A stretch of 64,000 nucleotides of DNA. Origin: a methanogenic archaeon mixed culture ISO4-G1. Its GTDB lineage: Archaea; Thermoplasmatota; Thermoplasmata; Methanomassiliicoccales; Methanomethylophilaceae. Numbering within the stretch: position 1 is the first letter of the stretch; each line of letters opens with the position of its first letter. Where the stretch lies: contig CP013703.1 of assembly GCA_001563305.1 (NCBI GenBank), positions 558,001 to 622,000 of the forward strand. The letters are read 5' to 3'. The position numbers were made by a program, and so were the translations under genes. Below the pieces are notes generated by a model. That model had not been told where the DNA came from and did no database searches. It saw only the letters and a list, made by a program, of their open reading frames with translations. This document shows positions 1-64,000 of this stretch, piece by piece.

Positions 1-78
1 GTATCACTGGTGACAGCCGAGCCTTCAGAGGAGATCAAGAAGCAGTTCGACGACGCACAGGTCTTCGAAGAGGAATGA
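1..78 (+). CDS. C-terminal end of an unidentified protein (left-truncated)
   Basis: Frame 1 is open from the window edge to a TGA at 76-78 and gives 25 residues ending in FEEE. The tail is acidic and uninformative, so no function can be assigned. A strong hairpin terminator follows directly, which supports this being the true end of a gene. Confidence 0.6.
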   Translation, partial: VSLVTAEPSEEIKKQFDDAQVFEEE

Positions 79-86
79 AACTCCAA

Positions 87-117
87 GCCGTCCTACGGGA
101 CGGCATCCTTTCTTTTT
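87..117 (+). terminator. Hairpin plus T-rich terminator
   Basis: A perfect 7-bp stem (GCCGTCC 87-93 with GGACGGC 98-104) closed by a TACG loop is followed by a pyrimidine tract ending in five T. It separates the truncated gene from the IMPACT-family gene. Confidence 0.7.
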
Positions 118-120
118 CAC

Positions 121-765
121 ATGAAGCGGATCTCAGACTACGATACCGTATCAGATACGGTCTCGGACGAGATCTCGCTGAAGGGTTCCAGGTTCATCGG
201 GGTCGTGATGAGATGCCCCTTCGAGGAGGACATACCGATCCTGATGGAATCCCTGTCCAGGACGTATCCCGATGCAACCCACTACTGCTACGCGGCGCTG
301 TTCAACGGTTCCGAGAGGAGGGAGAAGTCCAGCGACAACGGGGAGCCGTCCGGAACAGCGGGGAAACCCATACTCTCCAACCTCAAGGGATCCGGTCTCT
401 CCGATGTTCTCTGTGTGGTGATTCGCTACTTCGGAGGCACTTTGTTGGGTACAGGCGGATTGGTCCACGCATACTCGGAAACATCCAAGCTGGCACTTGA
501 CAAGGTGAGCATCCGCAGACGCACTGCGTGTGCGGTATACAGCTTCTCCTTGGACTATCCAAATTACAATATCTTCGAGAGCAAATGCCGCGACCTTATG
601 GCCAGGAATCCACAGTGCAATTACACCGACAGGGTCGACGTGAAGGCATGGGTCCGCATGGCCGACGAGGAGGAGTTCGTCAGGAGGATCACCGACCTGA
701 CCGAGAGGAAGGTCCTTCTGACACAGTTCACCGACGAGTACATCGAGGATGCGTTCCGTACCTGA
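121..765 (+). CDS. IMPACT/YigZ family protein (UPF0029)
   Basis: A 214-residue protein of the YigZ/IMPACT family. The N-terminal UPF0029 domain shows the family signature DNGEPSGTAGKP at about residues 72-83 and IRYFGGTLLGTGGL at about 101-114. The C-terminal part matches the small DUF1949-like domain in position and size. Family members bind ribosomes or nucleic acid, and in eukaryotes IMPACT modulates Gcn2; the role in archaea is not established. The ATG at 121 lies just after the preceding terminator. It is followed at 33 bp by the ABC-F gene, another ribosome-associated family, so a shared translation-related role is plausible but inferred. Confidence 0.88.
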   Translation: MKRISDYDTVSDTVSDEISLKGSRFIGVVMRCPFEEDIPILMESLSRTYPDATHYCYAALFNGSERREKSSDNGEPSGTAGKPILSNLKGSGLSDVLCVVIRYFGGTLLGTGGLVHAYSETSKLALDKVSIRRRTACAVYSFSLDYPNYNIFESKCRDLMARNPQCNYTDRVDVKAWVRMADEEEFVRRITDLTERKVLLTQFTDEYIEDAFRT

Positions 766-797
766 ACTATTAGTACGACGAGCATCTACCCATTCTC

Positions 798-2603
798 ATG
801 CTAATAAAGGCGCAGTCCATAACCAAGGCATTCGGTCCCCTCAAGGTCCTGAAGGACGTCAGTCTTCAGATCAACGAGGGCGACAGCATAGGCCTCATAG
901 GGGTGAACGGTGCCGGTAAGAGCACATTCTTGAAGATCATGCTGGGCGAGCTCAAGCCCGATACCGGTGAGCTCACTCGTAACACGCAGAGGATCGGCTA
1001 TCTCGAACAGTTCCCGGAATCGTCCTCGGAGTATACCGTGAGGGACGTCCTCGGAAGGCCGTACGGCCACATCGAGAACATCAAGCGCCGTCTCAAGGAG
1101 ATCGAGGACCTCATGATGGCAGGCGGCGACATCGACTGGAACGCCCTGGCCGAGGAGAACGCCAATCTGGAATCCCAGCTGTCCAAATGCGACATGGACG
1201 ACGAGGGCAACCAGAAGAGGGCCCTCGAGAGGGTGGGACTGTCCGAGGAGTTCATGGACAGGACCATGGATTCCCTCTCCGGAGGGGAGAGGGCGAAGGT
1301 CATGCTCTCCAGGATCGTCGTCCAGGCGGAGGAGTGCGACCTGCTGGTCATGGACGAGCCCACGTCCCATCTGGACATCGACACGGTGGAGTGGCTGGAG
1401 GATTACCTTCTGGATTCCCACTGCGCCGTACTCGTGATCAGCCACGACAGGTACTTTCTCGATAAGATCGCCACGAGGATGCTGGAGATCGAGCACGGGA
1501 AGTCCAGGGAGTACAAGGGCAACTATTCCGATTTCATAATGAAGAAGATGCTTGACCTGGAGCGCATGAGGAAGGAGTACCAGCGCTATATGGCCGAGAA
1601 GAGGCACCAGGAGAGCATCGCCAAGCAGATGTACATCGACAATCCCTTCCTGACGGTTCACAAGACCAGGCAGAAGATGATCGAGAAGATGGAGGAGAAG
1701 GAGAAGCCCGACAAGATGGAGGAGATCACCGTCAGGATCCAGGCCGCCCACAAGTCCGGGAAGAACGTCCTCATGGCCAAGGGCCTGTCCGTCGACTATG
1801 ACGGAAAGGTGATACTGGAACATGTGGACCTGGACGTCCAGAAGGGCGACAAGATCGGTATCTTCGGTGCCAACGGTCAGGGCAAATCCACGCTCCTGAA
1901 GGCCATCCTGGAGGAGATCCCCTGCAAGGGGGAACTTTGGATGGCCCCCGGTGCGAAGATCGGTTACTACTCGCAGAACCACGAAGGACTGGACCTCAAG
2001 CTGTCGGCAGAGGAGCAGATCCTCACGGTCATCGGAAAGGAGAGGAGGGGAGAGGCCAGGCAGATGCTGGCCAGGTTCCTCCTGTTCGGAGAGGATGTCG
2101 AGCGTCCTATGTCCACTCTGTCCGGCGGACAGAGGGCAAGGGTCGCCATGTGCCTGCTGTTGCTGGATGCCACCAACCTGCTGATCCTGGACGAGCCCAC
2201 GAACTATCTGGACATCCCCGCGAAGCATGCCATCGAGGAGGCGCTGGTCGAATACGATGGTACTGTAATCACGGTCACCCACGACAGGTACTTCCTGGAC
2301 ACCGTATGCACTAGGATGGTGGAGGTCAAGGACCACCGTGCGATCTGCTTCTCCGGAACCTATTCGGAGATGAAGGGCCGCAAGAACACCAAGGAGATCG
2401 TCATGGACGCCGACGAGTACCGCGTCCTGGGACCGTTTACCAATTGGGTCACAGGGAAGAAGTACGTCAAGGGCGACCGTGTGCTCATAGCTCCTGCTGA
2501 CCAGAAGAGCTTTCAGTGGGCCTTGGATCAGGGCAAGCTTAAGAAGACTGGTGGCCGTCAGAGGAAGAAGGTCAACGTTCCCGACGCACCGAAACAGAAT
2601 TGA
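798..2603 (+). CDS. ABC-F family ATPase (Uup/EttA type)
   Basis: A soluble 601-residue ABC-F protein with two nucleotide-binding domains and no membrane segments. Domain 1 has Walker A GVNGAGKS near residue 37, signature LSGGERAKV near 160 and Walker B LLVMDEPTSHLD near 180. Domain 2 has GANGQGKS near 363, LSGGQRARV near 448 and LLILDEPTNYLD near 468. A charged Lys/Glu-rich linker of about 80 residues, typical of ABC-F, joins them. ABC-F proteins bind the ribosomal E site and act as translation factors or antibiotic-resistance factors; which applies here cannot be told. The C-terminus adds a short basic tail. Confidence 0.92.
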   Translation: MLIKAQSITKAFGPLKVLKDVSLQINEGDSIGLIGVNGAGKSTFLKIMLGELKPDTGELTRNTQRIGYLEQFPESSSEYTVRDVLGRPYGHIENIKRRLKEIEDLMMAGGDIDWNALAEENANLESQLSKCDMDDEGNQKRALERVGLSEEFMDRTMDSLSGGERAKVMLSRIVVQAEECDLLVMDEPTSHLDIDTVEWLEDYLLDSHCAVLVISHDRYFLDKIATRMLEIEHGKSREYKGNYSDFIMKKMLDLERMRKEYQRYMAEKRHQESIAKQMYIDNPFLTVHKTRQKMIEKMEEKEKPDKMEEITVRIQAAHKSGKNVLMAKGLSVDYDGKVILEHVDLDVQKGDKIGIFGANGQGKSTLLKAILEEIPCKGELWMAPGAKIGYYSQNHEGLDLKLSAEEQILTVIGKERRGEARQMLARFLLFGEDVERPMSTLSGGQRARVAMCLLLLDATNLLILDEPTNYLDIPAKHAIEEALVEYDGTVITVTHDRYFLDTVCTRMVEVKDHRAICFSGTYSEMKGRKNTKEIVMDADEYRVLGPFTNWVTGKKYVKGDRVLIAPADQKSFQWALDQGKLKKTGGRQRKKVNVPDAPKQN

Positions 2604-2610
2604 TGATTAC

Positions 2611-2639
2611 GGGATGCCGCCCTTCCGGAACGGCACCCC
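2611..2639. terminator. Bidirectional terminator between convergent genes
   Basis: A GC-rich inverted repeat (GGGATGCCG with CGGCACCCC, one mismatch) lies between the ends of the ABC-F gene and the convergent aconitase gene. It is the only structure in this 46-bp gap. Confidence 0.5.
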
Positions 2640-2649
2640 TTGAATGGTT

Positions 2650-5286
2650 TCACTCGTTCGCCATCTTTCTAAGGACGTACTGCAGGATACCGCCGTTGGC
2701 GATGTAATCAATCTCTGCTGGCACATCCACTCTGCAGATGGTCTTGAATTCGAGTTTCTTGCCGTCCCTGTAGGCGGTGACGAATACCTCTCCCTTGGGC
2801 TCTATATCCGAGAGGTCGATGTCGAACGTCTCCGTACCGTCGAGCTGCAGGACCTCGCAGTTCTGTCCGGGCATGAACTGCAGCGGTACGATCCCCATGC
2901 CGACGAGGTTGGACCTGTGGATCCTCTCGAAGGATTCCGCGATGACCGCCCTGACTCCTAGGAGGAGAGGTCCTTTCGCGGCCCAGTCCCTCGAGCTTCC
3001 CGTTCCGTACTCCTTTCCGGCGAGGATGATCAGCGGGGTCATGTCCTCGTTGTACTTCTCCGAGGTCTCGAAGATCGTTCCCTCTGAGCCGTCAGGGAAG
3101 TAGACAGAGCGGCTTCCCTCCGATCCCGGTACGAGCTGGTTCTTGAGCCTGACGTTGGCGAAGGTTCCCCTCACCATGACCTCGTGGTTGGCCCTTCTGG
3201 ATCCGTAGGAGTTGAACTCCTCCTTGGGGACACCCTTGGCGAGCAGGTACCTTCCGGCATCGGTCTCAGCAGCGAACGCGCCTGCGGGTGAGATGTGATC
3301 CGTTGTGATGGAATCCCCGAGTTTGGCGAGGCATCTCGCCCTCTTGATGTCCTTGATCTCGGGCTCCTCGAAGATGTCGTCGAAGAACGGGGGCCTCCTG
3401 ATGTATGTGGAGTTCTCGTCCCACTTGAAAAGCGGTGAGTCGCTTCCGGGGATGGCATCCCATCTCTCGGATCCCTTGAAGACATCCTTGTACTTCGAGA
3501 TGTAGGCCTACCTGGTCACGTACCTGTCGGTGAGCTCCTGGATCTCCGCGTCGCTGGGCCAGATGTCCTTGAGGAAGACCTGCTTCCCGTCGACCGTGGC
3601 GAGGGGCTCCTTGTCCAGGTCGATGTCGACACGTCCCGCGATGGCGAACGCCACGACGAGGGGCGGGGATGCGAGATAGTTGGCCCTGACGAGGGGGTGG
3701 ATACGTCCCTCGAAGTTCCTGTTGCTGGATGCGATGGCCGCAACCGCGAGGTCGTTGGCCTTGATCGTGTTGCTGACCCTGTCCGAGAGGGGTCCGCTGT
3801 TCCCGATGCATGTCATGCATCCGTATCCGCAGACCTGGAATCCCAGCTTCTCCAGGTAGGGGAGGAGGCCTGAGTTCTTCAGGTACTCGGTGACGACCCT
3901 GGAACCGGGGGCCAGCGATGTCTTGACGTACTCCTTCGGCCTAAGTCCGAGCTCGGCCGCCTTCTTCGCGACGAGTCCGGCCGCGATCATGACCGACGGG
4001 TTGGCGGTGTTCGTACATGACGTGATCGAGGCGATGACCAGCGATCCGTCCCCGAGCTGGTCCGAGAAGGGCTTCTTCTGTTCCTCTATGCCGAGGGCCT
4101 TCAGGGTCTCGGCGAACTTCTCCTTCATCTCGGAGAGCAGGATCCTGTCCTGCGGTCTCTTGTGCCCAGCAAGGCAAGGCTGCACGGTGGATAAATCCAA
4201 CTCAAGGGTCTCCGTGTATTCTGGCTCGCCGTCGTACCACATCGTCTGCTCTTTCATGTACTTCTCGATGGTGTCGATATGAGCCTCGTCCCTTCCGGTG
4301 AGCCTGAGGTATTCGATCGTCTTCTCATCAACGGGGAAGTATCCCATGGTGGCCCCGTACTCGGGACCCATGTTCGCGATGGTCGCTCTGTCAGCGAGGC
4401 AGAGGTTCTTGTAGCCGGGTCCGAAGAACTCGACGAACTTGCCGACGACGCCCTTCTTCCTGAGGATCTGGACGATTGTGAGAACGAGGTCGGTGGCGGT
4501 TATCCCCGCTCCGAGCTTGCCGGTGAGCCTGAATCCGATGACGTCAGGGAGCTTCATGTAGCTGGGCTGGCCGACCATGACGGCCTCGGCCTCGATCCCT
4601 CCGACACCCCATCCGACGACTCCGAGTCCGTCGATCTGGGTGGTGTGGGAGTCCGTACCGAAGCATGAATCGGGATATGCGATCCTCATGCCGTCCTTCT
4701 CCTTGACGTGCACGAGGGGCGAGAGGTATTCGAGGTTGACCTGATGGCAGATTCCGTTCCCCGGAGGCACGGCGCGGAAGTTCCTGAGCGAGCCTTGGGC
4801 CCACTTGAACAGCGCGTACCTCTCCTTGTTCTTCTGGAAGTCGATCTGGTTGTTGAGCTCCAGCGCGTTGTCCCTTCCTGCGTAGTCGGTGTTGATGGAA
4901 TGGTCGATGACCAGGTCCACGGGGATGAGCGGGTTGATGAGCTCGGGGTCCTTGCCCATGTCGTTGACCGCGTCCCTCATGGATGCCAGGTCGGCGATGG
5001 CCGCCCCTCCGGTGAGGTCCTGCAGGAGGACCCTCGCGGGGATCCACGGGATGTCGCGGTCTGTGTTCTTCTCGGGGTTCCAGGAAGCCGCGGTGAGGAC
5101 GTCCTCATCCGTTATGGCATCGTCGTCCCTTTGTCTGAGCATCGATTCGACGATGACCTTGATGGAATAGGGCATCTTCGAGAGATCCTTGATTATCCCC
5201 TTGGACTCCAGTTCCCTTAGGCTGTAAATCTCGAGACTGCCCTCTTTCGTCTCTATTGTCTTCCTGCACTCTCCGATGTCGGTCAT
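2650..5286 (-). CDS. acnA: Aconitate hydratase A with one in-frame TAG codon (possible pyrrolysine)
   Basis: Aconitase interconverts citrate and isocitrate with a [4Fe-4S] cluster. The gene reads as one continuous 879-codon frame, normal for AcnA (about 890 residues), except for TAG at codon 593 (3508-3510). Before it lie the cluster ligands SCTNTANPS and CGYGCMTCIGNSG. After it the same frame continues without any other stop through STYIRRPPFFDD, GDSITTDHISPAG and YGSRRANHEVMVRGTFAN, all conserved AcnA blocks, to TGA at 2650-2652. The TAG sits in the variable helix before the swivelling domain (RYVTR-TAG-AYISKYKDVF), where other AcnA proteins have a polar residue. The best reading is read-through with pyrrolysine or another amber-decoded residue. 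A recent nonsense mutation is the alternative. Confidence 0.9.
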
Positions 5287-5341
5287 CTGATACCTCTGGT
5301 CTCCCTATTAGCGCGCATTATAATAAATCAACGGAGTCGTG

Positions 5342-5375
5342 TATGTCGTCAATCGACGTATATAAAATTCGACAT
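5342..5375. promoter_or_regulatory. Inverted-repeat operator and TATA boxes between acnA and the mevalonate operon
   Basis: A near-perfect palindrome TATGTCG-N5-CGACGTA (5342-5360, one G-T mismatch) abuts a TATA box TATATAAAA (5359-5367). A third half site CGACAT follows at 5370-5375. A second TATA-like box TTATATAC precedes the ATG at 5407. The arrangement suits a dimeric HTH repressor, and the first gene of the operon encodes one. Confidence 0.5.
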
Positions 5376-5406
5376 CATTATATACGGACCCTGGCTACCG
5401 TCATCC

Positions 5407-6102
5407 ATGGTAGAAGAATTCAAGCAGAAGATAGCGGGAGAGATCGCGCTGTCTCCTGACCCGGGAAAGACCATCAGAAAGTGGAGGGAGGAGTTCGGCC
5501 TCTCGCAGCACCAGCTCGCGGACACCATGGGCATTTCCCACTCCGTGGTCAGCGATTACGAGTCCGGGAGGAGGAAGTCCCCCGGGGTCGCGGTCATCAA
5601 GAAGATGGTGGAGTCCTTCGTCAAGCTCGATGAGGAGAAAGGATCACCGGTCCTTTCCAAATACATCCCCGATTACAAACTCGACTGCATCCTCGCATCG
5701 GACGAGTTCCCCGTCGGGATCGACATGAAGACATTCATTTCTGCCATAACGGGAAAGAACCTCAATTCGGATCAGATCCCGTCGAAGATCGTGTACGGAT
5801 ACACGATCGTGGATTCCGTCAAGGCCATCCTGAGCCTCGGATCCGAAGATTACATGAAGATGTACGGATGGAACATCGAGAGGGCGCTGATATTCACGAA
5901 CGTCCACTACGGCCGTTCGCCCATGATCGCCATCCGCGCACACCCGCTGACACCGGCGGTGGTCGTTTATCAGAGACCGGACGCAGTGGACCCGCTCGCG
6001 GTGAAGCTGGCACGTCTGGAACGCATACCTCTGGTCACTACGGAGCTGGAGGTACCTGAAATCGTAGAGAAGCTCACAGCACTGAAGGGAGATGAGAACT
6101 GA
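5407..6102 (+). CDS. XRE-type HTH regulator of the HMG-CoA synthase operon
   Basis: A 231-residue protein with an XRE-like helix-turn-helix at about residues 20-60 ([19 protein letters not shown], then [13 protein letters not shown]) and a conserved C-terminal domain of unknown ligand. Homologous regulators sit upstream of HMG-CoA synthase in many archaea, and here the TGA overlaps the HMG-CoA synthase ATG by one base (TGATG). It probably senses a mevalonate-pathway or acyl-CoA signal and controls its own operon through the palindrome just upstream; this is inference from position. Confidence 0.85.
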
Positions 6103-7154
6103 TGGATGTTGGAATCGTAAGCTATGGGGCGTATGTCCCCAGATACAGGATCAAGCCCGAGGAGATCGGGAGGATCTGGGGAGTCGACGGAAAAGGAATG
6201 GGAAAGGGTCTGATGATCAATCAGAAGTCCGTTCCCTCTCCGGACGAGGACGTGGTCACCATCGCGACCGAGGCCGCGAGGAACATGATGGCCAGGGTCC
6301 CCGAGGTCAACCCCAGGGACATCGGAGCGATATACGTCGGTTCGGAATCGCACCCCTACGCCGTCAAGCCCACATCGACAATCGTCGCTGAGGCCATTGA
6401 GGCCACCCCCAACATGACCGCTGCGGACATGGAGTTCGCATGCAAGGCGGGAACCGCAGGCATCCAGGTCTGCATGGGATTGGTGGGTTCGAGAATGGTC
6501 AGGTACGGAGTCGCCATCGGAGCGGACACATCCCAGGGAGCACCCGGGGACGCCCTCGAGTATTCGGCATCCGCCGGAGGTGCGGCATACCTGATCGGTT
6601 CGGAGAAGATCATCGCCAAGATCAACAAGACCCTCAGCTTCACAACGGATACGCCCGACTTCTGGAGGAGGGAGGGCCAGCCCTACCCCAAGCACGGAGG
6701 CAGGTTCACCGGTGAGCCCGCGTACTTCAGGCACATCACATCCGCAGCGAAGATGATGCTGGAGGCCATGGGTACCAAGCCGGAGGACTACACTTACGCC
6801 GTCTTCCACCAGCCCAACGGTAAGTTCCCCACAAGGGTCGCAGGCCAACTGGGATTCACGCCCGAGCAGATCCAGTACGGTCTCCTCACACCCGAGATCG
6901 GTAACACATACAGCGGAGCGGTCCCACTGGGACTCGCAAACGTCCTGGACCACGCCAAGCCCGGTGACAGGATCTTCGTCACATCGTACGGATCCGGAGC
7001 CGGAAGCGACGCGTTCGACATAACAGTCACAGATGAGATCAAGAACTACAAGAGGGACAACGCCCCGGTGCTGGAGAAGGTGCTGGCGGACCCCATCTAC
7101 CTTGACTACGGAACATATGCCAAGTTCAAGGGCAAGATCGTGATGCCGGAGTGA
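6102..7154 (+). CDS. Archaeal hydroxymethylglutaryl-CoA synthase
   Basis: Condenses acetyl-CoA with acetoacetyl-CoA to HMG-CoA, the second step of the mevalonate route to archaeal isoprenoid lipids. The 350-residue thiolase-fold protein has the general-base Glu in [11 protein letters not shown] (about residue 82), the nucleophilic Cys in FACKAGTAG (about 114) and the His of [11 protein letters not shown] (about 234). GSGAGSDAF is near the C-terminus. It lies between the regulator and the thiolase, with 4 bp to the latter. In archaea these three and the DUF35 protein are known to form a complex that channels acetoacetyl-CoA. Confidence 0.95.
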
Positions 7155-7158
7155 TATC

Positions 7159-8328
7159 ATGAGGGAAGTAGCAATCATAGGAATCGGAGTCACCAAGTTT
7201 GGTGAGCTTTGGAACAAGTCCTTCAGGGCCCTCGGTATCGAGGCCGGGATGAAGGCCATCGAGGATGCGCACCTGGCAGGCAACGAGATCGACGCCGTCT
7301 TCATCGGAAACCTATCGGCAGGACGTTTCATCAACCAGCAGCACATCGATGCGCTGGTCGCGGACTATTCCGGAATGGCCACCAACCACATCCCCGCAAC
7401 CAGGGTCGAGGCCGGAGGAGCATCCGGAGGGGTCGCCTTCAGGCAGGGAGTCATGGCCGTCGCGTCCGGCATGCACGACATCGTGATGGTCGGAGGGGCC
7501 GAGAAGATGACCGACCTCGACGACGCATCCATCAACGCGGTCATGGACGCAACAGCGGATTCCGAATGGGAGGCCGAGATGGGAGCGACGTTCGCTTCGC
7601 TCCACGCAATGATCGCCCAGAGGATGATCTACGAAGGCACCGCGACACGCGAGGAGATCGCATCAGTCGCCGTCAACAGCCACTTCCACGGAGCGTTCAA
7701 CCCGAACGCCCAGTTCAGGAAGGCGGTCCCGATCGAGACCGTCCTGAAATCGGGACCCGTCGCGACACCCCTTGGAATGTTCGACACCGCACCCATCTCC
7801 GATGGTGCGGCATCCGTGATCCTCTGTCCCCTCGAGGACGCGAAGAAGTACACGGATTCCTACGTCAAGGTTTCTGCCTGTACACAGGCAAGCGATACGC
7901 TGGCACTGTTCCAGAGACCCGACATCACATCCTACGGTGCGACCGTGGCCGCCGCACAGCGCGCATACGAGCAGGCTGGGATCAAAGCATCGGACATCGA
8001 CGTAGCGGAGGTGCACGACGTGTACTCCGTCGGAGGAATCATGGCCCTGCAGGACCTCGGCTTCTACAAGAAGGGCGAGGCCGGCAAGGCGATGCTCGAA
8101 GGCCAGTGCCACTTCGATTCCGGAAAGGTTGCCATCAACACCTCCGGAGGACTGAAGGCCCGCGGACACCCTATCGGAGCGACCGGAGTCGCCCAGATCG
8201 TCGAGATCGCGGCCCAGCTCAGGGGCAACGCCGACGGAAGGCAGGTCAAGGGTGCAAAGTACGGTCTGGCACAGAATGTCGGAGGAACGGGTTCGGCCGT
8301 TACCGTCAGCATCATGGAGGCGATCTGA
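7159..8328 (+). CDS. Archaeal acetoacetyl-CoA thiolase (SCP2 type), Cys missing from the nucleophile loop
   Basis: A 389-residue SCP2-type thiolase expected to make acetoacetyl-CoA for the HMG-CoA synthase encoded just upstream. Fold-defining blocks are present: GGLKARGHPIGATG (about residues 328-341), the QNVGGTGSAV tail and AEVHDVYSV. In the loop that normally carries the catalytic cysteine (ExACASGG type) the sequence is TRVEAGGASGG at residues 81-91, with glycines and no Cys. Either the clade uses different chemistry or the protein is mainly a structural partner. Its TGA overlaps the next ATG by one base, so the operon is translationally coupled. Confidence 0.88.
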   Translation: MREVAIIGIGVTKFGELWNKSFRALGIEAGMKAIEDAHLAGNEIDAVFIGNLSAGRFINQQHIDALVADYSGMATNHIPATRVEAGGASGGVAFRQGVMAVASGMHDIVMVGGAEKMTDLDDASINAVMDATADSEWEAEMGATFASLHAMIAQRMIYEGTATREEIASVAVNSHFHGAFNPNAQFRKAVPIETVLKSGPVATPLGMFDTAPISDGAASVILCPLEDAKKYTDSYVKVSACTQASDTLALFQRPDITSYGATVAAAQRAYEQAGIKASDIDVAEVHDVYSVGGIMALQDLGFYKKGEAGKAMLEGQCHFDSGKVAINTSGGLKARGHPIGATGVAQIVEIAAQLRGNADGRQVKGAKYGLAQNVGGTGSAVTVSIMEAI

Positions 8329-8732
8329 TGGCAGGAGTAGCAAGAGAGTGGAGAGAGATCCCCGGAAGGTACAACCTCAAGGGAACGAAGTGCGAGAACT
8401 GCGGGAAGCTCTTCTTCCCCGCACGCAGCTTCTGTCCCACATGCCGCAGGGCCAGCATCGGAAAGATGACGGAGCACGACATCAGCAGGACCGGAAAGGT
8501 CTTCTCGTTCTCCATCGTCCACGAGGCACCGGTGGCGAACGATCTCCAGAAGCCGTACGTCGTGGCGATGATCCAGACCGACGACGGACCCATGGTCACC
8601 GCACAGCTGGTGGATGTGGAGTTCGACAAGGTCGCCATCGGCATGCCCGTCCGCGCCGTACTGAGGAAGCTCAGCACCGACGGCGAGTCGGGAATCATCC
8701 GCTACGGATACAAGTTCGTCCCGGCGGACTGA
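8328..8732 (+). CDS. DUF35 zinc-ribbon/OB-fold protein of the HMG-CoA synthase complex
   Basis: A 134-residue DUF35 protein. A rubredoxin-like zinc ribbon (CENCGKLFFPARSFCPTC, about residues 22-39) precedes an OB-fold. In methanogens this protein bridges thiolase and HMG-CoA synthase and provides a shared CoA-binding channel. The start ATG overlaps the thiolase stop (TGATG). A strong terminator follows, so it closes the operon. Confidence 0.92.
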   Translation: MAGVAREWREIPGRYNLKGTKCENCGKLFFPARSFCPTCRRASIGKMTEHDISRTGKVFSFSIVHEAPVANDLQKPYVVAMIQTDDGPMVTAQLVDVEFDKVAIGMPVRAVLRKLSTDGESGIIRYGYKFVPAD

Positions 8733-8742
8733 AAACAATTAG

Positions 8743-8767
8743 CGGGGGAGACCCCGCCTCTTTTCTC
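8743..8767. terminator. Terminator at the end of the mevalonate operon
   Basis: A perfect 6-bp stem GCGGGG/CCCCGC (8743-8748 with 8753-8758) with a GAGA loop, then CTCTTTTCT. It lies between convergent genes. Confidence 0.65.
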
Positions 8768-9224
8768 AATTCTTCAGAAGTTCGGTCAGCGCCACGTTCT
8801 CGACGGCCTGATCCTCGTAGGAGACCTTCCCCTTCACAAGGCCAAGCCTATCCGCCTTCTCATCGGTGGCATCCATCAGGGAATCGTCCCTTTCCATGCC
8901 TATGGAATCGAGCTTGGGGTCGTCGATGTCGATGAGGAGCGCAACATATCTCCCGGAACCCTCCACGGGTTTTATCTTGGCGAGCGCCTTGGATATCTGC
9001 CTCTCCCATGCGGCGTAGAGGATGATCTCGGTCAGGACGGTCTTGGAGCGGTTCGTGCCTTCCTTGAAGGACCTCTCTGCGTGCATGGCAGCGGCGATGA
9101 GATGGTCCCTGCCACAAACCATGTCGGGATTCATGAGGACGACCTCGCCGCCCATCGATGTGAAGTGGGAGACGATCGCATCGAATCCCGCATTTCCGCG
9201 CATCCCGATGACCTTGAAATCCAT
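8766..9224 (-). CDS. cgi121: KEOPS complex subunit Cgi121
   Basis: About 152 residues of the Cgi121 family. KEOPS makes threonylcarbamoyladenosine at position 37 of ANN-decoding tRNAs, and Cgi121 binds the Bud32 kinase and the tRNA. The family pattern is visible: KVIGMRGN at the start, QSK-like NRSKTVLTEIILYAAWERQISKAL in the middle and an IDIDD strand. The start at 9224 (MDFKVIG) is preferred to the ATG at 9245, because the AT-rich TATA-like stretch at 9251-9260 lies about 30 nt upstream of 9224 but only about 10 nt from 9245. Confidence 0.85.
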   Translation of the reverse strand: MDFKVIGMRGNAGFDAIVSHFTSMGGEVVLMNPDMVCGRDHLIAAAMHAERSFKEGTNRSKTVLTEIILYAAWERQISKALAKIKPVEGSGRYVALLIDIDDPKLDSIGMERDDSLMDATDEKADRLGLVKGKVSYEDQAVENVALTELLKN

Positions 9225-9301
9225 GATACCCCATGGGTCACCCATTCTAAATTATTATTGGCACGCGTGAAAGTAGGACTAAATAGACAATCCTCTATTG
9301 G

Positions 9302-12300
9302 ATGGTTATGCCAACAAGGTTCAGGATGGTCTTCATCTCCATCATCGAGAACGACCCAGATCAGCTGCAGAAGGTCCTGGAGGGCCTGGGGGATGAATTC
9401 GGGGTGGACGTCGATTTCTACGGCATCTATTCAGAGGATGCCGACGAGGACCTGTTGGTCTACCACGAGCTCGTGCAGCGTACGAAGCAGGCGGATTTCG
9501 TCTATGTTCGCTGCATGGGTGATATCAACCGTTTCAAGCGCTGGGAGAAGTACGAGCCCATCCTGAGGGAGATCAAGGGATATCCGGTGGTCTTCTCAGG
9601 CAACATGGATCTCAACGTCATACTGAGGGAAATCTTCCGCGGGAACGACAACGAGTACCGCGAGCTGTTCTCCTACTCCCGCGACAGGTGCCCGGAGAAC
9701 GACAAGGGCCTCATCTGGTGGGTCATGAATAAGCTGGGATTCGTCACGAAGCATCCCGACCCGCCGGTAACGCACCGCCTGTTCGGGGTATATCACAAGG
9801 GCATGCCCGACGACATCACCAAGGAGGATTACATCAAGACCCTGGACCCGGAGAAGCTGACCATAGGTGTGGTGTTCACAACGAACAACTGGATCTACGG
9901 GACCATGGAGCACATCGATGCGATCATCGACGAGGTCGAACGCCAGGGCATGAACGCATTCCCCATATTCCTCTCGGGATTCTCCAGGGAGATGGAGGGA
10001 GGGGTCGGAGGTGTCTTGGAGAGATTCTTCACCCAGGGCGGCAAGCCCCTGGTATCGGCGATAATCTCCACCACCAGGCTGAGCATCGACCATGGGGAGC
10101 ACGACAGGTGCCTGGACGAGTGGAACTTCTACAGGAACAAACTGAACGTGCCCGTAATCTACGGACTCGGTGTCCAGGGCAAATACCAAGATTTCGAGGA
10201 CGACAAGATCGGACTCGCCAAGAGGGACATGCAGATGAACGTCATCTATCCTGAGCTGGAAGGATGCATCATAGGCGTGCCGGTCGCATACAAATCGAGG
10301 GTCGGGGGCTCGATGCGCTATCTACCGATCCCAGAACGCATAGGGCACATCGTCCGTCTCGCCAACGCATGGGGGCGCCTGTACAGGAAGCCGGTCGGCG
10401 AGAGGAAGGTCGCCATCCTTATGTGGCAGTCCCGTCCCAATTCCGGGAACATCGGAGGGGCGGCAGGATTGGACACGCCGGAGAGTGTGGCGGAGATGCT
10501 CAAGACGTTCAGCGCAGAGGGGTACAAGGTGGAGAACGTCCCCGAGAACGGAAGGCAGCTGATCGACGAGATCCTCAACGGGGTCACCAACGACCTCGAG
10601 AACATGTCCCCGGAGACGGTCCGTGAGAGGGCGGTCGACATGATCCCCGCATCCGACTACAAGGGGCAGTTCGTCCGCATCCCCGCATGGGACCAGGAAC
10701 AGATGGTCGAACAGTGGGGAGAGCCTCCGGGAACGATATGCGTGGACCGCAACGATGTGATTGTGCCAGGCATCATAAAGGGCAACATATTCATCGGCTA
10801 TCAGCCGCTGAGGGGATGGGCCGAGAAGATGGAGCAGAACATCCATGACCCCGTCCTCTTCGCACAGCATCAGTACCTCGCTTACTACAGGTGGCTGAAG
10901 GAAACCTTCGGCGCCGACATGATATTCCACATGGGTACCCACGGTACCATAGAGTGGCTCCCCGGGAAGAACGTAGGTATGTCACAGAAATGCGACCCGG
11001 ACGTGGTCCTGGACGGCATACCGAACATCTATCCCTACATCGTGGACGATCCCGGTGAGGGCATCCAGTGCAAGCGCAGGATAGAATCTGTGCTCATAGG
11101 GCACATGCCGCCCACCATGGCCAGGGCCGACTCCTACGAGGAGCTGGATGAGGTCAATGTTCTGTTGCAGGACCTGCTGAAGATGGGCAGGGATGCGGAT
11201 CCCGACAGGAGGAAGGAGGCCATCAGGTGCATCTACGAGGCCGCCAAGAAGAACAACCTCTTGAAGGACCTGGAGATCACGGAGGAGAACGATCCCGGGG
11301 CAGAAGGGTTCGAGCCGTATATCATCCCGCTCCACGAGTACATCGAGGAGGTCAAGGACGCTCTGGTCAGGTCTGACATGCATATCCTGGGAAGGGCTCC
11401 CAGGGACCACCACTTCGACGAGATGGTCTATTCCATCATGCGTCTCGACAACGGGGACGTGATGTCCCTGCGCGACGCCTATGCGCTCAACCAGGGGTTC
11501 GATATCCAAGAGGCGCTGGAAGCGCCGTCGGAGATGTGTTCCACCGGGGAGATCAACTCCGAGGCGATCGCACGCGTCAACCAGGAATTGATGGACTTAC
11601 TGCTGTGGATGAGGCAGGACGGCTATGATTCCGAGAGGACGATCAAGCACGTCGGCAAGGTCTCCGAGGATCTGGAGAAATCGCTCCGCTTCGTCTGCGA
11701 CACCCTTGCGCCGAACATCATGCGCATGACGGACGAGATGTCCCACATGGCCGACGGCCTCAGGGGAGAGCACGTTGTGCCAGGCCCCTCGGGTGCACCC
11801 ACCCGCGGAGGGGCGCAGCTGCTCCCGATGGGAAGGAACTTCTATTCATTGGACCCGGACACCATCCCCACCCATACGGCATGGGAGATCGGAAAGAGGA
11901 TGGCGGACCAGATGATTCAGCGTTACGTCGACGAGAAGGGCGAGTATCCGAGGGAGATCGGATTCGTCATCTGGGCGACGGACACCATGAAGACGTACGG
12001 CGACGACGTCGCATACATCCTGTGGCTCCTGGGAGTGAAACCAGTGTGGGCGCGCACCGGAGGACAGGTCATCGATCTGGAAGTGGTACCGCTGAGCGAA
12101 CTGGGAAGGCCCCGTGTGGACGTCACCGTGAACATAACGGGATTGTTCAGGGACACGTTCCCCAACCTCATCGACGTGATAGACCAGGCGGTCAATCTCA
12201 TCGCGGACCTGGACGAATCCGACGAGGACAACGCCCTGGCGGCGAACCTGAGGAAGGACGTGGTCGAGGGGATCATCAGCGGACTGTCACCGGACGAGGC

Positions 12301-13048
12301 CCGCAGGCGCAACGCCGTCAGGGTGTTCGGTGCCCCTCCGGGAGGATACGGTACCGGCGTCAACAAGGCGATAGGAGCGAGCACATGGGACACCGTGGAG
12401 GATCTGGCCAATGTGTATCTCGACTGGTGCAGCAACGGTTATTCCAGGGGACACTTCGGAGAGAAGATGAAGGACGAGTTCGTCAGGCGCTTCAGCAACG
12501 TCGAGGTCACCATCAAGAACATGCCCGACAGGGAGGTGGACCTCCTTGACTGCGACGATGTCTACGAGTACCTGGGAGGGATGAACTCCTTCGTCCGCGC
12601 GTACGGGAAGCACAAGGACACCTTCGCCACATACATGGGCGACGATTCCGATCCCAAGAAGTCCAAGACCCGCAGCACCCAGCAGGAACTCAGATACGTG
12701 TTCCGCAGCAAGGTCCTGAACCCCAAGTTCATCAACGGTCTGAAGGAGCACGGGTACCGCGGCGCCGGGGACATGGCCAACATCACCGAGTACACCATGG
12801 CATGGGATGCCACATCGGACATCGGCGAGGATTGGATGTACGAGGGCCTCTCGGACAAGTTCCTGTTCGACCAGGACACCAAGGAGTGGATGCTGGACTG
12901 CAACCCCTACGCCATGATGAACATCATCAACCGCCTCGAGGAGGCCATCAACCGCGGACTGTGGGATGCCACCGACGAGTACAAGGAGAAGCTCAAGGAC
13001 CTCTACATGGAAGTGGAGGAGAGGATAGAGGACCTCACCGACAGGTGA
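9302..13048 (+). CDS. cobN: CobN-like cobaltochelatase / Mg-chelatase large subunit
   Basis: A 1248-residue CobN/BchH-family protein. CobN inserts cobalt into the corrin ring using ATP with smaller AAA+ partners; no partner is in this window. Diagnostic stretches include SRPNSGNIGGAAGLDTPESV, FHMGTHGTIEWLPGKNVG, PGGYGTGVNKAIGASTWD and RPRVDVTVNITGLFRDTFPN. Methyl-dependent methanogens need large amounts of corrinoid for their methyltransferases, which fits the methyltransferase gene at 54.4 kb. A second in-frame ATG at 9308 is an alternative start, and a TATA-like AT stretch about 25 nt upstream fits either. Confidence 0.9.
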   Translation: MVMPTRFRMVFISIIENDPDQLQKVLEGLGDEFGVDVDFYGIYSEDADEDLLVYHELVQRTKQADFVYVRCMGDINRFKRWEKYEPILREIKGYPVVFSGNMDLNVILREIFRGNDNEYRELFSYSRDRCPENDKGLIWWVMNKLGFVTKHPDPPVTHRLFGVYHKGMPDDITKEDYIKTLDPEKLTIGVVFTTNNWIYGTMEHIDAIIDEVERQGMNAFPIFLSGFSREMEGGVGGVLERFFTQGGKPLVSAIISTTRLSIDHGEHDRCLDEWNFYRNKLNVPVIYGLGVQGKYQDFEDDKIGLAKRDMQMNVIYPELEGCIIGVPVAYKSRVGGSMRYLPIPERIGHIVRLANAWGRLYRKPVGERKVAILMWQSRPNSGNIGGAAGLDTPESVAEMLKTFSAEGYKVENVPENGRQLIDEILNGVTNDLENMSPETVRERAVDMIPASDYKGQFVRIPAWDQEQMVEQWGEPPGTICVDRNDVIVPGIIKGNIFIGYQPLRGWAEKMEQNIHDPVLFAQHQYLAYYRWLKETFGADMIFHMGTHGTIEWLPGKNVGMSQKCDPDVVLDGIPNIYPYIVDDPGEGIQCKRRIESVLIGHMPPTMARADSYEELDEVNVLLQDLLKMGRDADPDRRKEAIRCIYEAAKKNNLLKDLEITEENDPGAEGFEPYIIPLHEYIEEVKDALVRSDMHILGRAPRDHHFDEMVYSIMRLDNGDVMSLRDAYALNQGFDIQEALEAPSEMCSTGEINSEAIARVNQELMDLLLWMRQDGYDSERTIKHVGKVSEDLEKSLRFVCDTLAPNIMRMTDEMSHMADGLRGEHVVPGPSGAPTRGGAQLLPMGRNFYSLDPDTIPTHTAWEIGKRMADQMIQRYVDEKGEYPREIGFVIWATDTMKTYGDDVAYILWLLGVKPVWARTGGQVIDLEVVPLSELGRPRVDVTVNITGLFRDTFPNLIDVIDQAVNLIADLDESDEDNALAANLRKDVVEGIISGLSPDEARRRNAVRVFGAPPGGYGTGVNKAIGASTWDTVEDLANVYLDWCSNGYSRGHFGEKMKDEFVRRFSNVEVTIKNMPDREVDLLDCDDVYEYLGGMNSFVRAYGKHKDTFATYMGDDSDPKKSKTRSTQQELRYVFRSKVLNPKFINGLKEHGYRGAGDMANITEYTMAWDATSDIGEDWMYEGLSDKFLFDQDTKEWMLDCNPYAMMNIINRLEEAINRGLWDATDEYKEKLKDLYMEVEERIEDLTDR

Positions 13049-13117
13049 TCGGAGGGCTCTCCTCCATCCCACTTTTTATTTATCTTAATCGGATACGCGC
13101 GTTCAGTACGTGATTGT

Positions 13118-14050
13118 ATGGACGGCGAATGGGTCAAGATAGCGGCACCGGCAACCTCTGCCAACATTGGAGCGGGATTCGATACCTTCGGTATCGCGTT
13201 CGAGGGACCGTGCGACATCATCGAGGGAAGGAGGACTGAGTCCGGAATCAGGATCGTGGAGGTCAGCGGACCCGGGTCCTGCAGCATCCCCCTGGACCCC
13301 GACAAGAATTCCGTCAGCATCGCCGCCAAGGAGGTCCTGAAGATGGCTGGGGAGGACTTCGGCATCGACATAAGGATCACCAAGGGGATCAGGCCCTGCA
13401 GCGGAATGGGTTCTTCCGGAGCATCCGCGTCCGGAGGTGCGTATCTCGCCCATGTTCTGACCGGTGAGAAGCTCTCCATGAACGACGTCATCATCGCGGC
13501 GGCAACCGCTGAGGGAGTGACCTCGGGAGGGTTCCACGCTGACAACGTCGCACCGTGCATTCTGGGAGGATTCACCATCATCAGGTCCAACAAGCCCCTG
13601 GACGTCATGTCCGTGAAGCCTCCGGCGAACCTCGGTATCGTGGCGGCATTGCCGGACGTCCTCGTGCCCACGAAGGACGCCAGAGCGGTGCTCCCCAAGG
13701 AGGTAGCCCTCAAGGACATGGTGTTCCACATCGGTCACGCGTCATCGTTGGTCTATGCGATGATGGCAGGCGACATCGACCTGATCGGAAGGTCCATCGC
13801 GGATGCGGTCATCGAGCCTGCGAGGACCAAGCTCGTCCCCCACATCAGGGAGGCCGAGGAAGCGGCGAAGGCCAACGGTGCGATATCATCGTGCATCGGC
13901 GGTTCCGGACCGTGCATTCTATCACTTTTCAACAAGGACAAGACCGACGGAAAGGCGATCGCGGCCGCCGTGGAGAAGGTCTATTCCGAAAGCGGAATGA
14001 AATGCGATACCTGGATCACGAACTGCGGTCTCGGATGCAGGAGGATTTGA
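13118..14050 (+). CDS. thrB: Homoserine kinase
   Basis: A 310-residue GHMP-family kinase that phosphorylates homoserine for threonine synthesis. Motif 1 is ATSANIGAGFDTFGIAFEGP near the N-terminus; the ATP-binding motif 2 GMGSSGASASGGAYLAH lies at about residues 96-112; the third GHMP motif is SCIGGSGPCILSLF near 260. It is one base from the threonine synthase gene, so the pair forms a thrBC operon. A T-rich stretch after cobN (about 13070-13080) probably ends the previous transcript. Confidence 0.93.
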   Translation: MDGEWVKIAAPATSANIGAGFDTFGIAFEGPCDIIEGRRTESGIRIVEVSGPGSCSIPLDPDKNSVSIAAKEVLKMAGEDFGIDIRITKGIRPCSGMGSSGASASGGAYLAHVLTGEKLSMNDVIIAAATAEGVTSGGFHADNVAPCILGGFTIIRSNKPLDVMSVKPPANLGIVAALPDVLVPTKDARAVLPKEVALKDMVFHIGHASSLVYAMMAGDIDLIGRSIADAVIEPARTKLVPHIREAEEAAKANGAISSCIGGSGPCILSLFNKDKTDGKAIAAAVEKVYSESGMKCDTWITNCGLGCRRI

Positions 14051-14051
14051 A

Positions 14052-15269
14052 ATGGCAGCACACAAAGTAATATGCTGGGACTGCGGCGTCGAGGTCGACG
14101 ACCCCTTCGTCAACACCTGTCCCAAATGCGGCGGTCTCCTGACCGTCAAGATGGATCTGGAGAACCTCAAGGGAATGAAGCCCAAGGACCTTCACAACGT
14201 CCCCATCGGAGTCTGGAGGTACGCACCCTTCATGCCCGTCGACCCCGCCCACAAGGTGTCGATCCAGGAGGGAGGAACCCCCCTGTACTCGACCCAGGCG
14301 CTCGGAGAGGCCATCGGATGCAAGAACACCTTCGTGAAGTTCGAGGGACTCAACCCCACCGGATCCTTCAAGGACAGGGGAATGACCATCGGAGTCTCCC
14401 ACGCAAAGGAGCTGGGAGCGAAGGTCGTCGGATGCGCATCCACGGGAAATACATCTGCGGCCCTTGCCGCCTATGCGGCCAAGGCAGGCATGAAGTGCGC
14501 TGTGTTCCTCCCCTCGGGAAAGGTCGCGATGGGTAAGCTGGCACAGGCGCTCTTCTTCGGTGCCAAGGTGCTGTCCATCGACGGCAACTTCGACGATGCC
14601 CTCGCACTCGCCAGGAAGATGGCGGACGAGAGGAAGCTGTACCTCCTGAACTCGATCAACCCCTACAGGCCCGAGGGTCAGAAGTCTGTCCTCTTCGAGA
14701 TTATGGACCAGCTCTGCTACGAGGTCCCTGACAGGGTCATCCTGCCTGTCGGGAACGCGGCCAACATCTGGGCCGTCTACAAGGCATGCATGGAGCTGAA
14801 GGAGGTCGGATGGATCGATAAGGTCCCCAAGCTCACAGGAATCCAGGCGGCCGGATCGGCACCCGTCGCAAGGGCGTTCGCGGCGAAGAACGACAACTTC
14901 GAGCCCGAACTGAACCCCGAGACCGTCGCCACCGCGATCAGGATCGGAAACCCTGTCAGCGGAAGGAAGGCACTGAAGGCCATCTACTCCACCGGCGGTT
15001 ACTGCACCACCGTCACCGACGAGGAGATCATCGCAGCACAGCAGCTCCTCGGAAGGAAGGAGGGTGTCTGCGTGGAGCCCGCATCCGCAGCATCCGTCGC
15101 AGGACTCAAGAAGCTCATCGAGCTCGGAGTCGCCGACAAGGACGAGCGCGTGGTCTGCATCTGTACCGGTAACGGACTCAAGGACCCCGACACGATCATC
15201 AACAACTGTGCGCCCCCCATAAAGTGCGGTAACTCGGTGGCGGACGTAGAGAAGATCCTGTCCCAGTGA
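14052..15269 (+). CDS. thrC: Threonine synthase
   Basis: A PLP enzyme of 405 residues converting phosphohomoserine to threonine. An N-terminal zinc ribbon (CWDCGVEVDD and CPKCGG) precedes the fold-II PLP domain. The Schiff-base Lys lies in NPTGSFKDRGMT (about residue 102) and the phosphate-binding loop is the glycine-rich LPVGNAANIW region. The archaeal type with the zinc ribbon is expected here. It ends convergently against hel308 with no gap. Confidence 0.94.
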   Translation: MAAHKVICWDCGVEVDDPFVNTCPKCGGLLTVKMDLENLKGMKPKDLHNVPIGVWRYAPFMPVDPAHKVSIQEGGTPLYSTQALGEAIGCKNTFVKFEGLNPTGSFKDRGMTIGVSHAKELGAKVVGCASTGNTSAALAAYAAKAGMKCAVFLPSGKVAMGKLAQALFFGAKVLSIDGNFDDALALARKMADERKLYLLNSINPYRPEGQKSVLFEIMDQLCYEVPDRVILPVGNAANIWAVYKACMELKEVGWIDKVPKLTGIQAAGSAPVARAFAAKNDNFEPELNPETVATAIRIGNPVSGRKALKAIYSTGGYCTTVTDEEIIAAQQLLGRKEGVCVEPASAASVAGLKKLIELGVADKDERVVCICTGNGLKDPDTIINNCAPPIKCGNSVADVEKILSQ

Positions 15270-17549
15270 TCAGAAATCGAAGAGGTTGGTCTGCTTAGGA
15301 CCATCCTCTTCCACCTTTTCCTCTTTCTTACCTTTCTTAGGCTCTTCGGTATCTGGCACTGCGCCGTATTCGGCCGCCATCTCCTCGAACATCGCTTCTT
15401 CCTCAGAGGGTGCGTACTCCCTTGTGGGCTGAGATGTCCTTCCGGCCTGTTCCTTCATCTTCGATGCGAGGACGGAACCGATCTTGGGGATGTTGGCGAG
15501 CTCGTTGACATCCGCCGCGGCGACGTCGGCTTTGGTGCGGATGCCCTTGTCGAAGAGGATCCTGGCCCTGTTGCGTCCCACGCCCCTGAACGATACGAGC
15601 TCCATGAGCTCCTCCTTGACACCGTACCTTACACGGGTCATCAGGGGCCTGATCTTCCTTATGGCGTCCGGGTTGAACATGTATGCGATCTCGCTCATGG
15701 CGTAGATTATCCAATCCATCATGTCGATCCTGGAACGGATGTCGCCGGGTCCGATGCCCATGACATCGGTGAGGGTGTCCTCATCGGTCTCCTCGATCCA
15801 GTCATATATCAGCAGCGCCACCTTCAGGTCGCTGTTGACGTATTCCAGATCGTAATCCTCAATGTCGTCGGGGTCGACCAGCATGTGCTCCCAGATCTCG
15901 TCCGAAACCCTGTCCAGCCTCTCCTTGTCGGACTTCTTGGGATACATCCCCAGCACATCGGGGGTCATCGCAGCCGCCAGCAGTATCGGAAGCACTTCGG
16001 TGTCATCGTCGATCTTCGTGACGGCCTCCTTCAGGATCGAGGCGGAGGCCGGATCGATGTACAGGTCGGATACGCGCTTCCCGAAAGTGGTGGCCCTGAT
16101 GGAATCGCCGTCGGATTTGGCCATGTCCTCGGCTATCAGCGAATTTACTATGTTCTCCACAACGCTCTCGATTCCGAACATCTGCGAGACCGTCCCGAAG
16201 AACGTCTCCTTGAGGAAATCTATGATGCCCTCCTCGGAGTCGGCATCGCCCGTGGCCAAAAGACCCAGCACATGGCTTCTGAGCACCTTCTCGTTGAAGA
16301 GCTTGGATGTGAGGCGTTCGGTCTCGTGGTCCACGTAATCCTCCATGAGGTGCTCGAAGTCCAACTGATTCTTCGCTATCAGGACGGCCTCCCCGTACGG
16401 GTCGTAGCCCGGTCTTCCGGCACGTCCGCACATCTGCTTGATCTCCATGACGGAGATCGGCGAGTTCCCGTAATTGGTCTCGAAACGGGAAGTGTCCCTG
16501 ACGATGACCCTCCTCGCTGGGAGGTTGATTCCCGCCGCCAGCGTGGGGGTGGCGACTATGCATTTAATCTGGCCGTTCCTGAAGTTGTTCTCGACATACT
16601 TCCTCTGCCTGTACGTGAGTCCGGCGTTGTGGAAGGCTATGCCGCACTTGACGCAGGATGAGAGCTTCCTTCCCGTGGCAGTGGATTCGGAGTCACCCTC
16701 GAGCAGATCCATCTCTTGTTTGGAAAGTGTTCTCCCGGCCAGCTCGCTCATCTTCTTGGAGTATTTGACGGCAAGCGATTCCGTGGAACGTCTTGAGTTG
16801 ACGAACACCAGGCTCTGTCCTCCGTCCTCGACTGCTTGTTTAACAAGGCTCCAGACATCCTCGCCGTCCGACTGGACGGGCCTGGTGGTGCAGTCGTCGA
16901 ACTCGATCTCGCCGTTGTAGTAGACGCCCTCCTTCAGGGGGATCGGGCGCCAATCGCTCTCTATAAGTTTGGCATGGAGCCATTCGGCCAGGTCGAACGC
17001 GTTGGACATCGTTGCGGACAGGGCTATGATCTGGATGTCCCTGTTCCTGCGCATGAGTTTGGTCAGGGTCACTTCCAGCGTGGGCCCCCTGCCGGGGTCG
17101 TGGATCATATGGACCTCGTCCGCGATGACCAGACCCACATCCTCGATCCATCTGCTACCGTGGCGGATCATCGAATCCGCCTTCTCCGATGTCGCTACGA
17201 CTACGTCGGCATCCTCAAGTCCCCTGTCGTCCGAGTCAAGGTCCCCGGTGCTCATGTGGGTCCTGATACCGAGGCTCGAGAATCTGTCGAAATCCTCCTT
17301 CTTCTCCGATGCCAGGGCTTTCAGGGGGACTATGTAGAGCACCCTCTTGTGCCTCTCCGTCATCATCTGGAGGGCAGGGATGTAACCTATCAGCGACTTA
17401 CCGCTGGCGGTGGGGATGGCCGCGACGATGTTGTGACCTTGCAAAGCCACCGGTATGGCCTCGGCCTGGGGCGGGTGCAGGTTGACGAAGCCGGCTCCCA
17501 TCAGGGCCTCTGCCACCCTGTCGGAAATCTCCAGTTCGTCGACCCTCAT
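15270..17549 (-). CDS. hel308: Hel308 superfamily 2 DNA helicase
   Basis: A Ski2-like ATP-dependent 3'-5' DNA helicase acting at stalled replication forks. The 759 residues show motif I IPTASGKSLIGY, DEVH box DEVHMIHD, motif III SATMSN and motif VI MCGRAGRPG. A helix-hairpin-helix ratchet region follows (FRGVGRNRARILFDKG). The C-terminus ends QTNLFDF, a PCNA-interaction (PIP) motif. The start at 17549 (MRVDELEISDRVAEAL) is preferred over a longer frame because the extra N-terminal residues overlap the upstream gene. It lies 5 bp after that gene. Confidence 0.92.
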   Translation of the reverse strand: MRVDELEISDRVAEALMGAGFVNLHPPQAEAIPVALQGHNIVAAIPTASGKSLIGYIPALQMMTERHKRVLYIVPLKALASEKKEDFDRFSSLGIRTHMSTGDLDSDDRGLEDADVVVATSEKADSMIRHGSRWIEDVGLVIADEVHMIHDPGRGPTLEVTLTKLMRRNRDIQIIALSATMSNAFDLAEWLHAKLIESDWRPIPLKEGVYYNGEIEFDDCTTRPVQSDGEDVWSLVKQAVEDGGQSLVFVNSRRSTESLAVKYSKKMSELAGRTLSKQEMDLLEGDSESTATGRKLSSCVKCGIAFHNAGLTYRQRKYVENNFRNGQIKCIVATPTLAAGINLPARRVIVRDTSRFETNYGNSPISVMEIKQMCGRAGRPGYDPYGEAVLIAKNQLDFEHLMEDYVDHETERLTSKLFNEKVLRSHVLGLLATGDADSEEGIIDFLKETFFGTVSQMFGIESVVENIVNSLIAEDMAKSDGDSIRATTFGKRVSDLYIDPASASILKEAVTKIDDDTEVLPILLAAAMTPDVLGMYPKKSDKERLDRVSDEIWEHMLVDPDDIEDYDLEYVNSDLKVALLIYDWIEETDEDTLTDVMGIGPGDIRSRIDMMDWIIYAMSEIAYMFNPDAIRKIRPLMTRVRYGVKEELMELVSFRGVGRNRARILFDKGIRTKADVAAADVNELANIPKIGSVLASKMKEQAGRTSQPTREYAPSEEEAMFEEMAAEYGAVPDTEEPKKGKKEEKVEEDGPKQTNLFDF

Positions 17550-17554
17550 CTGGA

Positions 17555-18118
17555 TCACTGTTCGCAGAGTTCCCTTATGAGCTCCTCGATCCTGTCGGCG
17601 TTCTCGTTGCCGACACGCGCACCGTTCCTCTCGAGATAGACCCAGTTCCTGCGTTCGCACTCCTCCTTGAACTCGGGATTCGTGACCGCGATGAGCTTCC
17701 CGTCGGCGATGCCATTGTATTCGAGGAAGAGCCTGAACATCTCCTTGGGGATGCAGAAGATGACCTTGTCGAAGGGCCTGGTCAGATACGAGACCTGCTC
17801 CACGTAATTCTTCTCCTTGTCCACGGCGATGTAGTCCTCCTTGGACTCCATGACCTTGTCGTAGCCGGTGACCATGTAGTTGCCGGGTGTGAACCCGTAG
17901 TGCGTCGTGATCACTCCGTATGATACGTCGCAGAGCTTGTTGCCCTTGCTGTCCTTGGCGGTGTCCAGGCGGGCGACCAATTTCTTGACTTCGGTGGCGC
18001 GTCCCTCGAACATCTCGAACGCGGAGAGGAGCCTGTTCTTGTCCTTGAATACGGTCGAGTCGTTGGTGACGATCAGGATGCGCTTGCTCATGTGGAGATC
18101 TGTCATTAACTTGGTCAT
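17555..18118 (-). CDS. Uncharacterised 187-residue protein between hypD and hel308
   Basis: I do not recognise this protein with confidence. It starts MTKLMTDLHMSKRILIVTND and contains YGVITTHYGFTPGNYMVTGYDKVM, which loosely recalls the YaaA/DUF6884 pattern (a strand ending in a hydroxyl or Gly-rich turn before a YD motif). That resemblance is weak. The C-terminus is charged and helical. There are no membrane segments or metal motifs. It is 2 bp downstream of hypD and 5 bp upstream of hel308 on the same strand, so it is probably cotranscribed with both. Confidence 0.75.
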   Translation of the reverse strand: MTKLMTDLHMSKRILIVTNDSTVFKDKNRLLSAFEMFEGRATEVKKLVARLDTAKDSKGNKLCDVSYGVITTHYGFTPGNYMVTGYDKVMESKEDYIAVDKEKNYVEQVSYLTRPFDKVIFCIPKEMFRLFLEYNGIADGKLIAVTNPEFKEECERRNWVYLERNGARVGNENADRIEELIRELCEQ

Positions 18119-18120
18119 GT

Positions 18121-19212
18121 TCACAGCCTCTTGTTTCCTAGTCTGAATGCGATGCTGCAGTTGCCTTCCGCGGATACCATGCAGGGGCCCATCGGGTTGC
18201 TGGGCTTGCAGACCTTTCCGAACATCGGGCACTGCTCCGATCTTATGATTCCCCTCAGGACGTCCCCGCACTTGCATCCGTTGGCCTCGGCGGCGACCTC
18301 GGGAGTGTTCTTCAGGATGTCCTCGTGGACCTTCGTCGCGTCGTGGTCGGCAAACTCGGGTTTGAGGGCTAGGGCGGACTTCGGGACCAGGGGGAATCCC
18401 CTCCAGTGGCGGTCCACCGGTACGAACGTGTCCTCGATGAGCTGCATCGCCTTGGGGTTGCCTTCCGGCCTTACGAGCCTGGTGTATTCGTTCTCGACCT
18501 CGTGCCTGCCGTCCCTGATCTGCTTGCAGAGCATGTAGACCGACATGAGGAGGTCCAGCGGTTCGAATCCCGATACCACCTGGGGCATGTTGTAGGGCCC
18601 CTGGGAGAAGGGTTCGAACATCTTGGTCCCGGTGACCACGGCCACATGGCCGGGTTCGATGAGCCCCTGGATGCGGTTCTCCCCGAGGTCGAAGATGGTC
18701 TTGAGCACAGGGGGGCAGATCCTGTGGCAGCTGTATATGCTGAAGTTCTCGGGGCAGTTGTCCTTGTGGAGGGGGACGCATGTGGAGGGCGCTGTGGTCT
18801 CGAAACCGACGCCGACGAACACCAGGGGTTTGTCCGGCTGGTCCCTTGCCATGGCAACGGCGTCGTCGATGGAGTAGACGATCCTTACGTCCGCGCCGTC
18901 GGCCTTCGCCTGGAAGAGGGATCCGATGGTGGTGGGGACCCTCATCAGATCTCCGAACGCGGTCACGGTGACCCCGTTCCTGGCGAGGGTGATTGCATCC
19001 GCGATCTCTTGGCTGGTCGTCACGCAGACCGGGCATCCCGGTCCCTGCGCGATCTCGATACCGACATCGTTGAGCATCTGCTCCAGTCCGAACCTCACGA
19101 TGGTGTCCTGGTGCGTTCCGCAGATGTGCATGAACTTAGCATGCACGCCCATGTCCTTGATCCCCTGGAGGATCTTCTTCGCCGTCTCCTCGTCCCTGTA
19201 CTTGAACATCAT
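18121..19212 (-). CDS. hypD: Hydrogenase maturation protein HypD
   Basis: HypD, with HypC, carries the Fe(CN)2CO unit for [NiFe]-hydrogenase assembly. The 363-residue protein has the cluster and active-site cysteines: FMHICGTHQ near residue 25, GPGCPVCVT near 55, and the C-terminal set GCKCGDVLRG, EQCPMFGKVC and GPCMVSAEGNC. The start at 19212 (MMFKYRDEE) overlaps the hypA stop (ATGA). A four-residue-later ATG is the alternative. Only hypA of the other hyp genes is adjacent; hypC, E and F are not in the window. Confidence 0.94.
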   Translation of the reverse strand: MMFKYRDEETAKKILQGIKDMGVHAKFMHICGTHQDTIVRFGLEQMLNDVGIEIAQGPGCPVCVTTSQEIADAITLARNGVTVTAFGDLMRVPTTIGSLFQAKADGADVRIVYSIDDAVAMARDQPDKPLVFVGVGFETTAPSTCVPLHKDNCPENFSIYSCHRICPPVLKTIFDLGENRIQGLIEPGHVAVVTGTKMFEPFSQGPYNMPQVVSGFEPLDLLMSVYMLCKQIRDGRHEVENEYTRLVRPEGNPKAMQLIEDTFVPVDRHWRGFPLVPKSALALKPEFADHDATKVHEDILKNTPEVAAEANGCKCGDVLRGIIRSEQCPMFGKVCKPSNPMGPCMVSAEGNCSIAFRLGNKRL

Positions 19213-19589
19213 TCTGCCTCCTCGATGTCCATGCATTTGACAACGCATGACTGCCCTTTGGTGACCTTCACCGACCCGCCGCACTTTGGGCAGGCCAGGA
19301 TGGGTATGGAATGTGTGTCGAAGTCCGGATCCGATATGACATTGGCCGGACCTTCGTAGCCGCACGAATCGCAGACCAGTTCGATGGGTTCCTTCTCGAT
19401 TATGAACTCGGAACCCTCTAGGATGGTGCCGCGGGTCACTATCTCGTATGCGAAGGACATCTGCTCCTCGCCGAGATTGGTGAGGTCCCCGATCCTAACG
19501 GTGATGCTGTTGACCTTGGTGACGTTGTATTTCTGCAATTCCCTGATGGTCGCATCGACAAGAGTGGATACTACTGAGACTTCGTGCAC
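19209..19589 (-). CDS. hypA: Hydrogenase/urease nickel incorporation protein HypA (GTG start)
   Basis: A nickel chaperone of 126 residues. The start is the GTG at 19589: this gives Met-His-Glu at the N-terminus, the invariant HypA nickel-binding motif in which His2 and the amino terminus coordinate nickel. Longer frames with upstream ATG would bury it. The structural zinc site is visible as CDSCGY and CPKCGG in the C-terminal third. It overlaps hypD by 4 bases and is the first gene of the hypAD operon. Confidence 0.92.
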   Translation of the reverse strand: MHEVSVVSTLVDATIRELQKYNVTKVNSITVRIGDLTNLGEEQMSFAYEIVTRGTILEGSEFIIEKEPIELVCDSCGYEGPANVISDPDFDTHSIPILACPKCGGSVKVTKGQSCVVKCMDIEEAE

Positions 19590-19660
19590 GGATGCAGGAT
19601 GGGTACTGGGCATTTAATGGTACGTGCGCGCGAGGGCCCTGGCAGGAACGAATAGAAGGA

Positions 19661-20323
19661 TCACTCCAGCGATCTGCCGTGGTCGCAGTATTGGCGCACC
19701 TTGCATTTCCCGCAGCGGGGATGGTTGGGGATGCATATGACCTGGCCGTGCCTGACCAAGTACCTGTTGATGTCCGACCATCTCTCCTCCGGTGTGATGT
19801 CCATGAGGGCGAACTCGGTCTCGGTAGGATCCTTGGTGTGGACGAGCCCCATGAGGTTCGAGATCCTGTGGACATGTGTGTCGACGCATACCGAGGGGAT
19901 GTCCATCGCGTAGGATCTGACGCAGGCGGCGGTCTTCCTTCCTACCATCGGGAGCTTCATCATCTCGTCGGTGTCCGAAGGGACCACTCCGCCGTATTCG
20001 TCGCGGAGCATCTTGCAGCACTCGACGATGGCCGTTCCTTTCTGTCTAGGGAATCCCGCGGAATGCACCAGGGATATGACGTCCTCCACATCCGCATCGG
20101 CGATCGCGTCGACGGAATCGTACTTGTGGAAGAGGCTGTCCGAGGCCTTCCTGGTGTTGTCATCCTTGGTACGCTGGGACAGTATGGTGGCGATGAGCAC
20201 GTGGAACGGGTCGCAGGGCCATTCGGGATTGAGTCCCTCCGAGTTCCTTCCGGGGTAGCAGCCCTTGTTGTACTCGGCGGACAGTATGTCGAGTATCCTT
20301 GTCACTCTGTTCTCTTCAGCCAT
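19661..20323 (-). CDS. nth: Endonuclease III (DNA glycosylase/AP lyase)
   Basis: Removes oxidised pyrimidines and cleaves abasic sites. The 220-residue protein has the helix-hairpin-helix LPMVGRKTAACV with the catalytic Lys, the catalytic Asp in VDTHVHRISN, and the [4Fe-4S] loop C-x6-C-x2-C-x5-C near the end (CIPNHPRCGKCKVRQYC). The start at 20323 (MAEENRVTRIL) overlaps the end of folC by 22 bp. A long upstream frame is spurious. Confidence 0.94.
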   Translation of the reverse strand: MAEENRVTRILDILSAEYNKGCYPGRNSEGLNPEWPCDPFHVLIATILSQRTKDDNTRKASDSLFHKYDSVDAIADADVEDVISLVHSAGFPRQKGTAIVECCKMLRDEYGGVVPSDTDEMMKLPMVGRKTAACVRSYAMDIPSVCVDTHVHRISNLMGLVHTKDPTETEFALMDITPEERWSDINRYLVRHGQVICIPNHPRCGKCKVRQYCDHGRSLE

Positions 20324-21537
20324 CTCAGGCAGTCCTCCACCGTTCTGAATGATCCGGTCACCAATATGTATCCTTCCTCCCTGACCGCCGCCTCCATGGC
20401 GTCGGCCACGGTGGGGAAGACGGTGACGTCGTCTATATGTTTCCTGTAATGTGAGGCCAGCTCCTCCGCGTCCGCCGCCCTGGGCGAGTTCGGTGCGGAT
20501 ATCAGGACCTTCCTCGCGATCGGCGACAGGATCTCCGCCACGCCGTCCAGGTCCTTGTCCGATAGCATCGCCGTGACGAGCACGACCTTGCCGTAGATCT
20601 CCTCGATATCGGATCTGAGGCATAGTGCACCGGCCTTGGTGTGCGTGACATCGAGGATTATGTTGGAGCCCTTTAGCTTCTCCATCCTGGCCGGCCAGTA
20701 AGCGTTGCTCAGGCCCGCGTCGACGGATTCCATGATCCTCTGGTTGTTTTTCAGCAGCGATACGGCCTCGATGGCGATTGCGGCGTTGCGGCCCTGGAAC
20801 CTTCCGGGGAGACCGACCGTGTACTCCCTTCCGCCGAACTCCATTATGATGTGGTCGCTGTGGTTCTCCCTGACCCTCACGGAATCCGATATGACGACCG
20901 TGAACGGGCATCCCAGCTCGGATGCCCTGGCCTTTATGATCTCCAGCGCATCGCCGGTGGTGACGGTCACGCAAGGGACATTGGGTTTCATGATCCCTGC
21001 CTTCTCGGTCGCGATCTCCTTCAGCGTCGAGCCGAGATACTGGGTGTGCTCCAGGCTGATGTTGTTGATGACCGTGACCTCAGGGGTTATAACGTTGGTG
21101 GAATCCAGCCTTCCGCCCATCCCTACCTCGATGACCGCGATGTCGCAGCCCATCTTCCTGAACGTCAGGAGGGCGCATGCGGTCAGAGCCTCGAAGTTTG
21201 TGCACGGGCAGCCGATCCTCTCGGCGGCCTCCCTGACCTTGCCAAGCATCCTTTCGAATGTATCATTGTCGATGGGCTGCTTCGAGATCCTGATGCATTC
21301 GTTGATATCGATGATCTGCGGGGAGGTGAACATTCCCGTCCTCATGCCGGACTCGAACAGTATGGACTCTATCATGCAGCAGACGGAACCCTTCCCGTCA
21401 CTCCCTGCCACGTGTATCATCCTGAGGCCTTCCTGGGGGTTCCCGAGGGCGTCCAGCAGCTCGGTTATGCTCTCGAGCCCCGGTCTGATCCCGCGGACGT
21501 TCAGCCCGTTCAGCCATTCGATGTTCGATCCGTTCAT
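20302..21537 (-). CDS. folC: Folylpolyglutamate synthase-like Mur ligase
   Basis: An ATP-dependent ligase adding glutamate to a folate-type cofactor. The 411-residue protein has the P-loop VAGSDGKGSVC (about residues 38-48), the FolC motif EVGMGGRLDSTNV and the ADP-site stretch LEHTQYLGSTLKEIATEKAGI. The start at 21537 (MNGSNIEWLNGL) leaves a 52-bp divergent promoter region to the ATP-grasp pair. Methanomassiliicoccales lack the methyl branch of the tetrahydromethanopterin pathway and depend on tetrahydrofolate, which fits a FolC; that is background knowledge rather than something visible here. Confidence 0.9.
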   Translation of the reverse strand: MNGSNIEWLNGLNVRGIRPGLESITELLDALGNPQEGLRMIHVAGSDGKGSVCCMIESILFESGMRTGMFTSPQIIDINECIRISKQPIDNDTFERMLGKVREAAERIGCPCTNFEALTACALLTFRKMGCDIAVIEVGMGGRLDSTNVITPEVTVINNISLEHTQYLGSTLKEIATEKAGIMKPNVPCVTVTTGDALEIIKARASELGCPFTVVISDSVRVRENHSDHIIMEFGGREYTVGLPGRFQGRNAAIAIEAVSLLKNNQRIMESVDAGLSNAYWPARMEKLKGSNIILDVTHTKAGALCLRSDIEEIYGKVVLVTAMLSDKDLDGVAEILSPIARKVLISAPNSPRAADAEELASHYRKHIDDVTVFPTVADAMEAAVREEGYILVTGSFRTVEDCLRWLKRTE

Positions 21538-21589
21538 CGCAGTGGGATAATAGATACAATTTAAAATCGTTGATGGGGTTAGTCGGTGC

Positions 21590-22450
21590 ATGCAGGGCGC
21601 CATCGTGATCAACGGATTCTTGGATTCCCGGAAGTTCAGGGAACCCGCTGAGATGATGACGGACGCCTGCAGCAGGCACGGCATCGGGATGAGGACATTC
21701 CGCAACACGGACCTCACTGTGCCAGTAGGTGATTACGATGCATTGTCCGAGCGTCTCGGGGACGTGGATTTCGTCGTCTTCTGGGACAAGGACATAGGTC
21801 TCGCGAAGAACCTCGAGGTCTGCGGATACAACGTGTTCAACTGCTCCGAATGCATCAGGCTCTGCGACGACAAATCGCTGACGCACCTGACCCTGGCGGA
21901 TTACGGTATACCGTCGATCAGGACCATCGTCTCGCCGATGTCGTTCGGCGAGCCCTACAAGGGATGGATATCCACACTGGAGGACCAGCTGGGATTCCCC
22001 ATGGTCGTCAAGGATTGCTTCGGGTCATTCGGAGAGCAGGTCAGGATGGTAAGGGATGAGCAGGAGCTCCGCAGGGAGGTCTCCGGCGGCAAGCCCACGA
22101 TATTCCAGCCCTACGTGGAGTGCGGTAGGGAGGACATCCGCATAGAGGTCGTCGGCGACCGTGCGGTGGCGGCCGTCAGGCGCACCGCCAAGGAAGGGGA
22201 CTTCAGGGCCAATGCGACCAACGGGGGTACCATGCACCGTTATGAGCCGACGCCTGAGGAGGAGGCCCTGGCCGTGGATGCGGCATCTGCCCTCCAGGCG
22301 GATTTCGCAGGTGTGGACATCCTCCGCACGGCGGACGGACCGGTGGTCTGCGAGGTCAACTCGAACGCACACATCAAGAACCTGAAGGACTGTACGGGTA
22401 TCGACGTGTCCGATGCCATAACGGAGCACATCATCGCGCTCATAGGGTGA
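21590..22450 (+). CDS. RimK-like ATP-grasp ligase (copy 1)
   Basis: A 286-residue ATP-grasp protein of the RimK group. Visible are the N-terminal pre-ATP-grasp domain, FPMVVKDCFGSFGEQV (ATP-binding strand-loop), QPYVECGREDIRIEVV and the metal-binding C-terminal pattern VVCEVNSNAHIKN. Known relatives add glutamate to ribosomal protein S6, coenzyme F420 (CofF) or tetrahydrosarcinapterin (MptN); the substrate here cannot be told. It opens a two-gene operon with a second, diverged copy 4 bp downstream and is divergent from folC. Confidence 0.88.
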   Translation: MQGAIVINGFLDSRKFREPAEMMTDACSRHGIGMRTFRNTDLTVPVGDYDALSERLGDVDFVVFWDKDIGLAKNLEVCGYNVFNCSECIRLCDDKSLTHLTLADYGIPSIRTIVSPMSFGEPYKGWISTLEDQLGFPMVVKDCFGSFGEQVRMVRDEQELRREVSGGKPTIFQPYVECGREDIRIEVVGDRAVAAVRRTAKEGDFRANATNGGTMHRYEPTPEEEALAVDAASALQADFAGVDILRTADGPVVCEVNSNAHIKNLKDCTGIDVSDAITEHIIALIG

Positions 22451-22454
22451 TCGC

Positions 22455-23249
22455 TTGAAATGCTGGATCTTGTACGAGAGAAAGGACCTGGAACAGAACC
22501 GCTTCTTCGCGGAGCATCTCAGGGATGCGGGCAACGAGCTCGGTCTTGAGTGCTCCATCGTAACCATAGAGGATGCGGACTATGACAATGTGCCAGAGAT
22601 CATAGTCTCACGTATCAGGGACCCGGACATCCTCGTGGATCTCGAGGACCGCGGGGCGACCGTATTCAACAGTTCTTCGGTGTGCAGGATCTGCAACGAT
22701 AAGGCCCTGACCTATTCGATGGTCAGGGAGCTCGGCGTGCCGGTACTCAAGTACGCCTTCCCGGAGGAACCCCTGCCTGAGGGGCCCCCATGGGTGGTGA
22801 AGTCATGCTACGGCCACGGCGGGACCGAGGTCTTCAAGGCCGAGACGGAGGAGGAGGTCTCCAAATACGTCGCGGATCTGAGCGGCCGCAAGCCGATAAT
22901 CCAGAGCTTCGCGAACAACCCCGGGAAGGATTTGAGGGTCTACGTACTGGGCGGAAGGATAATCGCATCCGTCATGAGGACTTCGGAGATCGATTTCAGG
23001 GCGAATTACAAGTTGGGCGGGAGCGCCGAGGTGGTGGAGCCCGATGAGATGGTCGTGGAATTCGTGAACAAGATCATCCCCGAACTGAAGGCCGACTTCG
23101 TCGGCATAGATTTCGTGTTCGGGGACGGTTGGGTTTATCTCAACGAGATCGAGGATGTCGTCGGAACGAGGATGCTGTACGCCCTGACCAGGTTGGACCC
23201 GGCCAAGATGTACATGGGTTACATCGCTCACTCGAAGATTTCCTTGTAA
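22455..23249 (+). CDS. RimK-like ATP-grasp ligase (copy 2)
   Basis: A 264-residue paralogue of the preceding gene. It shows the same order of motifs: CNDKALTYSMVRELGVPVL, PWVVKSCYGHGGTEV, QSFANNPGKDLRVYVLG, and FVGIDFVFGDGWVYLNEIEDVVGTRML. The final metal-ligand Asn motif differs (NEIEDVVG rather than NSN), suggesting a different acceptor or a partner role. It ends TAA and overlaps the convergent asparagine-synthase-like gene by 22 bp. Confidence 0.87.
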   Translation: MKCWILYERKDLEQNRFFAEHLRDAGNELGLECSIVTIEDADYDNVPEIIVSRIRDPDILVDLEDRGATVFNSSSVCRICNDKALTYSMVRELGVPVLKYAFPEEPLPEGPPWVVKSCYGHGGTEVFKAETEEEVSKYVADLSGRKPIIQSFANNPGKDLRVYVLGGRIIASVMRTSEIDFRANYKLGGSAEVVEPDEMVVEFVNKIIPELKADFVGIDFVFGDGWVYLNEIEDVVGTRMLYALTRLDPAKMYMGYIAHSKISL

Positions 23250-24022
23250 ATGCTGTCCACGAGTTCCGTGTAGGTCATTCCCTTGTCGGATGCGACCTTG
23301 CGGACGAGGTCCATGGTACCGGAACCGTACTGGGCGGCCTTCTTCTTCTTTTCGGCGATGAAGGGGTAACCGAGGTTGCGGGCGATCTGCCTGAGCATCA
23401 TCTTCCTGGAATCCTGGTCCTTGGGCTTCAGCTCCGACAGGTCCATGGCGTTGACCTGCATGGTGACGATGGGGTCCAGATAGGGGTACAGGATCTTCTT
23501 TCCGAAGTGGTCGGCCACCTTCGTCTCGTGGGGGACGGTGGATGTAATCAGCTTTCCGAGATCCGCTTTCATGGCCCTCCTGAGCTCGTCGTCGGGCATG
23601 CCGATATACTTTGAATAACCGGCGAAAAGCTCGTCCGATCCCTGTCCGCCGAGGATGTACTTCTCACGGACGGTCCTGCAGACGAAGAACAGGGGCAGCT
23701 CGAAGGACAGCGTGAGGGGGCTGGAGGTCCCGGTGATGGAGATCATCTCCCTGAGCCTCTGCTCGATGTTGTCCTCGGTGAGCGGGATGTGTAGCCAAGG
23801 GAGTCCGAGCATCTCGGACATCTCCTGAGCCATGACGACATCGTACGACTTGTCCTTACCGGATGTGTACAGAGTGACCGATCTTGCGTAATCCTTTGCT
23901 ATAGCGGCAACGAGTCCAGAGTCGAGACCGCCTGAGAACGCCACGGCGATGTCCTCGCCTTCGACCTCGTTCTTGATCGCGGACACGAGTGCCTTCTCCA
24001 GATTGTCGGATTCGATTGACAT
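23228..24022 (-). CDS. Asparagine-synthase-like ATP pyrophosphatase without glutaminase domain
   Basis: A 264-residue protein corresponding to the synthetase half of AsnB. The PP-loop is AVAFSGGLDSGLVAAIA near residue 27 and the second ATP-site signature is LGGQGSDELFAGY near 125. The N-terminal class II glutaminase domain is absent, so it must use ammonia or a different nucleophile. Stand-alone proteins of this kind occur in many archaea. Its real substrate is unknown. The 3' end overlaps the convergent ATP-grasp gene by 22 bp. Confidence 0.85.
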   Translation of the reverse strand: MSIESDNLEKALVSAIKNEVEGEDIAVAFSGGLDSGLVAAIAKDYARSVTLYTSGKDKSYDVVMAQEMSEMLGLPWLHIPLTEDNIEQRLREMISITGTSSPLTLSFELPLFFVCRTVREKYILGGQGSDELFAGYSKYIGMPDDELRRAMKADLGKLITSTVPHETKVADHFGKKILYPYLDPIVTMQVNAMDLSELKPKDQDSRKMMLRQIARNLGYPFIAEKKKKAAQYGSGTMDLVRKVASDKGMTYTELVDSIYKEIFE

Positions 24023-24125
24023 GAGTTCTGAATGTCATCCAGGACTTATAAAGTGGTCGAAGAGGGGACGCGTGAGGGGTCGGTCATAAGTAACACTTAT
24101 TATGCTTCATTTTAATACCACCCTC

Positions 24126-24566
24126 ATGACTGGTGTTACTCGTATCGGGGTCTCACTGGAGCCCGATCTTTTGGAAGCCTTCGACGAGGATATCGCCAAG
24201 AAAGGATACGGAAGCAGGTCCGAGGCCCTCCGCGACCTCGTACGCGATTCCCTGGCGGAGAAGGAATGGAAGAACGACGACGAATGGATGGTCGGCATCA
24301 TAGTCCTGGTCTACGACCACACGTCCACCGCGGTGGGTGACAGGCTCACCGACATGCAGCACCACCATCACCATCTTGTGAAGACATCGGTCCACGTGCA
24401 CCTGGACGAGACCAAATGCCTCGAGATCCTGATCTGCGAGGAGAAGCTCTCGGAGCTCAAGGAGTTCGCATCCGAGGTCACATCGCTCAAGGGCGTCCTC
24501 AGGGGACGTCTCACCATGGTGGCCCCGTCGTCAGGAAATCTGCATAATATTGGCCATAGGAACTGA
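24126..24566 (+). CDS. nikR: Nickel-responsive regulator NikR
   Basis: A ribbon-helix-helix repressor that shuts off nickel uptake when nickel is plentiful. The DNA-binding domain begins VTRIGVSLEPDLLEAFD. The ACT-like nickel-binding domain holds the ligand set: a His run (QHHHHHL), then HVH and Cys in SVHVHLDETKCLEIL, matching the His/His/His/Cys square-planar site of NikR. The start at 24126 (MTGVTRIG, 146 residues) is preferred; an ATG at 24102 adds eight residues not expected in the family. Nickel demand comes from Mcr cofactor F430 and [NiFe]-hydrogenases. Confidence 0.93.
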   Translation: MTGVTRIGVSLEPDLLEAFDEDIAKKGYGSRSEALRDLVRDSLAEKEWKNDDEWMVGIIVLVYDHTSTAVGDRLTDMQHHHHHLVKTSVHVHLDETKCLEILICEEKLSELKEFASEVTSLKGVLRGRLTMVAPSSGNLHNIGHRN

Positions 24567-24625
24567 GCGGTCGACATCCAACGTTAAGAATCGTTAAATA
24601 ACATCGGGCCAGTTTCTCAACCGTT

Positions 24626-26923
24626 ATGAGAAAGCTGATAATCACTGAGAAAGCGAACGCAGCGAGGAGGATATCCACTATCCTCTCGGACGGCAAGACG
24701 CAATCCTCCACCAACGGAGGGGTGACCGTTATTTCCTTCACCGCCGGCGGGGACGATTACAGTGTTATCAGCCTTAGAGGCCACATCATAGAGCTCGACT
24801 ATCCCAAGGAGTACAACGATTGGAGCGCGGTCGCGCCCGCGGAGCTCGTCTACGCCCCGCAGGTCAAGACCGTGCGCGTGAAGTCGATCCTGAACAGCAT
24901 CAAGGAGCTGGCGGCCGTATCGGACGAGGTCATAATCGCGACCGACTACGACAGGGAAGGAGAGCTGATCGGTATCGAGACCGTCAAGGCGATCGGTCTC
25001 GATCTCTCCAAGGTCAAGAGGGCGAAGTTCAGCGCACTCACCAAGGGAGAGGTGGAGAACGCCTTCAACAATCTCACGGATCCCGACGAGAGGCTTGCCG
25101 ACGCCGCAGAGGCCAGGCAGATAGTCGATCTGTCATGGGGTGCCGTGCTCACAAGATTGATCTCATTATCATCAGGGCAGGTCGGCAACAACTTCATGTC
25201 CGTCGGCAGGGTCCAGAGCCCCACGCTCAAACTGCTGGTCGACAGGCACGAGGAGATCGAGAAGTTCGTCCCTGTCCCCTATTGGAACCTAGTGGGAAAG
25301 TTCGGTATGCTCGCCTTCAGGGGGGAGCACGACAAGAACCCCTTCTGGAAGAAGGAGGAGGCCGAGTCGGTACTCAACAGGATCAGCGGATGCAAGACCG
25401 GAACGGTCGCCAGCTACAAGTCCGAGATCAAGGAGGAGTACAGGCCCACACCGTTCGACACCACGATGATGCAGGTGGAGGCCAACAAGATCGGGATACC
25501 TCCGACCACGGCCATGAAGCTGGCCGAGGACCTGTACACCGGAGGATACATCTCATACCCCCGTACCGAGAACACCGAGTACCCAAAGAGCCTGAGTCTC
25601 AGGTCGGTGCTCGAGAAGCTCAAGGATTCGGATTTCAAGGCAGAGGCCACGGAGATTCTGGCGCAGGAGAAGATCTATCCCTCCAAGGGAAAGAGGAGCA
25701 CCACGGACCATCCGCCTATCTACCCCACGGCCGGAGCGACTTCGGCCAAGATCAAGGGGGACAAGTGGAAGCTCTACGAGCTCATCGTCAGGAGGTTCCT
25801 CGCCACCCTCGCGCCCAACGCCAAGGCGGAGGTCACGGAGTGCGTGGTGGAGGTCGACGGCGAGAGGTTCGTCTCCGAAGGATACGTCCTGAAGGAGCCG
25901 GGCTGGAAGAAGTACTACAAGAAGTATCAGCAGACCACGGACAGCAGGCTACCGGAGCTCAAGGAGGGCGACGAGGTCGACGTGAGGTCGCTCTCGATCG
26001 TCGAGTCCGAGACCAAGCCCCCGTACAGATACAACCAGGGGTCGCTGATCCAGGAGATGGACAGGCTCCAGCTGGGTACCAAGAGTACCAGGCACGACAT
26101 CATCGGGAAGCTGTTCTCCAGGAACTACGTCCAGGGCAACTACATGATCCCGACCCCGAGCGGAATCGCTCTCACCAAGTCGCTGGAGAAGCACGGCGGT
26201 GGCATCACGGAGCCCGACATGACCGCCAAGTTGGAGTCCGACATGCTGTCGATCTCCGGAGGCGAGCGCACGCTGGATTCCGTCGTTCAGGAATCCCAGG
26301 ACATGCTCCACGAGGTCGCGGTCAAGATCAGTAAGGATTCGGAGCTCATCGGACAGGAGATCAAGGACGCGTTGCACTCGCAGCAGCACATCGGTATCTG
26401 CCCCACATGCGGGAACAACATGTCCGTGAAGAGGTCCAAGAACGGCAACTTCATCGGATGCGACGGATATCCTGACTGCAAGCGCGCATACCCTCTCCCG
26501 AGGGGAGCGCTTATACAGACCGTTGACACCACGTGTCCTGTCTGCGGACTCCCGCAGCTGAAGATCATCAGGAAGGGCAACCCGCCTTCCGTTCAGTGCA
26601 TAGACCCGAAGTGCACCAGCAATATCGCCAAGAGCGATCTCGGGCTCTGCCCCACCTGTAACAACGGTCACATCAGGATCATGTTCTCGAAGGCCGGAAG
26701 GAGGTTCGCAGGCTGCTCCTCATGGCCCAACTGTACGCAGACGTATCCGCTCAGGCCCAGGGGAGCCATAGTTCCCGCGGGCAAGGCATGCGCAATCTGC
26801 AACGCACCGATGATCAAGGTCGGCAACATCGAGGAATGCATCAACCCCGACTGTCCGGGAAAGAAGAAGTCCCTGAAGACGTCGAAGACATCCTCGAAGA
26901 CCAAGTCGGACGTCTCTCAGTGA
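24626..26923 (+). CDS. topA: DNA topoisomerase I (type IA, archaeal)
   Basis: A 765-residue type IA topoisomerase relaxing negative supercoils. The Toprim domain starts MRKLIITEKANAARRIS with acidic ATDYDREGELIG near residue 107. The active-site Tyr is in YTGGYISYPRTENTEYP near 310. The C-terminus carries several zinc ribbons (CPTCGNNMSV, CPVCGLPQL, CPTCNNGHI, CAICNAPMI). It is monocistronic, with its own promoter region after nikR. Confidence 0.95.
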   Translation: MRKLIITEKANAARRISTILSDGKTQSSTNGGVTVISFTAGGDDYSVISLRGHIIELDYPKEYNDWSAVAPAELVYAPQVKTVRVKSILNSIKELAAVSDEVIIATDYDREGELIGIETVKAIGLDLSKVKRAKFSALTKGEVENAFNNLTDPDERLADAAEARQIVDLSWGAVLTRLISLSSGQVGNNFMSVGRVQSPTLKLLVDRHEEIEKFVPVPYWNLVGKFGMLAFRGEHDKNPFWKKEEAESVLNRISGCKTGTVASYKSEIKEEYRPTPFDTTMMQVEANKIGIPPTTAMKLAEDLYTGGYISYPRTENTEYPKSLSLRSVLEKLKDSDFKAEATEILAQEKIYPSKGKRSTTDHPPIYPTAGATSAKIKGDKWKLYELIVRRFLATLAPNAKAEVTECVVEVDGERFVSEGYVLKEPGWKKYYKKYQQTTDSRLPELKEGDEVDVRSLSIVESETKPPYRYNQGSLIQEMDRLQLGTKSTRHDIIGKLFSRNYVQGNYMIPTPSGIALTKSLEKHGGGITEPDMTAKLESDMLSISGGERTLDSVVQESQDMLHEVAVKISKDSELIGQEIKDALHSQQHIGICPTCGNNMSVKRSKNGNFIGCDGYPDCKRAYPLPRGALIQTVDTTCPVCGLPQLKIIRKGNPPSVQCIDPKCTSNIAKSDLGLCPTCNNGHIRIMFSKAGRRFAGCSSWPNCTQTYPLRPRGAIVPAGKACAICNAPMIKVGNIEECINPDCPGKKKSLKTSKTSSKTKSDVSQ

Positions 26924-27049
26924 TACACATCCGGGGTCGGGTAACAACTTTTCCCGTACCCGATTTAAAGGTATGAGAATAGTTTTATAAAGATAACTAT
27001 CAGTAACACTAAATCAAAATTCGTGTTAATATTTAACAATCTTAAAACC
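26924..27049. other. AT-rich gap between topA and the small zinc-protein gene
   Basis: Strongly AT-rich sequence with T and A runs that can act as termination signals for the two convergent transcripts. No ORF, tRNA or clear hairpin is seen. Confidence 0.4.
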
Positions 27050-27349
27050 TTAGTTTTCTTCGGTTATAAGGCCGTTATAAAGGTCATTGAAATAGTCGAT
27101 CTCACGGGAGATGCGTTCGTTCCTGCAGACCGTGCACTGAAGCTCTTTTCCCAACGCGAGCTTGAGCTGCATCTCGGAACGATCGAGACCGACGATGCGT
27201 CCGCACGCGCAGTACACGCACATCGTGTCGCAAGCACGCAAAACATCCAATCCATGACTGGATTGTGTGTGCGGAATGTAGCTTGCGCTCTCGTAACCGG
27301 TATCTTCGTTCGTAGTCTAATCCCCCAGACCTGCAGCAGATTTCGCCAT
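27050..27349 (-). CDS. Small zinc-ribbon protein, possibly extended upstream through an in-frame TAG
   Basis: The conserved-looking part (27050-27250) reads LRACDTMCVYCACGRIVG, then QCTVCRNERISREIDYF, a four- or five-cysteine zinc site. It ends TAA. The frame stays open upstream for another 33 codons to the ATG at 27349 (MAKSAAGLGD) except for one TAG at 27317-27319. A TATA-like TTTATATC (27397-27405, minus strand) lies suitably upstream. Either translation starts at an internal TTG (27250) or ATG (27223) and the product is 57-67 residues, or TAG is decoded and the product is about 99 residues. I do not recognise the family. Confidence 0.45.
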
Positions 27350-27580
27350 TTTCAGTCAGTTTCCCCTTGGCTATCGGCTGCAGTATGTGCTACGTTAATC
27401 GCCGATATAAACCCTTAGACTAAGGTCCTTAGAATCACCAAAATAGTAAGTATTTCTATCCTAAAAATGGATATTTTTGATTAGAAACATTTATATATAA
27501 CAAATAAGCCGATTTTCGGGGAAAATTAGTATAAAAAACTTACTGTATTTTCAATTTTCGTAATTCTGAGACGCTTTTCG
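27350..27580. other. AT-rich promoter-bearing intergenic region
   Basis: Holds the minus-strand TATA-like box (27397-27405) for the small zinc protein, a short palindrome CTAAGG-T-CCTTAG near 27420-27432 and another TATA-like run TTTATATATAA near 27500. No coding frame of note. It separates two minus-strand genes. Confidence 0.4.
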
Positions 27581-29020
27581 TCACGGGCGGGATTGGTTGA
27601 TCATATCGCGGCGGGTCTCCCACAGTTTCTTTGAGAGGTCGACGTAGAACTGATGGGGGTTAGCGAAACGTTTCACCTCATCCCAAAGGGTGTCGAGTTC
27701 CTCTGCACAGTGGGCGCGAATCTCCTCGAGCGAGGGCATCTTGGTCGCGAGTTTCCCGTCCTCGATGACCTTGACCATGAGCTCCTTCGCGGTGTAGTCG
27801 GTGAGGACCTTCTTCTTCCACGTCGCATTGGGGTCGAACAGCTCGAGCGGTTTGGTCTGGTCGATGACCTCGTCGTGCACGCAGATGAGGTCCGCCATCG
27901 CCATGCCCATCCTGTCGTAGATCCTGTAGATCTTCTTGAAGTGCGGCGTGGTGATCTTGTCCACGTTCTCTGAGATCTTGATGCGGGGGATGATCTCCCC
28001 ATCCTCCTCGCTGGCGACGAGCTTGTACACCCCGTTGAGGACAGGGTCGTTGTGCGATGTGATCAGTTTGTCGCCGACACCGAACGCGTCTATAGAAGCG
28101 CCCTGGTCGAGCAGGTCGTGGATTAGGATCTCGTCCAAAGCGTTCGAGACCACTATCTTGCAATCGGTTAGGCCGGCGTCGTCGAGCATTCTCCTGGCCT
28201 TCTTCGTCAAGAACGAGAAGTCCCCGGAATCCAGGCGTATGGCGCATTTGGTTATGCCCTTCGGTATGAGGACGTCCTTGAACGCGCGGATGGCGTTCGG
28301 GATGCCGCTGTTGAGCGTGTCGTAGGTGTCCACCAGGAGTGTGGCGTTGTTCGGATATAACTCGCAGAACGCCTTGAAGGCGTTGTATTCGGTATCGAAC
28401 ATCATGACCCACGAATGGGCCATGGTACCGCTTGCCGGGACCCCGTACAGCTTATCGGTCACCGTGCACGCCGTGCCGCCGCATCCGGCGATGTAGGCCG
28501 CTCTGGCGCCCAGTATGGCCGCGTCGGTCCCCTGGGCCCTTCTGGAGCCGAATTCCAGCACGGTCCTTCCAGCGGCCGCCCTGACGATACGGTTGGCCTT
28601 GGTGGCGATCAGCGTCTGGTGGTTGAGTGTCAGAAGCGAGAACGTCTCCAGGATCTGCGCCTGGGCTATCGGCGCCCTGATCGTGACCAGGGGCTCTCCG
28701 GGGAACACAGGGGTGCCTTCGGGCACCGCCCACACGTCACCCGTGAATCTGAAGTCCTTCAGGAACCTCAGGAACTTCTCGCCGAAGGTGTTCTTAGATC
28801 TCAGGAACTCTATGTCCTCGTCCGTGAAGCGGAGGTTGAGGATGTAATCCACCAGCTGCTCCAGTCCCGCGAATATGGCGAATCCGCCCTTGTCCGGGAC
28901 CGTCCTGAAGTAGATATCGAAATAGACCACCTTGTCGGCCATGCCGCGCTCGACGTAGCCGTTCGACATCGTGTACTCGTAGTAGTCGCACAGCAGGGGG
29001 ATGTTCCTGGGATTGTCCAT
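27581..29020 (-). CDS. pncB: Nicotinate phosphoribosyltransferase
   Basis: Converts nicotinate and PRPP to nicotinate mononucleotide in NAD salvage. The 479-residue protein shows the family hallmarks: N-terminal LLCDYYEYTMSNGY, the phosphoribosyl-site region EFGSRRAQGTDAAI, TMAHSWVMMF, LLVDTYDTLNSG and the IRLDSGDFSFLTKKAR strand. The start at 29020 (MDNPRNIPLL) is chosen because longer frames run into the enolase gene 9 bp upstream. It may be cotranscribed with enolase. Confidence 0.92.
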   Translation of the reverse strand: MDNPRNIPLLCDYYEYTMSNGYVERGMADKVVYFDIYFRTVPDKGGFAIFAGLEQLVDYILNLRFTDEDIEFLRSKNTFGEKFLRFLKDFRFTGDVWAVPEGTPVFPGEPLVTIRAPIAQAQILETFSLLTLNHQTLIATKANRIVRAAAGRTVLEFGSRRAQGTDAAILGARAAYIAGCGGTACTVTDKLYGVPASGTMAHSWVMMFDTEYNAFKAFCELYPNNATLLVDTYDTLNSGIPNAIRAFKDVLIPKGITKCAIRLDSGDFSFLTKKARRMLDDAGLTDCKIVVSNALDEILIHDLLDQGASIDAFGVGDKLITSHNDPVLNGVYKLVASEEDGEIIPRIKISENVDKITTPHFKKIYRIYDRMGMAMADLICVHDEVIDQTKPLELFDPNATWKKKVLTDYTAKELMVKVIEDGKLATKMPSLEEIRAHCAEELDTLWDEVKRFANPHQFYVDLSKKLWETRRDMINQSRP

Positions 29021-29028
29021 GTGATTCC

Positions 29029-30294
29029 TCAGATGTGGAACTTCTTGATGCCTGGGAAGACTGCCTTGGAGCCCAGCTCCTCCTCGATCCTGAGGAGGCG
29101 GTTGTACTTGGCGGTCCTCTCTCCCCTTGCGGGCGCACCGGTCTTGATCTCCCCGGATCCCCATCCGACGGAGAGGTCGGCGATGGTGGTGTCCTCGGAC
29201 TCCCCGGACCTGTGGGACACGACGACGTTGTATCCGTGGTCGAAGCTCATCTGTGCGGCCCTTCCGGATTCGGTGATCGTACCGATCTGGTTGACCTTCA
29301 GCAGGAGGGCGTTGGCGGCTCCCGCCTCGATACCCCTGGCGAGACGCTTGGAGTTGGTAACGAAGAGGTCGTCACCTACGATCTGGACGCGGTTGCCGAC
29401 CTTCTTGGTGAGCTCGGCGGTGGTCTCGAAGTCGTCCTCGAAGAACGGGTCCTCGATGCTTATGAGCGGGTGGTCCTTGGTGAGCTGGACGTAGTGGTCG
29501 GCGAGCTCTCCGGCGGACAGCTTCATACCGTCCACGTCGTACACCCCGTTGTCGTAGAACTCGGAGGATGCGGCGTCGATGGCCAGGAACACATCTTTTC
29601 CGGGTGCGTATCCTGCATCGGAGACCGCGGAGACGATGATGGACAGCGCCTCGTCGACGGTGTCGAGAGGGGGTGCGAATCCTCCCTCGTCGCCGATGTT
29701 GATCGCCCCGACCCCGTATTTGGACTTGAGCAGGGACTTGAGATGCATGTAGACCTCCGAGGACATTCTCAGACAGTCCGAGAAGGATTTGGCGCCTGCA
29801 GGGATGATCATGCATTCCTGGATCTTCAGGTTGCCTCCGGCGTGCTTTCCGCCGTTGATGATGTTCAGCATGGGGACGGGAAGGGTCACGTGGTCCTTAC
29901 CGATGTGCCGGTATACCGGGACGCCCTCGCACATGGCACCTGCCCTGGCGACGGCCAGAGATACGGCCACGGTGGCGTTGCCTCCGAGAGAGGTCTTGTT
30001 CTCGGTGCCGTCCAGCTCGATCATGGCCTCGTCGATGCCCTCCTGGTCGGTGGGATCCATACCGGTGATCCTCTTGGCGATGGGTCCGCGGACGTTCTCC
30101 ACCGCCTTCAGCACACCCTTTCCTCCGTACCTGCTGCCGCCGTCGCGGAGCTCGTGGGCCTCCCACGATCCCGTGGACGCCCCGGAGGGAGCGATGGCCG
30201 TGATGCTGTGGCCGTTGACTGTGATTTCTGCTTCGACGGTAGGGTTGCCCCTGGAGTCCAGCACTTCCCTTGCCCAAACCTTCTCTATCTGCAT
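29029..30294 (-). CDS. eno: Enolase
   Basis: Interconverts 2-phosphoglycerate and phosphoenolpyruvate. The 421-residue protein has the N-terminal DSRGNPTVEAE, the His loop APSGASTGSWEAHELRDGG, metal ligands in the AIDAAS, SIEDPFFEDD and QIVGDDLFVTN strands, the catalytic LLLKVNQIGT, and VSHRSGESEDTTIADL. It lies 9 bp before pncB and 9 bp after the receiver-DUF835 gene on the same strand, suggesting a three-gene run. Confidence 0.96.
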   Translation of the reverse strand: MQIEKVWAREVLDSRGNPTVEAEITVNGHSITAIAPSGASTGSWEAHELRDGGSRYGGKGVLKAVENVRGPIAKRITGMDPTDQEGIDEAMIELDGTENKTSLGGNATVAVSLAVARAGAMCEGVPVYRHIGKDHVTLPVPMLNIINGGKHAGGNLKIQECMIIPAGAKSFSDCLRMSSEVYMHLKSLLKSKYGVGAINIGDEGGFAPPLDTVDEALSIIVSAVSDAGYAPGKDVFLAIDAASSEFYDNGVYDVDGMKLSAGELADHYVQLTKDHPLISIEDPFFEDDFETTAELTKKVGNRVQIVGDDLFVTNSKRLARGIEAGAANALLLKVNQIGTITESGRAAQMSFDHGYNVVVSHRSGESEDTTIADLSVGWGSGEIKTGAPARGERTAKYNRLLRIEEELGSKAVFPGIKKFHI

Positions 30295-30303
30295 CTTATC
30301 TCC

Positions 30304-31260
30304 TCAGTTAGAATACTCGGACATATCCCCGAGCAGGATGTTGCGGTCCTTGGTCGTGAGTATCGACGGGTTGACCGAAACGACGTAAGTGACGATCTTG
30401 TTGTCGGACTTGGCCGACACGAGCTGGTGCACGAACACCAGACTGTGGTTGAGTCCGTTGCTGTCTATGATGTTTGTGAGGTCCTCGATCATGACTACGG
30501 GTTTCTCATGCTCGCGGACGAAGTCCTTGATGAAAACCGTGAGCGTCCCGAGGGCGTTGATGTTCATCGACCTCCCCCTTCCGGTTGCGGAGAGGGTGGC
30601 GATCTCGATGTCGTCGTTGCCGAAGTTCTTCCTGGCGGCCTTCGCGTTCTCGGTGGTGATGACCAGGATGGAGTAGTCCTTGGGACTGAAGATGTCGATG
30701 AAATCGTAGATCTTGTTGGGTTCCTTCTCGAAGAAGACGTACGACCTTCCGTAGAGCGGCGCATCCGATGCGATGTATTCCGCCACCATCGCAGTCTCGT
30801 CGACGGTTATGTGCTGCGACTCCTCCTCGGATTCTTCCTTGCGCTTCTTGCCGAAGAATCCCTTCTTCTTCTTGGAGCCCTTGGCCTTCTCGACCTGCTC
30901 CTGCTCCTTCTTGGCGACGAGCTCCTTGAGCGCGGCGGAGATGTCGGAGGACTTGAAGGGCTTGTTGACGGACGCCATGATGAACGGGTTGTCCTTGGGG
31001 CTCTCGTCGTTGATACCCTTGACCAGGATCGTGTTCAGCTCGATCATGGGCTCCTTCTCGTGGACGCGGTCGAGGATCTTCAGACCGTCCTCGTCGTTGA
31101 CCAGCGTGTCCAGGAGGATGGCGTTGGGCTCGAAGTCCATTATCGCTTCGACGGCATCGTCTATGGTGCCTGCGATCCTCACAATGTGGCCCTCATCGAT
31201 GAGGATGTCCTTGAGGATCTCCTGGATGGCTATGTTGTCGTCGACGACCAGAACTTTCAT
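30304..31260 (-). CDS. Receiver domain protein with C-terminal DUF835 domain
   Basis: A 318-residue two-domain protein. Residues 1-120 form a response-regulator receiver (MKVLVVDDNIAIQEIL, phosphoacceptor region FEPNAILLDTLVND, switch Lys in ASVNKPFKSSDI). A Lys/Glu-rich linker (KKKKGFFGKKRKEES) leads to a DUF835 domain (GRSYVFFEKEPNKIYDF to ILLGDMSEYSN) that resembles a RecA-like fold without a visible Walker A motif. No DNA-binding domain is present. The Asp-rich DDN and the LDT site suggest phosphorylation is possible, but no histidine kinase is in the window. The start at 31260 is the first Met of the receiver. Confidence 0.88.
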   Translation of the reverse strand: MKVLVVDDNIAIQEILKDILIDEGHIVRIAGTIDDAVEAIMDFEPNAILLDTLVNDEDGLKILDRVHEKEPMIELNTILVKGINDESPKDNPFIMASVNKPFKSSDISAALKELVAKKEQEQVEKAKGSKKKKGFFGKKRKEESEEESQHITVDETAMVAEYIASDAPLYGRSYVFFEKEPNKIYDFIDIFSPKDYSILVITTENAKAARKNFGNDDIEIATLSATGRGRSMNINALGTLTVFIKDFVREHEKPVVMIEDLTNIIDSNGLNHSLVFVHQLVSAKSDNKIVTYVVSVNPSILTTKDRNILLGDMSEYSN

Positions 31261-31394
31261 TTTGGTATCTCCGTGAGGGCTACGGTTTCGGAGTATTTGG
31301 AATTGGCTATCGTACGGCGATGGTCGGACATCTAGAGCCTCAGCTGAAGGGGTAGTATCCGGCCGTCGGGCCGTAAAAATAAACGAAGCAGCAA

Positions 31395-31544
31395 TCACTG
31401 CTTCCTGCTCTCTTTGGCTTTGGGCCTGAGGTTGCTGTATCCGCACTTCCTGCACTTGGACGCCCTAACGGGGTTGGTGGCGTAGCAGTTCATGCATACA
31501 GTCTTATCAAGGAGCCTGTGCTCAGCCTCTTTGAAACGTGCCAT
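31395..31544 (-). CDS. rpl40e: Ribosomal protein L40e
   Basis: A 49-residue zinc-ribbon ribosomal protein too short for most ORF lists. It begins [20 protein letters not shown] and continues through [16 protein letters not shown], giving a C-x2-C and C-x2-C zinc site in a basic protein, as in archaeal L40e. It ends TGA at 31395-31397 and is followed by a T-rich stretch. The nearest gene is the receiver-DUF835 gene 134 bp downstream. Confidence 0.92.
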
Positions 31545-31631
31545 TCGAAATACCTCTGATTTTCCCCATTAAGGATGTCATATAAAAATAAATGGTTCGG
31601 CCCGGGGATATGCTGGGTAGTGTAGCGGGAT

Positions 31632-32573
31632 TCAGTCGAAGAGGGACCTCTGCTGGACGTAATCCTCTATGGGCGAGGTCTTGCGGCCGGGCAGCTCGTG
31701 TATGAGGTTCTCCGGTCTTATCCTGTCCACGATCTCCCTGCAGCGGGGGTCCGTGAACGGGAGGTGTTGGTCCAGCGTGTTTATGTGATGATAGCAGCTG
31801 CGGATGAAGCCCATGACGTCGTCCGTGTCGCATCTGACCTCCTCGAAGTTCGCCCTGTAGTCGCCGGAGGCGCTGTAGTGGAAGTGCATCGCTGAGATGG
31901 TGTCGATCACATCGGTGCTGTAGCTGTCGATGATCCTGTTCACCACGTCGATGCAGTCGGATTCGCTGTTCAGCCCGGGGATGGTGTTCATCAGATGTCC
32001 GGTGTCCAGGCAGATGCCCCAGTTCTCGAACTCCAGCTTCCTGGACATCAGGTGGTAGTCGGAGCTGTCCTTCATCCTGAGTCCTGGCCACCATAGGTTC
32101 TCGAACACCAGTTTGAATGGCGGTTCGCCGCCCGGGAATCCCGATGCGACGGTGTTGATCATGTCGCAGAACTTTTCCAGCACATACTTGGAATCCTTCG
32201 AGTAGCTGCGTAGGCGGAGCTCCGGGATGTCGATGTTGCAGGCATGGATCACGCCGTGGGCCGGATGCAGCGGCTCGGCGCACCATATCATGTTCCTCAC
32301 GGTGTCGGCGATCTCCTCCCTGTCCCTGCCGTACATGTAGTACTTGACATACTCCTCGGGCATGTCGTAGGGCCTGCTCTCCCATGCACAGAGCCAGTCG
32401 GTCGTATAAGGGAGATGGACGGTCTTGGTGTACGGTGCGAAGGACGGGTCTACCGGAGTGTGCGAGGTCAGCAGTTCCAGGCCGTCGCAGCGTATCCTGC
32501 CGAAAAGTCCTTCCAGGTCCGGGCTGAGATCGGACAGTTCCTGGTATACGCTGTAGCTGAAGAGGTTCCTCAT
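31632..32573 (-). CDS. Xylose-isomerase-like TIM-barrel protein
   Basis: A 313-residue protein resembling the AP endonuclease 2 / sugar phosphate isomerase superfamily. Likely metal-binding strands are visible: KLVFENLWWPG (Glu), WGICLDTGHLMN (Asp, His) and MHFHYSASGDY (His). Substrate is unknown. Its start overlaps the DUF4443 gene stop by one base, so the two are translationally coupled and probably act together. Confidence 0.78.
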   Translation of the reverse strand: MRNLFSYSVYQELSDLSPDLEGLFGRIRCDGLELLTSHTPVDPSFAPYTKTVHLPYTTDWLCAWESRPYDMPEEYVKYYMYGRDREEIADTVRNMIWCAEPLHPAHGVIHACNIDIPELRLRSYSKDSKYVLEKFCDMINTVASGFPGGEPPFKLVFENLWWPGLRMKDSSDYHLMSRKLEFENWGICLDTGHLMNTIPGLNSESDCIDVVNRIIDSYSTDVIDTISAMHFHYSASGDYRANFEEVRCDTDDVMGFIRSCYHHINTLDQHLPFTDPRCREIVDRIRPENLIHELPGRKTSPIEDYVQQRSLFD

Positions 32574-33157
32574 CAGAACAGCTCTAGCGCAGCCGAGACG
32601 GCAGCGACGATGGCGGACTGCTTGGTGATTCCGCCGCCGATGATCATCACGTCGCCTTCCTTCATTCCGAACTCCTCGCGGATCTTCTTGGCGATCTGGG
32701 GGTTCTCCTTGTCGAGGTTCCAGTCAGGCGGGATGCAGAGGTTGGAATCCCTGTACACGATGGTGGTGCAGCCTTCCGCGCCGACCTTGATCCCGGCATC
32801 CCTCTGCTCCATTCCGTTGTTGACCTTGTTGGCGACGCCTTTGACGATGACTCCCTGCTGCTCGGTACCGATGACGGAACCATCGAGGAAGATATCGACG
32901 GGCTGGATGGGTATCTGTTCCAGGAACGACTGTCCAGCCTTGGTGATGATGATACCGGTTTGCTTGATGGAGATGTAGTCCCAATCCAGAAGTGTCTCGA
33001 GGATCCTGCGCATGCTCCCCTCTCCGACACCGACCTCGTCAGCCAGTCTCTTGCGGCCGATACGTTTCCCGCTCGAGAGGATGTACATTGTCCAATAGAC
33101 GTTCGCGTCATTGAATCTGAACATGGGTCCGAACTGTGGTGCATCAATAATCTTCAA
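32573..33157 (-). CDS. DUF4443 winged-helix protein (TTG start)
   Basis: A 194-residue protein with an N-terminal winged helix (RKRLADEVGVGEGSMRRILETLLDWDYISIKQTG, about residues 35-70) and a DUF4443 C-terminal domain. It is paralogous to the N-terminal half of the DUF2111-containing regulator at 61975-62943: both share a GP-x-FND start, a GRKxLA-GEGSxR helix pair and VGAEGCTTIVY/AGATGATTLVY. The start is TTG at 33157; a GTG 6 bp upstream meets a stop. Ligand and targets are unknown. It is cotranscribed with the TIM-barrel gene. Confidence 0.82.
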   Translation of the reverse strand: MKIIDAPQFGPMFRFNDANVYWTMYILSSGKRIGRKRLADEVGVGEGSMRRILETLLDWDYISIKQTGIIITKAGQSFLEQIPIQPVDIFLDGSVIGTEQQGVIVKGVANKVNNGMEQRDAGIKVGAEGCTTIVYRDSNLCIPPDWNLDKENPQIAKKIREEFGMKEGDVMIIGGGITKQSAIVAAVSAALELF

Positions 33158-33312
33158 GCTTTCACCAGCTAGAGTTGGATGGGTTCGTAACTATTTAAAT
33201 TAAGTAGGAAAATTTAACCGTCTGGCAATAAGGATGTTAGAGCCATTCCCGATGCTGGGATTATGCAGCGGTGCTTCCATTTGGATGCTATGTCTATCTT
33301 CAGGGAAGAAGT
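33158..33312. other. AT-rich promoter region of the DUF4443 operon
   Basis: A minus-strand TATA-like element lies in the TATTTAAATTAAG stretch near 33194-33206, upstream of the TTG start at 33157. No ORF or RNA gene is seen in the remainder. Confidence 0.4.
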
Positions 33313-33343
33313 GATAAAAAAGGGAGGTGCCCCGGAGGGCACC
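33313..33343 (-). terminator. Terminator of the SAM synthetase gene
   Basis: Read on the minus strand, a perfect 7-bp stem GGTGCCC/GGGCACC (337-343 with 326-332 of the 33 kb line) with a 4-nt loop is followed by CTCCC and a T6 run at 33316-33321. Confidence 0.7.
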
Positions 33344-33364
33344 GTTGAGTTTCAGGGATCGATC

Positions 33365-34597
33365 TCAGAAGGTCTTGACCTTTCCGTTGATGATCATCTC
33401 GGAGACCTTGTCGACGTTGTCGAGCCACTCGAACGCGATGGACTCGGCATCCTTCGTCCAGGCCTTGAGCTTGGGGCACTTCTCGGGTTCGGGCAGGACG
33501 ATCTGCACCGAGCAGTTGAGAGGCTGAGAGACAGGCTTTCCGATCTGCGAGAGGATCCTGACCCTGATCTCGGCATCGTTGGTGACCTTCTTGGCGACGT
33601 CCTCGGCGATGAGCTTGGACATGACGTTGTAGATCTTTCCGATGTGGGTGATGGGGTTCTTTCCGGAGGTGGCCTCCATGGACATGGGCCTGTAGGGTGT
33701 GATCAGACCGTTGCACCTGTTGCCCCTTCCGACGGATCCGTCGTCTCCCATCTCCTGGGAGAGTCCGGTACAGGTCAGGTAGTAGACTCCCTTCTTGTAG
33801 TTGTCACCGGTGTTGATCTCGAGCTTGAAGTCGATGTCTTCCTTTCCGATGATCTTCAGGGCGTTGTCGGTGACCAGGTCGTACATCTGCTCGATGGCGG
33901 ACTGGTAGTGATTCGCGTCGGGGATGTACTTGTCGACCATTGCGCATGCGATGGTCATGGTGACCTTGTTGTCGATCCTGGAGCACATGACCTTGACGTC
34001 CTGTCCGGTCTCGGGGAGCTTCTTCTTCATGGCCCCGTTGATGTAGTGCTCGGTCTCGAGGGTGAGCCTGTCTGTGATGGAGTAGGGTGCGTATCCGACT
34101 CCGAAGGATGTGTCGTTGGCGAGGACTCCGGATGTCTTGTACACTCCGGTGAGGTCGTCGGATCCCATTCCGATCTTGGCGTCGAGGATGACTTCGGAGT
34201 CGACATCGAGGTTGGGGAATGTCTTCTTCAGGTACTTGCGTGCGGCCGCGAGCGCTGTGGGCTTGCAGGGCAGGTCCTTGATGAGCTTGCCGTCGTCGAT
34301 GTATGTGGTTGCACGTCCGACCAGGAGCATGTAGACGGGGTCGATGATGTGACCGCCGCCGAACTTGGGCTTCGCGGAACCAGCGGCCAGCTGGGTCTCG
34401 TCGGTGTTGTGGTGGAGAACGTGTCCTACCTCCTTGATGTACATCTTGCACAGGGCCCTTGAGACCTCCTCTCCGAGAGCGTCGGCAACGGAATCAGGGT
34501 GTCCGATACCTTTCCTCTCTACGATCTCGACCTTCTTCATGGGGGTGGGGATCTCGTTGAGACCTTCCACATAAATGTTCTTTGCTTTTTTAGGCAT
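33365..34597 (-). CDS. mat: S-adenosylmethionine synthetase, archaeal type
   Basis: Makes SAM from methionine and ATP. The 410-residue archaeal MAT has ERKGIGHPDSVADALGE with the catalytic His, HHNTDETQLAAG, GRATTY, the VMCSRIDNKVTMTIAC strand and the glycine-rich GDDGSVGRGNRCNGLITPYRPMSMEA block. The start at 34597 (MPKKAKNIYVEGLNE) is preferred; earlier ATGs overlap the facing HTH-CBS gene. The promoter lies in the AT-rich divergent gap. Confidence 0.95.
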   Translation of the reverse strand: MPKKAKNIYVEGLNEIPTPMKKVEIVERKGIGHPDSVADALGEEVSRALCKMYIKEVGHVLHHNTDETQLAAGSAKPKFGGGHIIDPVYMLLVGRATTYIDDGKLIKDLPCKPTALAAARKYLKKTFPNLDVDSEVILDAKIGMGSDDLTGVYKTSGVLANDTSFGVGYAPYSITDRLTLETEHYINGAMKKKLPETGQDVKVMCSRIDNKVTMTIACAMVDKYIPDANHYQSAIEQMYDLVTDNALKIIGKEDIDFKLEINTGDNYKKGVYYLTCTGLSQEMGDDGSVGRGNRCNGLITPYRPMSMEATSGKNPITHIGKIYNVMSKLIAEDVAKKVTNDAEIRVRILSQIGKPVSQPLNCSVQIVLPEPEKCPKLKAWTKDAESIAFEWLDNVDKVSEMIINGKVKTF

Positions 34598-34673
34598 AAT
34601 TTCGGCATAAATTCCTAATTTATATATGTTCCTCATAAAAATATTCTTATAGGAATAATTCTGTAAGAAAAGC
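34598..34673. promoter_or_regulatory. Divergent promoter between SAM synthetase and HTH-CBS regulator
   Basis: A 76-bp AT-rich gap with overlapping TATA-like elements (TTTATATATG at about 34619-34628 and AATATTCTTATAGG near 34640-34653). It serves both directions and is the natural operator site for the HTH-CBS protein. Confidence 0.5.
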
Positions 34674-36149
34674 ATGAGCTTCCCCCCGGCCACGGACATA
34701 CGTAAGATCAGAGTGGGCATGGACATCACCCAAGCAGAACTTGCTGCCAGGTCCGGGGTGGGTCAGAGCACCATCGCTAAGATCGAGCGCGGAAAGATAT
34801 CCGCCAGCTATGATACGGTGGTGAGGCTCTTCGAGACTCTTGAGGACATGAGGAACGACATCGGCAAGGGGCAGGTGGCCTCCGACGTGTGCTCCAGGGA
34901 GCTCCTCGTCGTGCAGGTCAACGATACCGTCAGCACCGCATCCGAACTGATGAGGACCACCGGTTTCTCGCAGCTCCCGGTATTCAATCACGATAAGCCG
35001 GTGGGCAGTATCTCGGAGAAGGACATCCTCCAGCTCATAAGGGGCGGGGTGCCGCTGGAGACCGTGAACAACACTCTGGTCAGCGAGATCATGGGCAGTT
35101 CGTTCCCCGTGGTACCGTCCACCACGCCCGTCTCGACGATAGCCGGGATGATGGGCAGTTACAACGCGGTCCTCGTATCGGAGAGGGGGACCATAATCGG
35201 ATTGGTGTCGAACGCGGACATGCTCAAGCTGATCTGATCGCTTCAGCGTGACCGAGTCCGTGCGAATCTCGTAGAGCTGCATGTCCGAGACCACGGAGGT
35301 GTTCTCGAATACGCTTTTGGCTTCCGCTTCGACGGCCGACAGATTATCGTAACGGTTGCTGATGTGCGTGAGCAGAAGCTTCTTCACGCACGCCTCCTTC
35401 GCGGTCTCAGCCGCTTGAAGGGCGGTCGAGTGGAAATGCTCTTGTGCCAGATCGGATTCTGTGGACATGTAGGTGGCCTCGTGGATCAGTATCGTAGCGT
35501 CCTTGGAACCGTCGATGGCGGAACGGCATTTCCTGGTGTCTCCGGTATAGGATACGGACGCACCCTTTATGGCGGGTCCGAGGACCTGTTCAGGTGCCAC
35601 GCCGCGGATGGTCTCCCCGTTCTTTATGCGGGACATCTCCGGGCCTTCCTGGATCCCCAGCGACAGTGCTTTCTCCTTGTCCAGTTTCCCAGGGCGATCC
35701 TTCTCCCTCACGGTGAATCCCACTGATGCGATGCCGTGGTCCGTGGGATACACGGACACTGTCATGCCGCAGCATTGGAAGACCTCCTCTCCTGACACCT
35801 CCACGATGTCCAGCGGATACGAGGTCTCCCCTTCGGTCACCGACATGAAGGTGTCCACGCACCTTCTGATTCCCTCGGGCCCGTAGACCGTCAGCGGCTC
35901 GGTCCTCCCGGAGAGGCTCATAGTCTGCAGCAATCCCGGCAGTCCGAAGACGTGGTCGCCGTGCAGATGGGTTATCAGTATGGCTCTGATCTTCATGAAC
36001 GAGAATGGGGAGATCATCAGCTGTCTCTGCGATCCCTCCCCGCAGTCCATGAGGATTATGTCGGAACCGTTCCTTACGGCGATGCAGGATGTCGCACGGT
36101 CCCGGGAAGGGACGCTGGCACCTGTGCCGAGGAAGAGCAGTTCCAACAT
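34647..36149 (-). CDS. rnz: Ribonuclease Z with an antisense C-terminal extension
   Basis: Cleaves the 3' trailer of tRNA precursors. Residues 1-304 are a complete RNase Z: GTGASVPSRDRATSC, the zinc motif HLHGDH (61-66), YTGDTRKC (about 201), HEATY and THISNRY with the last His. Family length is about 300-310. No stop occurs there; codon 305 is the exact complement of the facing HTH-CBS stop codon, and the frame stays open for 195 more codons antisense to that gene until TAA at 34647. The extension has no recognisable domain and its composition is that of a shadow frame. Either the gene has lost its stop or a sequence error hides one. Confidence 0.85.
   Translation of the reverse strand: MLELLFLGTGASVPSRDRATSCIAVRNGSDIILMDCGEGSQRQLMISPFSFMKIRAILITHLHGDHVFGLPGLLQTMSLSGRTEPLTVYGPEGIRRCVDTFMSVTEGETSYPLDIVEVSGEEVFQCCGMTVSVYPTDHGIASVGFTVREKDRPGKLDKEKALSLGIQEGPEMSRIKNGETIRGVAPEQVLGPAIKGASVSYTGDTRKCRSAIDGSKDATILIHEATYMSTESDLAQEHFHSTALQAAETAKEACVKKLLLTHISNRYDNLSAVEAEAKSVFENTSVVSDMQLYEIRTDSVTLKRSDQLEHVRVRHQSDYGPPLRYEDRVVTAHHPGYRRDGRGGRYHGERTAHDLADQSVVHGLQRHPAPYELEDVLLRDTAHRLIVIEYRELRETGGPHQFGCGADGIVDLHDEELPGAHVGGHLPLADVVPHVLKSLEEPHHRIIAGGYLSALDLSDGALTHPGPGSKFCLGDVHAHSDLTYVRGRGEAHAFLTELFL
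34674..35237 (+). CDS. HTH regulator with a CBS-domain pair
   Basis: A 187-residue protein with an XRE-type helix-turn-helix at residues 10-55 (ITQAELAARSGVGQSTIAKIERG) and two CBS domains. CBS1 runs from VNDTVSTASELM to SISEKDILQLI and CBS2 from VVPSTTPVSTIAGMM to GLVSNADMLKLI. CBS pairs bind adenosyl ligands such as AMP or SAM. Divergent transcription from SAM synthetase suggests it may sense SAM and regulate that gene; this is inference. The whole gene is overlapped on the other strand by an unusually extended RNase Z frame. Confidence 0.88.
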   Translation: MSFPPATDIRKIRVGMDITQAELAARSGVGQSTIAKIERGKISASYDTVVRLFETLEDMRNDIGKGQVASDVCSRELLVVQVNDTVSTASELMRTTGFSQLPVFNHDKPVGSISEKDILQLIRGGVPLETVNNTLVSEIMGSSFPVVPSTTPVSTIAGMMGSYNAVLVSERGTIIGLVSNADMLKLI

Positions 36150-36158
36150 GTTATCGTT

Positions 36159-36374
36159 TCAGTCGTAGATGGCGTTGAGTTCCCTGTCCGTCTTGGTCTG
36201 CTTCTTGAACTCCTTGTAGTGTTCCTTGCACAGATGGACGTTGCGCAGGTCGTTGCTCTTGAGCTTGAGCTCGGATTTGGAGACCTGCTTGATGTTGAAG
36301 GACCTCTCCGCATCGTTATCGCATCCCGCCACATCGCACTTGGCGGCGACGGTGTTGTGCTTTGCTAAAGACAT
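36159..36374 (-). CDS. Small Cys/His zinc-binding protein upstream of rnz
   Basis: A 71-residue basic protein. It has a candidate zinc site CDVAGCDNDAERSF (C-x4-C) and VHLCKEHY (C-x2-H), the pattern of small archaeal treble-clef proteins that often bind RNA. I do not recognise the family. It ends 9 bp before rnz on the same strand, which suggests a link to RNA processing. It has good codon use and its own start ATG at 36374. Confidence 0.7.
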   Translation of the reverse strand: MSLAKHNTVAAKCDVAGCDNDAERSFNIKQVSKSELKLKSNDLRNVHLCKEHYKEFKKQTKTDRELNAIYD

Positions 36375-36460
36375 AGTTACCGTATCGACGGCCTGGGCTA
36401 TATATTCGACGTTTCTGCTGGGTCTTTGCTAATGTTCTATAATACAGACGGCTCGGGGCT

Positions 36461-36470
36461 TAATTTATAT
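36461..36470 (+). promoter_or_regulatory. TATA-like box upstream of the structured RNA candidate
   Basis: TAATTTATAT is centred near 36466, so a transcript would begin near 36491-36494, exactly where the closing helix of the structured region starts. Confidence 0.45.
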
Positions 36471-36493
36471 CGAATGAGAGCAATGGAAATTAT

Positions 36494-36722
36494 AAGAGGT
36501 GTGAATAACGGCTCCGAGAGGAGCCGGATCCTTGAGGCGGATCGGACCTCGATATCTTTACCAGATATCGATGACGATCACAACCTCATCGGTCATGATC
36601 GTCAGACGGAAACCACGTTCCCGACATTCAATAAGAATGTCCAAATTCTCACCTCTTGCCGGGTTGGTTCCGTGCATGCCGTACGTAGGTTGTTCGGCAT
36701 GCACGAACTGCCCATTTCCGGC
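36494..36722 (+). ncRNA. Candidate structured non-coding RNA of two domains
   Basis: Almost every base can be placed in a helix. Domain 1 (36494-36657) is closed by a 13-position helix with one U-U mismatch (494-506 with 645-657). Inside lie hairpins of 7 bp with a GAGA tetraloop (509-526), 5 bp (527-543), 9 bp (549-571), 9 bp (572-604), 4 bp (608-621) and 7 bp (623-641). Several abut with no gap. Domain 2 (36658-36722) has GCCGG/CCGGC closing a long hairpin with a 10-bp perfect stem (672-681 with 695-704). A TATA-like box sits 25-30 nt upstream. The GNRA loop favours the plus strand. I see no RNase P or SRP signatures. A 39-codon frame on the minus strand (36558-36677) is the competing explanation. 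Confidence 0.5.
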
Positions 36723-36908
36723 GAATCTTATTCACTCGGCTTCTATGATATTAAAGTATGTTCCTACGTTTGACGGAAGGATGTAGTTTTCTTATACAGG
36801 GTCGGTCTTGTCGCTGAGATCCGAAGAAGCTCTAAGCAGATCAGTCCGGTGTCGTAATCAGAGGTTCTCGCTACAAGTCCTTATACCCGTCAGGCATATC
36901 GTTGAAGC
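36723..36908. other. Gap before the rpe operon with its promoter
   Basis: A T-rich patch TAGTTTTCTT near 36784-36793 could end the preceding transcript. A TATA-like CCTTATACC near 36879-36887 lies about 25 nt before the rpe ATG, so rpe is probably leaderless and independent of the upstream RNA candidate. Confidence 0.4.
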
Positions 36909-37559
36909 ATGACCATCGTATCCCCGTCGATGCTTTCGGCGGATTTTTCGAGGCTCGGAGAAGAGCTGGTCCGCGTGGAGAAGGCAGGCGCCGATTGGGC
37001 GCACCTCGACGTTATGGACGGAGCGTTCGTCCCGAACATAACCTTCGGTCCTCCCGTGATAAAGGCAGTCAGGAAGTGTTCGAAGATAACTTTCGACGCC
37101 CACCTTATGATCCAGGACCCCATCCGCTACATCGATGCATTCGCGGATGCGGGATGCGACCTGATCACGGTCCACTGCGAGGCCGACGGGGACATCCACG
37201 GTGCGATAGCCAAGATCAAGTCGAAGGGCCTCAAGGCGGGGATATCGCTGAACCCGGAGACCGACGTGACCGCGCTGGAGGAGTTCCTGCCGGAGGTCGA
37301 CCTGGTCCTGGTCATGACCGTGCACCCGGGATTCGGCGGACAGTCGTTCATAGCCGATTGCGTGCCCAAGATCTCCTGGGTCAAGGAGTGGGCGGTCAAG
37401 AACGGGAAGGAGATCCTCGTATCCGTAGACGGAGGGGTCAACGGGGCGACCGCCGTCACATGTGTGGATGCCGGAGTGGACATCCTGGTCGCCGGATCGT
37501 ATCTTTTCAGGATGGCCGACATGTCGCCGACCATCGAGAAATGGCACAGGATGGGGTGA
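36909..37559 (+). CDS. rpe: Ribulose-phosphate 3-epimerase
   Basis: Interconverts ribulose-5-phosphate and xylulose-5-phosphate. The 216-residue TIM barrel has SPSMLSADFSRLGEE, the metal-site HLDVMDGAFVPNITFGP, FDAHLMIQDP, MTVHPGFGGQSF and VDGGVNG. It opens a tight run rpe-fen1-tatD-tcdA, with a 4-bp gap to fen1. Confidence 0.94.
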   Translation: MTIVSPSMLSADFSRLGEELVRVEKAGADWAHLDVMDGAFVPNITFGPPVIKAVRKCSKITFDAHLMIQDPIRYIDAFADAGCDLITVHCEADGDIHGAIAKIKSKGLKAGISLNPETDVTALEEFLPEVDLVLVMTVHPGFGGQSFIADCVPKISWVKEWAVKNGKEILVSVDGGVNGATAVTCVDAGVDILVAGSYLFRMADMSPTIEKWHRMG

Positions 37560-37563
37560 ACCG

Positions 37564-38592
37564 ATGGGAGTAAACCTATCCCCAATAGTCACGGCAAAGG
37601 AGATCGAGCTGGAGGACCTCCGCGGAAGGACCGTGGCGGTCGATGCTTACAATACGATTTTCCAGTTCCTATCCATAATCAGACAGCCCGACGGCAAGCC
37701 CCTCATGGATGCCGAGGGCCGCGTAACATCCCATCTCTCAGGCATACTCTACCGTACGGCCAATCTTATCGAGGCAGGTATCGAGCCGTCCTTCGTCTTC
37801 GACGGCAAGCCCAACGAGCTGAAGGCCGGCACCATCGAGGAGAGGATCGCCAGGAGGGAGAAGGCCAAGAGGGAGTACGAGGAGGCACTGGCCGAGGGCG
37901 ATCTCAAGAAGGCGTTCTCCAAGGCGCAGCAGACCGCGAGGATGACCCCCGAGATTTTAGAGACATCGAAGAAGCTGATCGATCTGATGGGGTTGCCCGT
38001 GGTCCAGGCCCCCAGCGACGGAGAGGCCCAGGCCGCGTACATGTGCGGCAAGGGCGACGTTTACGCAGCAGCTTCGCAGGATTTCGATTCCATACTATTC
38101 GGGGCACCGCTGCTGGTCAGGAACCTCACGATCTCCGGAAGGAGGAAGGTCCCCGGGAAGCAGCTGTACAGGGATGTGAAGACGGAGATCATCGACTCCA
38201 AGGAGATGCTGTCGTCCCTGGGCGTGACCAGGGAGCAGCTGGTCGATGTGTGCATGATGATAGGCACCGACTTCAACACCGGTATCAACGGCATCGGGCC
38301 CAAGAAGGGACTGAAGCTGATCCAGAAGTACGGCAGCCTGGAGAAGGTCATGGAGGACACGGACATCGACATCCCTGAGTACGAAGAGGTCAGGGAGATA
38401 TTCCTGAACGGTCCGAAGTCCGATGATTACGACGTCAAGCTTAGGCCGCTGGACAGGGAAGGAATCCTGGACCTCATGAACGAGTACGGTTTCTCGGAGG
38501 ACAGGGTCAACAACGTTCTCAACAAGATCGAGGCCGCCAGGAAGGCCGAGTCCGACAGGAAGAAGCAGAGGTCCCTGGACGCGTGGTTCTGA
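37564..38592 (+). CDS. fen1: Flap endonuclease 1
   Basis: A structure-specific nuclease that removes 5' flaps during Okazaki fragment maturation and repair. The 342-residue protein has the N-terminal MGVNLSPIV and VAVDAYNTIFQFL, the active-site acidic blocks FVFDGKP, APSDGEAQAAYM, AASQDFDS and GTDFNTGINGIGPKKGLKLI (helix-hairpin-helix). The C-terminus ends QRSLDAWF, a PCNA-interaction motif. The start Met is fixed by the required Gly2. Confidence 0.96.
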   Translation: MGVNLSPIVTAKEIELEDLRGRTVAVDAYNTIFQFLSIIRQPDGKPLMDAEGRVTSHLSGILYRTANLIEAGIEPSFVFDGKPNELKAGTIEERIARREKAKREYEEALAEGDLKKAFSKAQQTARMTPEILETSKKLIDLMGLPVVQAPSDGEAQAAYMCGKGDVYAAASQDFDSILFGAPLLVRNLTISGRRKVPGKQLYRDVKTEIIDSKEMLSSLGVTREQLVDVCMMIGTDFNTGINGIGPKKGLKLIQKYGSLEKVMEDTDIDIPEYEEVREIFLNGPKSDDYDVKLRPLDREGILDLMNEYGFSEDRVNNVLNKIEAARKAESDRKKQRSLDAWF

Positions 38593-38594
38593 AC

Positions 38595-39287
38595 ATGATA
38601 GACGCACATCTCCACGGAATCGAGGTCGTTCTGGAGGGTTACTCCGATTACGATGAATTGGACCGCATGGTCTCATGCGTGGCGAAGGCCGACGAGTGGG
38701 ACAGGCAGGAGTCCATCGGAGATCCAAGGATGGTCAAGTGCTACGGCATCCATCCGTGGTACGCGGAGGACTGGACGGTGGAGACCAAGAAGAGGCTCTT
38801 CGACATGCTCCAAGCAGATCCTGGAATTCACGTTGGGGAGATCGGGCTGGATTCCAAGCGCGGCAAGATCCTGGGTCAGACCATGGTGTTCATACAGCAG
38901 CTGGAGATCGCCGAATACTTCAAGAGGGTCGTTTCCGTGCATGACGTCGGATGCGAGAAGATGGTTCTGGATGCCCTGAAGGAGAGGAGGCTCGGAGGTG
39001 TCATTTTGCATTCGTACGGTTCCGACAGCTATGTCAAACCCTATTCGGAACTGGGCTGCTACATGTCCATATCCCCGAGGATACTGTCCAGGTCGGACAT
39101 CAGGGTCAAGAGGCTGCTGGATGCGATCCCGGAGGATCTGCTGCTTCTGGAGACGGATTCGCCGGCATGCGGTAAGGATTTCACGGGAATGAGGGACTTC
39201 GCCGAGAGACTGGGAGCAATCATCGATAGGTCCCCGGAGCAGCTGCTGGACAGGGCGGAGGAGAACCTCAGGAGGCTGTTCCCATGA
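38595..39287 (+). CDS. TatD-family metal-dependent hydrolase
   Basis: A 230-residue TIM-barrel amidohydrolase-like protein. Metal ligands are recognisable as MIDAHLHG at the start, GEIGLD (about residue 86), SVHDVG (second His) and ETDSP near the end. Family members are 3'-5' DNases or related hydrolases. The start ATG at 38595 follows the fen1 stop by 2 bp and overlaps nothing; its stop overlaps the tcdA start. Confidence 0.86.
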   Translation: MIDAHLHGIEVVLEGYSDYDELDRMVSCVAKADEWDRQESIGDPRMVKCYGIHPWYAEDWTVETKKRLFDMLQADPGIHVGEIGLDSKRGKILGQTMVFIQQLEIAEYFKRVVSVHDVGCEKMVLDALKERRLGGVILHSYGSDSYVKPYSELGCYMSISPRILSRSDIRVKRLLDAIPEDLLLLETDSPACGKDFTGMRDFAERLGAIIDRSPEQLLDRAEENLRRLFP

Positions 39288-39985
39288 AGGGGATGACCGA
39301 GAGGACGAGCATCCTGATAGGGCCTGAGGGTATCGAGAAGCTCAGGAACGCATCTGTCGTCCTTGCAGGATGCGGAGCGGTCGGAGGATATGCTCTGGAA
39401 GGTCTGGTCCGCGCCGGCGTCGGGAGGATCAGGGTCGTGGATCACGATGTGTTCTCGGAGAGCAATCTCAATCGTCAGATACTGTCGACGACGGCCACTG
39501 TCGGTAGGCCGAAGGTCGAGGTGGCATGCGAAAGAGCCAGATCGATAAATCCTGACATCGAGATCGAAGGCATCGACACCTTGGTCAACGAGGATACAGT
39601 TCCGAAGATCTTGGACGGAGACTTCGATCTCCTGGTGGATGCGATAGATACATTGCGCTGCAAGACAGCACTGCTGAGATACGCCTCAGAGAAGGGAATC
39701 CCGACGTTCTCGTCGATGGGTGCCGCGCTCCATATGGACACGCAGGCGGTGAGGGTCGCACCTCTGATGAAGACGAGCGTATGCCCTCTTGCGGCATCTC
39801 TCAGGAAGTCCCTGAGGGACTGCGACACATCGAGGATCACAGCAGTTTATTCAGTGGAACCTCCGGTTGCCACCCCCACTGACAGGGACGAGCATGGTAA
39901 GAGCGTACTCGGATCCCTGCCGACAGTTCCGGCGGTATTCGGCATGACGCTGGCCAACGAAGCTATCAAGTATATCCTGCTTTGA
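39284..39985 (+). CDS. tcdA: TcdA-like ThiF/MoeB family E1-type ATPase
   Basis: A 233-residue HesA/MoeB/ThiF protein. The nucleotide loop is VVLAGCGAVGGYALEGLVRAG; the ATP/Mg residues are in VDHDVFSESNLNRQI; DAIDTLRCKTALL and the later SVCPLAASLRKSLR follow. The arrangement best matches TcdA, which dehydrates threonylcarbamoyladenosine to its cyclic form in tRNA, a step downstream of KEOPS (Cgi121 is encoded at 8.8 kb). ThiF- or MoeB-like activity is the alternative. It overlaps tatD by 4 bp. Confidence 0.82.
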   Translation: MKGMTERTSILIGPEGIEKLRNASVVLAGCGAVGGYALEGLVRAGVGRIRVVDHDVFSESNLNRQILSTTATVGRPKVEVACERARSINPDIEIEGIDTLVNEDTVPKILDGDFDLLVDAIDTLRCKTALLRYASEKGIPTFSSMGAALHMDTQAVRVAPLMKTSVCPLAASLRKSLRDCDTSRITAVYSVEPPVATPTDRDEHGKSVLGSLPTVPAVFGMTLANEAIKYILL

Positions 39986-40003
39986 AGCTCAAACGTGCCT
40001 GTG

Positions 40004-40063
40004 ACGGCGTGACAGGATGTATATATAGGAAACAAAAGGATTGCTTATCAGGAGGTATCCATC
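40004..40063 (+). promoter_or_regulatory. Promoter and ribosome site of the MntA/HepT module
   Basis: A TATA box TATATATAGG (about 40020-40029) and a strong Shine-Dalgarno AGGAGGT (40051-40057) precede the GTG start. An inverted repeat CCTGT-N9-ACAGG just upstream of the TATA box is a possible operator. Confidence 0.5.
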
Positions 40064-40444
40064 GTGGCTAAAAGCAGTAATCCGTCAGAGAGTTCCAGTC
40101 AGATTGCGAGTGCAGATATTACCTCCAATCATGATCCCCCAGTTTCAGAGTACGGGGAGTTGAGTCTTGAAGAGATCAAGTCGATACTTATGCCGATTGC
40201 AGCTAAATGTAATGTTCATCACGTATCGTTATTCGGTTCCCGGGCCAGAGGCGATCACAACCCTGATAGTGATTACGATTTTCTGATTGATGTGGGGGAG
40301 AATTTCTCATATGGCGACTATGGATTGTTCATCGACCAAACCACAGAGGCATTGGGGAAACCCGTAGATGTAATAACCCGTTCCAGTCTGAAAGAAAACG
40401 AGTTCGATTTGCGTATTCTCAGAGAGGAATTGAATGTATTCTAA
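40064..40444 (+). CDS. mntA: MntA-type nucleotidyltransferase antitoxin
   Basis: A 126-residue minimal nucleotidyltransferase. The catalytic signature GSRARGDHNPDSDYDFLID (about residues 58-76) has the GSxAR-x-DxDxD pattern required for AMP transfer. In known MntA-HepT modules this enzyme AMPylates a tyrosine in HepT and neutralises it. It starts with GTG behind a good Shine-Dalgarno and overlaps hepT by 11 bp. It is clearly more AT-rich than its neighbours and uses rarer codons, as expected for transferred DNA. Confidence 0.9.
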   Translation: MAKSSNPSESSSQIASADITSNHDPPVSEYGELSLEEIKSILMPIAAKCNVHHVSLFGSRARGDHNPDSDYDFLIDVGENFSYGDYGLFIDQTTEALGKPVDVITRSSLKENEFDLRILREELNVF

Positions 40445-40847
40445 CCAAGAGAAAGTCGAATTCGCTCTAGAGAAAATTCGTCAGTTCTCTGAAGATGTTG
40501 TGGATGCTCAGACAACCTTCGGAGGGTATGATAATCTCTGTCTGAACAGGGTCTATCAGAACTCTGTCCTCTACTGTTTCAGTCAGATAGGCGAATTCGC
40601 ATCTTGGATCGATGCCTGGTTGAAGAGGGAGATACCATCCGTTCCATGGGAAAGGATAATCGCTTTCAGAAACGTCAGCGTTCATCAGTACCATCACATC
40701 GAACCCATATCTCTTTGGAACACAATGAATGAAGACATCCCAAAGCTGATAGAAGTACTCGATGACATTTCGAATGTTCATGTTGGGGATAATGAGACGA
40801 TTCAGACACCCACCCGCATGACCAGGAGACGACAGAAGGGCCAGTAG
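40434..40847 (+). CDS. hepT: HepT-type HEPN toxin, ending in TAG
   Basis: A 137-residue HEPN-domain ribonuclease. The active-site motif R-x4-H-x-Y is present as RNVSVHQYHH (about residues 79-88), including the Tyr that MntA modifies. The gene ends in TAG, the only gene in the window that does so. If TAG is decoded in this host, 22 further codons follow to a second TAG at 40914-40916. The C-terminus is basic (TRMTRRRQKGQ). Low GC and TAG use point to recent acquisition. Confidence 0.9.
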   Translation: MYSNQEKVEFALEKIRQFSEDVVDAQTTFGGYDNLCLNRVYQNSVLYCFSQIGEFASWIDAWLKREIPSVPWERIIAFRNVSVHQYHHIEPISLWNTMNEDIPKLIEVLDDISNVHVGDNETIQTPTRMTRRRQKGQ

Positions 40848-40937
40848 CAATACGCACCATTGGGGCCATCTATTTTTATTCGATGCGCATACGCGCACCT
40901 AATACGGGCAAGATAGACCCGCAAACGAGGACTAGCA

Positions 40938-43886
40938 ATGATAACGCCGATCCGCCCCAATTATGATGCCAAGAACATCGAGAAGGACATCCAGGAGTAT
41001 TGGAGGTCCGAGCACGCTTATGAGAAGACCAGGGAGTCCAGGAAGGACGGGAAGAAGTTCTATTTCGTCGACGGGCCGCCCTACACCACCGGTTCCATCC
41101 ATCTTGGTACCGCGATGAACAAGACCGTCAAGGACATCCTGATCAGGTACTGGAGCATGAACGGGTACAACGTCCGCGACCAGCCCGGTTTCGACATGCA
41201 CGGTCTCCCGATCGAGGTCAAGGTCGAGAAGAACATCGGTGTCCACTCCAAGAAGGACATCGAGGAAATGGGTATCGACAAGTTCGTCAACACCTGCAAG
41301 GAATTCGCGCAGGGACTGCGTGCCGATATGACCGAGCAGTTCAAGCAGCTCGGTGTTTGGATGGACTGGGACAACCCCTATCAGACCATCAAGCTGGATT
41401 ACATCGAGTCCGCATGGTGGACGCTCCAGAGGGCGTACGAGAAGGGGCTCCTCAGGGATTCCAGCAGGGTCGTCACCTGGTGCCCCAGGTGCGAGACCGC
41501 ACTGGCAGAGGCGGAGATCGAGTACTGGGACGAGACGGATCCCTCCATCATGGTCAGGTTCCCGATCAAGGGCGACACCGCGTCGCTGCTGATCTGGACC
41601 ACTACGCCTTGGACGCTCGCCGCCAACATGGCCGTTGCGGTCCATCCCGATTTCGACTACGCCAGGGTGAGGATGTCCGGTGCGAAGGGAGAGGAGGAGC
41701 TCATCATCCTCGAGTCCCAGGCCGACTACGTGATGCAGAAGGGCGGATACGACAGGTTCGAGGTCCTCAAGAGGATGAAGGGACAGGAGCTGGAGGGCAT
41801 CGAGTACGAGCCCGTCTTCGACCTGGACGTCCCCAAGTCCGACTGGAACTACAAGGTCGTCACGGCAACGTACGTGGAGCAGGACAACACAGGGCTGGTC
41901 CACACCGCGCCCGGACACGGTCCGGACGATTACGAGACGGGAAAGAGGTACGGCATCCAGCCGTTCTGTCCCGTGGCCGAGAACGGAAGGTACACCGACG
42001 AATTCCCCATGATGGTGGGCAAGAAGGTCAAGACCGTCCACGACGACGTCATCAAGTATCTGGACGAGACAGGCAAGCTGTACAACTCCAGCAAGATCAA
42101 GCACAGGTACGGGCACTGCTGGAGATGCAAGTCCCCTATCATCTACAGGAACACCCGCCAGTGGTTCGTCGATGTCCCCAAGGTCAAGGACGAGATGCTG
42201 GCCGAGATCGACCGCGCCAAGTGGGTCCCCGACTGGGCCGGGAGCACCAGGGAGAAGAACTGGGTCGAGGGCGCCAGGGAATGGTGCATCTCACGCCAGA
42301 GGTACTGGGGAATCCCCATGCCGGTCTGGGAGTGTGAGTGCGGTGAGAAGAAGGTCGTCGGACAGTACGAGGAGCTGAAGGCCGGCGAGGGTTACACCGA
42401 CGGAATGGACACCCACAGGCCCTGGATCGACAACGTCACATTCAAATGCCCCAAGTGCGGCAAGACCATGCACAGGGTGCCGGACGTCCTGGACGTCTGG
42501 TTTGACTCCGGAGTGGCTGCATGGGCATCCCTCGGATACCCCCACCACAAGGAGGAGTTCGAGGAGTGGTGGCCCGGCGACTTCATCGTCGAGGCCCACG
42601 ACCAGACCAGGGGATGGTTCTACTCTCAGCTGGGAGCCGGGGTCATATCCTTCGACCGTGCGCCCTACGACGAGGTCATGATGCACGGATGGGTGCTCGA
42701 CCCCAAGGGACAGAAGATGTCCAAATCCCTGGGCAATGTCATCGAGCCCCTGGAGCTCATCGACCAGGTCGGTGCCGATTCCCTTAGGTACTACATGATC
42801 AAGTCCAACGCACCCTGGGAGGACACTGCCTTCCAGAAGGACGGACCCAGGAACGCCAGAAAGGTGCTGAACACCTATTGGAACGTGGTCAACTTCGCTT
42901 CCACCTACATGATCCTGGACAAGTTCGACCCGGAGAAGTTCACCATCGATTCCATCAAGGGATCCCTGAGGGACGAGGACCGCTGGATGATCTCCAGGAC
43001 CGAGAAGATCGTGGAGACAGTCACCCACTATCTCGAGACCAGGGAGCTCCATCTGGTAGCACGCGAGCTCGAGGAGTACATCCTCGAGGACCTCTCCAGA
43101 TGGTACGTGTGCCTCGTGAGGGACAGGTCCTGGTCCGAGGGAGCGGACATGGAGGCCGACAAGAATGCCACCTACTTCACGCTCTACTACGCGATCATGA
43201 AGACCGCGCTCATACTGGCACCCATCGCCCCGCACATCGCGGAGGAGGTCTACCAGCACATGGGCGGGAAGAAGCTCACGGTCCACATGGAGGACTGGCC
43301 GGTTTGCGACAAGTCGCTGATCGACGACGACATCGAGCACAGTATGTCCCTCGTGAGGAACATCGTGGACATCATCGCGGCCGAGAGGGCCAAGATGGGG
43401 TCCAAGCTCAGATGGCCCCTCCTGCAGGTGTTTGTCCGCGGCAACGACGCGGATGTGAACAAGGCCGTCAAGATGTTCGACCACGTCCTCGCTGAACAGG
43501 GCAACATCAAGAAGGTCCAGTATCTCGGAAAGGACGAGATCCCGTCCGTCGAGAAGGACATCGAGCCGGTGGAGTTCGATGAGGGAACGATATTCATCGA
43601 CTTCAACGTCACGCCGGAGATCGAGGCCGAGGGTTACGCCAGGGAGCTCATCAGACGTATCCAGCAGATGCGTAAGGACATGAAGCTCAAGGTCGAGCAG
43701 TACGTCGACGTCGAGGTCTCAGCGGAAGACCGTCTGGTCGGTCTGTTCGGCACCTGGAAGGACCACATCTCCAACGAGGTCAGGGCGAAGACCCTGACGT
43801 TCACCTCCGAGCCCAAGGGAACAGAGGTCAAGGAGTGGGACGTCACCGGAAAGATGATCACCATCGGAATCACTCCCAAGGAGTGA
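40938..43886 (+). CDS. ileS: Isoleucyl-tRNA synthetase
   Basis: A class I synthetase of 982 residues. The HIGH-type motif is GSIHLGTAMN near residue 55; CP1 editing-domain motifs (TTPWTLAANMAV, then TAPGHGPDD) follow; the KMSKS motif is DPKGQKMSKSLGNV near residue 590. Zinc-binding knuckles CWRCKSP and CPKCGK are present. It is a single gene with its own promoter and a strong terminator. Confidence 0.96.
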   Translation: MITPIRPNYDAKNIEKDIQEYWRSEHAYEKTRESRKDGKKFYFVDGPPYTTGSIHLGTAMNKTVKDILIRYWSMNGYNVRDQPGFDMHGLPIEVKVEKNIGVHSKKDIEEMGIDKFVNTCKEFAQGLRADMTEQFKQLGVWMDWDNPYQTIKLDYIESAWWTLQRAYEKGLLRDSSRVVTWCPRCETALAEAEIEYWDETDPSIMVRFPIKGDTASLLIWTTTPWTLAANMAVAVHPDFDYARVRMSGAKGEEELIILESQADYVMQKGGYDRFEVLKRMKGQELEGIEYEPVFDLDVPKSDWNYKVVTATYVEQDNTGLVHTAPGHGPDDYETGKRYGIQPFCPVAENGRYTDEFPMMVGKKVKTVHDDVIKYLDETGKLYNSSKIKHRYGHCWRCKSPIIYRNTRQWFVDVPKVKDEMLAEIDRAKWVPDWAGSTREKNWVEGAREWCISRQRYWGIPMPVWECECGEKKVVGQYEELKAGEGYTDGMDTHRPWIDNVTFKCPKCGKTMHRVPDVLDVWFDSGVAAWASLGYPHHKEEFEEWWPGDFIVEAHDQTRGWFYSQLGAGVISFDRAPYDEVMMHGWVLDPKGQKMSKSLGNVIEPLELIDQVGADSLRYYMIKSNAPWEDTAFQKDGPRNARKVLNTYWNVVNFASTYMILDKFDPEKFTIDSIKGSLRDEDRWMISRTEKIVETVTHYLETRELHLVARELEEYILEDLSRWYVCLVRDRSWSEGADMEADKNATYFTLYYAIMKTALILAPIAPHIAEEVYQHMGGKKLTVHMEDWPVCDKSLIDDDIEHSMSLVRNIVDIIAAERAKMGSKLRWPLLQVFVRGNDADVNKAVKMFDHVLAEQGNIKKVQYLGKDEIPSVEKDIEPVEFDEGTIFIDFNVTPEIEAEGYARELIRRIQQMRKDMKLKVEQYVDVEVSAEDRLVGLFGTWKDHISNEVRAKTLTFTSEPKGTEVKEWDVTGKMITIGITPKE

Positions 43887-43890
43887 TCTC

Positions 43891-43927
43891 GAAGAGGGGG
43901 CGACCCCTCTTCACAAACCCCGTTTTT
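43891..43927 (+). terminator. Terminator of ileS
   Basis: A perfect 9-bp stem GAAGAGGGG/CCCCTCTTC (43891-43899 with 43904-43912) capped by a GCGA tetraloop, followed by ACAAACCCCG and T5. Confidence 0.75.
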
Positions 43928-43952
43928 ACTGCTGTTTTATCGCTGAAAAATA

Positions 43953-44116
43953 GTAAGAAAAATTGTCATCTTAGATGTCTGGCTAGGCTTTTTGAAGTCT
44001 AGAATGCGGGTACAGCCCCGATGCACCGGAGAAAGAGGTGTTTTCTTACCAGGATGAAGTCCGACTGCAGAGGACTTCTCTTAGTGGTCGGACCGTCGTC
44101 CTGGACTTTTTGGAGG
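43953..44116 (+). ncRNA. Structured leader with two mutually exclusive stems
   Basis: GTAAGAAAA (43953-43961) pairs perfectly with TTTTCTTAC (44041-44049) and encloses four short hairpins. A second unit 44050-44103 is closed by CAGGA/TCCTG. In it GAAGTCC (44056-44062) can pair with GGACTTC (44072-44078), or GTCCGAC (44059-44065) with GTCGGAC (44087-44093), but not both. It ends directly before a perfect Shine-Dalgarno. The layout resembles a riboswitch or a toxin leader. A TATA-like TTTTATC lies near 43935-43941. No known riboswitch class was recognised. Confidence 0.4.
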
Positions 44117-44122
44117 TGATCC
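44112..44122 (+). promoter_or_regulatory. Unusually complete Shine-Dalgarno sequence
   Basis: GGAGGTGATCC is complementary to essentially the whole 16S rRNA 3' end, and lies 4 nt before an ATG at 44127. Such a strong site is rare in this window, where many genes look leaderless. Confidence 0.6.
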
Positions 44123-44126
44123 AAGA

Positions 44127-44228
44127 ATGGATGACGGAGAAAAGGACCAGGGTCGGTGGCTCCAACTACTTACCCTGGTCCTCGAGAGCATAGCTCTCCT
44201 CGTTCAGATCATCAGATTGTTCTGGTGA
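44127..44228 (+). CDS. 33-residue hydrophobic peptide
   Basis: MDDGEKDQGRW is followed by a continuous hydrophobic helix of about 20 residues (QLLTLVLESIALLVQIIRLF) and a terminal Trp. It could insert in the membrane, as type I toxin or signalling peptides do. The mRNA is strongly folded: an 11-bp hairpin (44143-44153 with 44172-44182) and a 6-bp hairpin (44184-44189 with 44193-44198) lie in the coding sequence. Support comes from the perfect Shine-Dalgarno and structured leader; I recognise no family. Confidence 0.45.
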   Translation: MDDGEKDQGRWLQLLTLVLESIALLVQIIRLFW

Positions 44229-44255
44229 TCCGGCGATCAGAGCACAAACCACTTA

Positions 44256-44273
44256 CCTCTCCGAAAGGGGAGG
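44256..44273 (+). other. GAAA-capped hairpin after the peptide gene
   Basis: A 7-bp stem CCTCTCC/GGGGAGG (one G-U pair) with a GAAA tetraloop. It could end the small transcript or be part of a longer RNA fold; no long T-run follows. Confidence 0.4.
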
Positions 44274-44621
44274 GTCTCGAGGTTATGTTTGATTATCGTT
44301 CATAATGGTATATAAATCTAAAACCGACACGTCGGTGAATAGAAGGGCCAACGAGAGCTTCCAACGGTCACATAATGGGAGCTCCACTTTCGGCCACTTT
44401 CGGTGACAGCCAGACATTCAAAACACGCTCTCTACTTTCGGTCTCCCCCCAATTGGAGCTTTAAATACTCAAGGGTGGATGAGAGTATCAGAGGAGAAGA
44501 AGTGCATCCCCAAAAGCACAAGTCCTCCAGATGGCGGCCGTAAAATCCATCCATCCTATCCTATCCCATCGGCTGCCATCGGATTTTTTTTCTTAGCCCC
44601 CGCCCAGGGGGCGAATCCCCT
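44274..44621. other. Non-coding stretch with repeats and a T8 run
   Basis: No convincing gene. It holds a TATA box TATATAAAT (about 44309-44317) usable in either direction, three copies of ACTTTCGG (44387, 44396, 44433 approximately), a TTTAAATACT element near 44461-44470, a run of eight T at 44584-44591, and a GCCCCC/GGGGGC hairpin at about 44597-44613. It may be a decayed mobile element or an untranslated RNA. Confidence 0.35.
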
Positions 44622-44663
44622 TTGTGCAAAGTTATCTTTATGCGTAATGCCATACGAGAATCG

Positions 44664-45155
44664 ATGTCCGACATAATGATTAGGAAAAGGAAGAGAATGA
44701 GAGAGAAGGAGATCAAGGCACTGTCCAAGAATCTCCAGGACCTTTTCGGCATACCTGTGTTCGACGAGCGCGATGCCGTCGACATGGCCGAGAGCTCGGA
44801 TTTCAACGTCATATTCGTGGGCCAGGACATCCTGGGCATAGTCTACGACGGGAAACCCTTCCTGACCATCAGGGGAATTCTCAAGTACAGGCCCACAGCA
44901 AGGTCCGTCACCGTCGACATGGGCGCGGTCCCGTTCGTCACCAACGGCGCGGACGTCATGGGCCCCGGCATCACCGATGCCGACGAGGCGGTCGCCGAAG
45001 GCGATCTCGTATGGATCAAGGACATCAAGAACGGCGCTCCGTTGGCCATCGGTGTAGCGCTCAGGTCCGGAGCGGACCTGAAGACCAAGGCCGGCGGCAA
45101 GGCCATCAAGACGATACACTATGTGGGCGACAAGCTCTGGAAGTCCGGAGAGTGA
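44664..45155 (+). CDS. PUA-domain RNA-binding protein
   Basis: A 163-residue protein with a basic helical N-terminus (MIRKRKRMREKEIKAL) and a C-terminal PUA domain (GIPVFDERDAVDMAES to the V-MGAVPFVTNGADVMGPGI strand and VWIKDIKNGAPLAIG). It resembles the archaeal MCT-1/DUF1947 group. PUA domains bind structured RNA; members of this group are linked to translation or RNA modification. The ATG at 44664 is chosen because the TATA-like GTTATCTTTA at 44631-44640 lies about 28 nt upstream, which rules out the earlier in-frame starts at 44622 and 44640. Confidence 0.85.
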   Translation: MSDIMIRKRKRMREKEIKALSKNLQDLFGIPVFDERDAVDMAESSDFNVIFVGQDILGIVYDGKPFLTIRGILKYRPTARSVTVDMGAVPFVTNGADVMGPGITDADEAVAEGDLVWIKDIKNGAPLAIGVALRSGADLKTKAGGKAIKTIHYVGDKLWKSGE

Positions 45156-45156
45156 G

Positions 45157-46467
45157 ATGGATCGCATCAAGGTGATACAGGACCCGGTCCACGGGAACAT
45201 CATCGTGGACGGCATCTTCAAGGACGTCATGGACCGTCCGGAGATGCAGAGGCTCCGCTCGGTCAAGCAGCTGGGTCTCGGTTATCTTGTGTTCCCCGGT
45301 GCGAACCATACGCGTTTCGAGCATTGCCTCGGGACATACCATCTGGCAGGGAGGATGGCGTACGCCATCGGCCTGGACAAGGAGGATTCCGACACAGTCC
45401 GCATGGCAGGTATGCTCCATGACATCTGCCATCCGCCCTACTCCCACAGTCTGGAATCACTGATGGAGAGGTCCGTGGGCATGGACCACATGGAGCTGGC
45501 CCGTGCACTGATCACGGGGAAGGTCCCGAACCACAAATCCATCGACGATGACCTGTTCGACGGCATACCGCCGATTGGCGAGGTCATCTCCAGGGAGGGG
45601 ATCGATCCGGAGGAGGTCTGCAACCTCATCGCGTACCCCGATTCGCAATCGGACAATCTAGACTCCTATCTGGAGAACCACGAGTACTTCCCTTCCAAAG
45701 ATTACGCCCATCAGATCATCCACGGTCCGGTCGATGCGGACCAGATGGACTATCTGATGAGGGACGCCCATTACACCGGACTGTCGCACGGGGATATCGA
45801 CTGCGACAGGCTGATCAACACAATGCAGGTCCACAACGACAGGATAGTCATCCTCAGGGGAGGGACCACCGCCGCGGAGGGCCTGATGGTATCGCGCTCG
45901 CTCATGTACACGTCGGTGTACTTCCACGAGACCACGAGGATAGCCCAGAAGATGCTGTCGAAGGCCGTGGAGGCCTCAGGAGTGGATCTCTCGGACATCT
46001 ACCTGTGGACCGACCCAGACATCATCCAGAGGGTCATAGAGGCCGGAGGGAAGGGATCCAACTGCATCCGCAGGGTCCTGAACCGCGACATCAACAAGAA
46101 GGCTTTCGCGGTCTACAGCGCGGACATGAACGAGGACATGGCGTCCAAGCTCATCGGCTACGCGGACGAGGCCGGCATGGCAAGGCTGGAGCAGGAGATC
46201 GCAGATCAGGCCGGCATCGACGTGTTCAACGTAGGCGTCGAGATCACTTCAAAGTCAAATCTGCAGAGCAACATGAACATCGGCAAGACCGACGTGTCGA
46301 TAATGGATGACGAGGGGAAGGTGAAGTCCCTGACCCGCTTCTCGCCCATCGCCAGGGCGCTGCAGTCCAGGAACCCGTACGGATGGGCCATACTGGTATC
46401 ATGTCCTGCACAGTTCAGGGAATCCGTGGAGAGATCCGCGAAGAAGGTATTGGGATTCAGCCTTTGA
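45157..46467 (+). CDS. HD-domain phosphohydrolase (dGTPase/SAMHD1-like)
   Basis: A 436-residue HD-superfamily hydrolase. The metal site is spread over RFEHCLGTYHLA (His), AGMLHDICHPPYSHSLE (the HD pair) and a later Asp in the HGPVDADQMDYLMRDAHYTG block. Proteins of this type hydrolyse dNTPs or other nucleotides. The ATG is 2 bp after the PUA gene stop, so the pair is an operon. Its 3' end overlaps convergent rtcB by 11 bp. Confidence 0.88.
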   Translation: MDRIKVIQDPVHGNIIVDGIFKDVMDRPEMQRLRSVKQLGLGYLVFPGANHTRFEHCLGTYHLAGRMAYAIGLDKEDSDTVRMAGMLHDICHPPYSHSLESLMERSVGMDHMELARALITGKVPNHKSIDDDLFDGIPPIGEVISREGIDPEEVCNLIAYPDSQSDNLDSYLENHEYFPSKDYAHQIIHGPVDADQMDYLMRDAHYTGLSHGDIDCDRLINTMQVHNDRIVILRGGTTAAEGLMVSRSLMYTSVYFHETTRIAQKMLSKAVEASGVDLSDIYLWTDPDIIQRVIEAGGKGSNCIRRVLNRDINKKAFAVYSADMNEDMASKLIGYADEAGMARLEQEIADQAGIDVFNVGVEITSKSNLQSNMNIGKTDVSIMDDEGKVKSLTRFSPIARALQSRNPYGWAILVSCPAQFRESVERSAKKVLGFSL

Positions 46468-47908
46468 TCACGCCGATCGGTGTGAGCTTTGCGACCTTCT
46501 CGGTGAGTCCCGCGTTGCACACCACTTCGATGACCTGATCCACGTCCTTGTACGCTCCGGGGGCCTCCTCCAGGACGCCCTCCTCGGAACCGTTCCTCAG
46601 ATAGATGTTGCTGGACTCCATCTCCTTGAAGACGTTGTCTATCGACAGGCTGCTGATGGCCGCCTTCCTGGACATCTGCCTTCCAGCCCCGTGGCAGGTG
46701 GATCCGAACGTCTGCTCCATGGAGCCCTTCCTTCCGGCCAGGACGTACGTCCCGACCTTCATGTTGCCGGGGATGATGACGGGTTGCCCGACATCCCTGT
46801 AGCGCAATGTAATTTCAGACCTTCCGGGGGCGAACGCGCGGGTGGCACCCTTCCTGTGCACAAGTACATCCTCGTGGTGCCTGTCGATGTCGTGCCTCTC
46901 CTTCTTGGCGATATTGTGCGCCACGTCGTAGACGACGTCCATCCCCATGTCCTCTGCGGACCTGCCGAGCACCTTCTCGAAGGATTCCCTGGCCCAGTGG
47001 GTGATCATCTGCCTGTTGGCCCAGGCGTAGTTGGCGCCGCAGCACATGGCCTTGTAGTAATCGTCACCCAGCTTGGAGTCCAGCGGGGCGCATGCCAGCT
47101 GCCTGTCGGGGAGGTCCACGGAGTTCTTCTTCACGTAGCGCTCCATCTCCTGCAGATAATCGGTGGCGATCTGGTGGCCGCATCCCCTGGAACCGCAGTG
47201 GACGGTTATCGCGAGTGTCCCCTCCTTGAGCCCGTAGACCTTCGCTGTGCGCTCGTCGAAGATGTTCTCGACGAGGTCCACCTCCAGGAAGTGGTTGCCC
47301 GATCCGAGCGAACCGAGCTGGGGGAGTCCCCTCTTCCTCGACTTGTCGCTTACAACGGAAGGATCGGCATCCTGCATGCAGCCGTACTCCTCGGTGACCT
47401 CCAGGTCCCTCTCCCATCCGTAGCCGTTCTCCACGGCCCATACGGATCCGTTCCTGAGGATCTCGTCCAGATCCTCGTATCCGACCTTCGTCAGACCTTT
47501 GGATCCCAATCCGGACGGGACGTTCCTGTACAGTTCGTCGATGAGCTCGTTCTTCCTGTCGCCGATGTCCTCCATCGTCAGGTCGGTCTTTATCAGACGG
47601 ACACCGCAGTTGATGTCGAAACCTATCCCTCCGGGGGAGATGGAACCTTCGAACCCATCGACGGCCGCCACTCCTCCGATGGGGAAACCGTATCCCCAGT
47701 GGATGTCGGGCATGGCCATGGAGCTTCCGACGATTCCGGGGAGGCAGGCGACGTTGGCGGCCTGCATCGGGGCGTTGTCGGAGCGTATCTGGGAGAGCAT
47801 GGCCTCGTTGGCGTAGATGACGGCATTGGTGCGCATGCCCAGGGACTCGTCCATGGGGATCTCCCACCGGTTGTCGTCGATCCTGTTCAACTTGCCTTCC
47901 CAGGACAT
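46457..47908 (-). CDS. rtcB: RNA-splicing ligase RtcB
   Basis: Joins 2',3'-cyclic phosphate and 5'-hydroxyl RNA ends in tRNA splicing, using GTP and Mn. The 483-residue protein has AMPDIHWGYGFPIGG, GIGFDINCGVRLI, GSLGSGNHFLEVD, VHCGSRGCGH, the guanylated-His motif DVAHNIAKKE and the terminal HGAGRQMSRK region. No intein interrupts it. The start at 47908 (MSWEGKLNR) is preferred over an upstream ATG. It lies directly downstream of tRNA-His on the same strand, a natural substrate class. Confidence 0.95.
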   Translation of the reverse strand: MSWEGKLNRIDDNRWEIPMDESLGMRTNAVIYANEAMLSQIRSDNAPMQAANVACLPGIVGSSMAMPDIHWGYGFPIGGVAAVDGFEGSISPGGIGFDINCGVRLIKTDLTMEDIGDRKNELIDELYRNVPSGLGSKGLTKVGYEDLDEILRNGSVWAVENGYGWERDLEVTEEYGCMQDADPSVVSDKSRKRGLPQLGSLGSGNHFLEVDLVENIFDERTAKVYGLKEGTLAITVHCGSRGCGHQIATDYLQEMERYVKKNSVDLPDRQLACAPLDSKLGDDYYKAMCCGANYAWANRQMITHWARESFEKVLGRSAEDMGMDVVYDVAHNIAKKERHDIDRHHEDVLVHRKGATRAFAPGRSEITLRYRDVGQPVIIPGNMKVGTYVLAGRKGSMEQTFGSTCHGAGRQMSRKAAISSLSIDNVFKEMESSNIYLRNGSEEGVLEEAPGAYKDVDQVIEVVCNAGLTEKVAKLTPIGVIKG

Positions 47909-47939
47909 GTCACTATCACCTTTCTGAAAACACAATAGG

Positions 47940-48014
47940 GGCCGGGACCGAGATTTGAACCCGAGTCAAGGGATCCACAGTCCCCTAGGATAACCAAGCT
48001 ACCCTATCCCGGCC
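47940..48014 (-). tRNA. tRNA-His (GTG anticodon)
   Basis: A complete cloverleaf on the minus strand. The acceptor stem GCCGGGA/TCCCGGC is extended by the extra G(-1) at 48014 facing C73 at 47940, the hallmark of tRNA-His. The anticodon loop is CTGTGGA with anticodon GTG in a 5-bp stem (one G-U). The T-loop is TTCAAAT. No intron is present and CCA is not encoded. Confidence 0.95.
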
Positions 48015-48086
48015 ATGTTGGTGAATTCGGCTATTGGATTCCCTTAAATAAACATATCGTCAGTCGAAGGGAAATCCAGTCCGAGG

Positions 48087-49121
48087 TCACTGCGGCAGGA
48101 TCAGTTCCTCCGTGTCGGTCAGGATGTCCCCGATTTCGTCCACGTCCTCCCTGTGGAAGAAGCGCTTCTTCCTGACGGTACCCTCGGAGATGAGCAGTCT
48201 GATGAATATTCCGCCGTCGCCGTATATGCGTAGGTACTCCTTCCCGTCGCATTCCTCGATTGAGCTCCCGACGAGCATGAAGCCTCTTCCGAAGTACTGG
48301 GATTTCAGGTTCTGACGGATGCTGATCCTTATCCTGTCCTCATCCCTCCATTTGGTGGAGGTGAATATGAACTCCCTGGGTCCGTCGTAGACTATCGACA
48401 CGTGCTCCTTCTCTATCGGTCCGTCGTCGTACGTCTGCCAGGATGACATATCCTTCCCGACGACGGCATCCACGTCCTTCCTCAGGATGAAAGCGTTCGG
48501 TGTGGTCGACATGATGGATTCCACCACGACCATGCCCTTCTTCAGCCTCCTCTTGGTGAAGTCGTCGCGGACCCCTGGCCTGATCAGGAAGGTCATGAAG
48601 ACGATGATGTACGCGATCGATGCCACCACGCAGGGGACCGTTGGATCGAGACCCTTTTCCTCCGTATTCAGGAAGACCAGGATCACCGCCATGGCCAGCA
48701 GCATCATGAGGTCGATACTGCAGAGGACGAACACGCGTATCGAGCAGTGGCGGTCCCCCAGCATGCAATGGATGGAACTGAACACGATGGTCAGGTCTGC
48801 GAACATCTTCATGAACGTCAGGCCGTCAAAGTCCTCCACCAGGGACGGGATGTTGGTAACCAGGTCCACGGCTCCGTAGGTCACTCCGGCGACGAAGATG
48901 ATGAATATGTGCGTCTTGTGGGTCGATCTCAGGAGAACGATTCCGGTCACGACGAACACCATGTATGTCACATAGCTGATGTCCCCGTATTCCGTATCCG
49001 CCACTGCGGCGTAGGTCCCGGTTATACCGACGATGATGGCTATCACTCCGAGCAGGATGACCAGCGCCCTGTTTATCATGGACATGTGGGAGGCGTCCTT
49101 CAGCCAGGACATCGGGTTCAT
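48087..49121 (-). CDS. Six-helix membrane protein with cytoplasmic C-terminal domain (copy 1)
   Basis: A 344-residue protein of unknown function. Six hydrophobic segments lie between about residues 18 and 185 (for example ALVILLGVIAIIVGITG and VVASIAYIIVFMTFLI). A soluble C-terminal domain of about 155 residues follows, ending VDEIGDILTDTEELILPQ. It has the same architecture as the adjacent upstream gene, with which it overlaps by 4 bases (ATGA), so the two are a coupled duplicated pair. No enzymatic motif is visible. Confidence 0.8.
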   Translation of the reverse strand: MNPMSWLKDASHMSMINRALVILLGVIAIIVGITGTYAAVADTEYGDISYVTYMVFVVTGIVLLRSTHKTHIFIIFVAGVTYGAVDLVTNIPSLVEDFDGLTFMKMFADLTIVFSSIHCMLGDRHCSIRVFVLCSIDLMMLLAMAVILVFLNTEEKGLDPTVPCVVASIAYIIVFMTFLIRPGVRDDFTKRRLKKGMVVVESIMSTTPNAFILRKDVDAVVGKDMSSWQTYDDGPIEKEHVSIVYDGPREFIFTSTKWRDEDRIRISIRQNLKSQYFGRGFMLVGSSIEECDGKEYLRIYGDGGIFIRLLISEGTVRKKRFFHREDVDEIGDILTDTEELILPQ

Positions 49122-50068
49122 TGTACCCCTCCGTCTATGGCCAGATAGAATCTGGCGCCGTCCTTTCCGTAGAAGCAGAGTCTGTCATCCTTCCTTACGA
49201 TATCGTCCACCTTGACCCTGTTCGCATGGATCACCGAACCGTTGTCCTTGGTTATGGTCAGGAACAGCTGCTCCTGCCCTTTCCAGATCTGGGCGGTCAC
49301 GGTTGAGTTCAGGAACCTTCCTTTGATGTTGAACACCATCTCCGATTGGATGACGTCGTCGTTCACATCCCTCCACATGGGTCCGGAACGGCTGAGCAGC
49401 TGTTCTGAGACCTCCGGGGTGATGGAGGAATCGGTGTCCAGCATGTAACTGCAGCGGATCCTGTCGAGATGGGTCGCGTGTTTGCCGTCCGACGTGTTCA
49501 TGCGGATGTCCTCCATGTCCAGCATTCCGACCAGGATCATGTACATGAAGAAGTTCAGGAGATATTCGATCAGCCCGCTCGGGTCTTCCTCGAAGGCCCC
49601 CAGCACGGAAAGTATCGTCATCAGTACGATGTTGGCCGTGGCCAGGAGTCCTGCCGTGATGATCATCGATGTGCGCCTTATGACGTTCCCGAACGAGAAC
49701 GAGATACCGGTGTAGACCAGGTTGGCCGCCAGAAGCATCGTTCCCGCTGACATCACGATCGTCATCGTGCCGACGTCGTCGCCCGTAAGTGCCAGATAGC
49801 GTGTTATGAGGCGCGAGGATCCCAGCGTGATCGCATAGATTCCGGTCAGACGGACCAGGTCCGTCTTGCAGAGCAGGATGATGAGCGAGCCGCCGACGGC
49901 CAGGATCACGTTCGAGACGTAGTACAGGATGACCTGGCTATCTCTGATACCGGTGTACACGCCGTAAATCCCCTGGGCGACCAGCACGATCCCCAGCGAT
50001 AAGCTCACAATGGTCGGTGCCAGTTCGAACAGGCGGCGCATCCTCTCGGCCAGTCCTTCCCAGTTCAT
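49118..50068 (-). CDS. Six-helix membrane protein with cytoplasmic C-terminal domain (copy 2)
   Basis: A 316-residue paralogue of the downstream gene with the same layout: a short N-terminus (MNWEGLAERMRRLFELAP), six hydrophobic helices (such as TIVSLSLGIVLVAQGIYGVY and LLATANIVLMTILSVLG) and a C-terminal domain ending with a strand-rich RLCFYGKDGARFYLAIDGG. Both C-terminal domains follow an order of a variable region, a KWR/IWKG turn and a DDI/VDDIVRKDD motif. The start at 50068 is chosen by analogy with copy 1; an ATG at 50206 would add 46 unconserved-looking residues. Confidence 0.75.
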   Translation of the reverse strand: MNWEGLAERMRRLFELAPTIVSLSLGIVLVAQGIYGVYTGIRDSQVILYYVSNVILAVGGSLIILLCKTDLVRLTGIYAITLGSSRLITRYLALTGDDVGTMTIVMSAGTMLLAANLVYTGISFSFGNVIRRTSMIITAGLLATANIVLMTILSVLGAFEEDPSGLIEYLLNFFMYMILVGMLDMEDIRMNTSDGKHATHLDRIRCSYMLDTDSSITPEVSEQLLSRSGPMWRDVNDDVIQSEMVFNIKGRFLNSTVTAQIWKGQEQLFLTITKDNGSVIHANRVKVDDIVRKDDRLCFYGKDGARFYLAIDGGVQ

Positions 50069-50260
50069 AGGGCGTCTGCCTCCATGGAAGCGGGTCTGGG
50101 TTGCCCTGTTGCGGTCGGGGTCGGCGGCTGGATAGCCGATCCGTGGATGCGTCCGATACTGTTCATGATAACTCCGAGGACCGTTGCCTTGTATGGCGTC
50201 ATTCATGGGTCTCAATGCTTTTATTGTTTTAGATACGAGTCTAATTTCCTGTGTGTACAA

Positions 50261-50450
50261 TTCTTGGCCTTAACGGTGCCGATCACATTTCCTATCGAAT
50301 CAGGAATCCACTCCTATGATTTCATGGGAATGAATCCTATGATTTCATCAGCGATGCAGATTCGAACGATACGATATCGGTTATAATTCGATAGAACTAA
50401 GCATCCGGAGGTCGCGTTTCTAACCCATCATCCTTTTAAGTACTGTCTCG
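50261..50450. other. Gap before argF with a short direct repeat and promoter
   Basis: A 14-bp repeat TCCTATGATTTCAT occurs at 50312-50325 and 50335-50348. The TATA-like CCTTTTAAG (50432-50440) lies 25 nt before the argF start chosen here. Nothing else is seen. Confidence 0.4.
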
Positions 50451-50462
50451 ATGACGTATGTC

Positions 50463-51383
50463 ATGGGAAAAAAGAATCTGATATCGGTTATCGACATGAA
50501 GGACGAGTGGCCGGATCTCGTGGACCTTGCTCTCAAGCTCAAAGCGGAGCGCGGACATCACGGTGACCCCCTCAAGGGCAAGTCGCTGGGAATGATCTTC
50601 GAGAAGCCCAGCACGAGGACCAGGATCTCCTTCGATGTGGCAATCACCGAGCTGGGAGGACACGCGGTCTATCTCGACGAGTCCAAGATGCAGATCGGCG
50701 TCCACAGCGAGACCATGGAGGATACAGCGCGTGTCATGAGCCGTTTCGTCCACGGGATCATGTACCGTGCGTTCGACTACAAGATGATGGACAAGCTGGG
50801 AGACTGGTCGTCCGTCCCCGTCATCAGCGGACTGGACAACCTCGAGCATCCCTGTCAGGCCCTCGCCGACATGGTCACCATCAAGGAGAAGCTCGGAGGA
50901 TTCAGAGGGAAGAAACTGGTGTATCTGGGAGACGGTAACAACGTCTGCAACTCCCTCCTGTACGCCAGCGCCATCATGGGGATCGACATGGTCGCATGCT
51001 GTCCCGCGATCAGGATGCCCAACGCGGAGATCATGTGGAACGCCACGAAGATCGCCGAGGCCAACGGATCGAAGATCATCGCATCCCACGAGCCCGAGAA
51101 GGCCTGCGTGGACGCCGACGTCCTGTACACGGATACATGGATCTCCATGGGAGACAGCACCCCCGAGGAGGAGGCCATCAGGATCTTCAGCCCGTACCAG
51201 GTCAACGACGAGCTGGTCGCACTGGCCAAGCCCACATGCATCGTCATGCACTGCCTTCCCGCGCACCGCGGACAGGAGATCACCAACGAGGTCATGGAAG
51301 GCCCGCACAGCGTGGTCTTCGACCAGGCAGAGAACAGGCTGCACGCACAGAAGGCTGTCCTGTACACACTGATGAAGGACTGA
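50463..51383 (+). CDS. argF: Ornithine carbamoyltransferase
   Basis: Makes citrulline from ornithine and carbamoyl phosphate in arginine synthesis. The 306-residue protein has the carbamoyl-phosphate loop FEKPSTRTRISF, the HPCQALADM motif, the ornithine-binding DTWISMG and HCLPAHRG. The ATG at 50463 (MGKKNLISV) is preferred to the one at 50451 because it lies about 25 nt from the TATA-like box. Confidence 0.95.
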   Translation: MGKKNLISVIDMKDEWPDLVDLALKLKAERGHHGDPLKGKSLGMIFEKPSTRTRISFDVAITELGGHAVYLDESKMQIGVHSETMEDTARVMSRFVHGIMYRAFDYKMMDKLGDWSSVPVISGLDNLEHPCQALADMVTIKEKLGGFRGKKLVYLGDGNNVCNSLLYASAIMGIDMVACCPAIRMPNAEIMWNATKIAEANGSKIIASHEPEKACVDADVLYTDTWISMGDSTPEEEAIRIFSPYQVNDELVALAKPTCIVMHCLPAHRGQEITNEVMEGPHSVVFDQAENRLHAQKAVLYTLMKD

Positions 51384-51384
51384 T

Positions 51385-52797
51385 TCAGTCCACCTGGGAG
51401 GAAACGATGTCCTCGACTATGTCGAGGAAGTCCTCCTTCTCTTCTTTCGGGATGGTGGCGCCGGCGGCCACGCTGTGGCCTCCGCCGTAACCTCCCACGA
51501 GTTCCGCCGCGGTCTTCATCACGGCGGCGAGATCCAATCCGCGGTCGACCAGGTCTCTGTTGGCCCTGGCCGAGACCTTGACCCCGTCATCGGAGTCCAC
51601 GAAAGCGATTATCGGGAGATTGTGCCTGCATTCCGGTGAATTAAGCAGCATTCCCGCGACTATGCCGACGACCGTATCCTTGATCTGGTCGCCGGCGTCG
51701 AAGAACTGTATGAACCTGCGCTCCCTGATCAGGTGGTTGTCCTTCACATATGAAAGCGCAGTGGAGATGTGGCGCCTGTGGTCAGCACGGTTCTGCTCCG
51801 CATCCTTCAGCGCATCCTTGTCGCCGCAGCAGATCCTCATGCCGGTCTCCGCATCCTCGTACCTTCCGCAGGAATTCAGGACCGTGGCGTACTCCTTGGC
51901 GTCCCTGAGGCCGGTGCCCTTCTCGAACTTGGGTAGGGTGTACACCTCGCCGTAGATGCGGGACTGTTCGTTAATCGGGACGAGCTCCAGCACGTTGTCG
52001 GTGACCTTCTCCTTCTCCTCGCCGGAGAGGTCGTTCCAGGACCTCCACTGGTTGTCGCGCTTGAGCGGTATGTTGAGGAACTCCAGCATGTCCATGCACC
52101 CGTTGGGGTTGTCCGTGAGGCCCTCCAGCCTTGGCTCGGTGCAGTACTGGAAGAACTGTATGATCGGACGTGTCTCCCTCCCGAAGAGGCGGAGGTCGTT
52201 CTCCACGATCACATCGCCGTTGGAGACGGCATCCTCCAGGATGTCGCGGTTGATGCTGACCAGTCTGGAATGGCTAGAATCCTGGAAGTCCCCGACCGCG
52301 CCTATGACGGCGAGGAACGCCATGTCGATGTTCCTCGGGTCGATGGCCTTCGCCAGGAGATATGTCATCCCGGCACCGCAGACCTCGTAGGACCCGTCGT
52401 AACCGTACGTGTGGGGATTGAGATGGTCTATGGACATGAAACTATCCAGGACTGTCTGCTTCCTCCTCCAGCGGGGATCCGGCGCGTGATGGTCCGTGAT
52501 GACCAGGTTCTGTTTGGTGAACTCCGAGAGATAACCGCTGCCGAGGTCGCATATCCAGACGAAATCGTCCGGCGTGTTGTTCACGTAATCGATGACCTCG
52601 GGCGTGATCTTGGAGACGAACATGATGCGGTGCTCTATGCCCAGGCGCTCCGCCGTCATTTTGGCTATGGAGCCGGCTGTGATGCCGTCAGCGTCGATGT
52701 GCGATACGATGAGTATGCTCTTGGCCTTCGAGAGGTTCGCCGCGGCGGACGATATGTCCCTGTCCATGCGGCCCCTGTCACCATCTGTAACCGGCAT
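51385..52797 (-). CDS. DHH/DHHA1 phosphoesterase, archaeal RecJ-like
   Basis: A 470-residue DHH-family protein, the group that includes archaeal RecJ/GAN nucleases and Cdc45. The metal-binding motifs are SHIDADGIT (about residue 32), ICDLGSGY, VITDHHAPD (DHH) and DHLNPHTYGYDG. The DHHA1 motif GGYGGGHSVAAGA is near residue 440. Likely activity is 5'-3' exonuclease on single-stranded nucleic acid. The ATG at 52797 overlaps the upstream exonuclease gene by 20 bp; an ATG at 52767 would avoid the overlap. Confidence 0.87.
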   Translation of the reverse strand: MPVTDGDRGRMDRDISSAAANLSKAKSILIVSHIDADGITAGSIAKMTAERLGIEHRIMFVSKITPEVIDYVNNTPDDFVWICDLGSGYLSEFTKQNLVITDHHAPDPRWRRKQTVLDSFMSIDHLNPHTYGYDGSYEVCGAGMTYLLAKAIDPRNIDMAFLAVIGAVGDFQDSSHSRLVSINRDILEDAVSNGDVIVENDLRLFGRETRPIIQFFQYCTEPRLEGLTDNPNGCMDMLEFLNIPLKRDNQWRSWNDLSGEEKEKVTDNVLELVPINEQSRIYGEVYTLPKFEKGTGLRDAKEYATVLNSCGRYEDAETGMRICCGDKDALKDAEQNRADHRRHISTALSYVKDNHLIRERRFIQFFDAGDQIKDTVVGIVAGMLLNSPECRHNLPIIAFVDSDDGVKVSARANRDLVDRGLDLAAVMKTAAELVGGYGGGHSVAAGATIPKEEKEDFLDIVEDIVSSQVD

Positions 52798-53539
52798 GCT
52801 CCCTCACCAGCCTGTCGTAGATCACACCTGCGATGTATTCCAGGTTGACCGTATCGGCCCTGTTGTATTCCTGAAGTATGTTCAGGGCATCCTCGTCGGA
52901 ATGCCTCGTCCACTGATGCCACAGATGCACGGCCATGGCCCCGTCGACGCCCTCTATGTCCTCGTCCCTGTGGATGCCGAGCTCGATCTCCAGGGGCTTG
53001 AGCCCTCCCCTGAACCCGACCTTCCTGGATGCGAAGCGCAGGTCGTACTGAGGGATGTCGAGGTCCACGGTCGGGAAGCTGTTTTTGAGGACAGGGATAT
53101 CGAAGCAGCTGCCGTTGAACGTCACCAGCATCTTCGCCCCTTCCAGCGCTTCCGACAGTGTCTCCGGGCCGAGGTCGAACCCTTCCGTAAGGGTGTATGT
53201 CCTGTCCTTCCTGTGGACGGTGACAACAGTCACCAGGGCGTCCCTGCTCAGGCCGTCGGTCTCGATGTCGAGATACGCCGCATCGTCCCTGAAGCGGTCG
53301 TACATCCTCCAGTGCTCCTTCTTGGGGATGACGTCTGAGAGACCTTTCGCGTCCCCTTCCTTCAGGAGCTCCTCGGCCTGCATGATGATCGGATCCGCCT
53401 GCTCCTTCGCCGCCGGTCTGACGCATCCTATGCTGTCGGCGGAGAGGAAATCGTCCCAGTCCAGTATGCCTGATTCCCATAGGACCATCTCCTTCTTGGC
53501 CCCGACGGAAGGCAGAATCTGGAACGTGTGCTCGATCAT
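52778..53539 (-). CDS. RNase H-like 3'-5' exonuclease domain protein (YprB type)
   Basis: A 253-residue protein with a DnaQ/YprB-like ribonuclease-H fold. The catalytic acids appear in AYLDIETDGL (DxE), TFNGSCFDIPVL (Asp), HLWHQW and EYNRADTVNL (final Asp). The start at 53539 (MIEHTFQILPSVG) lies 26 nt from a TATA-like core shared with the divergent phosphoesterase gene. It is cotranscribed with the DHH gene, suggesting joint nucleic-acid turnover. Confidence 0.86.
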   Translation of the reverse strand: MIEHTFQILPSVGAKKEMVLWESGILDWDDFLSADSIGCVRPAAKEQADPIIMQAEELLKEGDAKGLSDVIPKKEHWRMYDRFRDDAAYLDIETDGLSRDALVTVVTVHRKDRTYTLTEGFDLGPETLSEALEGAKMLVTFNGSCFDIPVLKNSFPTVDLDIPQYDLRFASRKVGFRGGLKPLEIELGIHRDEDIEGVDGAMAVHLWHQWTRHSDEDALNILQEYNRADTVNLEYIAGVIYDRLVREHAGYRW

Positions 53540-53560
53540 CCCTGGGGAATAAGAACAGAC

Positions 53561-53570
53561 CCTTTTAAGG
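53561..53570. promoter_or_regulatory. Single TATA core serving two divergent leaderless genes
   Basis: CCTTTTAAGG is the only AT core in the 52-bp divergent gap. The start codons at 53539 (minus) and 53592 (plus) are each 26-27 nt from its centre, the archaeal TATA-to-start distance for leaderless mRNAs. Confidence 0.6.
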
Positions 53571-53591
53571 ATATCATCAGATGCGGGTAGC

Positions 53592-54314
53592 ATGAGGACC
53601 AAGGAGATACTGCCCGGAGTTACCATCACCAGCGACAGGTGTCTCATCCTCTCCGAAGGCCCCACCGTCGTCATCGGCGACCTGCATCTGGGTTACGAGC
53701 GCGCACTGGAGCAGGAGGGGATGTACCTCCCGAGGATCAACACCGACTCCATCCGCGAGGACCTCAACAACATCATCTCCAGATACGAGCCGGAGAGGTT
53801 CGTCCTCCTGGGGGACATCAAGCACGATTTCAGGCATGCCGGGTTCGAGGAGAAGAGGGAGGTCCGCAGGATATTCACCCTTCTGACCGAGGCCGCCCAG
53901 GTGGTGGCGATCAAGGGGAACCACGACAACTACCTTCAGAACATCATCTCCGACCTCGGACTGATCGCGGTGGACCACATCGACATCATGGGATTCCGCC
54001 TGGAGCACGGCCACGAGGATTCCGGGAAGAGGCCGGTGATCATCGGTCACGAGCACCCGTCCGTCAGGATCCCGGGGAGCGTGGGAGGCGGGCTGAAGAT
54101 CCAGTGCTTCGTCCATGCGGAGAAGGAGGGAGTGATAGTGCTGCCCCCGTTCAGCCCCTTCGCGTCGGGGAACGACCTGGTCCTGGACAAGGAGTGCATA
54201 ATGGCCCCCGCGCTGAAATCGTCTGACTACGCCAACGCCCGCCTGTACGGCGTCACCGACATGGGCCTGATGGACCTGGGAACGCTGTCGGGGATATCCG
54301 ACGTGTCGATATGA
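53592..54314 (+). CDS. Calcineurin-like metallophosphoesterase
   Basis: A 240-residue phosphoesterase. All family motifs are visible: VIGDLHLGYE (D-x-H), LLGDIKHDF (GD), IKGNHDNY (GNHD), and GHEHPSVR (GHxH). This group (COG1407-like) often neighbours nucleic-acid enzymes, as here where it is divergent from an exonuclease and a DHH protein with a shared promoter. Its substrate is unknown. Confidence 0.9.
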   Translation: MRTKEILPGVTITSDRCLILSEGPTVVIGDLHLGYERALEQEGMYLPRINTDSIREDLNNIISRYEPERFVLLGDIKHDFRHAGFEEKREVRRIFTLLTEAAQVVAIKGNHDNYLQNIISDLGLIAVDHIDIMGFRLEHGHEDSGKRPVIIGHEHPSVRIPGSVGGGLKIQCFVHAEKEGVIVLPPFSPFASGNDLVLDKECIMAPALKSSDYANARLYGVTDMGLMDLGTLSGISDVSI

Positions 54315-54450
54315 CCGAGTTGGCGGATACGTACAACTCAATCATCATCCAACATTGTCGGGGGCATCGTTGATTAACCTATATTTGGTGCATATCTTCC
54401 CCTTTTAGTTAAATACGAGGATGCATATGCGAATCTCAGAGGTTTTCACT

Positions 54451-55485
54451 ATGGCAATGTCACCTAGAGAAAGAGTTCTTGCTGCATTGAAAAAGGAGTC
54501 CCTCGACAGGCCTCCAGTTGCAGTATTCACACAGTCAGCTACAGTCGCACAGATGGATGCAGTCGGAGCCGCATGGCCCGAAGCCCACAAAAACGCCGAC
54601 CTCATGGCAAAGCTGGCAGCCGCTCAGGCGGACTACAACGGAAGCGAGGGTGTCAGGGCAGGATTCTGTCTGACAGCCGAGGCAGAGGCTCTCGGAGCAA
54701 CCGTCGCCGTCGACAAGAAGGACGCAGCACCCATGATCAAGGGACACAACCTCCACTTCGACTGCATGGGCGGAGAGTACAGCGATCTGTCCACCCTCAT
54801 CGCACCCGAGGACTTCATCAAGACCGGAAGGCCCGCAGTCGTCATCGAGGCCGTCAAGAAGCTCGTCAAGAGCCACGGAGAGAACTACCCCGTAGTCGCA
54901 GGAAACACCGGAGTCATCACACTCGCCGGACAGCTTGTCAGCGCAGAGAACGTCATCTTCGGAATCCTCATGGCCCCCGACAAGGTCCACGAGTGGCTGA
55001 ACTTCTTCACACCCTACGTCAAGGCATACACCGAGGCCCTGTGGGAGGCTGGAGCGGACGCAGTCCAGTGTTCCGAGCCTACCGGATCCACCGACATGCT
55101 CGCACCCGACATGTTCAACGACTTCGTCGGACAGTACATCAACAGGGCACTGGCACCCAAGGCGGACAAGTACTCAATCCTGCACATCTGCGGAAACACC
55201 GAGCCCATCCTCGAGATGATGGTCGGTACCGGTGTCACCGGAATCTCCATCGAGGAGAAGGTCGACCCCAAGGTCGCATGCAGCAGGGTCGGAGGAAAGA
55301 CCGTCCTCGTCGGAAACGTCGGATCGGTTATGCCTCTGTTCCAGGGAACACCCGAGCAGGTCAGGGAGGGAGCGCTCGCATCCGCCAACGCAGGATTCAA
55401 CATCATCTCCTCTGGATGCGGTATCGCACCCGGAACCCCCAACGAGAACTTCAACGCGATGGTCCAGGCCATCAAGTCCCTCTGA
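54451..55485 (+). CDS. Methylcobamide:CoM methyltransferase (MtaA/MtbA family)
   Basis: Transfers a methyl group from a corrinoid protein to coenzyme M, giving methyl-CoM for Mcr. The 344-residue uroporphyrinogen decarboxylase-like barrel has the zinc ligands in LHICGNTEPIL (His-x-Cys) and SSGCGIAPGTP (Cys), plus the substrate pocket QCSEPTGSTDML. Which methyl source it serves (methanol or methylamines) cannot be decided from sequence alone. The ATG at 54451 (MAMSPRERVLAALKKE) is favoured by a Shine-Dalgarno-like AGAGG; the ATG at 54421 is an alternative. A TATA-like TAGTTAAATAC lies near 54405-54415. Confidence 0.9.
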   Translation: MAMSPRERVLAALKKESLDRPPVAVFTQSATVAQMDAVGAAWPEAHKNADLMAKLAAAQADYNGSEGVRAGFCLTAEAEALGATVAVDKKDAAPMIKGHNLHFDCMGGEYSDLSTLIAPEDFIKTGRPAVVIEAVKKLVKSHGENYPVVAGNTGVITLAGQLVSAENVIFGILMAPDKVHEWLNFFTPYVKAYTEALWEAGADAVQCSEPTGSTDMLAPDMFNDFVGQYINRALAPKADKYSILHICGNTEPILEMMVGTGVTGISIEEKVDPKVACSRVGGKTVLVGNVGSVMPLFQGTPEQVREGALASANAGFNIISSGCGIAPGTPNENFNAMVQAIKSL

Positions 55486-55501
55486 AGAAATCAAACTCAT
55501 T

Positions 55502-55530
55502 CCCCCCGAAAGGGGGGTCCTACTTTTCAT
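55502..55530 (+). terminator. Terminator after the CoM methyltransferase gene
   Basis: A perfect CCCCCC/GGGGGG stem (55502-55507 with 55512-55517) capped by a GAAA loop, followed by TCCTACTTTTC. Confidence 0.75.
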
Positions 55531-55564
55531 TACCATTATTAACATACTGGGGCATCCATGTCCC

Positions 55565-56275
55565 ATGTCCGAGATCCTTGAGAAGAACAAGGAATTTGCA
55601 AGCGTTATGAAAGACGTCATGAAGCTCCGCTACGAGCCCGTGGCCATCAAGCTGATCAAGGAGGGCGAGGCGTTCCCCGAGGGATACCAGGAGCCCGAAG
55701 GCCAGCAGAGCCACTGCCAGGCGATCTTCAGGGCGAAGAACGGAGCATCGTTCGCGATGCCCCTGGCATGCCAAAACTGCATGGTCGGGGCCTCCGCCCT
55801 GGGGATGACACCCACATCCGACAAGATCGCCTCCGGGGAGTTCCACGCCGGCATCGGCATGCATGACAGCCCCGCCGCCGCAGCGAAGATGATCGGCGAC
55901 AGGAAGATCGTACCGTACAAGACCGTCGGCGAAGTGGTCTGCCCGCTGAAGGATGCGGACTTCGTCCCGGACGTCGTCGCGATCGACGACATACCCGAGA
56001 GGATATACTGGGTCGTCCCGCTGTCCACCGCGGAGGAGGGAGGACGCGCGGAGTTCAGCACATCCCCGTTCCAGTGTGCTTGCGAAGATGTCACCGCGAT
56101 GCCGATCTGCACCGGAAAGCCCAACATCTCGTTGGGATGTTTCGGCTGCAGGAAGAAGACCGATATGAAGGCAGATGAGCTCGCCTGCGGTATCCCGTAC
56201 GCGATGATCCCGGGCTTCGTCGAGCACCTCAGGAAGTACGGCGAAGGCGTCATGCAGAAGGCGAAGAGGGACTGA
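55565..56275 (+). CDS. DUF169 family protein
   Basis: A 236-residue DUF169 protein. It is Cys-rich in places (SHCQAIFRAK, LACQNCMVGA, FQCACEDV, LGCFGCRKK), which suggests a metal or cofactor site. DUF169 genes are common in methanogens and often near methyl-transfer or corrinoid genes, but no function is established. It lies 80 bp after the methyltransferase and just before the mcr operon, with its own terminator on each side, so it is probably a separate transcript. Confidence 0.85.
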   Translation: MSEILEKNKEFASVMKDVMKLRYEPVAIKLIKEGEAFPEGYQEPEGQQSHCQAIFRAKNGASFAMPLACQNCMVGASALGMTPTSDKIASGEFHAGIGMHDSPAAAAKMIGDRKIVPYKTVGEVVCPLKDADFVPDVVAIDDIPERIYWVVPLSTAEEGGRAEFSTSPFQCACEDVTAMPICTGKPNISLGCFGCRKKTDMKADELACGIPYAMIPGFVEHLRKYGEGVMQKAKRD

Positions 56276-56286
56276 TCAGTCCGTCT

Positions 56287-56322
56287 CCGGACGGTGAAGA
56301 CCGTCCGGGCGCCCCCTTTATA
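56287..56322 (+). terminator. Terminator after the DUF169 gene
   Basis: A perfect 9-bp stem CCGGACGGT/ACCGTCCGG (56287-56295 with 56300-56308) with a GAAG loop, then GCGCCCCCTTTAT. Confidence 0.7.
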
Positions 56323-56356
56323 AACAAATCCCGCAAAAGCAACTCATTTTCCTTTT

Positions 56357-56565
56357 GTGTGCAAAGTTATTTATTCTACCCTCGAAACCGATTCTTGTTA
56401 ACGGCGTTGAATTTTCAAATTGGAGGTATGGTACAACTGCTCCCCAGAGGCCCGAGGGGGCGGTCAACCTTGCTCCTTTATATTTCTAAAAAATATACGC
56501 GAAAGTGCAAGGGGTATGCGGAATCGCGAGATTTCGCAGACAATTATTGAACAAGGAGGTATGAA
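56357..56565 (+). promoter_or_regulatory. Promoter and structured leader of the mcr operon
   Basis: A TATA-like GCAAAGTTATTTATT (56361-56375) would start a transcript near 56396, giving a leader of about 170 nt. A second TATA-like CTTTATATTT (56476-56485) could give one of about 60 nt. The leader holds TATATTT/AAATATA (56479-56497) and a 9-bp hairpin with a GCGA tetraloop (56517-56538), just upstream of the mcrB Shine-Dalgarno AAGGAGGT (56553-56560). A 40-codon frame (56428-56550) starts at a second GGAGGTATG, but its spacing is too short for efficient initiation. Confidence 0.55.
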
Positions 56566-57888
56566 ATGCCAAAATACGAGGACGTAATCGACTTGTATGA
56601 CGACAACGGAAAGCGCCTTGCAAAAGACGTACCGTTGGAAGCAATCAGTCCATTGCGCAACGCAGCGATCAAGAAGATCGTGTCTCTGACAAAGAGGACA
56701 ATCGCAGTCGACCTCGCTGGAATTGAGAAAGTTCTCAAGACCGGTGCAGTAGCAGGCGCGATGATCAAAGGAAAAGAGATCGACATCCCGCTCGTCAAGA
56801 ACGCAGCGAAGATCGCTAAAATCGTAAAAGAGAAGATCCAGGTCTATGACGGCGATGGCACAGAGGTCATCGTCAAGGGCAACAGGCTCGTCGCCATTGT
56901 ACCTGAGGCAAGGATGGAGGCTGGAATCGAGTACACAACAGGATTCACAGCCGTCGCGGCAGCCACCACAGAGGCCATCATCGATGAGTTCAAGATTCCG
57001 ATGTACGAGGCCAACATGGTCAAGGCAGCCGTTTGGGGAAGATACCCCCAGACAATCACATTCCAGGGCGCAAACGTCAAGTCGATCCTCGAGGTTCCCC
57101 AGAACAACGAGGGTGCTGGATTCGCACTCAGGAACATCATGGCAAACCACGTCGTAGCTCTCGTCAACAGGAACGCAATGCAGGGAACAGCCCTGTCTGC
57201 AATCTTCGAGCAGTGCGGATCCTACGAGATGGGTGACCTGATCGGAAACTTCGAGAGGGGCGGACTCCTGGCTCTGGCATACGAGGGTCTCAACGCCAAC
57301 AACATGCTCTACACACTGGTCAAGAAGAACGGAAAGACCGGAACAGTCGGAACCGTTATCGAGTCCCTTATGGACAGGGCCATTGCAGACGGCGTCATCA
57401 AAGTGAAGGAGACACTCCCCAGCGGATACAAAGTCTACACAACCAAGGACCTCCCCCTGTGGAACGCATACGCAGCCACCGGAATGGTCGCAGCAGTCAT
57501 GGTGAACATCGGAGCAGCAAGGGCAGCACAGGGAGTTCCCGGAACCGTCCTGTACTACAACGACCTGCTCGAGCACGAGTCCGGACTCCCCGGTGTCGAC
57601 TACGGTCGTGCAGAAGGAGTCGGAGTCGGTATGTCATTCTTCTCTCACTCCATCTACGGAGGAGGAGGACCTGGTCTGTTCCACGGTAACCACGTCGTAA
57701 CCAGGCACGCAAAGGGAGTTCTCATCCCTGCAGTCACAGCAGCCAACTGTCTCGATGGAGGAACCCAGACTTTCTCCGCAGAGGCCACATCCGGTCTCTT
57801 CAAGGAAGTCTTCGGAGACGTCGAGGAGTTCGCCAGGCCCATGCAGTGCGTCGCTGCAGAGGCAAAGAAGGTGAAGAAGAAACTGTGA
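56566..57888 (+). CDS. mcrB: Methyl-coenzyme M reductase beta subunit
   Basis: A subunit of the enzyme that releases methane from methyl-CoM using coenzyme B. The 440-residue protein begins [25 protein letters not shown] and includes [39 protein letters not shown] and [23 protein letters not shown] near the coenzyme B / F430 face. It is the first gene of mcrBDGA and has a strong ribosome site. mcrC, present between D and G in many methanogens, is absent here. Confidence 0.97.
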
Positions 57889-57897
57889 GGACCTTGT

Positions 57898-58326
57898 ATG
57901 GTATCTAACCCACCAGCAGATTACGCAGGCGTTCCGCTTCCGGAAGTAGCCGTCGTCACGAACCGCTTACTCAGCGCGGATAACACCGAGGTCATCCTGA
58001 ACAAGCTCGAGGACATCAAGGGTATCAGGCAGATCAACATGACCGGGGAGAGTATCCCGAAGACCATCAACAGCGGTCCCGCGAAAGGACTTCCCAACAA
58101 CCATTCGGAACGCAAGGTCATCCACGTCAAGGGACGTGAGGTCGAGCTCCGCTACATCGTAGGCGGATTCTACATCGAGCTCGAGGTCTACACGGAGGAG
58201 GAGCTGGATGCGAAGCTGGAGGAGATCAAGGCCGTCTTCGACGAATGTGTCGAGTACGGATACGTTCTCAACGTAGGTAGATACTCGAAATACAAGCCCA
58301 CACTTCATGATTATAGGAGTGAATAA
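57898..58326 (+). CDS. mcrD: Methyl-coenzyme M reductase operon protein D
   Basis: A 142-residue McrD protein. McrD associates with Mcr and is thought to help assembly or activation but is not part of the finished enzyme. The family pattern RQINMTGESIPKTINSGPAKGLPNNHSERKVI, with its clustered small residues, and VNVGRYSKY near the C-terminus are visible. It ends TAA one base before the mcrG start. Confidence 0.95.
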   Translation: MVSNPPADYAGVPLPEVAVVTNRLLSADNTEVILNKLEDIKGIRQINMTGESIPKTINSGPAKGLPNNHSERKVIHVKGREVELRYIVGGFYIELEVYTEEELDAKLEEIKAVFDECVEYGYVLNVGRYSKYKPTLHDYRSE

Positions 58327-58327
58327 A

Positions 58328-59098
58328 ATGGCATACAAGAGACAGTTCTATCCCGGTAGCTCAACACCTGCCAAGAACAGGCGCAGATACATGGATCCGA
58401 AAGTCAAACTCAAGAAGCTCCGTGACGTTCCTATGGACGATGTCATCAGGATCATGGGACACAGGAACCCCGGAGAGGACTACAAGTCCATCCACCCCCC
58501 AATAGAGGAGGGCAAGGAGCCGGAGTGCCCGATCAGGAAGCTCGTCGTCCCCATCGAGGGAGCAAAGAAGGGTGACCGTATCAGGTACATCCAGTTCACA
58601 GATTCAGTCTACTTCGCACCCATCTCCCCCTACCAGAGGGCATGGATGTACCTCTCCAGGTACAGAGGAGTCGACACCGGAACACTTTCCGGAAGGCAGA
58701 TTATCGAGGTCCGTGAGAGGAACCTCGAGGTAATGGCAAAAGAAATGATCGACAACGAGACCTTTGACCCCGCCCTTACAGGAATCAGGGGAGCAACCGT
58801 CCACGGACACGCATGCCGTCTCGACGAGAACGGACTGATGTTCGACGGATGGCAGAGGTACATCTGGGACGCAAAGAAGAAGGAAGTCGTCTACGTCAAG
58901 GACCAGGTCGCACTGCCCCTCGACAGGAAGATCTCCGTCGGAAAGCCCGCAACCCAGGCCGATCTCAAGAAGAGGACAACAATCTTCAGAGCAGACGGCG
59001 TCGACATGAGAGACGACAAGGAAGTAACAATGTACGGTCTCAGGATCCACAAGCTGAGGACACTCGGCGGTTACCAGCCTTGGGCATTTAAGGAGTGA
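58328..59098 (+). CDS. mcrG: Methyl-coenzyme M reductase gamma subunit
   Basis: A 256-residue gamma subunit ([22 protein letters not shown]). It helps form the F430 pocket, seen in the conserved [20 protein letters not shown] and [18 protein letters not shown]. It starts 1 bp after mcrD and ends 5 bp before mcrA. Confidence 0.97.
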
Positions 59099-59103
59099 TT
59101 TAC

Positions 59104-60762
59104 ATGGCAACAAAACAGAAGTTATTCATGGATGCATGTAAGAAGAAGTTCAAAGAGGACCCCACTGACATCTCCACCAAATACTACTGCTTTGGCGGAT
59201 GGAAACAGTCCAAGTCCAAAGTCGAGTTCCAGAAGACAGCAGAGGCAATCGCCAAGAAGCGTGGAATCCCCATGCTCAATGAGGACATCGGAGTTCCCCT
59301 CGGACAGAGGTCCTGGATGCCCTACCAGCTGAGCCACACCGACATCTACGCAGAGGCCGATGACCTGCACTGTGTCAACAACACAGCCATCCAGCAGGCA
59401 TGGGACGACATCAGGAGGACAGTCCTCGTCGGACTCGACTCCCCTCACCAGACCATCGAGAGAAGGCTTGGAAAGGAGGTCACCCCTGAGACGATCAACG
59501 CCTACCTCGAGACAGTCAACCACACCATGCCTGGAGGAGCAGTCGTTCAGGAGCACATGGCCGAGATCAACCCCGCACTCGCATACGACTCGTACGTCAA
59601 GGTCTTCTCCGGAGACGACGAGCTCATCGACGAGATCGACAAGAGGTTCGTCATCGATATCAACAAGCTCTTCCCCAAGGACCAGGCAAAGCAGCTGAAG
59701 GCAGCCATCGGAAAGACCCTGATGCAGGCCGTCCGTGTCCCCACAATCGTCGGAAGGATCATGGATGGAGCAACCACATCCAGGCACGCAGCAATGCAGA
59801 TCTCCATGGCTTTCATCTCCTCCTACAAACTCGCAGCAGGAGAGGCAGCCATCGCTGACTTCGCATACTCCGCAAAGCACCTGTCGATCAACATGGGAAC
59901 CATGATGCCCGCAAGGCGTGCAAGGGGACCCAACGAGCCCGGAGGAATCCCCTTCGGATTCATGGCAGATATGGTCCAGTCCGACCGTGTCAACCCTGAC
60001 GACCCCGGACGCGCAGCACTCGAGGCAGTCGCCCTCGGAGCAGCAGTGTTCGACCAGGTCTACCTTGGTGGATACATGTCCGGAGGAGTCGGATTCACAC
60101 AGTACGCTACCGCAGCATACACCGACAACATCCTCGAGGACTACGTCTACTACGCCATCGACCAGATCAAGTCCAAGTACGGCGGCCTGTGCAAACTCGA
60201 CCCCAAGGACCTTGACAAGCTCATGAAGCTCGGTGACGACATCAACTCGTACGCTCTCGAGATGTACGAGAGGTACCCCGCAATCATGGAGGTCCACTTC
60301 GGTGGATCCCAGAGGGCAACCGTCGCCGCAGCATCCACCGGTATCGCTGGATCCATGGCAACCGGAGTAGCTGACTGCGGACTGAACTGCTGGTACCTGT
60401 CCATGCTCCAGCACAAGGAGAGGACCGGAAGGCTCGGATTCTACGGATTCGACCTGCAGGACCAGTGTGGTTCAGCCAACTCCTTCGCATACAGGTCCGA
60501 TGAGGGTCTGCCTGCAGAGGTACGTGGACCTAACTACCCCAACTACGCAATGAACGTCGGACACCTTTCCGGATACACCGGTATCCCCAAGGCCGCACAC
60601 GCAGCCCGCGGAGATGCCTGGACCGCCAACCCCTACATCCGTGTCGCATTCGCAGACCCCTCACTGGTCTTCGACTTCGCCAACGTGACCAAGGAGATCG
60701 GCCGTGGAGCCCTCAGGGAGTTCCAGCCTGCCGGAGAGAGATCCGCAGTCATCAAGGGATGA
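59104..60762 (+). CDS. mcrA: Methyl-coenzyme M reductase alpha subunit
   Basis: A 552-residue alpha subunit holding the F430 active site. The Gln that ligates nickel and the universal primer-site block are in [16 protein letters not shown]. The thioglycine region is KYGGLCKLD. The methyl-His/HAARGDAW and [12 protein letters not shown] blocks are intact. Length and motifs are normal for canonical McrA of methanogens, not the alkane-oxidising variants as far as can be judged. It is the last structural gene of the operon. Confidence 0.98.
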
Positions 60763-60768
60763 TCAGGC

Positions 60769-61044
60769 TTGGATAACGGGGACCTCGTGAAGTACCTCCC
60801 GACGTCGACGGTCGGCAAGGTTACGGACATCAGGGAGAGGGATGGAGTGACCTGGGTAAGACTGGATTATACCGACCTCTACTACGATGCCACCACCCTT
60901 GTCCCGGCGGACCCGTCGGAGTACATCGAGGTCTCCTTCAAGGAGCGTTCGTCCTTCGAGAGGGGAATGAAGTCGATAGAGGACATCAAAAGGGAGACCC
61001 AAGAGGTGGACATATCGGAGTTCATGCCCTCCGGAGGAGGATGA
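60769..61044 (+). CDS. DUF2098 protein downstream of mcrA (TTG start)
   Basis: A 91-residue protein of the methanogen-specific DUF2098 family: a small beta-rich domain (GDLVKYLPTSTVGKVTDI, then GVTWVRLDYTDLYYDATTL) and an acidic helical tail. It starts with TTG at 60769, only 6 bp after the mcrA stop, so it is the fifth gene of the mcr transcript. Its function is unknown; the position suggests a role with Mcr. Confidence 0.8.
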   Translation: MDNGDLVKYLPTSTVGKVTDIRERDGVTWVRLDYTDLYYDATTLVPADPSEYIEVSFKERSSFERGMKSIEDIKRETQEVDISEFMPSGGG

Positions 61045-61071
61045 TCCGTCCCTAAACAATTTCACAGGCTT

Positions 61072-61108
61072 CGAGGAGGCTCGCCTCCTCGGGGCCTTAA
61101 CCTTTTAT
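61072..61108 (+). terminator. Terminator of the mcr operon
   Basis: A perfect 8-bp stem CGAGGAGG/CCTCCTCG (61072-61079 with 61084-61091) with a CTCG loop, followed by GGGCCTTAACCTTTTATTT. Confidence 0.7.
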
Positions 61109-61130
61109 TTACAGTTTTTATCGCAGTTTC

Positions 61131-61306
61131 ATGAACAAAATGATGGAGTACCCCTCGGAGGGATAATCTTCGTCATTCTAGGTCTGGTAGATCTGGCATT
61201 CCTCGCGAACTGGAACTTCCAGAAGTTCGACGGGATCCTCGGGATTATCATGATCATCGCCGGCATCGTCTTCATGATCATCGGATTCACGAAGAAGGAA
61301 GCCTGA
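61131..61306 (+). pseudogene. Small two-helix membrane protein with a one-base frameshift
   Basis: From the ATG at 61131 (25 nt after a TATA-like CTTTTATTTAC) the frame stops after 11 codons. From about 61147 another frame reads GVPLGGIIFVILGLVDLAFL, then a polar turn (ANWNFQKFDG), ILGIIMIIAGIVFMIIGF and KKEA before TGA: two membrane helices and a basic tail. That frame has no start codon. Adding a single A to the AAAA run at 61137-61140 joins the two into a 58-residue protein. Either a recent mutation or a homopolymer sequencing error. Confidence 0.6.
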
Positions 61307-61387
61307 ACGGAATTCCGGATGTCTGGCACATTCGGAATAAAAGATGAGAAGAAAGTTTTTTGATAAGGTGTTTCGACAGGATCGGGG

Positions 61388-61978
61388 TCATTTGATCCTG
61401 TTGAACGCCACCAGTACGGAAGCGTATCTCGAATCGTCCTCGAGACCGTAATCTAGCCTCATGTTCCTGTCCGTCGTCGGAGCGGGACTGCACGATATGA
61501 CGTCCTTGCAGCCGTTGCTCTCGTTCAGCTCGGGGAAAGACACGGGGGGCATGACGAACTGTTCGGACCCTCCCGCATCCACACCGAGGAAGCATACGAA
61601 TCCGTCGCCCATCCACACGACGTCCTTGCGGCCGTCGTACTTGTGCATGGTGAACGGGAACACCTCCTCCCCCAGTAGGTTGCCGTTCGCACCCTCGAGG
61701 ATGACGGTGGGTTCCGGCGGAGGCCTGAACCTCGGGTCCTTGACGATACAGATCACCGCTTCCCTCTTCAGGGCCTGGTTGAATCCCTGATTGTCCACGG
61801 TGATGTTACCCATGGCCCTGACGGTATCCTCCTCGGCCTTCATCTTGTTCAGGGTGTCCCTGTCGAGATAGAATGCATACTTCACGCCTTTGAGGCCGCG
61901 GACAATCTCCAGAGGTTTGTCCAGGCCGGCGTCCAGATCTTTTCCCAAAATCATTCCTCCTTTCTTATGCTGGCTCAT
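61388..61978 (-). CDS. Uncharacterised methanogenesis-locus protein
   Basis: A 196-residue soluble protein that I cannot name. It includes GKDLDAGLDKPLEIVRGLKGVKYAFYLDRD, a Pro-rich RFRPPPEPTV turn and WMGDGFVCFLGVDAGGSEQF. No membrane segment or nucleotide motif is seen. Its start (ATG at 61978) overlaps the stop of the DUF4443-DUF2111 regulator (ATGA), so they are translationally coupled and probably work together. The position between mcrA and atwA suggests a methanogenesis role. An ATG at 61954 (MILGKD) is an alternative start. Confidence 0.75.
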   Translation of the reverse strand: MSQHKKGGMILGKDLDAGLDKPLEIVRGLKGVKYAFYLDRDTLNKMKAEEDTVRAMGNITVDNQGFNQALKREAVICIVKDPRFRPPPEPTVILEGANGNLLGEEVFPFTMHKYDGRKDVVWMGDGFVCFLGVDAGGSEQFVMPPVSFPELNESNGCKDVISCSPAPTTDRNMRLDYGLEDDSRYASVLVAFNRIK

Positions 61979-62943
61979 ATGACGCCTGTGTCGTCGTCCT
62001 CTCTGAGCCTTATGAGATTGTCGACCCCTGCCATCGAGCGTATGTCCACCACGCCGATCACGGCGATGGTGCGGTTGTCCAGTTCGATGGGGGTGACGAT
62101 GACCCTTATGCCCTTGTACGGGCCAGATGTAGCGATCCTCCTGATAGTGGTACCGCTGCGGATGACCTCCTCCAGGACCTCTCCGGTGTAGGCATTGTCG
62201 ATGACCGCGCCGTTCTCGATCCTGACCCCGAGGTTGTCCCTGTTCTTCGCGCATACCGGGAGGCCTCCCACAAGGTCGTGGATGGCGAAAGCCAGGGAGA
62301 GGAGCTCGGAATTGTCGCTTCTCGTGGAGATGATATCCTTGATTCCGCGGGAGAGCTTCAGTCCTCCGAGGATGTTGATTCCCGCGACGACCGCTCCCAC
62401 CTCCGCCATCTTGATGGTCTTACCGGTACCTATGACGACGACATCCTCGTTCTTCAGGTTGAAGATGCTCTTGATCTCGGTCTCGATGGTAGGGTCCACA
62501 TGGTATTCGGATCCGGGGAACATCAGTTTCCCGTTTATGTAGACCAGGGTGGTGGCTCCTGTGGCACCGGCCTCGATGGCCGCATCCCTCTCCTCGCATC
62601 CGAACGTGACCATGTGGGCCACCCTGGGTATGCGGACGGCGAAGTTGTACTCGCCGATGGTGAGTTCCTTGATGTTCATGGGTGCCAGGTCCATCCTGGT
62701 CTTCTTCTTCAGATCCACACCGTTGTTGGTCAGGATGATACCGCTCTTGTTGATGCTGATGATCCCGTGGTTCTGAAGGAGTGAGATGATGGTCCTGGTG
62801 CTGCCCTCTCCTATATCCAACAGGGATGCGAGCTTCTTCCTTCCGATGGCATCCTCCTCGTCCAGGTAGTAAAGCGCCTTCCAGAGGTGATAATCGTTGA
62901 ATTTCGGGATTGGCCCGCCTATCCTTGCGTTGTTGGACAGCAT
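61975..62943 (-). CDS. DUF4443-DUF2111 winged-helix regulator
   Basis: A 322-residue fusion. Residues 20-75 form a winged helix (GRKKLASLLDIGEGSTRTIISLLQNHGIISINKSG). A DUF4443 domain follows (AAIEAGATGATTLVYINGKLMFPG to VVIGTGKTIKMAEVGAVVAGI). The C-terminal part from about residue 190 fits DUF2111 (LLSLAFAIHDLVGGLPVCAKNRDNLGVRIENG to IELDNRTIAVIGVVDIRSM). It is paralogous to the shorter DUF4443 protein at 32.6 kb. A palindrome sits between its own TATA box and start codon, so autoregulation is likely. It is divergent from atwA. Confidence 0.85.
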   Translation of the reverse strand: MLSNNARIGGPIPKFNDYHLWKALYYLDEEDAIGRKKLASLLDIGEGSTRTIISLLQNHGIISINKSGIILTNNGVDLKKKTRMDLAPMNIKELTIGEYNFAVRIPRVAHMVTFGCEERDAAIEAGATGATTLVYINGKLMFPGSEYHVDPTIETEIKSIFNLKNEDVVVIGTGKTIKMAEVGAVVAGINILGGLKLSRGIKDIISTRSDNSELLSLAFAIHDLVGGLPVCAKNRDNLGVRIENGAVIDNAYTGEVLEEVIRSGTTIRRIATSGPYKGIRVIVTPIELDNRTIAVIGVVDIRSMAGVDNLIRLREDDDTGVI

Positions 62944-62945
62944 GC

Positions 62946-62964
62946 TGGATATTATGTATATCCA
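62946..62964. promoter_or_regulatory. Perfect palindrome at the DUF4443-DUF2111 promoter
   Basis: TGGATAT-N5-ATATCCA lies immediately before the start codon at 62943 and after the TATA-like TTATTTAAAC (62965-62974) of the same gene, the usual place for a repressor operator. Confidence 0.55.
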
Positions 62965-62999
62965 TTATTTAAACTTTTAACGAAAAACATCCATCCATA

Positions 63000-63042
63000 G
63001 GCGCACATACGCACACTTACGCGCGTATACTGAGATAGGCTT
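63000..63042 (+). promoter_or_regulatory. atwA promoter with helically phased repeats
   Basis: TACGC repeats at 63008 and 63018 are exactly 10 bp apart within an alternating GCGCACATACGCACACTTAC stretch, just upstream of the TATA-like CTTTATATG (63030-63038 region). Translation starts at 63070. Confidence 0.45.
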
Positions 63043-63069
63043 TATATGGGCGAAGATTGTAGACCCAGT

Positions 63070-64000
63070 ATGGCTCAAGAAACGATGGAACTGCTGGTTA
63101 TCGAGAACGTGACCAAGTCCTTCGAGGGACGCGTGGTTCTCAACAACGTCAGTGCGAAGCTGACGACCGGTAAGATTCTGGGACTGATCGGAAAGAGCGC
63201 GGCAGGAAAGAGCGTCCTTATCCACATACTGAGGGGTAACGACGACTACAAGCCCGACTCCGGACGCGTCATCTACAATCTGAACAAGTGCAAGAAATGC
63301 AACAACCTGGACCTCCCCAGAAAGGGCGAGAAGTGCACCAGGTGCGGCGGAGCGACGGACACGCTCTCGGTCGACTTCTGGTCCCTGAAGCAGGACGACC
63401 CGCTCAGGCAGAACATCAAGGGCCGCATCTCCATCATGCTGCAGAGGACATTCGCGCTTTTCGGAGACATGACCGTCATCGAGAACGTCATGGAGGCGAT
63501 CCCCGAGGACATCAAGGGCGACGACCGTATCACCCGTGCCATCGACATGCTCAAGCTCGTGGACATGACCCACAGGACGACCCACATCGCAAGGGACCTC
63601 TCCGGAGGAGAGAAGCAGCGTGTGGTCATGGCCAGGCAGCTCGCCAAAGAGCCCCTTTTCTTCCTGGCGGACGAACCGACGGGAACATTGGACCCCACAA
63701 CCGCGGAGACGGTGCACAAGGGTCTCATCGATTACGTCAAGAACAACGGTATCGCGATGGTGTTCGCATCCCACTGGCCCGAGGCCATCGAGAGGATGGC
63801 GGACGAGGCCATGCTCGTGGATGCCGGAGAGGTCAAGATGCAGGGATCCCCCAAGGAGATCGCCGAGGCGTTCATGAAGGACTACCACTTCGAGAAGTCC
63901 GCCCACGGCCAGCTCGGAGAGCCGCTCATCACGCTCAAGGACGCCGAGAAGCACTTCTTCTCCGTCGTCAGGGGAGTCGTGAAGGCGGTCGACGGGGTCA
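63070..64000 (+). CDS. atwA: Methyl-coenzyme M reductase activation component A2 (right-truncated)
   Basis: The first 310 residues of the twin ABC ATPase that, with ATP, reductively activates Mcr. Domain 1 has Walker A GLIGKSAAGKSVLIH near residue 40, a Cys4 insertion typical of component A2 (NKCKKCNNLDLPRKGEKCTRCGG, here described by its two CxxC pairs), the signature LSGGEKQRV near 177 and Walker B FFLADEPTGTLD near 197. The second ABC domain begins at about residue 290 (LITLKDAEKHFFS) and is cut by the window edge. Confidence 0.95.
   Translation, partial: MAQETMELLVIENVTKSFEGRVVLNNVSAKLTTGKILGLIGKSAAGKSVLIHILRGNDDYKPDSGRVIYNLNKCKKCNNLDLPRKGEKCTRCGGATDTLSVDFWSLKQDDPLRQNIKGRISIMLQRTFALFGDMTVIENVMEAIPEDIKGDDRITRAIDMLKLVDMTHRTTHIARDLSGGEKQRVVMARQLAKEPLFFLADEPTGTLDPTTAETVHKGLIDYVKNNGIAMVFASHWPEAIERMADEAMLVDAGEVKMQGSPKEIAEAFMKDYHFEKSAHGQLGEPLITLKDAEKHFFSVVRGVVKAVDGV

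Follow-up and report, generated by a model that had tools for sequence, protein, structure and literature searches.

A structured element beside rpe in the analysed stretch of the ISO4-G1 genome (64,000 nucleotides in full, hereafter the window) belongs, as judged from alignment of its copies, to a previously undescribed RNA family of Methanomethylophilaceae-type methanogens. Comparison of these copies establishes a covarying fold and its strand, a Shine-Dalgarno (SD) sequence sequestered within that fold, a protein-coding frame and, beyond either end, TATA boxes in fixed positions. These features are most economically explained by a micro-protein mRNA that is kept silent by its 3' end and probably by an antisense RNA, and we put the probability that the element is an antisense-regulated micro-protein gene working like a type I toxin-antitoxin locus at about 0.45.

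Location and architecture of the element

The element lies in a 534-bp spacer that runs from a 71-codon minus-strand gene (start 36374) to rpe (start 36909), the gap length given in an earlier note that had proposed a structured RNA here from the window alone. Every helix named in that note is found in the sequence: a 13-position closing helix (36494-36506 with 36645-36657), the enclosed stems of 7, 5, 9, 9, 4 and 7 bp and, in a second domain, an 11-bp hairpin (36671-36681 with 36695-36705). Its view that hairpins are packed far more densely than chance allows also holds, the plus strand of 36494-36722 having a minimum free energy (MFE) of -111 kcal/mol against -68 +/- 4.6 in 200 dinucleotide shuffles (z = -9.4). 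The minus strand is no less stably folded than the plus strand (z = -8.7 for a slightly longer stretch). On the minus strand, domain A (a GCCG...CGGC stem with a long hairpin and the internal loop AGU/AAC) leads directly into domain B, in which helix P1 closes a wheel of five to six hairpins. Two RNA models were used for searches, R2 for the full length (232 positions, 81 pairs) and R1 for the 3' part. R2 matches the window at 36724-36499 on the minus strand by cmsearch (185.6 bits, E 6e-62), a score for a sequence that itself belongs to the R2 seed. The features are listed here with the evidence for each; helix numbers are those of the structure of A5, an alignment of 21 sequences.

36494-36724, minus strand: whole structured RNA element of two abutting domains (R2 cmsearch, covariation, strand tests)
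36658-36722, minus strand: domain A, 5' stem-loop GCCGG...CCGGC with the 11-bp hairpin 36695-36705/36671-36681 and the conserved internal loop (alignment, covariation)
36645-36657, minus strand: 5' strand of closing helix P1, with the SD AGAGGTGA (AGGAGGTGA in most copies) (covariation, start-codon spacing)
36494-36506, minus strand: 3' strand of P1, like the anti-SD tail of 16S rRNA, pairing with the SD (6 of 7 pairs compensated in 52 copies)
36623-36641, minus strand: hairpin B, 7 bp, at the ORF start (window folding; helix 6)
36572-36604, minus strand: hairpin D, a long stem within the ORF (helix 8, compensatory change in 9 of 14 pairs)
36549-36571, minus strand: hairpin E, with the stop codon TAA (36560-36558) in its loop (helix 10)
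36527-36543, minus strand: hairpin F (helix 11, 100% of cells paired; 97.2% in the 52-copy set)
36509-36526, minus strand: hairpin G (helix 12, 98% of cells paired)
36558-36644, minus strand: 28-codon micro-protein ORF with TTG start and TAA stop, MDILIECRERGFRLTIMTDEVVIVIDIW (frame conservation, start position, homologue model)
36748-36755, minus strand: predicted sense TATA box TTTAATAT, 33 nt ahead of the first paired base (sequence and positional conservation)
36464-36471, plus strand: predicted antisense TATA box TTTATATC, from which an RNA would begin at the P1 edge (positional conservation, BRE-like stretch)

Covariation, strand and relation to known RNA families

Compensatory change is strong in two sets of copies. 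In A5, 87.7% of cells pair, and 44 of the 81 pairs are changed on both sides, compared with 29.8 +/- 2.9 in shuffles that, like all covariation shuffles used here, take no account of relatedness among copies. Double-changed cells number 158 in A5 (57.9 +/- 7.1 in shuffles) and at most 46 once pairing partners are slid by 1-3 columns. A second set, A6, comprises 52 further copies, all but one of which lie outside the R2 seed by locus. Here double changes affect 75/81 pairs (shuffle 56.9 +/- 2.8; slid at most 55) and 672 cells (shuffle 221 +/- 14; slid at most 212). Having been fitted to the model, A6 is biased in favour of the structure, a weakness from which the slid controls and A5 are free. 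Within A6, 83.7% of P1 cells are paired, with compensation in six of seven pairs, which points to an SD paired with the 3' end. The earlier note's proposal of a new structured RNA is borne out by these changes.

That note had taken the plus strand as the RNA strand, a choice overturned by three measures, which indicate that the selected fold is that of the minus strand. Consensus energy for one alignment is -132 on the minus strand versus -111 on the plus strand. The ratio of G-U to A-C combinations is 174:73 in the minus-optimised structure and 73:120 in the plus-optimised structure, so that wobble remains on the minus side even there. Of 25 copies, 19 have the lower MFE on the minus strand (Wilcoxon p = 6e-4, compared with p = 0.55 for flanking sequence), p-values that are optimistic because the copies are related. 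The plus strand was rejected as the RNA strand on these grounds.

None of the 4,227 Rfam models reached its gathering score on the element, the only match being to a tRNA at another place in the window. With relaxed settings, scanning the spacer returned sub-threshold noise, the best being Atu_C8 at 19.5 bits against a gathering score of 50. Together the strict and relaxed scans rule out RNase P, SRP and other Rfam families as the identity of the element, in agreement with the earlier statement that it resembles neither these two RNAs nor tRNA. The sole RNA gene in the window known to Rfam and ARAGORN is a tRNA-His (GTG) at 47938-48013 on the minus strand.

A conserved micro-protein frame within the fold

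The 5' half of P1, read on the minus strand, is an SD (AGGAGGUGA in most copies), next to which stands a short frame that ends in the loop of hairpin E and spans 23-30 codons across the family. Substitutions in this frame are protein-like: changed codons score +0.67 by BLOSUM62, versus -0.65 and -0.56 for the remaining forward frames and no more than 0.24 for reverse frames, and the ORF frame scores best in each of three clades taken separately. No forward frame is prominent in either of the two structured domains that flank the ORF, where the top value (0.41) falls on the reverse strand; since these domains show no comparable signal, the coding signal is not made by structure alone. Premature stops interrupt the ORF frame in 6 of 54 copies and the other two frames in 53 and 36, in a set picked by a C-terminal peptide pattern and hence somewhat biased to the ORF frame. 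An in-frame ATG, GTG or TTG lies 3-13 nt behind the SD in 32/52 copies (mode 7 nt), versus 5/52 for each of the other frames. About 40% of frames have AUC, AUA, ACG, UUA or another codon at the start position and keep the downstream frame. Four close copies (L080, L081, L104 and L106) differ by ATG to ACG at the start with the frame retained, and AUC occurs in several others; these changes may reflect weak near-cognate initiation or toxin silencing. A plus-strand protein was rejected, reverse frames having no comparable coding signal. Conservation of a minus-strand frame as a protein had been posed in the earlier note as grounds against a structured RNA. Such conservation is found alongside the covariation, and on both lines of sequence evidence the RNA is structured and protein-coding at once.

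The frame is predicted to code for a three-stranded beta micro-protein. AlphaFold2, run with 19 homologues, modelled a 30-residue member with a mean pLDDT of 94.6 and strands at residues 3-10, 13-20 and 24-29. The peptides are small, predicted to be beta-rich and often Arg-rich near the first strand; their maximum 17-residue hydropathy is 0.6-2.1, compared with 2.7 for an Ibs-type peptide. Searches of Pfam, NCBIfam, PADLOC and PDB sequences gave no match, and Foldseek with the peptide model returned only generic beta-meanders (best E 0.5). Some peptides start M-I-S-V-S-R..., recalling the N terminus of CsrA/RsmA, likewise a beta protein. The present peptide is, however, less than half as long, and a CsrA-like identity was rejected when profile comparison gave a probability of 0.3% and no match.

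Promoter signals at both ends

TATA boxes recur at fixed distances beyond both ends of the element, from which a sense mRNA and a completely overlapping antisense RNA are predicted; transcription thus appears to proceed from both strands. A sense TATA starting -28 to -33 from GCCG occurs 27 times in 67 copies (3.9 +/- 2.0 expected). The antisense box stands at a fixed distance before P1 in 35/63 copies (5.6 +/- 2.2 in shuffles), is conserved at least as well as the sense TATA and is preceded by a stretch rich in purines and in A, like that of an archaeal BRE. The TATA-like box TTTATATC reported in the earlier note is real and conserved, with its centre about 27 nt ahead of the first paired base, but it would drive the antisense RNA. 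As a TATA box is nearly palindromic, this box could partly serve a downstream sense gene. A strong sense TATA is associated with an intact ORF (21/35 vs 8/32, Fisher p = 0.006, uncorrected for relatedness), an association that is gone at a looser threshold (p = 0.55); the antisense TATA shows none (18/35 vs 19/32).

Distribution and genomic behaviour

Among 40 relatives searched by blastn, three same-genus genomes contain elements 70-81% identical over part of their length, some of them paired. At E <= 1, R1 detected copies in 23 of 31 genomes of the same genus, about 15 with convincing scores, as well as a second copy in the window's own genome. A search of the order yielded copies at E <= 0.01 in 48/147 genomes, nearly all of them Methanomethylophilaceae, plus one genome of a second family. 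With R2, 29 of 400 genomes sampled from the class carry copies, every one within the same order, and no copy was found in the sampled class genomes outside it. Records with copies include those titled Candidatus Methanomethylophilaceae, Methanomethylophilus sp. 1R26, UBA78 and Candidatus Methanoplasma glyptotermitis. The RNA model lent no support to six exact-pattern matches in bacterial or unassigned records, and these were treated as chance. A phage, plasmid or viral origin was discarded after searches of phage, plasmid and viral collections gave no match.

Comparison of genomes reveals copies both dispersed and in tandem, as well as their decay and their gain or loss. Copies stand alone, often in tandem and often decayed, at up to about six per genome. 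Tandem arrays are common, with three copies on one contig in G062 and G092, and paired copies occur in G005, G009, G019, G021, G085 and G095. R2 found degenerate extra copies beside known ones (L054:3938-4162, L095:212-434, L109:912-1136, and L089:277-510 and 950-1032), and copy numbers are therefore lower bounds. One genome (G020) has two copies head to head (L002:1455-1683 and 1939-2172), the first with in-frame stops between SD and frame. The copies of G005 (L007:1326-1660, L005/L057 and L003) form a MITE-like unit of about 335 bp with terminal inverted repeats of about 13 bp, TGTTGACYGCAACA; a clear target duplication was not seen by eye. Such repeats exceed chance only in G005, and a transposon with terminal inverted repeats was rejected as a general feature of the family.

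The divergent rpe spacer of four relatives (G018, G042, G003 and G024) is 94-120 bp long and lacks the element. The window spacer is about 414 bp longer, from which it follows that the element was gained by the window genome or lost in those relatives. A copy beside an aminotransferase gene is common to G000, G011, G018 and G042; deletion has cut the G018 copy to about 155 nt and removed its frame. Two relics of about 155 nt beside the aminotransferase gene (L004 and L018) keep domain A and hairpins E-G, with the inner hairpins and frame gone. Neighbouring genes vary from copy to copy, and the 21 same-genus copies with both neighbours called comprise 10 in divergent, 6 in same/same, 5 in opposite/opposite and none in convergent arrangement. 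This variation agrees with the earlier suggestion of an independent unit, untied to any neighbouring gene.

Comparison with type I toxin-antitoxin loci

Type I toxins include a membrane-associated class with a hydrophobic helix, and a cytosolic class too. In hok/sok, long-range 5'-3' pairing keeps the toxin mRNA silent. The small ORFs of type I systems have fewer than about 60 codons; the present frame has 23-30, with protein-like substitutions. Sequestration of the ribosome-binding site (RBS) is likewise indicated at the sequence level, P1 pairing the SD with the 3' end. A hydrophobic membrane helix is not predicted, the peptide having a beta-sheet model and moderate hydropathy.

ZorO is a 29-aa toxin among tandemly duplicated small proteins, with its RBS sequestered by mRNA structure and with an antisense RNA (PMC8309996). 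Like zorO-orzO and ibs-sib (PMC8309996, PMC3919570), the element combines an ORF of fewer than 60 codons and an RBS-hiding mRNA structure with tandem or multiple copies, decayed copies and an RNA from the opposite or neighbouring strand, here predicted. It differs from both in being archaeal, in hiding the SD by the mRNA 3' end within a closed wheel of about six hairpins that overlaps the ORF, in a peptide predicted to be a three-stranded sheet and not a membrane helix, and in an antisense RNA that would span the whole mRNA. With hok/sok of plasmid R1 it shares long-range 5'-3' pairing and, among the features described in PMC8309996, processing as a possible trigger and chromosomal relics; unlike hok/sok, it is found as chromosomal copies in archaea and has no overlapping mok-like leader frame, and no sequence or structural homology between the two was found. 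According to PMC12390103, which adds a cyanobacterial candidate, type I systems had until then been found only in Proteobacteria, Firmicutes and Tenericutes, and the loci described in PMC8309996, PMC3919570 and PMC12390103 are from bacteria, none from archaea.

Proposed mechanism and alternatives

Multiple, tandem and decaying copies together with a putatively silenced micro-protein mRNA give the anatomy of type I toxin-antitoxin loci, and we propose the following scheme. A sense (minus) transcript of about 230 nt would begin at domain A, and its 3' end (UYACCUCC) would pair with its own SD, holding the 23-30-codon ORF silent. A convergent second promoter just past the 3' end would produce an RNA complementary to the entire mRNA. 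Whether the three-stranded beta micro-protein is made would then depend on antisense pairing, or on how the mRNA's 3' end is processed or refolded. Both RNAs would exist in the cell, translation would be switched, and the peptide would be harmful or growth-arresting. Against the toxin-antitoxin reading stand the moderate hydropathy and beta-sheet prediction, unlike a membrane-spanning toxin, and the roughly 40% of frames that have no standard start codon, although the frame behind is retained. The loss of the sense TATA-ORF association at a looser threshold and the near-palindromic TATA box also count against it. We do not claim membership in type I toxin-antitoxin systems, the antisense RNA being predicted, toxicity putative and the peptide unlike a membrane helix. 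More tentatively, the element may be the first such family in Archaea; its micro-toxin, a non-membrane protein of three beta strands, would be coded in the covarying hairpins of its own mRNA, whose 3' end would act as a built-in anti-SD lock.

The main competing explanation is a structured mRNA of a useful, non-toxic micro-protein that autocontrols its translation, the beta-sheet peptide or another ligand binding the fold and opening or closing P1, with the antisense RNA secondary or absent. The ORF sits within conserved helices, so that fold and protein are selected together; conserved SD sequestration and the small, beta-rich, often Arg-rich peptide would also suit such a role. We nevertheless regard it as unlikely, if the strongest of the alternatives: many copies per genome, tandem arrays, decay and absence from the relatives' rpe spacer are unusual for a housekeeping regulator, the resemblance to CsrA proved absent on comparison, and the antisense TATA is no less conserved than the sense TATA. 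That the minus-strand RNA is purely non-coding, its open frame a by-product of hairpins, would fit the extreme structural conservation and a start codon that is not universal. It is very unlikely given substitutions that in three clades are protein-like in this frame specifically and have no comparable counterpart in the flanking domains, a start codon at SD distance in 32/52 rather than 5/52 copies, and a peptide predicted to fold with confidence. The independent plus-strand non-coding RNA of the earlier note retains a conserved TATA with a BRE-like stretch at the proper distance, and is nonetheless most improbable in view of wobble asymmetry, consensus energy and per-copy MFE.

Two further explanations concern the surroundings of the element. 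A non-autonomous mobile or tandemly amplifying cassette, in which the RNA served its own spread and any host function was secondary, would account for the extra sequence in the rpe spacer, the dispersed and tandem copies and the 13-bp inverted repeats at the ends of the G005 copies. It seems improbable to us: inverted repeats do not exceed chance outside G005, inspection of the predicted flanking ORFs without a family-library scan revealed no transposase or integrase, and the phage, plasmid and viral collections held nothing. All 21 copies with both neighbours called sit upstream of at least one gene and none lies in a convergent pair, as expected of a cis-regulatory leader of the neighbouring gene. 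Neighbours differ among copies, orientations are mixed and tandem copies exist, however, which makes a leader scarcely credible and led us to reject the leader of one fixed downstream gene.

Implications

Irrespective of its function, the element represents a new family of gut-methanogen RNAs whose covariation is unusually strong, and it encodes a conserved protein below the size that most gene finders report. In it a single sequence serves as RNA fold and coding frame simultaneously, and it provides a concrete locus for studying archaeal translation control through SD sequestration. If the toxin-antitoxin-like reading is true, RNA-controlled toxin genes would extend beyond Bacteria.
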